A stretch of 33,273 nt of DNA from positions 1-33,273 of IMG/VR virus record IMGVR_UViG_3300037202_000027, one strand, 5' to 3'. Made by a program: the position numbers and the translations under genes. The stretch's first letter is position 1. Each line of letters begins with the position of its first letter. The DNA is from a virus. Under the pieces are notes generated by a model that was not told where the DNA came from, did not search any database, and worked only from the letters and a program-made list of their open reading frames with translations. Below are positions 1 to 33,273 of the stretch, in pieces.

Positions 1-330
1 GGTTACGGACATGCAATGAGTCATCGCCACCGCGGAGATCCCGCCCACCACAAAACCGCCTGCTGAGGTTACGGACATGGTTTGAGCCTTTGCAACTGCA
101 GAGGTTCCACCCATCACGAATCCGCCCGCTGAGACTACTGACATGGATTGGGCCATTGCAGCTGAGGAGGTTCCTCCCATCACGAATCCGCCCGCCGAGG
201 TTACGGACATGGCTTGAGTCATCGCAACTGAGGAGGTCCCGCCCACCACGAAACCGCCCGCTGAGATTACTGGTGTGGTGTTAGAAACAAAGGAAGAACC
301 GCCAAGGACAAACCCCCCCGCGGAGGTCAC
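1..330 (-). repeat. In-frame 66-bp tandem repeats in the fibre gene
   Basis: The motif ttacggacatg and its variants recur on the plus strand with 'ttac' near 3, 69, 135, 201 and 267 (period 66 bp). One further, shorter step of 60 bp leads to 327. On the coding strand each unit is 22 residues, roughly SVTSAGGFVMGGTSSVAMAQ plus two more. Differences between copies are mostly conservative, and the shorter unit is the one at the start of the array. The array continues past the window edge. Confidence 0.9.
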
Positions 331-678
331 GGACATTGAGTTCAGTAACGCGATATATCCCCAGTAGCCGGTGCCCCCGGCGAGCCACGCACCATAGCTC
401 AACCGTTGCTCGCTCGGGATGGCGTTGATGTCTGCCTGAAGACCGATGAATAGACCTCCATCAGCAAACCATTGATTGCGCGGGATGTTCGTTTGCAGCC
501 CTGCGACAGCGGTGGACAGAGCGGCCACGGTTGTGCTCAGAGCCGTCAGGTCCGTCTCTGCCGCCAGGTTGCCGATCTCCGCCAGCAGGTCCGCAAAGAC
601 CTGGTCCGGGAAAAGACCCGTGTAGCCGTACCCCTGGAACATCGCAGCCGTATAGTTTCTACCGTTGATGACTGTCAT
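1..678 (-). CDS. Repeat-rich tail fibre or tail-tip protein, 3' end beyond window
   Basis: An open frame starts at ATG 678 and runs off the left edge without a stop (226 codons seen). The ATG overlaps the stop of the preceding tail gene as ATGA, so the two are probably translationally coupled. Residues 1-110 are non-repetitive, with an alanine/leucine-rich helical stretch around residues 27-65. From about residue 118 the protein becomes a tandem glycine/serine/alanine-rich repeat whose core reads SAGGFVMGGTS. Position after the tape measure and tail-tip genes, together with the repeats, suggests a fibre or shaft that projects from the tail tip. No receptor-binding or chaperone domain is visible because the C-terminus is outside the window. 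I do not recognise a named family. Confidence 0.75.
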   Translation of the reverse strand, partial: MTVINGRNYTAAMFQGYGYTGLFPDQVFADLLAEIGNLAAETDLTALSTTVAALSTAVAGLQTNIPRNQWFADGGLFIGLQADINAIPSEQRLSYGAWLAGGTGYWGYIALLNSMSVTSAGGFVLGGSSFVSNTTPVISAGGFVVGGTSSVAMTQAMSVTSAGGFVMGGTSSAAMAQSMSVVSAGGFVMGGTSAVAKAQTMSVTSAGGFVVGGISAVAMTHCMSVT

Positions 679-1550
679 ATGATCTCCACCAGTTTGAATG
701 CGGCATGGGTGTCGCCGAACGCTACGTAATCGATGGCTGTCAGGTCCGCCATGTTGCAGAGGAACGACCGCTGCCACATAGCCTGGGTGGTGTCGTCCGG
801 GTCCCACACAAAGAGCAGTTCGCCGGATTTGCCCAATCTGCGTTGCATCTCAATCACGCACCCCATGGCCACGCCGTCATCCAGGTGTTCCAGGGTGCAG
901 GCGCATTCCCGCCACATGGCGGTTTCATCGATATAGAGGCGGCCGCCCAGGGCGCGGTCCGAGGTGGCTGAACTGTTCCACCCCACGGTTGCGCCGTAGA
1001 TCAGGTTCTCGGGCGGCTGCCATGCCGGGGACAGTATGCAGCGGCCCAACTCCACGTAGCCGGCCGGGTTGGCGGTATCAATAATGTTCACCTGGCAGTA
1101 CCGGGCGATAACCGGGGAGGGGAGAGCGCGGATGAAATCAAACTGGTAGCCGTTTTGATCCTCAGCCGTGATCATGCCGTCCCACAGGCTGACGTGCCCC
1201 CAGTTGAGGGAGCCGGGCGGGTAGAACGGCAGCCAGACCGGCAAAGCGCCCGAATCCCCCACCAGGGTCGTGTATCCGGAGTCGGAGTAGAATTGGAACT
1301 GGACCGTGGCGGAAAGGGAGAGGTTGTGCCTCAGGATCGCCATCACGCGGATATCCCGGACAGCGCCCAGGTCGATGTTGATCACTGTCGACGCGGCCAG
1401 GGCGTCGGTTGATCGGGCCAGCAGGGAGACATCCTTGCCCTGAAGGTTGGCCAGAGGGAGTGCAGACAGCCAGGAACCACCGCTCAGCCCCGGGGTTACC
1501 ACCGATGAGGGGATCACGCGGTCCGGGAATGCGAAGAGACAGCCGCCCAC
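675..1550 (-). CDS. Tail protein (tip region), family not recognised
   Basis: This 291-residue protein probably starts at GTG 1550, one base after the TAA of the previous gene, with GGGGA upstream as a ribosome binding site. Its stop overlaps the next start (ATGA). The sequence is rich in beta-prone stretches, aromatic residues and short loops. Residues about 25-160 (around NIDLGAVRDIRVMAILRHN and following) resemble a beta-sandwich, discoidin-like layout, which would fit binding to a surface or to another tail-tip subunit. That fold is only a guess from pattern. The role as a tail component is inferred from position between the large tail-tip protein and the fibre, the usual place for tip proteins in B3/D3112-type phages. 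Confidence 0.6.
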   Translation of the reverse strand: MGGCLFAFPDRVIPSSVVTPGLSGGSWLSALPLANLQGKDVSLLARSTDALAASTVINIDLGAVRDIRVMAILRHNLSLSATVQFQFYSDSGYTTLVGDSGALPVWLPFYPPGSLNWGHVSLWDGMITAEDQNGYQFDFIRALPSPVIARYCQVNIIDTANPAGYVELGRCILSPAWQPPENLIYGATVGWNSSATSDRALGGRLYIDETAMWRECACTLEHLDDGVAMGCVIEMQRRLGKSGELLFVWDPDDTTQAMWQRSFLCNMADLTAIDYVAFGDTHAAFKLVEII

Positions 1551-1551
1551 G

Positions 1552-3108
1552 TTATCCCCACACGTCCACGGTCAGGCTGTTGGAGCCTAGATCCGGCTCG
1601 ATGCCGAGGACGATCATCGACCGGCCGTTTGCCCCGAGGCCGAGCCGGGGTTGCCCGGCGCTGTTCGTGATCTTGACCTGGCAGATCACCCCCAGATCGA
1701 GCACGGCGGCCAGATCGGCAACGGATTCCTCCCTCACCTTCAACTCCAGCCGCATGTGCTCGTACGCCTGCACGTGCTCAATGGCTAAAAAGACCGCTTC
1801 CAGATTGTTATCTGTGATGCGCTCGCACTGGAAGAGCTGCTTGGTGTCCGCCAGCAGGTGTTTGGCTAGAGGGTAGACGCCGTACGTTGTCGGCACTTCG
1901 GCGTATTGCTGAGTAAAAAACTGCGCCGGCACAGCAGGGTTGTTTGCATATGTGACGCTGCCGGCTACTTCGGTGGCATTGTGGACCGCAAAATTCTTGT
2001 TCCATTGGAAATCGAGGGAACGGATCGGCACGCCGCAGTTAGCGTCATTGGTCTGCAAGATCTCGGCGGAGATGATGTTGGAGTTGTCCAGGGTCACGAC
2101 CGGAGCGCCCCAGTACTGAGGGTCCATCGAGCCCGCGCGGAACGTCCCGGTCTTGTCGAACGCCCACCAGAGCTGCAATGGTGCGCAGAGCCGGTCGAGG
2201 ACGCTGTCGATGTTTTCCGTATCCCCCACCAGGATTCCGATGCCGCTCGCGTCGAAGGGGGCGGACGTCGGGATGCTTGAAGTATAAGGCGAGCCCAATG
2301 GCGCCAGGGCGAAGCCCAGCAGGATATGCATAGGCTGGGGATTGTCCACAGTGGCGGAGACCTTGCCTGCGGGGGTGGAACCCAGGCGCACCATGCCGCC
2401 GTATGGCCAATGTCGGAATGTGCCGGGGGCCGGCGCGTTCGCCTCCATGTCAGCCTGGGAGATGTAGTACGCCCCGGACGTCAGGGGGAGACCCATGTCG
2501 TATACCTGGAGCGACGTGACGGCGAAACCGGCGATGACGCTGGCGTCGTGCATTTGGTAGATCAGCTTGGAGGTATTTACCAGGACAGGGGGCATCAGGG
2601 CGCATCCACCCATGATGAACGGCTTGAAAGTGTTCAGCAGTCCAACCTCGCCATCGACGCCCGCGCCGTTGGTATTGGTGCCACCGTAAAGGTGCGTTTT
2701 AAAGGGGACCTGCAAGTTGGTATTGCTGTCCCTAATCCGGAGCGAAAAGGTTTTCCAGCCCCCGGTCAGTTGTTCGCTGATCCCGGTGAAGATGGTTGCG
2801 CCGGCGCTGGTCTTGATCCGCACTGGGTGGCCGTCCAGGCCCCAGGTCAGGAGATAGTCCAACGTGCCGTCCGGGTTGGCGAATTCCATGTCGCCGTACA
2901 TTGTGCTGGAATTGCCGCCCGTGGTGCCGGTGGAGAACAGGTCCCGGTGGTACCGGCCCGGATTGATCACCAGGGGTGTGTAATAGGTGTTTGCCGGCGT
3001 TCCGGTGGGCGGCGTGGTGAAGCCTTTGCCCGTGGAGAGGTAGAGGGTATTCGTGCCGCTCTTGACCGGGTCGAAGCCGTCGATCTCGATCAGGTAGAAA
3101 TCATTCAT
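1552..3108 (-). CDS. Distal tail / tail-tip structural protein
   Basis: A 518-residue protein that starts at ATG 3108, overlapping the tape measure stop by four bases (ATGA). It is beta-rich, with many glycine, threonine and tyrosine residues and no signal peptide or membrane segment, as expected for a virion protein. The region around residues 290-350 (GILVGDTENIDSVLDRL, then LQLWWAFDKTGTFRAGS) and the C-terminal part (LGVICQVKI, then SMIVLGIEPDL) look like the barrel repeats of tail-hub proteins. The gene directly after the tape measure normally encodes a distal tail or hub protein in long-tailed phages. That synteny is my main reason for the call, and I cannot assign a named family with certainty. 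Confidence 0.6.
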   Translation of the reverse strand: MNDFYLIEIDGFDPVKSGTNTLYLSTGKGFTTPPTGTPANTYYTPLVINPGRYHRDLFSTGTTGGNSSTMYGDMEFANPDGTLDYLLTWGLDGHPVRIKTSAGATIFTGISEQLTGGWKTFSLRIRDSNTNLQVPFKTHLYGGTNTNGAGVDGEVGLLNTFKPFIMGGCALMPPVLVNTSKLIYQMHDASVIAGFAVTSLQVYDMGLPLTSGAYYISQADMEANAPAPGTFRHWPYGGMVRLGSTPAGKVSATVDNPQPMHILLGFALAPLGSPYTSSIPTSAPFDASGIGILVGDTENIDSVLDRLCAPLQLWWAFDKTGTFRAGSMDPQYWGAPVVTLDNSNIISAEILQTNDANCGVPIRSLDFQWNKNFAVHNATEVAGSVTYANNPAVPAQFFTQQYAEVPTTYGVYPLAKHLLADTKQLFQCERITDNNLEAVFLAIEHVQAYEHMRLELKVREESVADLAAVLDLGVICQVKITNSAGQPRLGLGANGRSMIVLGIEPDLGSNSLTVDVWG

Positions 3109-6100
3109 CGTGATGCCTCCAGTTTGACCTTGCTCTTGATCTGCGCCATGTCGTCCGCCTGTCCCTGGCCCAGTTGGGCCAGCTTGTTGAAGCCTGCCTG
3201 ATTCACCTTCAGGAGGGGGATATCGGCCTTGTTCCGCTCGGTTCTGAGATCAGCGACTTCCTGTCGCAGGGCGCGGATCTCGTCGAGCAGAGCGCCGTTG
3301 TCAGCTTGCCCGTACATCCGGACCGGGATGGTCCTGCCGTCCGGCAGCGGCACGACCGCCTCCGGGCCGTTCTCGCCGGCTATCGACAGGCCGGAGGTGA
3401 TGCCGCCATCGGCAAATGCGGGTAGGCTGAGATTAGATACTGTAGCGCTGCCATTCATAGCTGCATTTGCACCCGCAATATTTGCGCTGTTTACCTGAAT
3501 CAACTGGTTAAGGGCAGTCACCATCTGGGAGTCATACCCTAACGATTGTTTTAACGTGCCGACCAGGCTGGCATTGCCGTCCGTGATGGCGGTACTGATG
3601 CTGGAGAGCGTGTCCAACTGTTTTTGAGCGGTCAGCAAGGTGGCGTTGGAAGAGTCGCCCAGCCCGGCTTGAGAGCTTAGAGCAGACATTACCGTCTGAT
3701 AATCCTTTTGATAATCCACGCCGGACGCATAGTATTTTTGGGATGCGGTCAAAAGCGATTGCCCGACTGCGCCCAGATTAGCCTGAGCCGACTGATCGCC
3801 TTGATTCGCACTCGACAAGGTAGACGCCCATAAGGCCTGCTGCTGGTTGTATGCATCCTGGGGCGACAAGGTCGACAAATTGCCGCCCAGGATAGATTTG
3901 ATGGCATTGGCGGCGGATGTTTGCAGAGTGGTAAGTTGCGTGACGGAGTCTTTAGCGGTATCCATGCTGTTCTTGATAGTCACGCCGAAATCCGAAACGG
4001 ACTGTTTGAACACATTGGTAAGCTCTATGGACTGTACAAGCGCCAGATTAGTAGTGTCATATCCCTTGGTTCTCGCGTCGGACAATTCCTGTTCATTAGA
4101 CATCAGCTTGTTTATGACCGAGGCGGCTCCCGTATCACCCAGGGCTGTGGCCATCCGGGCCGCAAGGGTATTATTGTAATCCACGGCCTGCTGATAGTAG
4201 GTTTGCGCTAATTTGTTGTACTCATCCTGTTGTACTGCCAAAAGCTGGGTTACATCGTACCCCTTGGCCCGAGCATCCGCCAATTCCTGCTCATTCTTGA
4301 TGCCCATTTGCAAGAATGCAATGTTGGAAGAACCCTTATCCGTGGCTGTCCAATCACGCACGATAAGATTTTCAGAATTAGTGGTCTCTGCCTGGTAATA
4401 ATCGGAAATTGCCTTGGTTAATTCCTCCTGTTGAACTGTAAGCAATTTGGTTACGTCATATCCTTTTGAATAAGCGTCATTCAGCTCTTGCTGATTAGAG
4501 GCCACTTTGTTCAAAATAGTGGCCTGCAAAGGGTCATTATCAAGGGTAGCCTGCCGAGCATCCACTCCTGTATTAAAAGACTGCATAGCATTCAGCGAAT
4601 CTTGAAGGGCTTTTTGCATCTCCATGGCTTGAACTGTTAATAACTGAGTGGTATCCAACCCCTTGTTGACTGTATCCGTGTACTCGGTCTGTTGTTGGAT
4701 TTGCAGATTAAGGATACTTGCGGCCGCTGATTGTCCAGATGCATTCATTGCCCTGACGTCCAGGGAGTTCGCAAGGTCGGTTGAGGCCTTGGTCGTGGCA
4801 TCTATGTACGTGGTCAGATCGCCGAATGCCGGGGCAATGCCCATCAATGTTTGAAAGGTGGCGGCACCCTGCGCGGTGGTTAAATCCAATGAATCGACGA
4901 GCTGGATAAATTCGGAATTCGTTTTGGGTACAGCCGTGCCTAACTGCGCAAATGTGGCATCGACTTGTTTTTGATCGTTGGCCGCGGTCATCGCTTGTTG
5001 CTGAACAGATGTAAACATGGCCGTGAAATAATCTTTTATCGATGTGTTGAACTTATCAGCGCCTCCCATTGAATCTTGAAGATTGTACGCTTCGGCGGCA
5101 TTATTAAGGGAAGGCGCAATCGGGTTAGCTCCCACAAGGGATAGGTTGGTATTTACATTGGTTATGGAGGATACCAGTCGTGAGAAAACGTCAGTGGCTG
5201 TCTCGCTGGCCGATATGGCAAATGATTTGAGATCGGGAATGGTCTTATCCAAAATAGTGCTGGAGATATTGACAAAGGCCGCCTGCAACTCTTTGAGGAT
5301 ATCGGCCTGACTTTTCCCGGCCGTTCCAACCGAGATAGGGGCTACCGATGTAGTCTGCATCGTCTGATCAAAACCGGCGCCGGAACCTCCCAATGCCACG
5401 ATACCTGTTCTGATGCTCCCAACGATATCTGAGATGCTTTTGCTGATGGCAGCGGAAAAAGTGGGGTCTGCCGCCCCCGTGTCAACGGTATAAGGTTTAG
5501 CCCCAGTCCACCAGTTACCAGAATCCTTATTGACGTACCCTTCGGTGGCGGATTGGCCATTATCCATTCCTACAGTGAAACCAGCCCCCGTAGTGTGCGA
5601 GTTTAAAGAGGTGTATAAGCCAGGAGCACCTTGGAGAGCAACCGTACCGGAACCTGTTTTCATGGAATTCGTTATCGTGGTAAGGGTGTCGGCAACTTTA
5701 AGCATGGATATGGAGATAGTCCCAAGATTCTTGGCTATTGCGTCCAGTTGCTGCCCCGTTTCCGTATCCAGGGTGGTTGCCAAGGGGGATGGTGTATAAG
5801 TGCCTATGCCCGTCGTTGATCCTCCTCCGCTGGCGCCCCCGTCTGCGAACGATCCGGAGGGTGCCGATACTGACCCGGCACCCCCGCCGAACGAGGTCGA
5901 TTCAATCTTGGCGATCTGTATGGCGCCGGTTGCAGCCGCGACAGCAGCGGCGGCCAGGCATGCCGGATACGGGACCGTCGCCATGGCGTTCATTATGGCG
6001 GCGGCGGTGGACATGACGGCGGCGGCGATGTTGTAAGCCTTGGCGGTCTCGAAACCGTGGCGGCTGGCTGTATCTTGGGTGCTCGCCAGGGCGGTGAAGA

Positions 6101-9011
6101 GATTGCCGGCAGTGCTGGTATAAGTGGCCGCCATAGTGAGCTGGGCCTTGAGGGAATCCTGGTTGATCTTGTTGGTGGCCTGGTCGTTTTTCTGCCGCTC
6201 CAGGGAGGCCTTGTCGTCCAGCGCTATAATCTGGGCGCTATAGTCCTTGTAGCTGGCGGTCCCGGCCATCAGCGCTTCAACCTGGGCGTTCTTTTCATCC
6301 TGGATCTGCTTCATCCGGGCGTCATGGGCCTGCTGCTGAACGGCGAGCTGGTTGGCTGTCTGGTCGGCGATGGAGTCGAACCCTCCGGAGGCGTTCGTCC
6401 CCACCAGGGATGCCGCGGTGGCGGAATTCTCTGTTTGAAGCGCTTCCAACGCCTTCCGGGTCTTCTCCTGATCCTGCCAAAGGGTATTCTGGATGCTCAA
6501 CTGGTCATTGACCTGCTGCATGCTGATCTGTTCGTCCGTGTATCCTTTCTTTTTCAGGTCAATGTACTTCTGCGCATCGGTGGCGTATTGGGCCGTGATG
6601 GTCAAGCCCTGGATCTGGAGCGACTGGATCTGCTGCTCCGTGGCGTAGCGCTGGATGGCGTCCTGGTTCTGGGTGGAGGAGTCAGAATACTTCTGTGCCT
6701 CCAGCGCCGCTTTTGCAATTGAGTCAGACAAAGCCTGCCCCGCTGTAACCGACTCCTTTTCCACCTTTTCAACGGTCGTGTATAGGTCGTTGTATTGCTT
6801 AACCGCCTCATTGTACTTGCTTAAATCGTCAGCATTACCGCTGAATACCGGCATTGATGCCTTATTCCACTTGTCGGCTGCCGAGTTGTAAGTGTCAATC
6901 GAGGCATCGGAGGTTTTTTGTAACAAGGAGATGTCTTTATCTGACATGTCTTTCTGTATCTGGTATTGCCGGTCTAGTGATTGTTGCGTAGTGATAAGCC
7001 CCTGCGCGTACATTTCTTTAATAGTCTCGGATTTCAGTGCTGCAGCGTTTTTAGACTCGTCAAGCTCCGCTTTGTCATATGCTTGGCTAACGGCTAGCTC
7101 TGCCGCCCTGAATAGTTCCGTTTCTTTTTGCAGGGCCAAGTTGTCGTTTACAACCGTAAATTGTGGCGTCAACTCAGCTTCACGCTCTTTTGCCTTCGTC
7201 ATCTGAGCAGCATCAATCTGCGCTTTGATGGCTGTGGTCTTGGCCTTGATCTCCTCAACCGTCCCACTGATTGCAGACGCTACCAGATGCTCTGAAGCGA
7301 TATGAGTTTGCTCAGCCTTGACATACTGGTCCTGCAAGTTGTAAAGCTCCTGTTGGGCTGATAGGAGCGACTTCTCAGCAGCCAGCTTGTCTACGTTCGA
7401 GTCAGGGGCATCGTTTTTGTCAGGTGCTTCAGGAGTCCCTTTATTGTACTGCCCTTGTGCCATATTAATGGCACCCTGATCGACGCCATAATCTCCATTG
7501 ATGTTGGTCTTGAGAGTATTCCAGGCGGCGAGGGCTTTCTGCTGGGCTTCTTGTACCAAACGGGGAATAGCCGCAAAGCTTCCTGTGACGGCCTCCATAA
7601 TGACTTGCCCCAGTGTGCTGAAGCCAGTAACTAAATCTTTAATGACCAGCTTGGAAGTCTCCCAGACAGATTCCAAGGCAAAACGGAAGGTATAGCCCCA
7701 AAGAGCAATATTTCCGGTAACATCACGGAGCAGTTGGCTGATACTCGGAAAGCCTCCCTTGAACAAATTGTACATCTCGGTGAAGATTGGAATTGTAAGG
7801 TCAGCCCAGACACGCTTGACGGAATCGCCCATGTTCTGATTTTCCTGGTTAAACCCAGCCTGGGCTACCTTGTAGGCTGCAACAGCCGCCACCGTTTCCG
7901 GGCCTATAAGGATTTGATACTCGGACATCCGAGCTTTGGACTTCTCAATCTGGTCATCATTAACCTGCATAGCTTCTTTAAGCTGCCCATAACTGCCTAA
8001 ACCCATCATGACGGCTACTTGGTTGCGCTCAGTGCCTTCGGTATAGGTATCCAGCACCTTGACGGCATTGGCAGCCACAGTGGAGAAGTCCAGTAGTTCC
8101 TTAGCATTATTCTTGTAAACCAAGCCGAGATCATCAAGCTGTTTCCCTTGGGCACTCGTATAATCAATAGACTCCGCATTATTCTTCACCGTGGTGACAT
8201 CCCCGGAATTCAGGTTCATCCGGGACATGGTGTTCTGCATGGTCTGGGCTTCTTCGGTGGTCATTTCCATCTGAACCCTGAAGTCCTCAACCTTCTTGGT
8301 GGCATCCACCAACCAGTCGACCTCGGTATTCTTCATGGAATCGCCGGAGAACAGCCCGGTGATGAACCCCGCGATCGCGCTGAGGATATCCCAGATGGTC
8401 TTCAGGGTTTCGTAGAAGGCGAAGGCGGCGGCAGCGGTTACGCCGAAAAGCACGGCGACCGCCGCGACCTCAATCTTGTTCTTCACCCACCCGGCAGCCG
8501 TGGCGGCCACGGTGCTGACGGTATCCATCAGGCCGCTATTGGTGGCCTTGACCTGCTCGGCCTGGGCCTGGAAGGCGGATGTGTTGTCAGAGCTAGCCTT
8601 GGCGGCGTTGCCTGTAGCCGAAGCCACATCATCCATGGAAGATGCGTAATTGTCCGCGTACTGGCCACCGTAGTCCAGTTGGCTGTTCATGGCCCTCTGC
8701 ATGTCTATAAAATTTAAAGCGGCGCCGGTGGCAATGCCGGCGACCTCAACAATTCTGGCCAGGCCGGAAACGATTGGGATGGGAGACCAAGAACCCAATT
8801 GACCGAGAGTGACCATCACCCCCGATATGTCGCCCGCCAGCCTGCCGGTGGCGCTGCTGGTATCGCCAAGGCCCGAGGACATGCGTTGGGTTGCGGTCTG
8901 GGTGGCTTTCCCGGCATTGTCGGCGGCCGTACCGACGTCGTTGAGCGCGCCGGTAACCTTGTCTTGACCGTCCGCCGACATAGCCAGTTTAAGTTCCGCT
9001 AAAGCCGCCAT
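3105..9011 (-). CDS. Tail tape measure protein (1968 aa)
   Basis: The largest gene of the window, starting at ATG 9011 with AAGGA upstream. Tape measure proteins set the length of the tail tube and pass into the cell envelope during DNA injection. Seen here: long alanine/glutamine/serine-rich helical and coiled-coil stretches; hydrophobic segments at about residues 182-222 and 994-1041; four roughly 66-residue repeats near residues 1430-1690; and a C-terminal motif near residues 1864-1897 (FADGGITSGLSIAGENGPEA) typical of tape measures. A coiled coil follows (LDEIRALRQEVADLRTE). It sits after the tail chaperones and before the tip genes. The common rule of about 0.15 nm per residue would predict a tail near 300 nm, which is long. 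A spacer containing palindromic repeats separates it from the chaperone gene. Confidence 0.93.
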   Translation of the reverse strand: MAALAELKLAMSADGQDKVTGALNDVGTAADNAGKATQTATQRMSSGLGDTSSATGRLAGDISGVMVTLGQLGSWSPIPIVSGLARIVEVAGIATGAALNFIDMQRAMNSQLDYGGQYADNYASSMDDVASATGNAAKASSDNTSAFQAQAEQVKATNSGLMDTVSTVAATAAGWVKNKIEVAAVAVLFGVTAAAAFAFYETLKTIWDILSAIAGFITGLFSGDSMKNTEVDWLVDATKKVEDFRVQMEMTTEEAQTMQNTMSRMNLNSGDVTTVKNNAESIDYTSAQGKQLDDLGLVYKNNAKELLDFSTVAANAVKVLDTYTEGTERNQVAVMMGLGSYGQLKEAMQVNDDQIEKSKARMSEYQILIGPETVAAVAAYKVAQAGFNQENQNMGDSVKRVWADLTIPIFTEMYNLFKGGFPSISQLLRDVTGNIALWGYTFRFALESVWETSKLVIKDLVTGFSTLGQVIMEAVTGSFAAIPRLVQEAQQKALAAWNTLKTNINGDYGVDQGAINMAQGQYNKGTPEAPDKNDAPDSNVDKLAAEKSLLSAQQELYNLQDQYVKAEQTHIASEHLVASAISGTVEEIKAKTTAIKAQIDAAQMTKAKEREAELTPQFTVVNDNLALQKETELFRAAELAVSQAYDKAELDESKNAAALKSETIKEMYAQGLITTQQSLDRQYQIQKDMSDKDISLLQKTSDASIDTYNSAADKWNKASMPVFSGNADDLSKYNEAVKQYNDLYTTVEKVEKESVTAGQALSDSIAKAALEAQKYSDSSTQNQDAIQRYATEQQIQSLQIQGLTITAQYATDAQKYIDLKKKGYTDEQISMQQVNDQLSIQNTLWQDQEKTRKALEALQTENSATAASLVGTNASGGFDSIADQTANQLAVQQQAHDARMKQIQDEKNAQVEALMAGTASYKDYSAQIIALDDKASLERQKNDQATNKINQDSLKAQLTMAATYTSTAGNLFTALASTQDTASRHGFETAKAYNIAAAVMSTAAAIMNAMATVPYPACLAAAAVAAATGAIQIAKIESTSFGGGAGSVSAPSGSFADGGASGGGSTTGIGTYTPSPLATTLDTETGQQLDAIAKNLGTISISMLKVADTLTTITNSMKTGSGTVALQGAPGLYTSLNSHTTGAGFTVGMDNGQSATEGYVNKDSGNWWTGAKPYTVDTGAADPTFSAAISKSISDIVGSIRTGIVALGGSGAGFDQTMQTTSVAPISVGTAGKSQADILKELQAAFVNISSTILDKTIPDLKSFAISASETATDVFSRLVSSITNVNTNLSLVGANPIAPSLNNAAEAYNLQDSMGGADKFNTSIKDYFTAMFTSVQQQAMTAANDQKQVDATFAQLGTAVPKTNSEFIQLVDSLDLTTAQGAATFQTLMGIAPAFGDLTTYIDATTKASTDLANSLDVRAMNASGQSAAASILNLQIQQQTEYTDTVNKGLDTTQLLTVQAMEMQKALQDSLNAMQSFNTGVDARQATLDNDPLQATILNKVASNQQELNDAYSKGYDVTKLLTVQQEELTKAISDYYQAETTNSENLIVRDWTATDKGSSNIAFLQMGIKNEQELADARAKGYDVTQLLAVQQDEYNKLAQTYYQQAVDYNNTLAARMATALGDTGAASVINKLMSNEQELSDARTKGYDTTNLALVQSIELTNVFKQSVSDFGVTIKNSMDTAKDSVTQLTTLQTSAANAIKSILGGNLSTLSPQDAYNQQQALWASTLSSANQGDQSAQANLGAVGQSLLTASQKYYASGVDYQKDYQTVMSALSSQAGLGDSSNATLLTAQKQLDTLSSISTAITDGNASLVGTLKQSLGYDSQMVTALNQLIQVNSANIAGANAAMNGSATVSNLSLPAFADGGITSGLSIAGENGPEAVVPLPDGRTIPVRMYGQADNGALLDEIRALRQEVADLRTERNKADIPLLKVNQAGFNKLAQLGQGQADDMAQIKSKVKLEASR
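3970..4712 (-). repeat. Four about 66-residue repeats inside the tape measure
   Basis: Four copies of the pattern NEQELxDAxxKGYDxTxLLxVQQxEL follow each other with KGYD (KGLD in the first copy) spaced 66-67 codons apart, about 198-201 bp. The copies are diverged at the DNA level, so this is an old internal duplication. Each unit should add about 10 nm of tail by the usual length rule. Confidence 0.85.
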
Positions 9012-9035
9012 TTAAATGGTCCTTGGTTGCTGGTG

Positions 9036-9126
9036 GTAGGGGCGCAGTGCCTGCGCCCTTACGGGGTTGGATTTGGGCGGACGCGGTCCGCCCCTACAGG
9101 GTCGGGCGGACGCGGTCCGCCCCTAC
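9036..9126. repeat. Cluster of three palindromic (REP-like) elements
   Basis: Three GC-rich palindromes lie between the tail chaperone and the tape measure: 9036-9062 (gtaggggcgcagtgcctgcg and on) and two identical 23-bp copies at 9075-9097 and 9104-9126, core gggcggacgcggtccgcccc ending in tac. The same 23-mer occurs at 12548-12570. The last copy contains the TAG stop of the GT reading frame. Such elements are usual between chromosomal genes. Here they sit in a phage late operon and would form hairpins in the mRNA ahead of the tape measure. Confidence 0.85.
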
Positions 9127-9509
9127 GTTTTCTTTTTCTTGTTCCTGGTCTTGTCCCGCTCCGCCTGGATCTTGAACCACACCCCGTCCAGCATCAGTAT
9201 CTGCTCGATCTCCCAGGGGGTGGGTTCGGTCTGGAGCAGTCCGGCCCAGGCGGCTATTTCCTGGAACGTGATCGGGGCGGGACCGAACCCGCCCCCCCGC
9301 GTATTGGATAACTGCATGAACCAGAGCCAAATATGCGTGACGGTCTCGTACAGCTCCGGTTCATCCTCCAGGAGCGCCGGTTTTCTTCCGGTCTGCTCCC
9401 ATGCCTTTTCCAGGTGCTGCCGGGGGGAGACGCCCTGATCGTCCGGAGTGTCATAGCGGAAGCGCCACTCGGCCACTTCGGCCAGGTGTTCGCTTAGCTC
9501 CCCTTCGGC
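9123..9509 (-). CDS. T domain of the G-T tail assembly chaperone (made by -1 frameshift)
   Basis: This frame lies -1 relative to the upstream G gene and is open from the slippery site at 9515-9509 to the TAG at 9123, giving 128 residues after the shift. Independent initiation would have to use GTG 9476, which has no good ribosome binding site at a normal distance. In lambda and many other long-tailed phages a low-frequency -1 shift makes a G-T fusion that, with G, keeps the tape measure soluble and recruits tail tube subunits. The T part here has a central helical segment (ITFQEIAAWAGLL) and a lysine-rich end (NKKKKT). Position directly before the tape measure fits. The fusion product would be about 276 residues (9952 to 9123). 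Confidence 0.75.
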   Translation of the reverse strand, partial: AEGELSEHLAEVAEWRFRYDTPDDQGVSPRQHLEKAWEQTGRKPALLEDEPELYETVTHIWLWFMQLSNTRGGGFGPAPITFQEIAAWAGLLQTEPTPWEIEQILMLDGVWFKIQAERDKTRNKKKKT

Positions 9510-9952
9510 AAAAAATCGCGTCTATCACCGATCTCGCTGTCGATCTGCTCGCGTATCCAGGCAAAGCCAAGGTCTGCGTAGATGCTCCGGCACGCCGCGG
9601 AGCTGAAGGGGACGAACTCCCCATCGTTCAGTTCGATCTCCGGACGGCTTCCGGTGACGGCGCCGCTATCATCCTTTATGTCCTCCTCCCAACCGCTGGT
9701 GAGGCCGACAAGCAGATCCAGGCTGTTGGACTCTGTCTCTTCGGGTGTGGCAAGGTAGATGCCGCGCCGGGTCTTCTTCTGTTTCTCCAGGCGCACGGTT
9801 TCCTGTTCGCGCTGGATGCGCTTGAATTCCTTGGAATCCGCGCCGAGCACGAAAAAACGGATACCCAGGGGGACCTGGGTGCCGGGATGAAGAAGGGCTA
9901 CGGGACGCCCCTTGTTTGCAGCTTCGCTTGTGTTGAGTGATGCCAATGCCAT
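9494..9952 (-). CDS. Tail assembly chaperone G
   Basis: A 152-residue acidic, mainly helical protein starting at ATG 9952 behind AAAGGAG. It lies between the tail tube gene and the tape measure, the place of lambda gene G. Residues about 20-100 contain charged helices (EFKRIQREQETVRLEKQ) and an acidic linker. The C-terminus includes the slippery sequence at codons 147-148, so most ribosomes make G and some make G-T. In lambda, G and G-T bind the tape measure during tail assembly and are not in the finished virion. The assignment rests on gene order, size and the frameshift more than on sequence similarity that I can name. Confidence 0.75.
   Translation of the reverse strand: MALASLNTSEAANKGRPVALLHPGTQVPLGIRFFVLGADSKEFKRIQREQETVRLEKQKKTRRGIYLATPEETESNSLDLLVGLTSGWEEDIKDDSGAVTGSRPEIELNDGEFVPFSSAACRSIYADLGFAWIREQIDSEIGDRRDFLPKGS
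9509..9515 (-). promoter_or_regulatory. -1 ribosomal frameshift site T TTT TTG
   Basis: On the coding strand the G gene reads GAT TTT TTG and then stops five codons later (TAA, 9496-9494). The heptamer T TTT TTG fits the X XXY YYZ pattern in the zero frame. After a -1 shift the frame continues without a stop into the T reading frame. Location, direction of shift and the overlapping frames match the tail-chaperone frameshift of long-tailed phages. Confidence 0.75.
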
Positions 9953-9975
9953 TGTGTGTCTCCTTTAAAGAATCA

Positions 9976-10026
9976 GGTTGAGGTTGAGGTTGAGGAAGGA
10001 CTTTACTTAACCTTAACCTTAACCTT
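9976..10026. repeat. Imperfect palindrome built of GGTTGA / CCTTAA hexamers
   Basis: Three direct repeats of ggttga are followed by ggaagg, a short loop and three repeats of ccttaa. Together they form a long imperfect hairpin between the tail tube stop (10032) and the G start. A sister element lies at 14201-14251. Neither has a run of T on the minus strand after the stem, so a simple intrinsic terminator is not supported. Confidence 0.75.
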
Positions 10027-10031
10027 GCTTC

Positions 10032-11000
10032 TTACAGCGCCGAAGGCTGCGTATTCTTGATCGTGGCCATGATCGAGGTGCCGTTCGACCCGTTGTCCCA
10101 GTAGGCTGTAAACGGCAGGTCGACCAGGATGCCCTTCATATCCTTGATGATTGGGTCCTGCTCCTGGTAGATCAGTTCATCGATCTGGATCTCGATGGAC
10201 TCGTTGCCGGCGCTACCCGTGCCGTCGCCATGGGCGAGCTTGACATCGAGAGAACTCTCCGTGCCGTTGATCGCCTTCAGAAGCAGGGCGTCGGAATCGA
10301 ACAGGGCCGTAACCTGGCCGGAGACGACGGTCACACCTTCGGGCAGGCTGTAGCGCTTGCCTTGGCTTCCGATGACGTAGACGTTGCCGTCCAGGGTGTT
10401 TTCCAGGGAAAATTTGAGGGCGGTGACCGTGGCGATGACCGTGCCGGCCTCCTTGATCGTGGCGTCGAAACCCTGGAACGGCGTGAAGCCAAGATCTACG
10501 GCGGTCCCATCGAATGTTGCTCCGGACTCGACACGGGACGCGCCCATGAAATCGATGGACAGCGGCAGGACGCCCGAGGGCGGGATATCCCAACTGGCCT
10601 TGTTGACCTTGCATCCGTTGTAGAGGAAATATTTCCCCAGGTCGGTGAAGCCCTTCTCGATGGTGTGGGTGGGGAGGGCCGAGCCGATCTTGAAGACATG
10701 GGTGTAGGGAGCCGCAGAGCCGGTAGTGGTGACCGACCCGAAGATCATCCGGTATATCCGCGCCATGGCGATGTTCATCTCGGTGGCGATGTTGCCGGTC
10801 ACGTCATGGTTGCCGTGGGTTGGCATCACCGCGCTACGGTTCTTCCGGATGATGTTGCTCTTGTTGAGCGCTGTCTTGGCCTGGATGCCCTCTCCGGAGA
10901 ACGGGAACACCTGGCTGCTGGGTGTCACCGGCGTTACGCCGAAGGTGGCTTCTGCCGTGGATAAGAGTATCTGGCCGTTACTTCCCGTTGCCTGAGACAT
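10032..11000 (-). CDS. Major tail tube protein
   Basis: A 322-residue beta-rich protein starting at ATG 11000, behind AAGGAGGG and overlapping the end of the previous gene by 23 bases. N-terminal features (GQILLSTAEATFGVTP at about residues 9-24, then a region rich in T, N and G) and the C-terminal region (ESIEIQIDELIYQEQDPI) resemble tail tube proteins of non-contractile phages. It polymerises around the tape measure to make the tail tube. No sheath gene (Mu gene L type) lies upstream, where Mu carries one. The tail is therefore of the siphovirus kind. Confidence 0.75.
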   Translation of the reverse strand: MSQATGSNGQILLSTAEATFGVTPVTPSSQVFPFSGEGIQAKTALNKSNIIRKNRSAVMPTHGNHDVTGNIATEMNIAMARIYRMIFGSVTTTGSAAPYTHVFKIGSALPTHTIEKGFTDLGKYFLYNGCKVNKASWDIPPSGVLPLSIDFMGASRVESGATFDGTAVDLGFTPFQGFDATIKEAGTVIATVTALKFSLENTLDGNVYVIGSQGKRYSLPEGVTVVSGQVTALFDSDALLLKAINGTESSLDVKLAHGDGTGSAGNESIEIQIDELIYQEQDPIIKDMKGILVDLPFTAYWDNGSNGTSIMATIKNTQPSAL

Positions 11001-11355
11001 TGGCGCCCTCCTTCACTGGTTGTTCTGCACCCGGCACCGGTGCGTCCGGTGTTTTTGAAATGGACGCGGTGGACGTTGTGGACTGAGTGGACTGATTGAG
11101 TTTCGCTTCGGCTACCTTCGTATCAGCGTCAAAGTCCGCCTTGTCGGCTTCCAGGGCAGCCACCTCCAGGGCCGTGATGTCGTGGCCGGTGTCGGCCGGG
11201 ATCTCAGGGCCTGCAACCTGGAACACGATATCGGTCCTGGCGAGGAGCTGAGCCGCGACCTTATCGCTGACCGGCTTGGACTTCCCCTGGTTGAACGGGC
11301 CGGCGATGCCGGCGGTGAGGGACGGCGGACCGTCTTTGAAGTAGATATTCTTCAT
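10978..11355 (-). CDS. Small phage protein at the head-tail boundary, unknown function
   Basis: The likely start is ATG 11355 (AAAGGATGTGAC upstream), giving 125 residues beginning MKNIYFKDGPPSL. The first 55 residues look folded (GPFNQGKSKPVSDKVAAQLL, then an FQV strand). The remainder is low complexity: an acidic/alanine helix followed by a serine/threonine-rich linker and a proline-rich tail. It sits where Mu-like phages carry gp38 (DUF2635), but the sequence does not clearly match that family. Its short folded head could be a minor connector subunit. Function is not known. Confidence 0.6.
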   Translation of the reverse strand: MKNIYFKDGPPSLTAGIAGPFNQGKSKPVSDKVAAQLLARTDIVFQVAGPEIPADTGHDITALEVAALEADKADFDADTKVAEAKLNQSTQSTTSTASISKTPDAPVPGAEQPVKEGANVSGNGK

Positions 11356-11356
11356 G

Positions 11357-11782
11357 TCACATCCTTTCATCTATCGCAAAATTGACTACGTACACAGATT
11401 TGCCGCCGACCGTGGCGATGAGTTGGAACCCCTCGGGCACCAGCATCCTGTTGCCGTACTTGAGCCACTTCAGGTTGTTCCAGACCAGTTCGATCAGGCC
11501 CAGCCCCTGAGTGGTGGCCTGCTTGCGGGAGCCGCGGTTTTCGAACATCACGAACACGTCCCAGCCGAGTTTTACTTCCTGATTGCTGGGCGGAATGGTG
11601 TTCGAACCGGCCGCCCTGCCGTTGGCCAGGGCCACCAGGGCAGCCGGGAGTTTGATGATCTTCTCCAGCATCTTGTCCGGATGATCGTTCCAGACGTCCA
11701 CCCCAGGAAACGCGGGGATGCCGGACGCGATCGCGATCCCTTCCAGCTTGGCGATGATGGTTTCCTGGAGCTCTGTGAGCAT
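11357..11782 (-). CDS. Gp37-like protein (DUF1834 type), head-tail completion
   Basis: ATG 11782 overlaps the previous stop by one base (TGATG); the product has 141 residues. The pattern of an N-terminal helix (MLTELQETIIAKLEGI), the central PAALVALANGRAAG segment and the strand WDVFVMFENRG is typical of the DUF1834 family (Mu gp37). Members are thought to be tail-terminator or completion proteins linking tail tube to head. It follows the gp36-like gene as in Mu and B3-type phages. A longer open frame upstream (to 11965) overlaps the neighbour in another frame and is not used. Confidence 0.72.
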   Translation of the reverse strand: MLTELQETIIAKLEGIAIASGIPAFPGVDVWNDHPDKMLEKIIKLPAALVALANGRAAGSNTIPPSNQEVKLGWDVFVMFENRGSRKQATTQGLGLIELVWNNLKWLKYGNRMLVPEGFQLIATVGGKSVYVVNFAIDERM

Positions 11783-12216
11783 CAGTAATCCCTCATCCTG
11801 TTTCGGGTGAATTGCCGCTCCTGGGCGCTGTAGGAGACCTCTGGGCCGCCCTTTGCCGGCGGAGCGGGAGAATCCTCGTACAGCTTCATCTGGCTTGTCT
11901 GGATGAGGACCAGCATTTTGATAGCGGTGTCGCGGCGAGCCTGAACCGCCGCGGGGATGTCGCACTCCGGTTTCAGCGCAAAGCAGTTGTAGGCCGCCAG
12001 ATCGGCGGTGATGCTGACGGCCAGGTCCGGTACCGGGTCGAGCGGCAGCGGGTACCTGCCGCGCAGATACGCCTCAACCATCACCTGAGCGTCCTGGATG
12101 CACCCGTTCACCGTATCCTCGTTGATCGCGCCCGTGTTGGTGTCATCGGTCAGTTGGATCAGGAGATCGGTGGGGATGCGTTTTTTCTCGATGTCGGCCA
12201 GGGCACAGTAGGACAT
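11782..12216 (-). CDS. Gp36-like protein (DUF1320), head-tail connector
   Basis: A 144-residue protein starting MSYCALADIEKKRIP, the usual opening of DUF1320 proteins (Mu gp36). These are helical proteins that form a ring at the head-tail junction. Further support is the helix AINEDTVNGCIQDAQVMVEAYL and the motif RGRYPLPLDPVP, characteristic of the family. It is followed by the gp37-like gene with a one-base overlap. Its own start lies three bases after the previous stop, so it may depend on coupled translation, since the upstream GGCGG is a weak ribosome binding site. Confidence 0.88.
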   Translation of the reverse strand: MSYCALADIEKKRIPTDLLIQLTDDTNTGAINEDTVNGCIQDAQVMVEAYLRGRYPLPLDPVPDLAVSITADLAAYNCFALKPECDIPAAVQARRDTAIKMLVLIQTSQMKLYEDSPAPPAKGGPEVSYSAQERQFTRNRMRDY

Positions 12217-12219
12217 GGG

Positions 12220-12525
12220 TTACGCCGCCAGCTCGATGCGGCGCTTGGCGATGGCGTCGAGCACGCCCTTGCGGGTTTCGCCGTCGGCAAGCTTGTCCAA
12301 CTCCTCGACGGCCGCGGCGGCCTGGACCAGCTCGATGGTCTTTGGCACGTTCAGGCCGGCAGAGGCCGGGTTATTGCCGATCAGCTCGACCACCAGCATC
12401 GGCTCATCCTGGAGGCGCTTCAGCCCCTCCCTGGTGAATTTATCGTCGCTGTGTTCGACCGGCTCTCTCGTATGGGCTATGCCGCAACGGCGGAAGCCGT
12501 CTACGGTTGCGGTTATGCGGATCAT
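12220..12525 (-). CDS. Gp35-like small virion-associated protein
   Basis: The start at ATG 12525 has an excellent ribosome binding site (AGGAGGAAACCC) and gives 101 residues beginning MIRITATVDGFRRCG. The pattern IR(I/V)T...DGFRRCGIAHT, then DDKFT...L..LQDEPMLVVEL, is that of the small protein found after the capsid gene in many Mu-like phages (Mu gp35, Haemophilus FluMu HI1506 type). Its biochemical function is not established. A longer reading upstream (to 12603) runs through the palindromic repeats and is rejected. Confidence 0.75.
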   Translation of the reverse strand: MIRITATVDGFRRCGIAHTREPVEHSDDKFTREGLKRLQDEPMLVVELIGNNPASAGLNVPKTIELVQAAAAVEELDKLADGETRKGVLDAIAKRRIELAA

Positions 12526-12547
12526 GGGTTTCCTCCTGGTTGTGTCT

Positions 12548-12646
12548 GGGCGGACGCGGTCCGCCCCTACGTGATTTACGGCGCGGACTATGTAGGGGCG
12601 CACCGCGTGCGCCCTTCGCGTGCGCCCTGTCGGATTCCACCCCTAC
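12548..12646. repeat. Palindromic repeat cluster downstream of the capsid gene
   Basis: A 23-bp element at 12548-12570 is identical to those at 9075 and 9104. A second palindrome, 12592-12614 (gtaggggcgcaccgcgtgcg, then ccc), is followed by a degenerate half copy ending in ccctacg at 12646. All lie between the capsid stop (12655) and the gp35-like gene. Stable hairpins here could block 3' exonucleases and so raise the stability of the upstream capsid mRNA. That role is inference. Confidence 0.8.
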
Positions 12647-12654
12647 GTTTGTTG

Positions 12655-13716
12655 TCAGACGCTGCCGTCGCTGCCGAAGATCAACTGCCAGAAACCGTAG
12701 CCGCCGGCAGCCCTTGCCTCGGCGCCGAACTTGAATTTCTTACGCATGAAAACGTCCTCGGTCTGGGGATCGATCTGCTGGACGAAGACCGGTTTCTTGC
12801 GTTCCTGGTAGATGAACGGCTTGATCGGCTTGGTGGTGTCCAGGAGGAACCAGGCGGTGTCGCTGGTCAGCCTGGAGTCGCACACCACGGTGGCGGTGCC
12901 CTTGTAGGGGTTGGCCTTGCCGTCGTCCAGGCGGTCGTTGGTCATGAGGACGTTAGCGATGTCCTCCAGGGCCGGTGGCACCAGGAGCACGTTGGGGGTG
13001 ATGTTGAGACGGCGCCCTTCGTCGTCGGTGAACTTCTTCATGGCGGTGCGGTACGCGCCGTAAGAGGCCATGGCGGCCGCCTGGGAAGAACAGACCAGCT
13101 TGGCGGTGCCCTTGTTGCTGACCGACTGCACCGTGCCGGTAACATCGGTTACGGGGTGATCGACGTCGCACATATACTGGGCGTCGTAACATGTATTTGT
13201 GAAGACGCCGTCGACCAGGGCCGCGACGATCTCGTCCGGGAGCTGCTTGGCGGAGAAGCCGGCCATCTCGGCCTGGGGGGCATAGATGCCGAGCTGATCG
13301 TCCTCGATATCGTTCCGGTCCACCTCGACCGTGGCCTCCCAGTCGTCGTTGGTGATGGTGTAGTTAAAGGCGGCCAGGGCCTTGATCGCCTTGTCTCCCA
13401 CCCATTTCTTCATGCGGGGGAAGTTGGCCAGCCACTTGTAGTCGTTGGTCCTTGTGCCTGACGGGACCAGCATGGCGATCTTGTCCCAGATGGAGGGTGC
13501 GCCGTCGAAGGCCCGGTTGAATGTGGTCTTGAGGTTGACGAAGATGTTGGCGATGGTGCTGGCGTTGACGATCATGCCGCCGATAAAGAAAAGCGGCAGT
13601 GAGGCGACCGCAGGTCCGGTCGCGGCCATGGCGCCGTGGGGGCACATGGTCACGGCCACGATAAGCAGTATGGCCCAGACGGCAAAACCTTGGAAATGGG
13701 AAAGCAGGTTTTTCAT
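12655..13716 (-). CDS. Major capsid protein (Mu gpT type) with N-terminal signal-like extension
   Basis: A 353-residue protein. From residue 48 (MIVNASTIANIFVNLKTTF) it follows the usual Mu-type major head subunit: DGAPSIWDKIAMLVPSGTR, NDYKWLANFPRMKKW, a central VDRNDIEDDQLG and a C-terminal region on FRAQKxx-type beta strands (KKPVFVQQIDPQ). It forms the icosahedral shell. The odd part is residues 1-47: KNLLSHFQGF, a hydrophobic stretch VWAILLIVAVTM and AMA before ATG, which together look like a Sec signal peptide. The start at 13716 has a strong ribosome binding site (GAGGAGG at normal distance), while the canonical start at 13575 has none, so the extension is probably translated. The head protease may remove it during maturation. 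Confidence 0.9.
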   Translation of the reverse strand: MKNLLSHFQGFAVWAILLIVAVTMCPHGAMAATGPAVASLPLFFIGGMIVNASTIANIFVNLKTTFNRAFDGAPSIWDKIAMLVPSGTRTNDYKWLANFPRMKKWVGDKAIKALAAFNYTITNDDWEATVEVDRNDIEDDQLGIYAPQAEMAGFSAKQLPDEIVAALVDGVFTNTCYDAQYMCDVDHPVTDVTGTVQSVSNKGTAKLVCSSQAAAMASYGAYRTAMKKFTDDEGRRLNITPNVLLVPPALEDIANVLMTNDRLDDGKANPYKGTATVVCDSRLTSDTAWFLLDTTKPIKPFIYQERKKPVFVQQIDPQTEDVFMRKKFKFGAEARAAGGYGFWQLIFGSDGSV

Positions 13717-13747
13717 GGAAAATCCTCCTCAGGAGATTGATGTTTGG

Positions 13748-14143
13748 TTACTGGACCCAGATGCCGTCGGTATCGACTTCGATGACCGTACCGGCGGCGG
13801 ATTTGCCGGTTGAGGTGTGGCTTACGGTCTGGTCGTCCTCGATGTAGCAGGTCTTTCCCAGGTCCGCCTGGACAACGGCGTCAGAGCCGCTGTTCTTCCA
13901 CTTGAAGGCCTTTTTGCGGCGCACCATGACGCTTACAGCGCCGTCTGCGCCGGCTGTGTTGTCGACCATCTGCTCGGAGCGGCCGATGTAGGTAAGGGTC
14001 GTTGCGGTGGCGCCGGGCGTGGCAAATCCGGTGGCGTTGGCGGCCACCAGTGCCCCGGCGAAGATCTTCTTGCCGACGGCCACGGGGACGGAGATCAGTT
14101 CGCCGTCCTTGAACTGGGTGTTGCGGTCTGCGGTCAATGCCAT
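13748..14143 (-). CDS. Head decoration / cement protein candidate
   Basis: A 131-residue protein from ATG 14143 behind AGGAGG. It is beta-rich, with the pattern VPVAVGKKIFAGALVAANA, then GRSEQMVDN, RRKKAFKWKNS and DLGKTCYIEDDQTV. This type of small protein is common between the protease/scaffold and capsid genes of Mu-like phages. By position and composition it is a head decoration or cement protein that binds the outside of the shell, but I infer that role and cannot show it. It is separated from the scaffold gene by a 112-nt spacer with a hexamer-repeat palindrome. Confidence 0.65.
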   Translation of the reverse strand: MALTADRNTQFKDGELISVPVAVGKKIFAGALVAANATGFATPGATATTLTYIGRSEQMVDNTAGADGAVSVMVRRKKAFKWKNSGSDAVVQADLGKTCYIEDDQTVSHTSTGKSAAGTVIEVDTDGIWVQ

Positions 14144-14200
14144 GTAGAACCTCCTGAAAGCGTGAATGGTGAAACGTTAATGGAGAAGGAGCCTAAGACA

Positions 14201-14251
14201 GGTTAAGGTTTAGGTTGAGGAAGGCCTTTACTTAACCTTAACCTCAACCTT
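14201..14251. repeat. Second hexamer-repeat palindrome
   Basis: ggttaaggtttaggttgagg, then a short GGCC-centred loop, then cttaaccttaacctcaacct. It closely resembles the element at 9976-10026 and again lies in a gap between two late genes, just past the scaffold stop. The neighbouring bases 14160-14185 (gtgaatggtgaaacgttaat) resemble the direct heptamers at 20849-20872. Confidence 0.75.
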
Positions 14252-14255
14252 GAGG

Positions 14256-14750
14256 TTACTTCCCGTATTTGGCGATATCCTCGGCCGAGTTGCCGAACAT
14301 GCCAGCTATTCTCTGCTCTTCGGCGTTCAGGGCCGTTTCCTGGTCGCCGGGCTTCTTGCCGTCCAGGTTGCTTTTATCGGCAACGGTCGGGGCGGCTGTG
14401 GCGAATGCCTTGAAGCGCTCCAGGCCGCCTTCCTGTTTGCATTGGGCGATGTGATACTCCTTGGTGGCCGGGGTGATCTTGCCGGCCGTAAGGGCCGCGG
14501 CGATCTCGGTGTTGATGGCGGTTTCAAGCGCCGCGTCGGCCTGCAGCTTCAGCTTGGCCTCGGAGTCGTTGGCCCGGTTGACGGCCACGTCGTAGTCGGC
14601 CTTGGGCACGAACTTGTCCAGGGACGGGCTGTTTGCGGCGTTGAGGGCCACGTTCAGATCGCCCTTGAGCTTGGTGATGTGGTTGATTGCCTCGTCGAAG
14701 GTTGCCGTCGGGGCCATTCCCAGGACGGCCAGAATCGCTGCTAAATTCAT
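14256..14750 (-). CDS. Nested scaffold protein (Mu gpZ type)
   Basis: An in-frame ATG at 14750 inside the protease gene has its own strong ribosome binding site (AGAAAGGAGTCACC before the ATG), giving a 164-residue product starting MNLAAILAVLGMAP. In Mu, the scaffold Z is made from an internal start in gene I in the same way. The product is helical and charged, with a middle coiled coil (DYDVAVNRANDSEAKLKLQA) and a conserved-looking C-terminus (EEQRIAGMFGNSAEDIAKYG) that probably binds the capsid protein. It is expected to be needed in large amounts during head assembly and then degraded. Confidence 0.82.
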   Translation of the reverse strand: MNLAAILAVLGMAPTATFDEAINHITKLKGDLNVALNAANSPSLDKFVPKADYDVAVNRANDSEAKLKLQADAALETAINTEIAAALTAGKITPATKEYHIAQCKQEGGLERFKAFATAAPTVADKSNLDGKKPGDQETALNAEEQRIAGMFGNSAEDIAKYGK

Positions 14751-15296
14751 GGTGACTCCTTTCTCTTGCTGTTGGTTGAGAGCTGGTACGTCCAGGTTTG
14801 GCGTATTGGTGAGGCCGACGCTCTTGATGCCGACGATGTTCATGGTCTGGCGGTCGTAGATGTAGGCCGGCGAGTAGTAGCGGTACTGGCGGTTCATGAC
14901 AAGGTCGGAACCGGGGGCGTTCCAGTCGAACTTTCCCCATACGGAACCGTCGGACTTCACCTCCAGCCCGGTGCCCCAGGCCATGGCCGGGGCCGCGTCG
15001 CCGTTGGGGGCCTTCAGTTGGGTGGCGTGCTCGACGTCCATCGGGATATCCACGCCGTTCCCCTTGAAGAAATCAACGATTCCCTGAGGATCGGGATTGT
15101 TCCAGCCGCGGCCGTCTCTCCCTTCCACGCGGGCGCCGGCAGGCACCAGCATCAGCTCCGCAGGCGGGGCAGCAGCGCCGTCCGCCATTCCCATATCCAT
15201 GTTAAGGGCATATCCGACCGGGATAGCGCCGTTGTTCAGTGCCAGAGCCAGGGTTTTGACGATTTGGCGCTCATCATCAACAATCAAGATTTTCAT
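14256..15296 (-). CDS. Prohead protease with C-terminal scaffold (Mu gpI type), odd N-terminus
   Basis: A 346-residue protein from ATG 15296 with a strong AGGAGG site. From about residue 40 it reads as the Mu I family: PAELMLVPAGARVEGRDGRG, then IPMDVEHATQLKAP (probable active-site His region), SPAYIYD and IKSVGLTNTPNLDVPALN. The protease cuts the scaffold and matures the head. The C-terminal 164 residues form the scaffold domain, which is also made alone (see 14256-14750). The first 20 residues, MKILIVDDERQIVKTLALAL, look like the beginning of a response-regulator receiver domain (first strand, acidic DD pair, first helix) and not like usual gpI leaders. No other receiver motifs follow. Confidence 0.88.
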   Translation of the reverse strand: MKILIVDDERQIVKTLALALNNGAIPVGYALNMDMGMADGAAAPPAELMLVPAGARVEGRDGRGWNNPDPQGIVDFFKGNGVDIPMDVEHATQLKAPNGDAAPAMAWGTGLEVKSDGSVWGKFDWNAPGSDLVMNRQYRYYSPAYIYDRQTMNIVGIKSVGLTNTPNLDVPALNQQQEKGVTMNLAAILAVLGMAPTATFDEAINHITKLKGDLNVALNAANSPSLDKFVPKADYDVAVNRANDSEAKLKLQADAALETAINTEIAAALTAGKITPATKEYHIAQCKQEGGLERFKAFATAAPTVADKSNLDGKKPGDQETALNAEEQRIAGMFGNSAEDIAKYGK

Positions 15297-15302
15297 TCGT
15301 CG

Positions 15303-15585
15303 CCTCCTGGAGGGCGGCTGTAACAGCCGCCCTTGATGGATACCTTTACATCCCCGTAATTTCTCCCTGAAGCCCTTCAATTTTTTCAGCCGGGTCGATT
15401 TACCCGGATGCGACCAAAACGGAACCGACTTAAAGCCGCCTTAAAATTTGATTGTGTAGGGCGAACGGCACCCGGTGCGGGGGTATGTAACACTCAGGCT
15501 TGAGTTCGCGCCGTACAGGGCAAATTTGACGCTTTTCAAATCCCCCCTTCTTCCCCCTCCCTGACCCTCCCCCGCTGGGGGAGGG
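15303..15585. repeat. Spacer with several palindromes between gpG-like and protease genes
   Basis: The gap of nearly 300 nt holds no credible gene. A perfect 10-bp inverted repeat at 15312-15332 (gggcggctgt/acagccgccc) sits directly beside the protease ribosome binding site at 15303-15308. A 9-bp stem with a 3-base loop lies at 15565-15585 (ccctccccc/gggggaggg). Bases 15455-15517 begin gtagggcgaac and end gttcgcgccgtac, the arms of a longer, decayed palindromic element. None has a terminator-like T run on the coding strand. Confidence 0.7.
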
Positions 15586-15592
15586 AATTGAG

Positions 15593-16138
15593 TCATGGAT
15601 TCAGATATGCCGCTATCGCATCCAGGGCCGCCTGCTGATCGCCCGGTGCAATCTCCATGGTATCGCCCGCGTTGTGTCCCAAGTAGGGCCGGGCCGGGAT
15701 CTCCACCTTTCTGCCGCGGCCGGCCATACCGCCGAACTGCTGGATGCCGGCATAAGGGAGACGGCCGGAAGTTCCCCACTCCACATGGGTGTCGTCTGAC
15801 TGGTAATGGATGTCGCCCCTTAGTGCCCCGGTCTGCTGGAGGATCTTACGGTTCTCCAGGTAGCTGGCGAATGCGGTCCTCATCTGGCCACCCTGCGTGT
15901 AGGCACCCTCCTTGCGTCCCTTGCCTGTGCGCAGGTAGGATTGCAGGTAGGTGCGGACCTTGAGCGGCAACCAGGGATTGCCGTCCGGATCGCGCTCGGC
16001 GGCAAAGCGGTCATCGACCCGGCGGGTCATTATCTCGCCCACGTCGCGGAAGACCGGCCGCATGTTGCCGTAGCGGGCCGCAACGGCTGTCAGGAGGCTT
16101 TTTACCTCGGCGCTTTGGAGATCGATCCGCGCTTCCAT
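15593..16138 (-). CDS. Virion morphogenesis protein (Mu gpG type)
   Basis: A 181-residue protein starting at ATG 16138 with a one-base stop/start overlap (TGATG). The pattern RPVFRDVGEIMTRRVDDRF, then ERDPDGNPWLPLKVRTYLQS, LQQTGALRGDIHYQSDD and HVEWGTSGRLPYAGIQQFGG is the phage virion morphogenesis family (Mu gpG, P2 gpS). Members act in tail completion or in joining tails to heads. It follows the F-like gene as in Mu. The C-terminus ends close to a repeat-containing spacer. Confidence 0.88.
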   Translation of the reverse strand: MEARIDLQSAEVKSLLTAVAARYGNMRPVFRDVGEIMTRRVDDRFAAERDPDGNPWLPLKVRTYLQSYLRTGKGRKEGAYTQGGQMRTAFASYLENRKILQQTGALRGDIHYQSDDTHVEWGTSGRLPYAGIQQFGGMAGRGRKVEIPARPYLGHNAGDTMEIAPGDQQAALDAIAAYLNP

Positions 16139-16923
16139 CAGTTCACCTCGATGCCCTGGGCCGTCAGTTCGTCCCGGAGCATGGCGGCAATATCCGGAGG
16201 CAGGGTCGCGAGCTTGTCGGCCAGAACCGTGTAATCGTGTTGGGCCGCGGTGCCGACGTTATAGTCCCACCCAGGGTCGATGCCGTTGGGCACCTGGATG
16301 ATCTCGCCGGTGGCCGGGTTTGCCCAGTCGTAGGAGCCGTCGTCCGGAGCCGTTCCCATACCGCTTGCCAGCGCTGCCTGGTATTCCTGCTCCGAGGCCG
16401 CGAACACAGTGCAGTGGCATCCCCACCCGTTGGGCGGGTAATGGGTGTCCCACCAGGGATCGTCCGACGGCAGGATAATGCCGCTCCAGGAGACGTGGAG
16501 AGGGCGTGGGTGCATGACGCCGTCGGCATGGCGATATAGCAGGTACGGCATCATGGAGCCCGACTCGGTCAACTGCTGCCAGCGGCCGGCCATGTAGGAG
16601 GTGCGGACGTTGGTGTTGTAGATCAGGGAGCTTCGCCAGTTGCGGGAGCCGTTGTAATCCCACCCATGCTTGGCCACGATGGTGTCGAACTGCCCCTGGA
16701 AATCCTTCAGCGTCGTCTGGCCGTCGATGGCCTTCTGCACCGCATCGCGGAAGTCCGTCAGAAGGTCCGCCTTGTACGCGCCCGCCACCATGAACCCCTT
16801 GGCGTGCTGTACGGTCCAGAGATCTGTCCAGGCCTCGGTTGGGATGTTGAGCTTGTTTTCAAAGAACCTTGAAGACTCGTTAAAGGGAAGGTTAAAGGTG
16901 CGCTTGAACTCTTCGGGGGTCAT
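16138..16923 (-). CDS. Minor head protein, Mu gpF (SPP1 gp7) type
   Basis: A 261-residue protein starting one base after the portal stop. Residues about 95-190 carry the head-morphogenesis signature: NWRSSLIYNTNVRTSYMAGR, then PYLLYRHADGVMHPRPLHVSW, followed by DPWWDTHYPPNGWGCHCTVF with its conserved W, H and C residues. Such proteins bind the portal inside the head and are needed for correct assembly or DNA ejection. At 261 residues it is shorter than Mu gpF, lacking part of the usual C-terminus; because the adjacent genes are intact this looks like a natural short form. Confidence 0.88.
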   Translation of the reverse strand: MTPEEFKRTFNLPFNESSRFFENKLNIPTEAWTDLWTVQHAKGFMVAGAYKADLLTDFRDAVQKAIDGQTTLKDFQGQFDTIVAKHGWDYNGSRNWRSSLIYNTNVRTSYMAGRWQQLTESGSMMPYLLYRHADGVMHPRPLHVSWSGIILPSDDPWWDTHYPPNGWGCHCTVFAASEQEYQAALASGMGTAPDDGSYDWANPATGEIIQVPNGIDPGWDYNVGTAAQHDYTVLADKLATLPPDIAAMLRDELTAQGIEVN

Positions 16924-16924
16924 G

Positions 16925-18532
16925 TCAGTTTGCTGCCTGGACGTCGAGCCGGCCGGCGCAGTCGGCCATGGTGGTTGCCTGGGCGATGATGGCGCCGAGA
17001 TCGTCGGGCTTCATGGCCGGGAACAGTCCTGCGATGCTGTCGCGCAGATCCGCGAGGTCGCCACCCTCATCGAGCGTCTTTTTGACCAGGCCGCGCAGCA
17101 GCTCGACCCATGTATCGGTCTGGGCGATGGCCCGTTGCTGGAGCATGGTGGCCGCGGTGTCGGAGACGTCGGTTGCCGGGGAGTACTGCTCGCTGTTGAG
17201 ACCGACCTGCCCCCCTTCCTTCTTTCCAGGGGGAGGAGTTTTATCACCTCCGGCGAAGAAGGGTTGGGGAGGCGGTGCCGGCGCTGTCAAACAGACGGCG
17301 TCCGGGGCCGGGTCGCTGAAGCCGAGCTTATCGCGGACCTCGCTGACTTCCACGGTGAGCCCCAGGGGCACAAGCAGGTTGAGGGCCGTGGCAAGGACAG
17401 GGATATCGGTCTGCTCGGGCTCGCGGAAAAAGACGCGAGGATAGGCGTCCCTGGGGCCGTAATTGAGGCAGATGTACGGAACGACCAGGTCGCGCTCCAG
17501 GGTCTCGGCGAGCTGCTCGGTATCGCCGTCCCGGATGTCCCCCCTGACCTCGTTGTGCACCGCGGCCTGAGCCCGGCTGGAGCCGTCGTCGGCGGTCATG
17601 GTCTGGCCGAGGATGCCTTTGGAAAGCTGCTTGTCGAACCAGTCGGCTACGCGCTCGAACGGAGATTCCCCGGCCGCCTTGGCGGCCTCGATGAACTCTA
17701 TCAGCATTCCCTCGGGGATCACGGCCGCGGCATCGCTTCCCAGGTTGGCCACGGCTGCCCGGAGGATGGCGATGTTATCCTCGGTCTCGCCCGGCAGATA
17801 TTTGCCCAGGCGCAACGGCATGCCGAAGACCTCGCAGAACGCCACCCAGTCCTTGACGGTGAAGTTCTTGAAGACGAAGGCCCAGGCGGCCAGTCGGGCG
17901 ATGCCGCCCCGAATCGGGATGCCGGTCTTCAGGCGAGGGGTGTGCACGATGAACTTGTAGGGCGCCAGGGGGACTCCGTACAGCATGTCGGTCTCGTCCT
18001 TCATGCGCAGCTCGGAGAGCGTCTCCCGGTCGTAGAGGAAGAAGCGCGGGTCGCGCCATATGTACTTCACGGGCACCCAGGGCGTCTTGGACTTGTCCCA
18101 GCAGATCTCCACGACGCTGTAACCTTTGCCCAGGGCGTCGAGGCATTCCTCGATCATCCCCTTGGTTCCCGATCTCTTGAACAGGTTGCGGATCTCCTGA
18201 GCGATCTTCACGTCTTCCGGATCGTCGCTGGCTGACTCCACCACGATGGGGAGACGGGCCACGGCCCGCTTGCGGGTGCCGAGCACGGAGGCGTAGTGGA
18301 GATCCTTCTCCTCCATCTCCTCCGCCAGGGTCAGGTATTCGTCTGCCATCCCCTCGGTGGCGTTCTTCAGGATGAGGGCGAGCCGCTGAGGGGTAAGGCC
18401 GCCGGTCATATAGTTGTAGTGCCAGATGGAGCGGATGCCGGTCATGCTCGGCCGGGCGACTTCCTTGTCCAGGATCGCCTTGTCGATTGGCCGGTCGTAT
18501 GCGTCGTAGATGGTTATTGTGCTTGCGCTCAT
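16925..18532 (-). CDS. Portal protein (DUF935, Mu gp29 type)
   Basis: A 535-residue protein starting at ATG 18532 behind GGAG. Typical family stretches include TGIRSIWHYNYMTGGLTPQR near the N-terminus, RKRAVARLPIVVES, KGYSVVEICWDK and VFKNFTVKDWVAFCEVFGMP. It forms the twelve-subunit ring through which the terminase pumps DNA. Residues about 412-435 are an unusual proline/glycine-rich linker (PPPQPFFAGGDKTPPPGKKE), encoded by a C/T-rich stretch at 17205-17285 that resembles repeat-derived DNA. This linker separates the portal core from a helical C-terminal domain. Confidence 0.92.
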   Translation of the reverse strand: MSASTITIYDAYDRPIDKAILDKEVARPSMTGIRSIWHYNYMTGGLTPQRLALILKNATEGMADEYLTLAEEMEEKDLHYASVLGTRKRAVARLPIVVESASDDPEDVKIAQEIRNLFKRSGTKGMIEECLDALGKGYSVVEICWDKSKTPWVPVKYIWRDPRFFLYDRETLSELRMKDETDMLYGVPLAPYKFIVHTPRLKTGIPIRGGIARLAAWAFVFKNFTVKDWVAFCEVFGMPLRLGKYLPGETEDNIAILRAAVANLGSDAAAVIPEGMLIEFIEAAKAAGESPFERVADWFDKQLSKGILGQTMTADDGSSRAQAAVHNEVRGDIRDGDTEQLAETLERDLVVPYICLNYGPRDAYPRVFFREPEQTDIPVLATALNLLVPLGLTVEVSEVRDKLGFSDPAPDAVCLTAPAPPPQPFFAGGDKTPPPGKKEGGQVGLNSEQYSPATDVSDTAATMLQQRAIAQTDTWVELLRGLVKKTLDEGGDLADLRDSIAGLFPAMKPDDLGAIIAQATTMADCAGRLDVQAAN

Positions 18533-18554
18533 TTCATTCGCTCCGTTTTAACAA

Positions 18555-20240
18555 TCACCAGCAGCCGTCATGGCGGCCGACGCCGTGGTTGGTCCTGATC
18601 TGGTGCGGCAGATCGGCGTAGTCGGATTTCTTGACGCTTTCGTAGGCCATTTTATATGAGGGTTTGCTCCTGGCCTCAACAGCCAGCGCCTTGGCCCAGA
18701 AATGGTCGGCATGCCCAATCGTCTCATCCCGGTCCGCGTCGAACCGGAAGTTGCCGGTCGGGGTGGCGATCTTCTTGACGGTGTGGAAACTGAGCCGGAT
18801 GGTGGTATCGGTCGGGATGGCGTCCTTGCGGTCCTGGAAGCTCTTCTTGATCCCTACGGCCAGGGCCTCTTTGCTGGCGTTGGTGAAGGTGACGCCCTCG
18901 GCCCGGCTGCCGAACATGGTTTCGGCATCCTCGGCCAGGTTGGCGCCGATGCCGGTCTTGTCTATGCAGCAGCGCCGCATCTTGGGATGCTTGAGGATGG
19001 CGAACAGTACCAGCTTCTGGACGCCGAACGGCTGCTTGGTCAGGTTGGCCACTCCCCTACAGCGGGCGACGTCGTTCACCATCTCATCCAGCCAGATCAG
19101 CGACAGGTCGCGTGTACGGGCCACGTCGAAGCCTGCGTACAGATCGCCCGCGATCATGGCCTTGTCCAGGATATGGGCGGCCTCAAACGATACCGGAGGC
19201 CGTTCGAAGGTCTTCCATTGATCGTGGTAAGCAACGGCTTCGGCGATCAGTTGTTCCAGCCATGCCGGAGTGACGTCGATCCGCACGTCCTCAACCGTCT
19301 CGATCAGATCGTAGGGCAGCCACGCCGTCGTCTCATCGATGAACTCGCAGAGGTATTCCTGGTGCCAGGCTTCGTCGTCGGCCAGGCCGAGGCGGAGGTA
19401 TTCCGGATCGGTGGTCGGGTTGAAGTCTTCATCGTACAGCTCCAGCCCCATGGCCACGGCGTCGTAGATGGTGATCTTGTGCTTTGACCACCCGCCCCTT
19501 TCGCCGACATGGCGGTATTCCCGGCCGTCCCAGATCTGGAGGGTTAGCCCGGTCCACAGTTCGTAGAACTTGTTCTTCTTGCCGAGCGGGGTGCTGATGA
19601 CTCGGATTTTGTAGCCGCGCGTGATGGAGGGATAGAGCGCCGTCCAGATGGCCCTGCTGTCCTTGTGCAGGGCAAATTCGTCCAGCAGGATGTTGGCGGA
19701 ATGGCCGCGTGCCGTGGCCGGGTTGGCGGGCAGGCCGATGATGCGGCTGCCGTTGGGAAAGATGATCTCAAGCTGCTTGTATTCGGTGCGGACGTCGTTT
19801 TCGTCCTTGAAGGTGTCGCTGACCTCCAGGATGGTCAGGTTCATGGCCTTGGCATGCATGGCCGCCTTGGCCATCAGCTCCTTGGACTGGCGTTCGCCGG
19901 CGCTGAGGAATACCCATGTGGTCTTGTGCTTGAAGCAGTCGATGACCGCTTCCAGGGAGGTGCCGAACGATTTGCCGCCCTGGCGCGTCATCATGCCGAT
20001 CTTCAGGCGGGAATCGTCCTGGACCCAGCGTTGCTGATATAGGGTCAGCGGGATCAGCGGTCCGGCCATCGTATCGACGGCAGTCGCGGCAACGGCATCG
20101 CCGGCAGGGATGTGGGTAGGCGTCCCGGCCGTGTCCGGCTGAGAGTTCGCCAGGGCGATGGCCGGGCTGACCAGCCAGACCAGCACGGTGATCGCCAGGG
20201 ACAGCAGCAGGCAATGTATGTTATTTCGGCCTAAGTCCAT
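18555..20240 (-). CDS. terL: Large terminase subunit with N-terminal signal-like extension
   Basis: A 561-residue ATPase/nuclease (Mu gp28 type) that packages DNA. From residue 58 the family pattern is clear: LTLYQQRWVQDDSRLKIGMM, Walker A-like TRQGGKS at 85-91, Walker B ILLDE at 184-188, a coupling motif (RVISTPLGKKN) and nuclease-like acidic residues (AGFDVARTRDLSLIW; DKTGIGANLAED). Residues 1-57 are unexpected: a strongly hydrophobic segment (LLLSLAITVLVWLVSPAIALA) with an AxA cleavage-like end, then a P/T/A-rich linker. The frame is open from ATG 20240, overlapping the terS-like gene by 20 bases. No good ribosome binding site precedes either this ATG or the canonical one at 20069, so which start is used is open. 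Confidence 0.92.
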   Translation of the reverse strand: MDLGRNNIHCLLLSLAITVLVWLVSPAIALANSQPDTAGTPTHIPAGDAVAATAVDTMAGPLIPLTLYQQRWVQDDSRLKIGMMTRQGGKSFGTSLEAVIDCFKHKTTWVFLSAGERQSKELMAKAAMHAKAMNLTILEVSDTFKDENDVRTEYKQLEIIFPNGSRIIGLPANPATARGHSANILLDEFALHKDSRAIWTALYPSITRGYKIRVISTPLGKKNKFYELWTGLTLQIWDGREYRHVGERGGWSKHKITIYDAVAMGLELYDEDFNPTTDPEYLRLGLADDEAWHQEYLCEFIDETTAWLPYDLIETVEDVRIDVTPAWLEQLIAEAVAYHDQWKTFERPPVSFEAAHILDKAMIAGDLYAGFDVARTRDLSLIWLDEMVNDVARCRGVANLTKQPFGVQKLVLFAILKHPKMRRCCIDKTGIGANLAEDAETMFGSRAEGVTFTNASKEALAVGIKKSFQDRKDAIPTDTTIRLSFHTVKKIATPTGNFRFDADRDETIGHADHFWAKALAVEARSKPSYKMAYESVKKSDYADLPHQIRTNHGVGRHDGCW

Positions 20241-20823
20241 AGAGCACCGTTGTGACGTAATCGATAGTTTTAGGGTCGAACTGGAAGTTATCGCCGACCG
20301 GGGCTTTTGAGGTGGCTTCCTTGATGGCGTCGGTAGCGTCCTGGAGCGCCTTCTCCCGCTCGTGTTTCCGGATATCCGTCTCGCGCTTGACGTTGATCGT
20401 TGCACTCTGTTCCAGGCGCTGCATGGTCAGGGCCAGGTTCTTGATCTGGCCGATAGTGGCGGACATGGTGGCCGTATCTTCCAGGTCGGCGTCCTGCATT
20501 TTCAGCGATAGTTCAAAGGCCATCGACCGGAGCATCTCGTTGATGAGGAGTCCGGTCTGTCCCTGGGGCGCGGCGCCCACGTGGCTGATGTACATCTGCG
20601 CCACTTCGCGGGACTGGCGCAGCCGCTGGCCGACCTCCTCCATTCGGACGGCATAGCGGTTGACCGCGCTCTTGCTGACGCGGTCCGGGTGCCCCTCGGC
20701 CTCCAGGATCTCGTTGATCCGGGCCGTGGCGTCAAGCTGGGTAACGCGCGGGTCCTGGAGGAGCTGTTGGAGCTTGGCCAGGATATCGGCCGGCAGCCGC
20801 TCGATGGTGGATGGCAAGGCCAT
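20221..20823 (-). CDS. Small terminase subunit (DUF3486, Mu gp27 type)
   Basis: A 200-residue protein; I chose ATG 20823 (MALPSTIERLPADILAKLQQ), with AAAGGAACC upstream although somewhat distant. The N-terminal HTH-like part (ATARINEILEAEG, then VSKSAVNRYAVRMEEVG) and the long helical middle match DUF3486, the likely DNA-recognition terminase subunit of Mu-like phages. Its stop overlaps the terminase large-subunit frame by 20 bases. Longer readings upstream run through a repeat-containing spacer and are rejected. Confidence 0.85.
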   Translation of the reverse strand: MALPSTIERLPADILAKLQQLLQDPRVTQLDATARINEILEAEGHPDRVSKSAVNRYAVRMEEVGQRLRQSREVAQMYISHVGAAPQGQTGLLINEMLRSMAFELSLKMQDADLEDTATMSATIGQIKNLALTMQRLEQSATINVKRETDIRKHEREKALQDATDAIKEATSKAPVGDNFQFDPKTIDYVTTVLYGLRPK

Positions 20824-20848
20824 GTCGGTATTGGTTCCTTTCTTTGAA

Positions 20849-20897
20849 CCCGTGAATGGTGAATGGTTAATTCCTCGGGCTGGGGCGTGCCACGCCC
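20849..20897. repeat. Palindrome and direct heptamers at a gene boundary
   Basis: gggcgtgccacgccc at 20883-20897 is a perfect palindrome within the last codons of the upstream gene, and gtgaatggtgaatggttaat at 20852-20871 is a direct repeat. Both are typical of dispersed chromosomal palindromic elements. The upstream gene's TAA stop falls at the junction. Confidence 0.65.
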
Positions 20898-21169
20898 GGC
20901 ACCCTCGCCGATCCGGAGACGACATCCAGGCCGCGCTGGGTGAGTGTGGCGATGTAGATGTTGCACGACTCCTCCAGGTCGATCAGACCCTGTTCCTTCA
21001 ACCAGGACAGTTCGGTGAGCATCTTGTCGCGGGGCGTGGTATAGCCTGCCTTCATGCCCAGCAACTTGTGCAGGATGGAGGAGTTGAGCCGGTAATCGCC
21101 GGCGCTCTCCTCCAGGAAGCGGAGGATCACCAGGCGCATATCTTCGGTGATAACATCACGGAAACTCAT
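20867..21169 (-). CDS. Small winged-helix protein (Mu gp26 position, VpaChn25_0724 type)
   Basis: A 100-residue protein from ATG 21169, overlapping the previous TAA by one base (TAATG). The fold pattern (DMRLVILRFLEESAGDYRL, then SILHKLLGMKAGYTTPRDKM, LSWLKEQGLIDLEES, YIATLTQRGLDVVSG) is a winged helix as found in a family common before the terminase genes of Mu-like phages. The role is unknown; DNA binding in packaging or regulation is possible. The last about 12 residues (ARVPGVARPSPRN) are encoded by repeat-derived palindromic DNA, so they probably replaced the original C-terminus. Confidence 0.75.
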   Translation of the reverse strand: MSFRDVITEDMRLVILRFLEESAGDYRLNSSILHKLLGMKAGYTTPRDKMLTELSWLKEQGLIDLEESCNIYIATLTQRGLDVVSGSARVPGVARPSPRN

Positions 21170-21597
21170 TATCGTTTGCCTCCCTGTTCGATCAGGAATT
21201 CGTTAATCAGGTCCACGGCCCTGTTGATACCCGACATGCGGCCGTCAAGGTTGCCGATCTTTTCCGCCAGGATCTTCATGGTGGCGTCGAGCTTAGATAT
21301 CTCCCTGCGGTCCGGGAGTCTGGTGACCTCGATATGGAGATTGGCATAGGCTACGGTCAAGTCCTTGGTCTGGTTTTTGTGCTCAGCGCATAGCTTGTCG
21401 CGGGCCGCCTTGGCCTCTTCCAGGTCGATCTTTTTGAGCCGGTCGGCAACCTCCTTTTCCAGGAGGACGAATCGGCGGGAGGTGACCTTTTCCCGGTTTG
21501 ACCACCAGGTGTAGATGGTATTGAAGGCGACGATCACCAGGACGAAGATATCAACCCAGAACTTCATGGCGGCGTAATCGGTGTTCGGTGGCGTCAC
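21169..21597 (-). CDS. DUF2730-type membrane protein (Mu gp25 type)
   Basis: The likely start is GTG 21597, overlapping the preceding TGA as GTGA, giving 142 residues. One transmembrane helix near the N-terminus (FWVDIFVLVIVAFNTIYTWW) is followed by a long charged coiled coil (EKEVADRLKKIDLEEAKAARD; EISKLDATMKILAEKIGNL). This is the DUF2730 pattern of the genes between lysis and terminase in Mu-like phages. The function is not known. Its layout, one anchor plus coiled coil, would suit an inner-membrane spanin-like or lysis-accessory role, but this is speculation. Confidence 0.8.
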   Translation of the reverse strand: MTPPNTDYAAMKFWVDIFVLVIVAFNTIYTWWSNREKVTSRRFVLLEKEVADRLKKIDLEEAKAARDKLCAEHKNQTKDLTVAYANLHIEVTRLPDRREISKLDATMKILAEKIGNLDGRMSGINRAVDLINEFLIEQGGKR

Positions 21598-21812
21598 AAA
21601 GCCCCCCAGTTTTCTAAGATTTCCTGGCATGACACGCAACGGCGGCAGCCGTTGACCGCCAGCCGCCGTTGCAAAGGTATTTTGTAGCCACAGTCCAGGC
21701 AGTGGGTGCGGCTGGTGATGACTGCCGACGGTTGCCGGCGGAAATGATCGGCCAGGGCGTCGGCCTGAAGCTGCTCGTTGATGCCCTGGGCGATGTCGAT
21801 ATCGTCAGGCAT
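21594..21812 (-). CDS. DksA/TraR-family zinc-finger protein
   Basis: A 72-residue protein starting at ATG 21812 with a TGATG overlap. An acidic N-terminal helix (MPDDIDIAQGINEQLQADAL) is followed by a four-cysteine zinc site, CLDCGYKIPLQRRLA, then CRRCVSCQE, as in phage and plasmid TraR proteins. Full DksA and TraR bind the secondary channel of RNA polymerase and alter promoter choice. The short phage form probably does the same or assists late transcription. The acidic D..D motif at the N-terminus fits a working TraR-like tip, though this was not tested. Confidence 0.88.
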   Translation of the reverse strand: MPDDIDIAQGINEQLQADALADHFRRQPSAVITSRTHCLDCGYKIPLQRRLAVNGCRRCVSCQEILENWGAL

Positions 21813-22417
21813 CAGGGATTGAACTCCATGTGTACACCGCCCAGGATCACGGCCTCGGTGCGGGTAGTGATCATGCCCTTGAGGTCCCATTCGAGGCGGC
21901 CCGTGCGCAGGAAGGTCCAGCGGCCGTCGATCTGGCCTGACTGCCCTTCGCGGCTGGACAGGCCGTAGTAGAGACCCAGATTGATGTTGTTCTTGAACGT
22001 CCACCACGGCGGCTCATCAGGCTTGAATATGATCTCGCTGTTGCCGGTCGAGGTATCCAGAAGAGCGACCGCGCTGCCACCCCCAACGTTTTCGCCGTCG
22101 CTCCTGGTAGTCGGGATCTGAGCGTCGGCGATGACCTGCGTGCTGTTTGAGCTGACCGCTTTGAACGGAAGATCGAGCGCCTTGACGATGGCCTGCTTGT
22201 CGTAGGTTATGATCTTGGTGATGTAGACCGGCACTTTGACGATCTTCTCGACAGTGGTCTCAACCGGGACATTGACGTATTGCGGCGGTCCGGCAACTGT
22301 CGTTGTGACGGTCTTGACCGTGGGACGGAGGTAGAGCCAGATGGCCGCAAACACGGCGATGACCAGGAAGACGGCCAGGATCACGGTTCCCCAGGGGAAG
22401 GTCTTTTGTTCGGCCAT
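21812..22417 (-). CDS. Single-pass membrane protein of the lysis region, unknown
   Basis: A 201-residue protein from ATG 22417. A short basic N-terminus is followed by one strong transmembrane helix (VILAVFLVIAVFAAIWLYL, residues 12-30), then a threonine/valine-rich region facing the periplasm and a C-terminal part with alternating aromatic strands (WTFKNNINLGLYYGL; GRWTFLRTGRLEWDLKGM) like a beta-rich envelope domain. In location it is next to the endolysin cassette, so a spanin-like or envelope function is possible. I do not recognise a family. Confidence 0.65.
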   Translation of the reverse strand: MAEQKTFPWGTVILAVFLVIAVFAAIWLYLRPTVKTVTTTVAGPPQYVNVPVETTVEKIVKVPVYITKIITYDKQAIVKALDLPFKAVSSNSTQVIADAQIPTTRSDGENVGGGSAVALLDTSTGNSEIIFKPDEPPWWTFKNNINLGLYYGLSSREGQSGQIDGRWTFLRTGRLEWDLKGMITTRTEAVILGGVHMEFNP

Positions 22418-22420
22418 GGC

Positions 22421-22978
22421 CTATGCCCTCTGTGACGCGGCTTCTTCTTTGGCTGCGTTAGCAGCGTCCAGGACTGCCTGCGCCGCAGTGATCTGCTCGG
22501 TAGTCGGTATGGCCTGGGCGGCGGAGGGAGCGGGATGGTCAGGAAGAGGCGCGAGAACGTTGATAAGAGGAGCACCCGGCGTGAGGGGCGAGAGGGCCGA
22601 CAAGGCGTTGGCGGCGTCGGCGGCCGCGGACAGGATCGCCTGGGCCTGCCCGGCCTGATCCTTGATGGCGTTGTAATGATCGGTGATGGTCAGGGCCGGA
22701 GGGGTCAACGCGGCGGCCTGGCCGATGAGTTGCTCGATCTTGGCGGCCGTTGAGCATTCCACGCCGGTCGTAGTGTTGGTGCCCAGGGCGTGGACGCCTG
22801 AAACGGCGAAGCCGGAGGCCGTAGGGATGCCTATGTTGAGCGGCACTTTACCGGTGGCCATGCCGTAGCAGGTGCCGGCGGCACAGGTGAGTAGAGCGAC
22901 GCCTTTGGCGGACGAGACGGGATCAGCGGTGAAGTTACAGAAGAAGTTGGTGAAGAAGCTGGCGAACTTGGCGAACAT
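22421..22978 (-). CDS. Alanine-rich, possibly membrane-active protein next to endolysin
   Basis: A 185-residue protein starting at ATG 22978. The N-terminal 65 residues contain phenylalanine-rich (FAKFASFFTNFFCNF) and small-residue hydrophobic stretches (AKGVALLTCAAGTCYGMATG; ASGFAVSGVHALG) that could insert in membranes. Residues 75-185 are an alanine/proline-rich, mostly helical region. Being directly downstream of the endolysin it is the best candidate for a holin-like protein in this window, but size and sequence are not typical of one and the call is tentative. Confidence 0.55.
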   Translation of the reverse strand: MFAKFASFFTNFFCNFTADPVSSAKGVALLTCAAGTCYGMATGKVPLNIGIPTASGFAVSGVHALGTNTTTGVECSTAAKIEQLIGQAAALTPPALTITDHYNAIKDQAGQAQAILSAAADAANALSALSPLTPGAPLINVLAPLPDHPAPSAAQAIPTTEQITAAQAVLDAANAAKEEAASQRA

Positions 22979-22999
22979 GGTAACTCCTTTCGATGCTGA

Positions 23000-23022
23000 G
23001 TAGGGGCGGACCGAGTCCGCCC
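23000..23022. repeat. REP-like palindrome
   Basis: gtaggggcggaccgagtccg, then ccc: one base from perfect and of the same family as the elements at 9075 and 12548. It lies between the endolysin stop and the next gene. Confidence 0.8.
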
Positions 23023-23077
23023 GCTTTGGGGGTAAAACAGGACCCCTGTGGGCCTAAAGACACGGCAAGCAGCGTCT

Positions 23078-23713
23078 CTACGCCGTTGCCATTACTTGCT
23101 TGATCTTGTCTTTCGACACTCCGTCCCGCTCCAGCCAGGAGCCGAGGAACTGTTTTTGGCTCGGGTCAGCCTTAACCTTGGCCAGGCGAAAAGCGATGGC
23201 GTTGTCCATAGCCTTGTCCAGCAGCGTGGACGGGTCAGCGGCGTTGATGGCGGCAATGGTCTTGTCGCCCACCGCGCCGTCAGGGGTGACACCGGCGGCG
23301 GCCTGCATCCACATGACGCCCCGGCCGCCACCGTTGACGGCGTGGTTGTATAACCAGTCGGCCACGGCTTGGTCATTGATTTCCCCCAGGCGGTACTTGC
23401 CCCAGAAATTTATTCTGAAAAAAAAGATTACAAGCTGTTGAAGATAAGTCAGTTGAGCGAGTTGAGAGTTGAGGTACTTGGCCCAGTCGGAATAGGCGGC
23501 CGTTCCGTATAAGGGCATGGCATTAAGGCGGTACATGGCGCCGGTAATGAATTTCCAGCCGCCCCACTGGGGCCAGATGGCCGGAGCGATGCCTTTGTAG
23601 GTGGGGATAGTGACGACACCCTTTATAACGACGTTGCCCTTGTCGGCGGGGTTGAAGTTGACTCCCCCCTCATCGCCCATGGTTGCCGCGTGGGCCTTTA
23701 AAAAATCCGACAT
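23078..23713 (-). CDS. Endolysin, GH108-type muramidase with peptidoglycan-binding part
   Basis: A 211-residue protein from ATG 23713 behind AGGAGGG. Near the N-terminus GDEGGVNFNPADKG carries the EGG signature of glycosyl hydrolase family 108, with Glu15 as the probable catalytic residue. The middle (INDQAVADWLYNHAVNGGGR, then AAAGVTPDGAVGDKTIAAIN) is the peptidoglycan-binding 3 type helical region. It cuts the glycan strands of the cell wall at the end of infection. There is no signal peptide, so a holin should release it. It is the first gene of the late operon. Confidence 0.87.
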   Translation of the reverse strand: MSDFLKAHAATMGDEGGVNFNPADKGNVVIKGVVTIPTYKGIAPAIWPQWGGWKFITGAMYRLNAMPLYGTAAYSDWAKYLNSQLAQLTYLQQLVIFFFRINFWGKYRLGEINDQAVADWLYNHAVNGGGRGVMWMQAAAGVTPDGAVGDKTIAAINAADPSTLLDKAMDNAIAFRLAKVKADPSQKQFLGSWLERDGVSKDKIKQVMATA

Positions 23714-23737
23714 TGAACCCTCCTGAAATCATGATTC

Positions 23738-23817
23738 GGGGCGCATGCGATGCGCCCCTACAGTTGGTATTGGGTTTTAGGTTGGCGGGGTGGTGAAAGG
23801 AGAAAAGCCACCCCGCC
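23738..23817. repeat. Two hairpins in the late leader
   Basis: A REP-like palindrome at 23738-23761 (ggggcgcatgcgatgcgccc, then ctac) and a 10-bp stem at 23784-23817 (ggcggggtgg/ccaccccgcc, 14-nt loop). They would both be in the 5' untranslated part of the late transcript before the endolysin gene. Neither has a T run after it on the minus strand. Confidence 0.7.
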
Positions 23818-23838
23818 AGGGAGCACCACACGCAGGGG

Positions 23839-23881
23839 ATACTACGGGGGAATCGGAATGGTTTATGCCTGAAGGACTTCA
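23839..23881 (-). promoter_or_regulatory. Candidate Mor-dependent late promoter
   Basis: On the minus strand a -10 like TAGTAT (23844-23839) has no recognisable -35 box. An inverted repeat TGAAG-TC-CTTCA (23881-23870) is centred 34 bp upstream of the centre of the -10, i.e. at about -43.5. In phage Mu, Mor binds an element centred at that position of a promoter that lacks a good -35. A Mor-family gene is encoded immediately upstream (23966-24334). The fit is by spacing only. Confidence 0.5.
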
Positions 23882-23884
23882 AAC

Positions 23885-23919
23885 AAAAAGCCCCGATCCA
23901 TGGTGATGGAAAGGGGCTT
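23885..23919 (-). terminator. Intrinsic terminator after the early/middle genes
   Basis: On the minus strand a stem AAGCCCC (23919-23913) and GGGGCTT (23894-23888) closes an 18-nt loop and runs straight into TTTTTGTTTG. It ends transcription coming from the Mor-like gene and also lies only about 8 nt downstream of the start expected for the promoter at 23934-23962. Confidence 0.75.
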
Positions 23920-23933
23920 CCGGTAATTTGCGC

Positions 23934-23962
23934 CTTATAGCGCGATGGGGTTACGGTGTCAA
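23934..23962 (-). promoter_or_regulatory. Near-consensus sigma70 promoter just ahead of the terminator
   Basis: TTGACA (23962-23957), 17 bp, then TATAAG (23939-23934) on the minus strand. It begins within bases of the Mor-like stop codon and would start a transcript near 23927, which meets the terminator at 23919-23885. Alone, it would make an RNA of roughly 45 nt unless termination is suppressed. Confidence 0.6.
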
Positions 23963-23965
23963 GTT

Positions 23966-24334
23966 TTACATCCCCGGCAACTTGCACTGCCGTCGCTCGA
24001 ACTCCTCCTTTTCCACGGCCGCGATGGCGCTGTAGATCTGGCGTTCGGTCAGGTTGAACTCGCGGGCGAGCTGGGCATGGTTGCTGCCTGTGAATCGGCG
24101 GTAGATACGCCGGTGTTTCTCCATTACCGCAAAGAGATGGCCCTTGGCGAAGTAGATCGTATTACCGGATATCTGGCCGCGCATGAGTTCCATGGCCATG
24201 TCGGCAGCCCGGACGGCCTGGTCGGGCGCCATCTTCAACTCCGCCACGAATCCCTCGGCGATGCTGTTGCGCAACTGCTCCTGGACTTCGCCGTATTTGC
24301 CACGCCAGTGGCGGTTGACTTTATCGCTCATCAT
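23966..24334 (-). CDS. mor: Mor/C-family transcription activator
   Basis: A 122-residue protein; its start overlaps the gemA stop (ATGA at 24334, or ATG 24331). The pattern fits the Mor family of Mu: an N-terminal helical dimer region (EVQEQLRNSIAEGFVAEL, then APDQAVRAADMAMELM), a beta strand segment (NTIYFAKGH) and a C-terminal helix-turn-helix (NHAQLAREFNLTERQIYSAI). Mor switches on middle, and C late, transcription by binding next to the polymerase at promoters lacking a -35 element. Only one such gene is in the window, so it probably drives the late operon directly. It is the last gene of the early block and is followed by the promoter/terminator region described. Confidence 0.88.
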   Translation of the reverse strand: MMSDKVNRHWRGKYGEVQEQLRNSIAEGFVAELKMAPDQAVRAADMAMELMRGQISGNTIYFAKGHLFAVMEKHRRIYRRFTGSNHAQLAREFNLTERQIYSAIAAVEKEEFERRQCKLPGM

Positions 24335-24837
24335 TTCGCTCCCGAAAGGTCCCAGCCCTCACGCTTGGCCTGATACGTGAGGGCGGAGATGATCTTGTAC
24401 AGTTCGCCGTCCTTTACCCAGGCGACCTTGTCCGTTTTGCAGACCCTCTTGGCGATGGCATCGGCATACGCCCAGGACTTTTTGCCGACGGTCAGCAGCG
24501 CCTCGATCTTGCCGAGCTGGTCGGCGCGGCTGCCGCTCTTGTCCATGTTCTTGGGGCGGTGGGGATAGGCGCGCTTGTTCCTGGGCTTCCATGCCGGCCG
24601 TTGTTCTTCTCCGGCCAATACGGAGAGACGGTTGATCAGCTCCTGGCGTTCGTTCGGCTTCAGCTCCTTAGAGGAGTCAGTGCGGCCCTTGCTGATATCG
24701 CCAATCACATCGCGGTAGTTATCGTCGTCAAAGCCCTGCTGCACGGCCATGACCTTGTTTTTAAGGGCGTGGATACGCGGGCGGTCTGTGTTCCATTGTT
24801 CGGCTTCGGTGCGTTGTTTATATGGTCTGGATGGCAT
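24331..24837 (-). CDS. gemA: GemA-type protein (Mu gp16, DUF1018)
   Basis: A 168-residue protein from ATG 24837 behind AGAGGAC. Residues about 95-160 show the DUF1018 signature: GSRADQLGKIEALLTVGKK, then WAYADAIAKRVCKTDKVAWV and LYKIISALTYQAKREGW. In Mu, GemA affects host gene expression and DNA topology, and the family occurs just before mor. The N-terminal 80 residues are charged (basic start, then acidic DDDNYRD). Its stop overlaps the mor start. An AAAACTAT/ATAGTTTT inverted repeat occupies the short gap before it. Confidence 0.87.
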   Translation of the reverse strand: MPSRPYKQRTEAEQWNTDRPRIHALKNKVMAVQQGFDDDNYRDVIGDISKGRTDSSKELKPNERQELINRLSVLAGEEQRPAWKPRNKRAYPHRPKNMDKSGSRADQLGKIEALLTVGKKSWAYADAIAKRVCKTDKVAWVKDGELYKIISALTYQAKREGWDLSGAK

Positions 24838-24886
24838 GGTTTAAGTCCTCTTTAATTCAAAACTATCTGTCAAATGGCATATAGTT

Positions 24887-25132
24887 TTATGCACTTCCTT
24901 TTACGGGTAACTTTTCCATGATTTTTTCTTTCAGCCGGTTTAATACGGCATCAGCAGGGAAAAGCACTGTCTCTCTGCATTTAGTTGGTTCAAACTTTTC
25001 GTCAAGCACACCTAAGAACCATTGCAGAGATTCCATGTCAGGAGCAGTAAACATAATTTCTACACCATCAAGAGTCCATGACATTGATACTCCGACTTTC
25101 GCAAACCCTATTTGATCTAATTGTTTTTTCAT
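24887..25132 (-). CDS. Small early protein, unknown
   Basis: An 81-residue protein from ATG 25132, overlapping the previous stop (ATGA), with GGGAGAGG upstream. It contains an alternating strand/helix pattern (GVSMSWTLDGVEIMFTA; LQWFLGVLDEKF) and an amphipathic C-terminal helix. The DNA of this gene is more A/T-rich than its neighbours, which may mark a separately acquired cassette. I do not recognise it. Confidence 0.65.
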   Translation of the reverse strand: MKKQLDQIGFAKVGVSMSWTLDGVEIMFTAPDMESLQWFLGVLDEKFEPTKCRETVLFPADAVLNRLKEKIMEKLPVKGSA

Positions 25133-25626
25133 ATTGCCTCTCCCGGTTCACTATTCACGGGCTTACCCAAGCCATCCAAAATCTCCCGTAGCTTGGCTGC
25201 CTGGTCGGCGTGTTCTTCGTCGCTCAGTTCCCGCTCCGGGAGTTTCATCCTGACCGGCCGGGTTGGGAGTGCCGCCAGCAGTTCGGCCGGCTGGGGCCAC
25301 CATTTGAGGGTGCGATAGAGATATTGGAACGCCTTGCGGATGCGGGGCCGGTCGATCTCTTTGATCATGCCGTCGCCCACGGTCTGGAGCCACATCTCGG
25401 CGGTGTAGGGAAGCATCTCCACGGCCGGGGTGTTAGCCAGGCGCAGGCAGACCATCTGCTGCATGGCCATGCCGATCTCCTGGCGCAGCCAGAAGTTGGC
25501 GTCGTCCATGCCCTCGGCCTTCCATTGGGCGAGTCCCTGGACCGCCTGGATGGAGCGCGGGACGAATGCCGCCCCCTGGGTGCGCACGCCGTAGCCCTGG
25601 ACTGTGGTTTGGATGTTGTCTCCCAT
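25129..25626 (-). CDS. Early phage protein, possible replication accessory
   Basis: A 165-residue protein from ATG 25626 (TGATG overlap). It has helical content throughout and a characteristic WWPQPAELLAALPTRP segment at about residues 113-128, a pattern I associate with helicase-loader-like or accessory proteins in phage early operons, although I cannot name a family. The C-terminus is acidic and charged (LSDEEHADQAAKLREILDGL). Tight coupling to both neighbours says it belongs to the same early transcript. Confidence 0.65.
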   Translation of the reverse strand: MGDNIQTTVQGYGVRTQGAAFVPRSIQAVQGLAQWKAEGMDDANFWLRQEIGMAMQQMVCLRLANTPAVEMLPYTAEMWLQTVGDGMIKEIDRPRIRKAFQYLYRTLKWWPQPAELLAALPTRPVRMKLPERELSDEEHADQAAKLREILDGLGKPVNSEPGEAI

Positions 25627-25952
25627 CAGTATCCACGTTCCATTATTTGCCCTATGCGGCGCAGGATCTGTAGGGTGATCTCGGGCGGTACGTCACAAAC
25701 CGGTCGTGGACGCGACGCAGGCGTGACCTCGGCCGGAGGCGAGACCCTAAAGGTTTTTAAAACCTTTAGGGTCTGGGTGACGTCCTTGACCGGTTCCGGT
25801 GCCCGTTGCGGAGGCTGGTAGCCAACCGGATGGAGTTTCTCCAGGCCAGAGCAGCCGTCGCAGGCGAAGGTGCCGCGCTCGCGGTTAGCTCCGCATTGTC
25901 GCTCACTGATCCGGGCGCACAACCGTTCGCATGTGCCGAGGAGGATGGTCAT
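25626..25952 (-). CDS. Cysteine-rich small protein carrying an in-frame palindrome
   Basis: A 108-residue protein from ATG 25952 (ATGA overlap, GAGGAACACC upstream). The N-terminal 35 residues contain five cysteines (CERLCARISERQC, then FACDGC) and look like a zinc-binding module. Residues 58-70 (TQTLKVLKTFRVS) are encoded by a perfect 33-bp palindrome that also occurs, non-coding, at 26844. It sits between a proline-rich stretch and the helical C-terminus, so it probably inserted in a linker. Function unknown. Confidence 0.68.
   Translation of the reverse strand: MTILLGTCERLCARISERQCGANRERGTFACDGCSGLEKLHPVGYQPPQRAPEPVKDVTQTLKVLKTFRVSPPAEVTPASRPRPVCDVPPEITLQILRRIGQIMERGY
25742..25774. repeat. 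33-bp perfect palindrome, copy 1 (inside a CDS)
   Basis: Arms agaccctaaaggtttt and aaaacctttagggtct flank a single central T. The identical block including flanks (gaga... gtctgg, 36 bp) occurs at 26843-26878. Here it is translated in frame as TLKVLKTFRV. Confidence 0.93.
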
Positions 25953-26254
25953 GGTGTTCCTCGCAGCGCTTCCATTTTTTTATAGAGCTTGTCAGCCCTG
26001 GTCATTCTGGCCGATGCCTGAGCAAACTTTTTGTGTGCATCTTGCCACTTGGGATCAGGATAGGGATGGAGTTTCGTCTCTGCGCATGAGACTTCCATCT
26101 CATCACAGGCCGCTTTCGACTCAATTTCCCATTGGATGTAGAGCAAGTCAGCTTCGAGACTTCCATTTCTGCCAAATGAAAACCAGTGTTGCTGAAGCAT
26201 AAACTCGATCAGAATGGCCTTTGGGAACTTTCCCAGGATTGATCTCGCGTCCAT
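25949..26254 (-). CDS. Small helical early protein, unknown
   Basis: The likely start is ATG 26254, overlapping the previous TGA by one base (a GTG three bases earlier is also possible), giving 101 residues. It is helical with an aromatic middle (MLQQHWFSFGRNGS; LLYIQWEIESKAACDEMEV) and a charged C-terminal helix (MTRADKLYKKMEALR). Nothing in it points to a catalytic function. Proteins of this look are common in phage early operons. Confidence 0.65.
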   Translation of the reverse strand: MDARSILGKFPKAILIEFMLQQHWFSFGRNGSLEADLLYIQWEIESKAACDEMEVSCAETKLHPYPDPKWQDAHKKFAQASARMTRADKLYKKMEALRGTP

Positions 26255-26604
26255 CACTCTTCCTCTTTTTCAACCTGAAATGAGGGGCAAACTCCGCCCG
26301 GAAACTCCCGCTCCAGATCCCTATCCACCCGGCAGGGCAACCCCGTCATAAACTCTCTGTTCCACTTCAACTCGACAAGTACCGCACTAGCCACGTCATC
26401 GGGAATGCCGCGTTTTCCGGCTTCATAATCCTGGTAGGTGCGCCAAGGGATTCCCAGGGTCCTGTACATATCCCTGGGTGCGAAGCCGATTTCTTCGCGG
26501 ATATTCTTCAACATGTCCGCGTCCATCAGGTGCGTGCGTTTTGTGTCTGTTTTTCGTTTTTTAAGGTCGTTTTGCACGCGGTTATTCCATTCCGGGTCAA
26601 GCAT
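26254..26604 (-). CDS. HTH regulator (XRE-like) in the middle of the early operon
   Basis: Up to 116 residues from ATG 26604. The first about 26 residues are charged (NNRVQNDLKKRKTDTKRT); internal ATGs at 26526 and 26514 are alternative starts, and no clear ribosome binding site decides between them. Residues about 31-75 form an HTH (KNIREEIGFAPRDMYRTLGI, then WRTYQDYEAGKRGIPDD) as in Cro/CI-type proteins. It is preceded by the only large non-coding gap of the early block, with palindromes that could be its operators, so a sub-operon switch is plausible. Confidence 0.72.
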   Translation of the reverse strand: MLDPEWNNRVQNDLKKRKTDTKRTHLMDADMLKNIREEIGFAPRDMYRTLGIPWRTYQDYEAGKRGIPDDVASAVLVELKWNREFMTGLPCRVDRDLEREFPGGVCPSFQVEKEEE

Positions 26605-26629
26605 GAAAGTTCAGTTTGACAAAAAGGCC

Positions 26630-26737
26630 AATTTGCAAATTTGATCAATTACTGCCGCTGTCAGGGAGTTAAACCCTGATTGTCCTGGCCTCGCTTCCAG
26701 GCGTCCTACTCCACACTTGACCCCGGATAACCCTGAT
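26630..26737. promoter_or_regulatory. Operator-like palindromes upstream of the HTH gene
   Basis: aatttgcaaatt (26630-26641) and ttgatcaa (26641-26648) are adjacent perfect palindromes about 25-45 bp upstream of the HTH gene start. tcaggg/ccctga (26661-26679) is an inverted repeat, and its half site aaccctgat recurs at 26729-26737. No convincing -35/-10 pair is visible. The remaining bases of 26605-26899 hold no credible gene. Confidence 0.45.
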
Positions 26738-26843
26738 GTCTGATTGGTATTGCATCAGGCGCTCCAGGAGGAGCCACACATCCATGGCATGCAGCGGCTA
26801 ACAATGGTGATCGCTCAATGCAGGGCCGGCTATTCGGTTCCAG

Positions 26844-26876
26844 AGACCCTAAAGGTTTTTAAAACCTTTAGGGTCT
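26844..26876. repeat. 33-bp perfect palindrome, copy 2 (intergenic)
   Basis: Identical to 25742-25774, including flanking bases, but here outside any supported gene. In the minus-strand RNA it would form a 16-bp stem with almost no loop. No T run follows. Confidence 0.93.
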
Positions 26877-26899
26877 GGCACCGGCCCTCGGTTCAACGA

Positions 26900-27070
26900 T
26901 CACTGCACCTCGACATAAAACGGTCCATTGGGCTCATCCTGGCACAGAGACAAGCCAAGGCCGGCGCCGGCAAGGTCGCAGATGTTCATGTCGTCCGGAC
27001 AATCGGCTAGAGCCGCCCGCAGATCCCCGACCGTCTCGATGTGGTCAATCTCCTTTTCGCGCATCAGCAT
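26900..27070 (-). CDS. Mini-protein, paralogue of 27434-27595
   Basis: 56 residues from ATG 27070, chosen because GAGGAGG lies seven bases before it; ATG 27064 is an alternative. It overlaps the previous gene by seven bases. The pattern ETVGDLRAALADCPDDMNI, then PNGPFYVEVQ at the end, matches the mini-protein at 27434-27595 (DVGELRTLLDVLPEDMPV, then LKYLEVE). A short helix followed by a strand with P-(D/E)-D-M between them is common to both. Function unknown. Confidence 0.72.
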   Translation of the reverse strand: MLMREKEIDHIETVGDLRAALADCPDDMNICDLAGAGLGLSLCQDEPNGPFYVEVQ

Positions 27071-27264
27071 GCTTTTACCTCCTCGGTCTTGATTATCCTG
27101 CCCCAGTTACGGCAGTAGGGGCAGGCGATGTCTGTTTTTGGGTGTTCTTGATCGTCAGAACCTTTATAGGTAGCCGATCTATGCTGTCTGGTGAATTCCT
27201 TGTCGACGTTGGAACATCTAGGTTGACGGCAAATGGCCGTAACGTTGAAGTAGGGCGGTTTCAT
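27064..27264 (-). CDS. Zinc-finger-like small protein, unknown
   Basis: 66 residues from ATG 27264 (TGATG overlap; GAGGAGG upstream) starting MKPPYFNVTAICRQPRC. Two Cys pairs, C-x4-C near the N-terminus and CPYC near the C-terminus, are the layout of a zinc ribbon like those in phage and transcription-related proteins. Part of the train of four coupled mini-genes 27595-26900. Confidence 0.75.
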   Translation of the reverse strand: MKPPYFNVTAICRQPRCSNVDKEFTRQHRSATYKGSDDQEHPKTDIACPYCRNWGRIIKTEEVKAC

Positions 27265-27434
27265 CACACCTCCTCGATTTCGTCTGTCTCGTGGTTGAGG
27301 AACTTGTTGCCGGCACAGGCTTGTCCCATGCATTCCTTGCAGCACAAGAAAGTGCTCTTTTCATGGCGCGAGCGACAGTTGACGCAGCTCTTTGGGACAT
27401 TGAGGCTTGGGGCCAGACGGCGTGGTATAGGCAT
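27264..27434 (-). CDS. Cysteine-rich mini-protein, probable zinc binder
   Basis: 56 residues from ATG 27434, sharing one base with the previous stop (TGATG) and with GGAGGTGGAG upstream. Six cysteines: CVNC near residue 17, then CCKEC and AC around residues 31-40, arranged like a treble-clef or B-box zinc site. Not previously visible as a long frame because it is short, but start, overlap and ribosome binding site all support it. Confidence 0.72.
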   Translation of the reverse strand: MPIPRRLAPSLNVPKSCVNCRSRHEKSTFLCCKECMGQACAGNKFLNHETDEIEEV

Positions 27435-27595
27435 CACTCCACCTCCAGGTACTTCAGATCATCCTTCTCATAGATCCGGACGCGCAACATACCTCCGCCG
27501 TCCGTCCCCACCGGCATATCCTCGGGCAACACGTCTAGCAGTGTCCGCAGTTCGCCCACATCCTGTACGCATATCTCATTTAGAAGCCGTCCCAT
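27434..27595 (-). CDS. Mini-protein, paralogue of 26900-27070
   Basis: 53 residues from ATG 27595 behind a strong AAGGAGG. It reads MGRLLNEICVQDVGELRTLL, then PEDMPVGTDGGG and a final strand KYLEVE. Similarity to the protein at 26900-27070 suggests a local duplication with two zinc-type mini-genes between the copies. Short proteins of this VGELxxxLxxxPxDxPV type are frequent in phages; function unknown. Confidence 0.75.
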   Translation of the reverse strand: MGRLLNEICVQDVGELRTLLDVLPEDMPVGTDGGGMLRVRIYEKDDLKYLEVE

Positions 27596-27605
27596 GACCG
27601 CCTCC

Positions 27606-28412
27606 TTAAAGCGCCGCGATATGCAGCGGCACGGCGTCGTAGGCGCCCTGGTCGGTGCGCATGTAGAGCCGGATCTGTTTCTTGCTGGAAATGACCTCTA
27701 TGGCGTCGTTGATGATCTTCATGCCTTCGTGCCAGAGCGGATTTTCGAACTTGTAGGTGCGCAGCCGGAGTATTTCCGCGACCCGTAGTTTGCCGTCGAT
27801 CTGGGTAAACGTGGCAAGCAGCATGGTCTTCAGGTCGTTGGCGCTCTCGGGGTAGATCTCGACGGCCTCCAGCAGTTTCTGCTTGGACACCTCGATCTCG
27901 GGGCCGAAGTCGATGGTCTTCTGTATCCCCACAACCAGCTTGAACCTGCGGTCGAAGGTCGTGAACGTCATGTTCCCCTCGGTACCGCCCCGCTTGGTTA
28001 GGTAGGACTCGAACAGAAGCGACACGAACGTCGTGATATCCTCGAAGGTGTGCAGCTTGAACCGGCCCAGCATGGCGCTGACGTTGAGCCAGATGCAGGC
28101 GATGGAGAGCACCATGTCGTGCTCCAGCAGGTCCTTCTCCTTGATGTTATCGACCCTGACCAGGTCGCCGTTGCCGTTCTCCATGCGGCCGTCGATGACC
28201 TGGGGATGGCCGACCTCGTAGGAAAGGCGGTCCTGACGCTTGAGCGCCCAGCCCGCGCCCGTATCGGCGGCCCGTTCGGTGACTTCGCCCCAGGTGATCA
28301 GATCCTTTTTGTAGGAAAGGGCACGGATTGCCATCTCGGCCGCTTCCTTGGCCGCGGCCCCGGTCTTGTGGTACTGCATCCCCTCCGCTGGGTTGTAGCT
28401 GTAAAAGTTCAT
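27606..28412 (-). CDS. DUF3164 protein, Mu-like early gene
   Basis: 268 residues from ATG 28412, overlapping the previous stop (ATGA) and with GGAGGG upstream. The C-terminal half (FTTFDRRFKLVVGIQKTIDF, then KLRVAEILRLRTYKFENPLW and MKIINDAIEVISSKKQIRLY) is the DUF3164 pattern, a family found in early operons of transposable phages. The N-terminal 60 residues, with a conserved ITWGEVTERA segment, look like a second small domain. Its molecular role is not established. Confidence 0.82.
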   Translation of the reverse strand: MNFYSYNPAEGMQYHKTGAAAKEAAEMAIRALSYKKDLITWGEVTERAADTGAGWALKRQDRLSYEVGHPQVIDGRMENGNGDLVRVDNIKEKDLLEHDMVLSIACIWLNVSAMLGRFKLHTFEDITTFVSLLFESYLTKRGGTEGNMTFTTFDRRFKLVVGIQKTIDFGPEIEVSKQKLLEAVEIYPESANDLKTMLLATFTQIDGKLRVAEILRLRTYKFENPLWHEGMKIINDAIEVISSKKQIRLYMRTDQGAYDAVPLHIAAL

Positions 28413-28645
28413 CGTTTTCCTCCCTTCCTTCCGTCCCGTTCCCACCAGGCGTTGAAGTTATCCAGACAGGTACCGCAGGCCTGATAGTTGTGGCCGGGCT
28501 GGCCGAACCGGGCACAGCTCCATTCGGAGCCGAGTCCGGGGATCTCGCCGTTGCGGTTGCCGTTCATATCAGAGCCTGATGAGGTGAGTCCTGAGAGATG
28601 ATCTGTTCTCAACCCTCGTCCCTCAACCGCCTTTATATCAGCCAT
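28409..28645 (-). CDS. Small cysteine-containing protein
   Basis: 78 residues from ATG 28645, supported by GGGAGGTG; it overlaps the previous gene by eight bases. An internal ATG at 28567 would give a 52-residue form starting MNGNRNGEIPG. The C-terminal part WSCARFGQPGHNYQACGTCL has C, H and CxxC ligands, probably for one metal ion. The first 26 residues look unstructured. Function unknown. Confidence 0.65.
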   Translation of the reverse strand: MADIKAVEGRGLRTDHLSGLTSSGSDMNGNRNGEIPGLGSEWSCARFGQPGHNYQACGTCLDNFNAWWERDGRKGGKR

Positions 28646-28805
28646 GGCACACCTCCCTGACAGCCCTGTTGACGGCCCGGTAGCGGAGCCGGAACTTGAA
28701 CCATTCGAAGGTGATGATGGCGCTGAGTGTCACGGCGTCGGCAGGGCCGATGAGTTTGGCGATGGTCTGTTCGATCATGAAGCATTTGATGATGCGTTTA
28801 AGCAT
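28638..28805 (-). CDS. Tiny basic protein, unknown
   Basis: 55 residues from ATG 28805 with a very good ribosome binding site (AAAGGAGGAAG), starting MLKRIIKCFMIEQTIAKLIG. Helical, hydrophobic in the first half (membrane contact possible) and basic in the second (FRLRYRAVNRAVREVC). It overlaps the next gene by eight bases. Confidence 0.6.
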   Translation of the reverse strand: MLKRIIKCFMIEQTIAKLIGPADAVTLSAIITFEWFKFRLRYRAVNRAVREVCHG

Positions 28806-28807
28806 GG

Positions 28808-29134
28808 TTACTTCCTCCTTTTACATTGCTTGCAGGCACGGTACATGCGGGCGTAGAAACTGTCTGTCGCGGGCTGGCGCTTCCGGTACCCGGAACATTC
28901 ACCCAAGGTAATCTCGCCCAATTCCGGGCAGGCCACCGTCTCGCCGCCCAGGACTTCGCGGATGCGGCGTTCTATGGCGTCCGGGGCCGCATATGTCCCC
29001 TTGCGGTATTGGGACATCTGGCTGTCGGAGATGTTGAGCTTCTTGGCCACGGCGGCAGCTCCCCCTTTGCCCTTGGAGTCGTTGTGCTCGGCGATGGTCT
29101 GCTCCAGGATGGCCCTCAGTTCGAGTCTGGTCAT
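28808..29134 (-). CDS. HTH protein with C-terminal four-cysteine site
   Basis: 108 residues from ATG 29134 (overlap TCAT/ATGA, GGAGCC upstream). Residues about 20-60 form an HTH (GGAAAVAKKLNISDSQMSQY, then RKGTYAAPDAIERRI). The tail, ACPELGEITLGEC, then YRACKQC, is a recurring cysteine pattern of phage HTH proteins in this position. Probably a DNA-binding regulator of early genes. A longer frame to 29407 is rejected because it crosses the neighbour in another frame. Confidence 0.8.
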   Translation of the reverse strand: MTRLELRAILEQTIAEHNDSKGKGGAAAVAKKLNISDSQMSQYRKGTYAAPDAIERRIREVLGGETVACPELGEITLGECSGYRKRQPATDSFYARMYRACKQCKRRK

Positions 29135-29727
29135 TCGGCTCCGCCTTCCACCCGCGCCCACACGACCCGCCGCAGGTTGGGGTCGTAGACCTGCTTGGTG
29201 CGTTGGATCTGGGGAGGGTGCGGCCCGGTCCACATGGCTGCGATCAGGGAGTATTTGCCGTCCGTCCTCTTTACCAGGTATCCGGCCAGGCAGAGGGCCT
29301 GGCAGTATCTCAGGGCCTCCCCCTCGGCGACCTTGTGTTCCGGGGTGGAGGCGTTGAAGGCTAGATCCACGGCGCTGAAGCTCTTGAGCACCTGCATGGC
29401 GTTCCACATATGGAGCCTGCCGATCCCTTGGGTGACGGGGGTGCCATCCCGGCGCACACGAGGGGCGTCGACGCCGGTGTCCCTCAAGAGGCGATAACCG
29501 ATGGGAGTCATGCGAGTTATGGGACCTCCGGGACCCATGGGATCTCGCTCAAGATAACCAGCGCGGAACAAGCCTCTGAGGTAATCGCGGATGCTCGACT
29601 CCTGCAGACGAACATCAAAGGCGATATCGCAGATCGTGAAGCCGGCTGAGCCCCACGCTCTGATCCACTCCCAGACCGCCTGACGGCATTCGCTGGGCTG
29701 CTGTTTGTCGATGGGCTTGCGGCTCAT
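29131..29727 (-). CDS. Protein with two winged-helix domains
   Basis: 198 residues from ATG 29727, overlapping the MuB-like stop (ATGA). Two similar winged-helix units can be seen: residues about 10-75 (AVWEWIRAWGSAGFTICDIA, then IRDYLRGLFRAGYLERD) and about 105-160 (LHMWNAMQVLKSFSAVDLAF, then YCQALCLAGYLVKRTDGKY). They fit a DNA-binding protein acting with the transposition genes. I do not recognise a named family. Confidence 0.72.
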   Translation of the reverse strand: MSRKPIDKQQPSECRQAVWEWIRAWGSAGFTICDIAFDVRLQESSIRDYLRGLFRAGYLERDPMGPGGPITRMTPIGYRLLRDTGVDAPRVRRDGTPVTQGIGRLHMWNAMQVLKSFSAVDLAFNASTPEHKVAEGEALRYCQALCLAGYLVKRTDGKYSLIAAMWTGPHPPQIQRTKQVYDPNLRRVVWARVEGGAE

Positions 29728-30470
29728 TTGCGCCCTCCCCTGACCGGGGCCTTGCCGGTGTAGAGCGCCTGACCGCCCCATGCGGCGCGGTCGATGCTAT
29801 CGAGGCCCTGGCGCAGGCTCATCTCCTCAACCAGCTCCAGGTTCGTGCAGATCCTCCGGGCCGAGCCGCCGCTCTGTTGGTGGATGTGCTCCAGCAGGTC
29901 ATCGGAGACGGCTACCTTCCGGCAGTAGAACTCCGCCAGCAATTTGGCATCCTCCAGGTCGAGGGGCTGGACCGGCGACCAGTCGAGCACGCGGCTGTCG
30001 ACGCGCTCCCAGGCGTTGAGCGCGGTCGGGAAATTCTCCTCGCCGATCAGGAGTATGGGATGCTGGCCGGCGCCATCGTGCATGTCGCGGATGATCTCGA
30101 CCGCGTTCTTTTTCACCAGATGATCCATCTCATCTACGATCAGCGGCCGGCCCGACACCTGGAGCTGTGCGCATACCTGGTTGAGCATCTCCGGCATGGT
30201 GGGTGCGGCCTTGATCCCCATGACCATAAGGATCTCCGTCAGGACGGTCTTGCGGTTCCAGACGGATTTGCATTCGATGCGGTAGGCGTTGTAACGGTTC
30301 ATCAGGTAGACGGCGGCCGATGATTTGCCCAGGCCGGCGCGGCCGTAGAGCACGCCGATCTTTGGGAGGTGGCTGGAGGCGTTTATCAGGCGCTCCATGC
30401 AGGTTGCGGCGAGGATGACGTTGTTGAGCGCTGCTACGGTGCCATTGACGGACTGTGTGGTTTGTGGCAT
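29724..30470 (-). CDS. B: MuB-type AAA+ target-DNA activator
   Basis: 248 residues from ATG 30470 behind AGGAGGG. Walker A GRAGLGKS at residues 43-50 and Walker B PLIVDE at 109-114, followed by MDHLVKK, show an AAA+ ATPase of the MuB/TniB group that binds target DNA, activates the transposase and gives target immunity. It is shorter than Mu B (312 residues) and lacks most of the N-terminal HTH part, as in the B proteins of several other transposable phages. It follows the transposase with a 63-nt gap that holds a hairpin. Confidence 0.9.
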   Translation of the reverse strand: MPQTTQSVNGTVAALNNVILAATCMERLINASSHLPKIGVLYGRAGLGKSSAAVYLMNRYNAYRIECKSVWNRKTVLTEILMVMGIKAAPTMPEMLNQVCAQLQVSGRPLIVDEMDHLVKKNAVEIIRDMHDGAGQHPILLIGEENFPTALNAWERVDSRVLDWSPVQPLDLEDAKLLAEFYCRKVAVSDDLLEHIHQQSGGSARRICTNLELVEEMSLRQGLDSIDRAAWGGQALYTGKAPVRGGRK

Positions 30471-30496
30471 TATAATCCCTCCTATTGGTTGTTTTG

Positions 30497-30529
30497 AAAA
30501 GGTCGGGGGTCGCGAGTTCCCGGCCTTTT
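30497..30529 (-). terminator. Hairpin between transposase and MuB-like genes, possible attenuator
   Basis: On the minus strand AAAAGGCCGGG, an 11-nt loop and CCCGACCTTTT form a stem with one mismatch whose 3' arm ends in a short T run. It starts five bases after the transposase stop. It could partly terminate transcription and lower the MuB-like level, or serve as a processing site. Confidence 0.5.
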
Positions 30530-30533
30530 CGCG

Positions 30534-32789
30534 TTATTTCAATGCAGATTCCGCTTCCATTCCCTTGAAAACCCGGTATTCGTTGCTCTTCTCGTAGATT
30601 ATGAGCATCCGGTAATCCTCTTCAGATATCAGCTCTTCGTAGCCTTTTGCGGCTACCGTCAGCCTGTTTCTCAGCGCCTTCATGCGCTTGTACTTGCTGC
30701 GGGCGGACTCAGCACCCAGGTTGAGCACATTGGTGGCCGCACCGGCCTGCAACTCTGCTTTAAGGCGCTCTTTCATGGCCTGCTGCTCCGGGGTCAGAGT
30801 CGGGACGGCCGGTTTCCATGTGCCGTCCAGGGCGGCGCGGGCTGCACTGGCGGCAGTGAGGCCGGGAGTGGAGTACTCGACGGTGGGGCGCGGAAGGTAG
30901 GCCACGTTGCCCTGGGCCTGGGCCGCTTCCCGCTCGCGGTAGGTCATGACGGCATCGACCACGTCCACGCCCTTCAGGGCCTTTTTCGACTCTCTTGTCA
31001 GGCGCGCTATCTCCTTTTTGTGCTCGTTGTGCAGGGCGCGGGTCGCGGTGGCGACCTCCATCATTGAGATGCCGGTGCGCTGGGGGTCCTCGGCGATGCA
31101 ACAGAATTCCCACATATCGTGCTCATTCCGGATATGGACGATGATCCGGCCCAGGTCGGCGGGGTCCTGGAAGGCCCGGCACTGGTGGCCGGTGTAGATG
31201 CCCAGGGCCGGGTGGATGTAGCGGCCGCCGTTGACCCGGATGCCCTTCTTGCCGATGATCGGCAGCCGGCCGCCGCGGCGGACCGCTTCCGACAGGAGCA
31301 TGTCCAGGGCGCGGATATCGGTGATGACGTGGATGGGGTGCGGCCATGCGGCGACGGCCTGGTTGGGTGTTTTGCCCAGGCGGGAATGGGTTGTGTTGTG
31401 GTAGCCGGCCGTCCAGCGGTCGATGGATTCCTGTAGCTGTTCGGCGCTGACGGAGATCTCGATCACCTCGTCCCTGTTCATGAGGCGCTGGGCAAAGGTC
31501 CTGCGGGCTTCGATGGCCTGTCGTTCCGAGACGCTGTGGCCGCAGTAGCCGGGCGTCAGTTCGATCAGGTCGTGGCTCCAGGTGCGGAAGCTGCGTTCGA
31601 TATGAGGCTTTTCGTCGCCGCTGAAGGGGTTGCAGATGTGCTGGTGGATCTCCAGGTCGTCCAGCACTCTGGTGAAGTGCTCGCCCACGTAGGCGGAACC
31701 TTCATCGGTGGTGATGGTGCCGCCGGCGGGGACGCCCCAGTCGAGGATGCAGTTGCGGATGGCCCAGGCGTTGTCGCGGGCCTTTTCCGTTTTGGTGACG
31801 TAGTATTTGAGCCGGGCCGGTCCCACGTCGGTGACGCCGATGACCTTGTAGCGTAGGCCGTCGATGAGCAGCAGATCGGCCGGGGTGGCGTCGATCTCCC
31901 AGAGCTGGTTGGGGCCGATGATCCCCTCGGAGCGGCAGCCGAAGGCGGGCTGGAAGCGGTTCTTGAAGTCGTCCGGGTTGGTGGCCAGGGCAAACTGGTG
32001 CATGTTCCTGGCTTTCCACTTTGCCAGGTACCGCGCGACTGTCTTGTTGTGGACCTGGGGCGCGTCCGGCAGCAATCCGCGCAGGGCCTCGTTGCATTTC
32101 TTTTCGGTGATGTGGGGATGTTTTAGCAGCAGGGCCGTGATGGTGTCGGCCATGGGGGCCGTGGTTGTGCCGTCCGGAAGGGTGACCGCGTTCCAGGTCT
32201 CTATGGTGCCCTGATCCTTTCGATTGCCGTACAGGTCCACCAGGCCCATGACGCCGCGCTCGTACTCTGTACTGATCCAGTCGCGCAGGGTGCCGGGGTG
32301 GAATTGCCGGATCTTGGCACGCACCCAAGGAGCCACGTCGATCCGGCCCAGGTTGTATTCGTGGGCAAAGGTGTCCTGGCCGTGTTTTTTGGCTAGATGA
32401 TGGTCGGTGATGTAGTGGTTAGCCGCCTTAATGATCGCCATTTTGGCCTTTGCGCCGAGCTGCTGCTTGGCCGGAAGGCGCGAGAAGGATGCCGCCGACT
32501 CGGCGCGGGCCGCGAGGCGCTGACGATCCTGCTCCTCCGCGGAGAGCTGGACCTGGGAGGCAAAGGCACCGGTAGCCTGGATATCGTAGCCCACGGTCGT
32601 GTTCTGCGTGGCCAGGGCGTGACGGGTTTCGGGGGAGAGGGAGGAGACGGCGTATTCCTTGTATTTGCTGTCGCTCCCATCCTTCTTTTTAATGGGTTGC
32701 GAAGGGTAATCCCTGTCAATCACGCCTTTGATGGTTTTCGGCATCCCCGGTAGGCCTGCAAGTTCCTTGGCAGTGTAGTAGACCTTCAT
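30534..32789 (-). CDS. A: MuA-type DDE transposase
   Basis: 751 residues from ATG 32789, overlapping the previous gene (ATGA). The N-terminus (KVYYTAKELAGLPGMPKTIK) is the Mu-type enhancer-binding HTH. The catalytic core has Asp300 in LWEIDATPAD, Asp362 in TITTDEGSAYVG and Glu398 in EKPHIERSFRTW. Thirty-five residues separate the last two, fewer than the 55 in Mu A and equal to a classical DD35E core. The C-terminal part (ELQAGAATNVLNLGAES, then basic helices) fits the MuB-contact region. It cuts phage ends and joins them to target DNA in integration and replication. Confidence 0.95.
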   Translation of the reverse strand: MKVYYTAKELAGLPGMPKTIKGVIDRDYPSQPIKKKDGSDSKYKEYAVSSLSPETRHALATQNTTVGYDIQATGAFASQVQLSAEEQDRQRLAARAESAASFSRLPAKQQLGAKAKMAIIKAANHYITDHHLAKKHGQDTFAHEYNLGRIDVAPWVRAKIRQFHPGTLRDWISTEYERGVMGLVDLYGNRKDQGTIETWNAVTLPDGTTTAPMADTITALLLKHPHITEKKCNEALRGLLPDAPQVHNKTVARYLAKWKARNMHQFALATNPDDFKNRFQPAFGCRSEGIIGPNQLWEIDATPADLLLIDGLRYKVIGVTDVGPARLKYYVTKTEKARDNAWAIRNCILDWGVPAGGTITTDEGSAYVGEHFTRVLDDLEIHQHICNPFSGDEKPHIERSFRTWSHDLIELTPGYCGHSVSERQAIEARRTFAQRLMNRDEVIEISVSAEQLQESIDRWTAGYHNTTHSRLGKTPNQAVAAWPHPIHVITDIRALDMLLSEAVRRGGRLPIIGKKGIRVNGGRYIHPALGIYTGHQCRAFQDPADLGRIIVHIRNEHDMWEFCCIAEDPQRTGISMMEVATATRALHNEHKKEIARLTRESKKALKGVDVVDAVMTYREREAAQAQGNVAYLPRPTVEYSTPGLTAASAARAALDGTWKPAVPTLTPEQQAMKERLKAELQAGAATNVLNLGAESARSKYKRMKALRNRLTVAAKGYEELISEEDYRMLIIYEKSNEYRVFKGMEAESALK

Positions 32790-33250
32790 TTCTCGCCCTC
32801 CAGGGCCTTGATCAGCGCTTCTTTCCGGCGGATGCGCTTGTCCAGCTCGCGCTTGATCTCGATATCCTTCATAACATCGGCCCGCAGGGCATCCGGGCTC
32901 TTCAGGGTGTACAGTCCGGCCGCCTCGGCCTGGATGCGCAGCAGCTCGTGATCACCGGTGGCGGCGCAGAAGGCGGCGTAGAGGCGGCCCGGCATCTCGT
33001 GTGGGTGGCTTTCGGCAAGCCAGTTGTTGAGCATGGAGACGGTAACGGTCTCTCCGGACAGCACGGTCATTGCGTCGGCAATACTTTCGCGGGATTTTGG
33101 AACGTTTTTGGCGGCGTTTCTGATGGCCGCGTTGATGCGGGCGGAGACGTTGAGGCGACCGGGGGCGGAGGCGGCCCGTTCATCCCTTTCCTGGGACAAC
33201 AGGTCGAACAGGCTCATTTGCGTGACTAAACTTTGTTTGATTTTTGTCAT
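32786..33250 (-). CDS. Small early protein with HTH-like middle, putative regulator
   Basis: 154 residues from ATG 33250 (GGAAAGG upstream); ATG 33217 is an alternative. Residues about 50-100 (SRESIADAMTVLSGETVTVS, then LNNWLAESHPHEMPGRLYAA) resemble the helix-turn-helix of phage CII-like regulators, and the C-terminus is a charged helix (KDIEIKRELDKRIRRKEALI). Its place directly before the transposase is where transposable phages carry regulators of the early operon. The role is inferred. Confidence 0.7.
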   Translation of the reverse strand: MTKIKQSLVTQMSLFDLLSQERDERAASAPGRLNVSARINAAIRNAAKNVPKSRESIADAMTVLSGETVTVSMLNNWLAESHPHEMPGRLYAAFCAATGDHELLRIQAEAAGLYTLKSPDALRADVMKDIEIKRELDKRIRRKEALIKALEGEK

Positions 33251-33273
33251 TGCAGCGGACCTTTCCGCAGGGT

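Follow-up and report, generated by a model that had tools for sequence, protein, structure and literature searches.

A modular, signal-peptide-like leader on the gpT-type major capsid protein of Mu-like phages

Why should the major capsid protein of a Mu-like phage begin with a stretch that resembles a signal peptide? The question is raised by a viral sequence of 33,273 nucleotides (IMG/VR record IMGVR_UViG_3300037202_000027), referred to here as the window, in which the capsid gene carries 47 codons ahead of the start that is canonical for its family. The window encodes the transposase (PF02316 and PF09299), portal (PF06074), and protein F (PF04233) of a transposable Mu-like phage. In profile searches, the capsid protein body matched Pfam PF10124 (Mu-like_gpT; E of 9e-94), and PHROG 371 (major head protein) matched from residue 48 (E of 1e-103). 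An AF2 model of the protein had a mean pLDDT of 80.6, and its best Foldseek matches were the JBD30 procapsid (E of 8e-18) and the Mu capsid (E of 4e-15), with TM values of only ~0.5. The protein is an HK97-fold member of the gpT family; the profile match covers its body, and it departs from the leader-free canonical Met start, a feature that is common in the family and not required by the profile.

The leader is laid out like a signal peptide (Table 1), and its c-region offers a candidate signal-peptidase I site after Ala31. A linker then leads to a junction where a maturation cut may fall between Gly47 and Met48. In the AF2 model, residues 2-24 form a helix, and pLDDT is below 50 for residues 25-48. 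When we looked upstream of Met48 for a Shine-Dalgarno site comparable to the one preceding the leader, none was found. The preliminary description of this DNA had reported the 47 extra codons before a canonical start at residue 48, a hydrophobic core with an AMA-type end, and a strong ribosome binding site; our analysis reproduced all of these, including the coordinates and the codon count. It had also called the leader Sec-like, an assessment that held for every feature we tested.

Table 1. Features of the head gene cluster in the window, with the evidence for each
Feature	Position	Strand	Evidence
Major capsid protein gene, Mu gpT type, 353 aa	12655..13716	-	PF10124, phrog_371, Foldseek
Signal-peptide-like leader, residues 1-47 (47 codons), MKNLLSHFQGFAVWAILLIVAVTMCPHGAMAATGPAVASLPLFFIGG, in frame with gpT-type body from Met48 (MIVNAS...)	13576..13716	-	Translation, 39 other loci, rule-based test
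Shine-Dalgarno AGGAGG, 7 nt before leader ATG1	13724..13729	-	Sequence, scored
n-region, residues 1-9, basic, MKNLLSHFQ	13690..13716	-	Sequence
Hydrophobic core, residues 11-25, FAVWAILLIVAVTMC	13642..13686	-	Sequence; best 9-mer mean KD 3.1
c-region PHGAMA, residues 26-31 (AMA, 29-31)	13624..13641	-	Sequence
Linker from AMA to junction, residues 32-43	13588..13623	-	Sequence
Junction FIGG/MIVN, residues 44-51	13564..13587	-	Sequence, conservation among leaders
Head decoration-type protein gene, 131 aa, next upstream of capsid gene, no leader	13748..14143	-	phrog_1731 virion structural protein, E 8e-51; Shine-Dalgarno AGGAGGT
Prohead protease, Mu gpI type, start taken at MKILIVDD	14256..15296	-	PF10123 Mu-like_Pro, E 4e-43; phrog_328 head maturation protease
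Probable scaffold, Mu Z-like, internal in-frame start MNLAAIL with own AAGGAG	14256..14750	-	Sequence; Mu I/Z annotation analogy

Two IMG/VR scans and one GTDB genome scan yielded 164 distinct gpT-type genes whose capsid body was usable. Leaders of 36 to 53 residues were present in 40 of these genes (window included), and the remaining 124 were short forms. A Shine-Dalgarno match stood at the leader start in 40 of the 40 long forms, accompanied a start codon at the canonical position in 0 of 40, and preceded the canonical start in all 120 short forms scored; since long and short forms were sorted partly by ribosome-site criteria, the independent evidence lies in Leu codons and amino acid features. 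In 18 of the 40 long forms, the canonical codon encodes Leu (CTG, CTC, TTA, or TTG), and the leader is therefore obligatory in these genes. Leader dN/dS ranged from 0.09 to 0.55 and was below 1 in 12 of 12 pairs computed, compared with at most 0.18 for the capsid body in the same analysis; these values are rough, with synonymous divergence near saturation in many pairs. A dN/dS below 1 indicates that the leader is translated. Taken together, the leader is real, translated, and, in many relatives, obligatory. Sequencing or assembly error was ruled out as its source by its presence at 40 distinct loci.

Long forms were found in prophages of Beta- and Gammaproteobacteria, Thermodesulfobacteriota, Nitrospirota, and other groups. 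Named hosts are Geomonas, Geobacteraceae, Pseudodesulfovibrio, Nitrosovibrio, Herbaspirillum, Sideroxydans, Gallionella, Methylotenera, Rhodocyclaceae, a Nitrospiria bacterium, a gammaproteobacterium, a KSB1 bacterium, and a deltaproteobacterial metagenome-assembled genome (MAG), and contigs of Nitrosomonas and Nitrosospira matched viral entries. Environmental lysogens with a long form include Geomonas limicola Red745 (L083), Nitrosospira sp. NpAV (L118), and Nitrosovibrio sp. Nv4 (L097). The comparison of capsid N termini among related prophages that the preliminary description had proposed returned 39 other distinct loci with a leader of the same design in the same place. Among the nearest sisters of the window, loci L063 and L083 have a leader, whereas L001, L002, and L082, with bodies 82 to 83% identical, do not. 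The leader was also looked for in the sampled Mu-type proteins and was absent. We rejected one annotated candidate, the sig_peptide on gpT of Salinibacter phage M31CR41-2 (MF580961.1, 13531-14538; L340): the feature covers the gene from end to end, a hydrophobic start is missing from the protein, and the annotation is probably an oddity.

The likeness to a signal peptide extends across the 40 leaders. Our own rule set required a basic start, an uncharged 9-residue core with a mean hydropathy of ≥2, small residues at -3 and -1, and no acidic residue before the site. By these rules, 35 of the 40 leaders passed, including that of the window, compared with 8 of 961 (0.8%) other open reading frames (ORFs) of the same loci preceded by a Shine-Dalgarno site, 11% of residue-shuffled leaders, and 0 of 124 short-form N termini. 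Every leader had a net charge of +1 or more in its first 10 residues, only 2 of the 73 acidic residues in the 40 leaders lay within the first 22 positions, and an AxA motif occurred in residues 13 to 36 in 36 leaders (shuffled mean, 19; maximum, 29; 2,000 shuffles). The signal-peptide anatomy is kept while the leader sequences change rapidly, and the leader is under selection.

The AxA motif is followed by a linker and then by a junction with the consensus [GA]-Phi-[AGL]-G/[ML]-[LI]-V-N (+3 V/I). Gly occupies position -1 in 36 of the 40 leaders and Gly or Ala position -4 in 30, with V/I-N at +3/+4. An acidic residue (D or E) stands at -10 from the junction in 20 of 40 leaders (1.9 bits; e.g., L034:2925-3965), in a linker that otherwise varies, and is possibly part of a protease recognition site.

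How leader-bearing and leader-free genes are related was examined on a tree of the capsid body. Leaders are scattered over this tree: their distribution requires 16 or more changes between long and short forms (16 to 17), 10 of which are forced by well-supported branches, and the shuffled mean is 36. A single origin by vertical descent only was rejected, the AU test excluding one clade (P = 1e-98; quick trees). The preliminary description would have counted leaderless relatives that start at the canonical Met against its proposal; this objection applies only in part, as 124 relatives are short but 40 genes are long, with at least 16 changes on the tree. In L152/L177 and L020/L031, the upstream DNA and leader are 91 to 96% identical while the capsid bodies are 70 to 79% identical, which places a recombination breakpoint at the leader/body border in these pairs; some leaders were exchanged in this way. 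The close relatives L088 (long) and L018 (short) have similar ribosome sites (AGGAGGAACCACAAA and AGGAGGAACCAAACA, respectively) directly before their different starts. As judged from these sequences, the leader comes and goes as a module. A donor gene was sought within the phages, with no convincing match, and among 24 long and 26 short prophages no gene family tracked the leader significantly after correction for 82 tests. The best uncorrected association (P = 0.0007) was with a spanin-like gene present in short forms only, and it likely reflects lineage.

What could such a leader do? In the reading we favor, the first ~31 residues of the capsid precursor would act as a Sec/SRP-type signal sequence that directs newly synthesized capsid protein to the inner membrane, where proheads would form at, or tethered to, the membrane, the signal sequence being connected to the gpT body by a short flexible linker. 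A cut at Gly47/Met48, most likely by the prohead protease, would then remove the leader, free the head, and yield the canonical gpT N terminus needed for the N-terminal arm. We infer the membrane targeting, the place of assembly, the identity of the cutting peptidase, and release by cutting. As a whole, a membrane address followed by cleavage at the Gly junction that restores the canonical N terminus seems to us to have a little less than an even chance of being right.

Several observations argue for this scheme. AxA, the basic n-region, and the scarcity of acidic residues support a signal sequence. The Gly junction coincides with the canonical start, consistent with removal of the leader by a protease, and the cluster also encodes a gpI-type protease, whose presence supports cleavage at the junction and makes it a candidate for the enzyme. 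Mu gpT itself begins at the canonical residue by amino acid sequencing, according to a note in its database record. In JBD30, the terminal hook of the N-terminal arm contacts its twin across capsomers (PMC11445458); since this arm makes inter-capsomer hooks, a leader ahead of it would probably have to go.

Beyond what the preliminary description could show, the leader is widespread and modular, and some relatives have hydrophobic leaders on other head proteins. In L088 (L266:16308-17360) and L018 (1868-2914), the usual ALTADRDTP start of the decoration protein (phrog_1731) is preceded by a 60-residue leader containing two hydrophobic segments; in L088, the decoration and capsid proteins alike bear leaders. 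A phrog_240 "head protein" at L310:11103-11612 (the phage of L036) has a signal-peptide-like start that is missing from six cluster mates, and a phrog_240-matching protein at L093:8166-8729 has a similar start ending AYAEAPGGG. These leaders, all on head proteins, are few cases found after the fact; their occurrence in two other head protein families supports the membrane reading. Elsewhere in the window, a 1,968-codon ORF without a Pfam match (3105-9011, minus strand) lies downstream of the tail tube gene and perhaps encodes a tail protein.

Other observations count against a membrane address. The weak point is topology: were the leader a genuine Sec signal that includes a signal-peptidase site, the capsid body would be exported and so separated from the DNA; translocation might be blocked by folding or assembly, targeting alone might be used, or the leader might have a different role. 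The close relatives L001, L002, and L082 do without a leader, as do the sampled Mu-type proteins, and no gene family tracks it after correction for multiple tests. Moreover, the junction motif was searched for in the protease and scaffold proteins of long and short phages and was not found.

The strongest alternative, which we consider rather unlikely, is that the leader is an assembly-control propeptide, akin to a small delta domain, that keeps subunits in the right state within the prohead until the protease removes it; it would have no role at the membrane, and its hydrophobicity would serve contacts with subunits or chaperones. The conserved junction at the mature start speaks for such a propeptide, as does the helix followed by a flexible stretch in the AF2 model. 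Nevertheless, the basic start, the lack of acidic residues before the core end, and AxA are left unexplained, and the window probably retains a scaffold of its own, judging from the Mu I/Z annotation.

The leader could also be an accessory trait that sends part of the capsid protein into the periplasm or hides the capsid from a cytoplasmic capsid-sensing defense. Its patchy gain and loss (16 to 17 changes), modular exchange, and rapid change are what accessory or arms-race traits typically show. However, the leader provides the only start in many relatives, so that every copy would carry it, and the body is under the strong purifying selection expected of a working capsid (dN/dS at most 0.18). 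We regard this explanation as improbable.

Two further possibilities have still less in their favor, and we rate both as very doubtful. If the leader stayed in the virion and bound host phospholipid, a lipid-touched capsid would result, and T7 engineered with a signal peptide on its capsid protein did attach phospholipids to the particle (PMC5157022); the conserved Gly junction, placed precisely where the canonical protein starts, instead suggests removal, and the inter-capsomer hooks of the JBD30 arm speak against retention. Alternatively, the leader could be a fusion that is neutral or a relic, tolerated and then removed but serving no purpose, in keeping with its frequent absence from close relatives and with the looser selection on leader than on body. 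In a relic, however, AxA and a basic start would not persist in 36 to 40 of 40 leaders over large synonymous divergence. That Met48 is the true start and the leader an unread upstream frame is barely credible, and we rejected it: Met48 aligns with the start of short relatives, but it lacks a ribosome site, the equivalent codon is Leu in 18 of the 40 long relatives, and leader dN/dS is below 1.

The leader on the gpT capsid protein is a new, modular, and selected feature. The literature searched contained no natural signal-type leader on a tailed-phage or HK97-fold capsid protein, which is weak evidence of novelty given that subscription journals were mostly uncovered, and no experiment on such a leader. 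It is a more tentative proposal, less probable than not by some distance, that a widespread group of HK97-fold tailed phages builds heads on the inner membrane via the capsid's own Sec-type leader, a mobile module, and frees them by proteolysis. If so, the leader would be a direct and genetically separable membrane link, and close relative pairs with and without it (e.g., L088 and L018) make the membrane question testable. Capsid models and gene starts that begin with the canonical Met would leave out a conserved segment.

Among known systems, Casadabanvirus D3112/JBD30 is closest: its capsid protein (Mu gpT family, PF10124) shares the HK97 fold and a homologous body from residue 48 of the window protein, and D3112 has the same protease-decoration-capsid gene order, but its capsid protein starts MLINKQ, without a leader. 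In HK97 and T5, an N-terminal piece of the capsid precursor, the delta domain, is lost at maturation, as expected for the window leader. These delta domains are larger and scaffold-type, whereas the leader is ~45 residues long, hydrophobic, and signal-peptide-like, in a phage that probably retains a scaffold gene. In T4, proheads are attached to the inner membrane and freed after maturation cleavage (PMC9958956), the same logic of a membrane-held precursor head and its later release as proposed here. The T4 prohead is linked to the membrane through its portal gp20, together with gp40 and YidC, whereas in the window the link would be a signal-like sequence on the capsid protein; as of a 2011 review, prohead membrane association had been shown for no tailed phage other than T4 (PMC3185693). 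The major coat protein pVIII of filamentous phage also has a leader that is cut after membrane insertion (PMC3185693), but pVIII is a small membrane protein that is unrelated and leaves by extrusion through the envelope, in contrast to an HK97-fold shell. In engineered T7, finally, a PhoE signal peptide was joined by design to a tailed-phage capsid protein (PMC5157022), whereas the leader described here is natural and recurrent.
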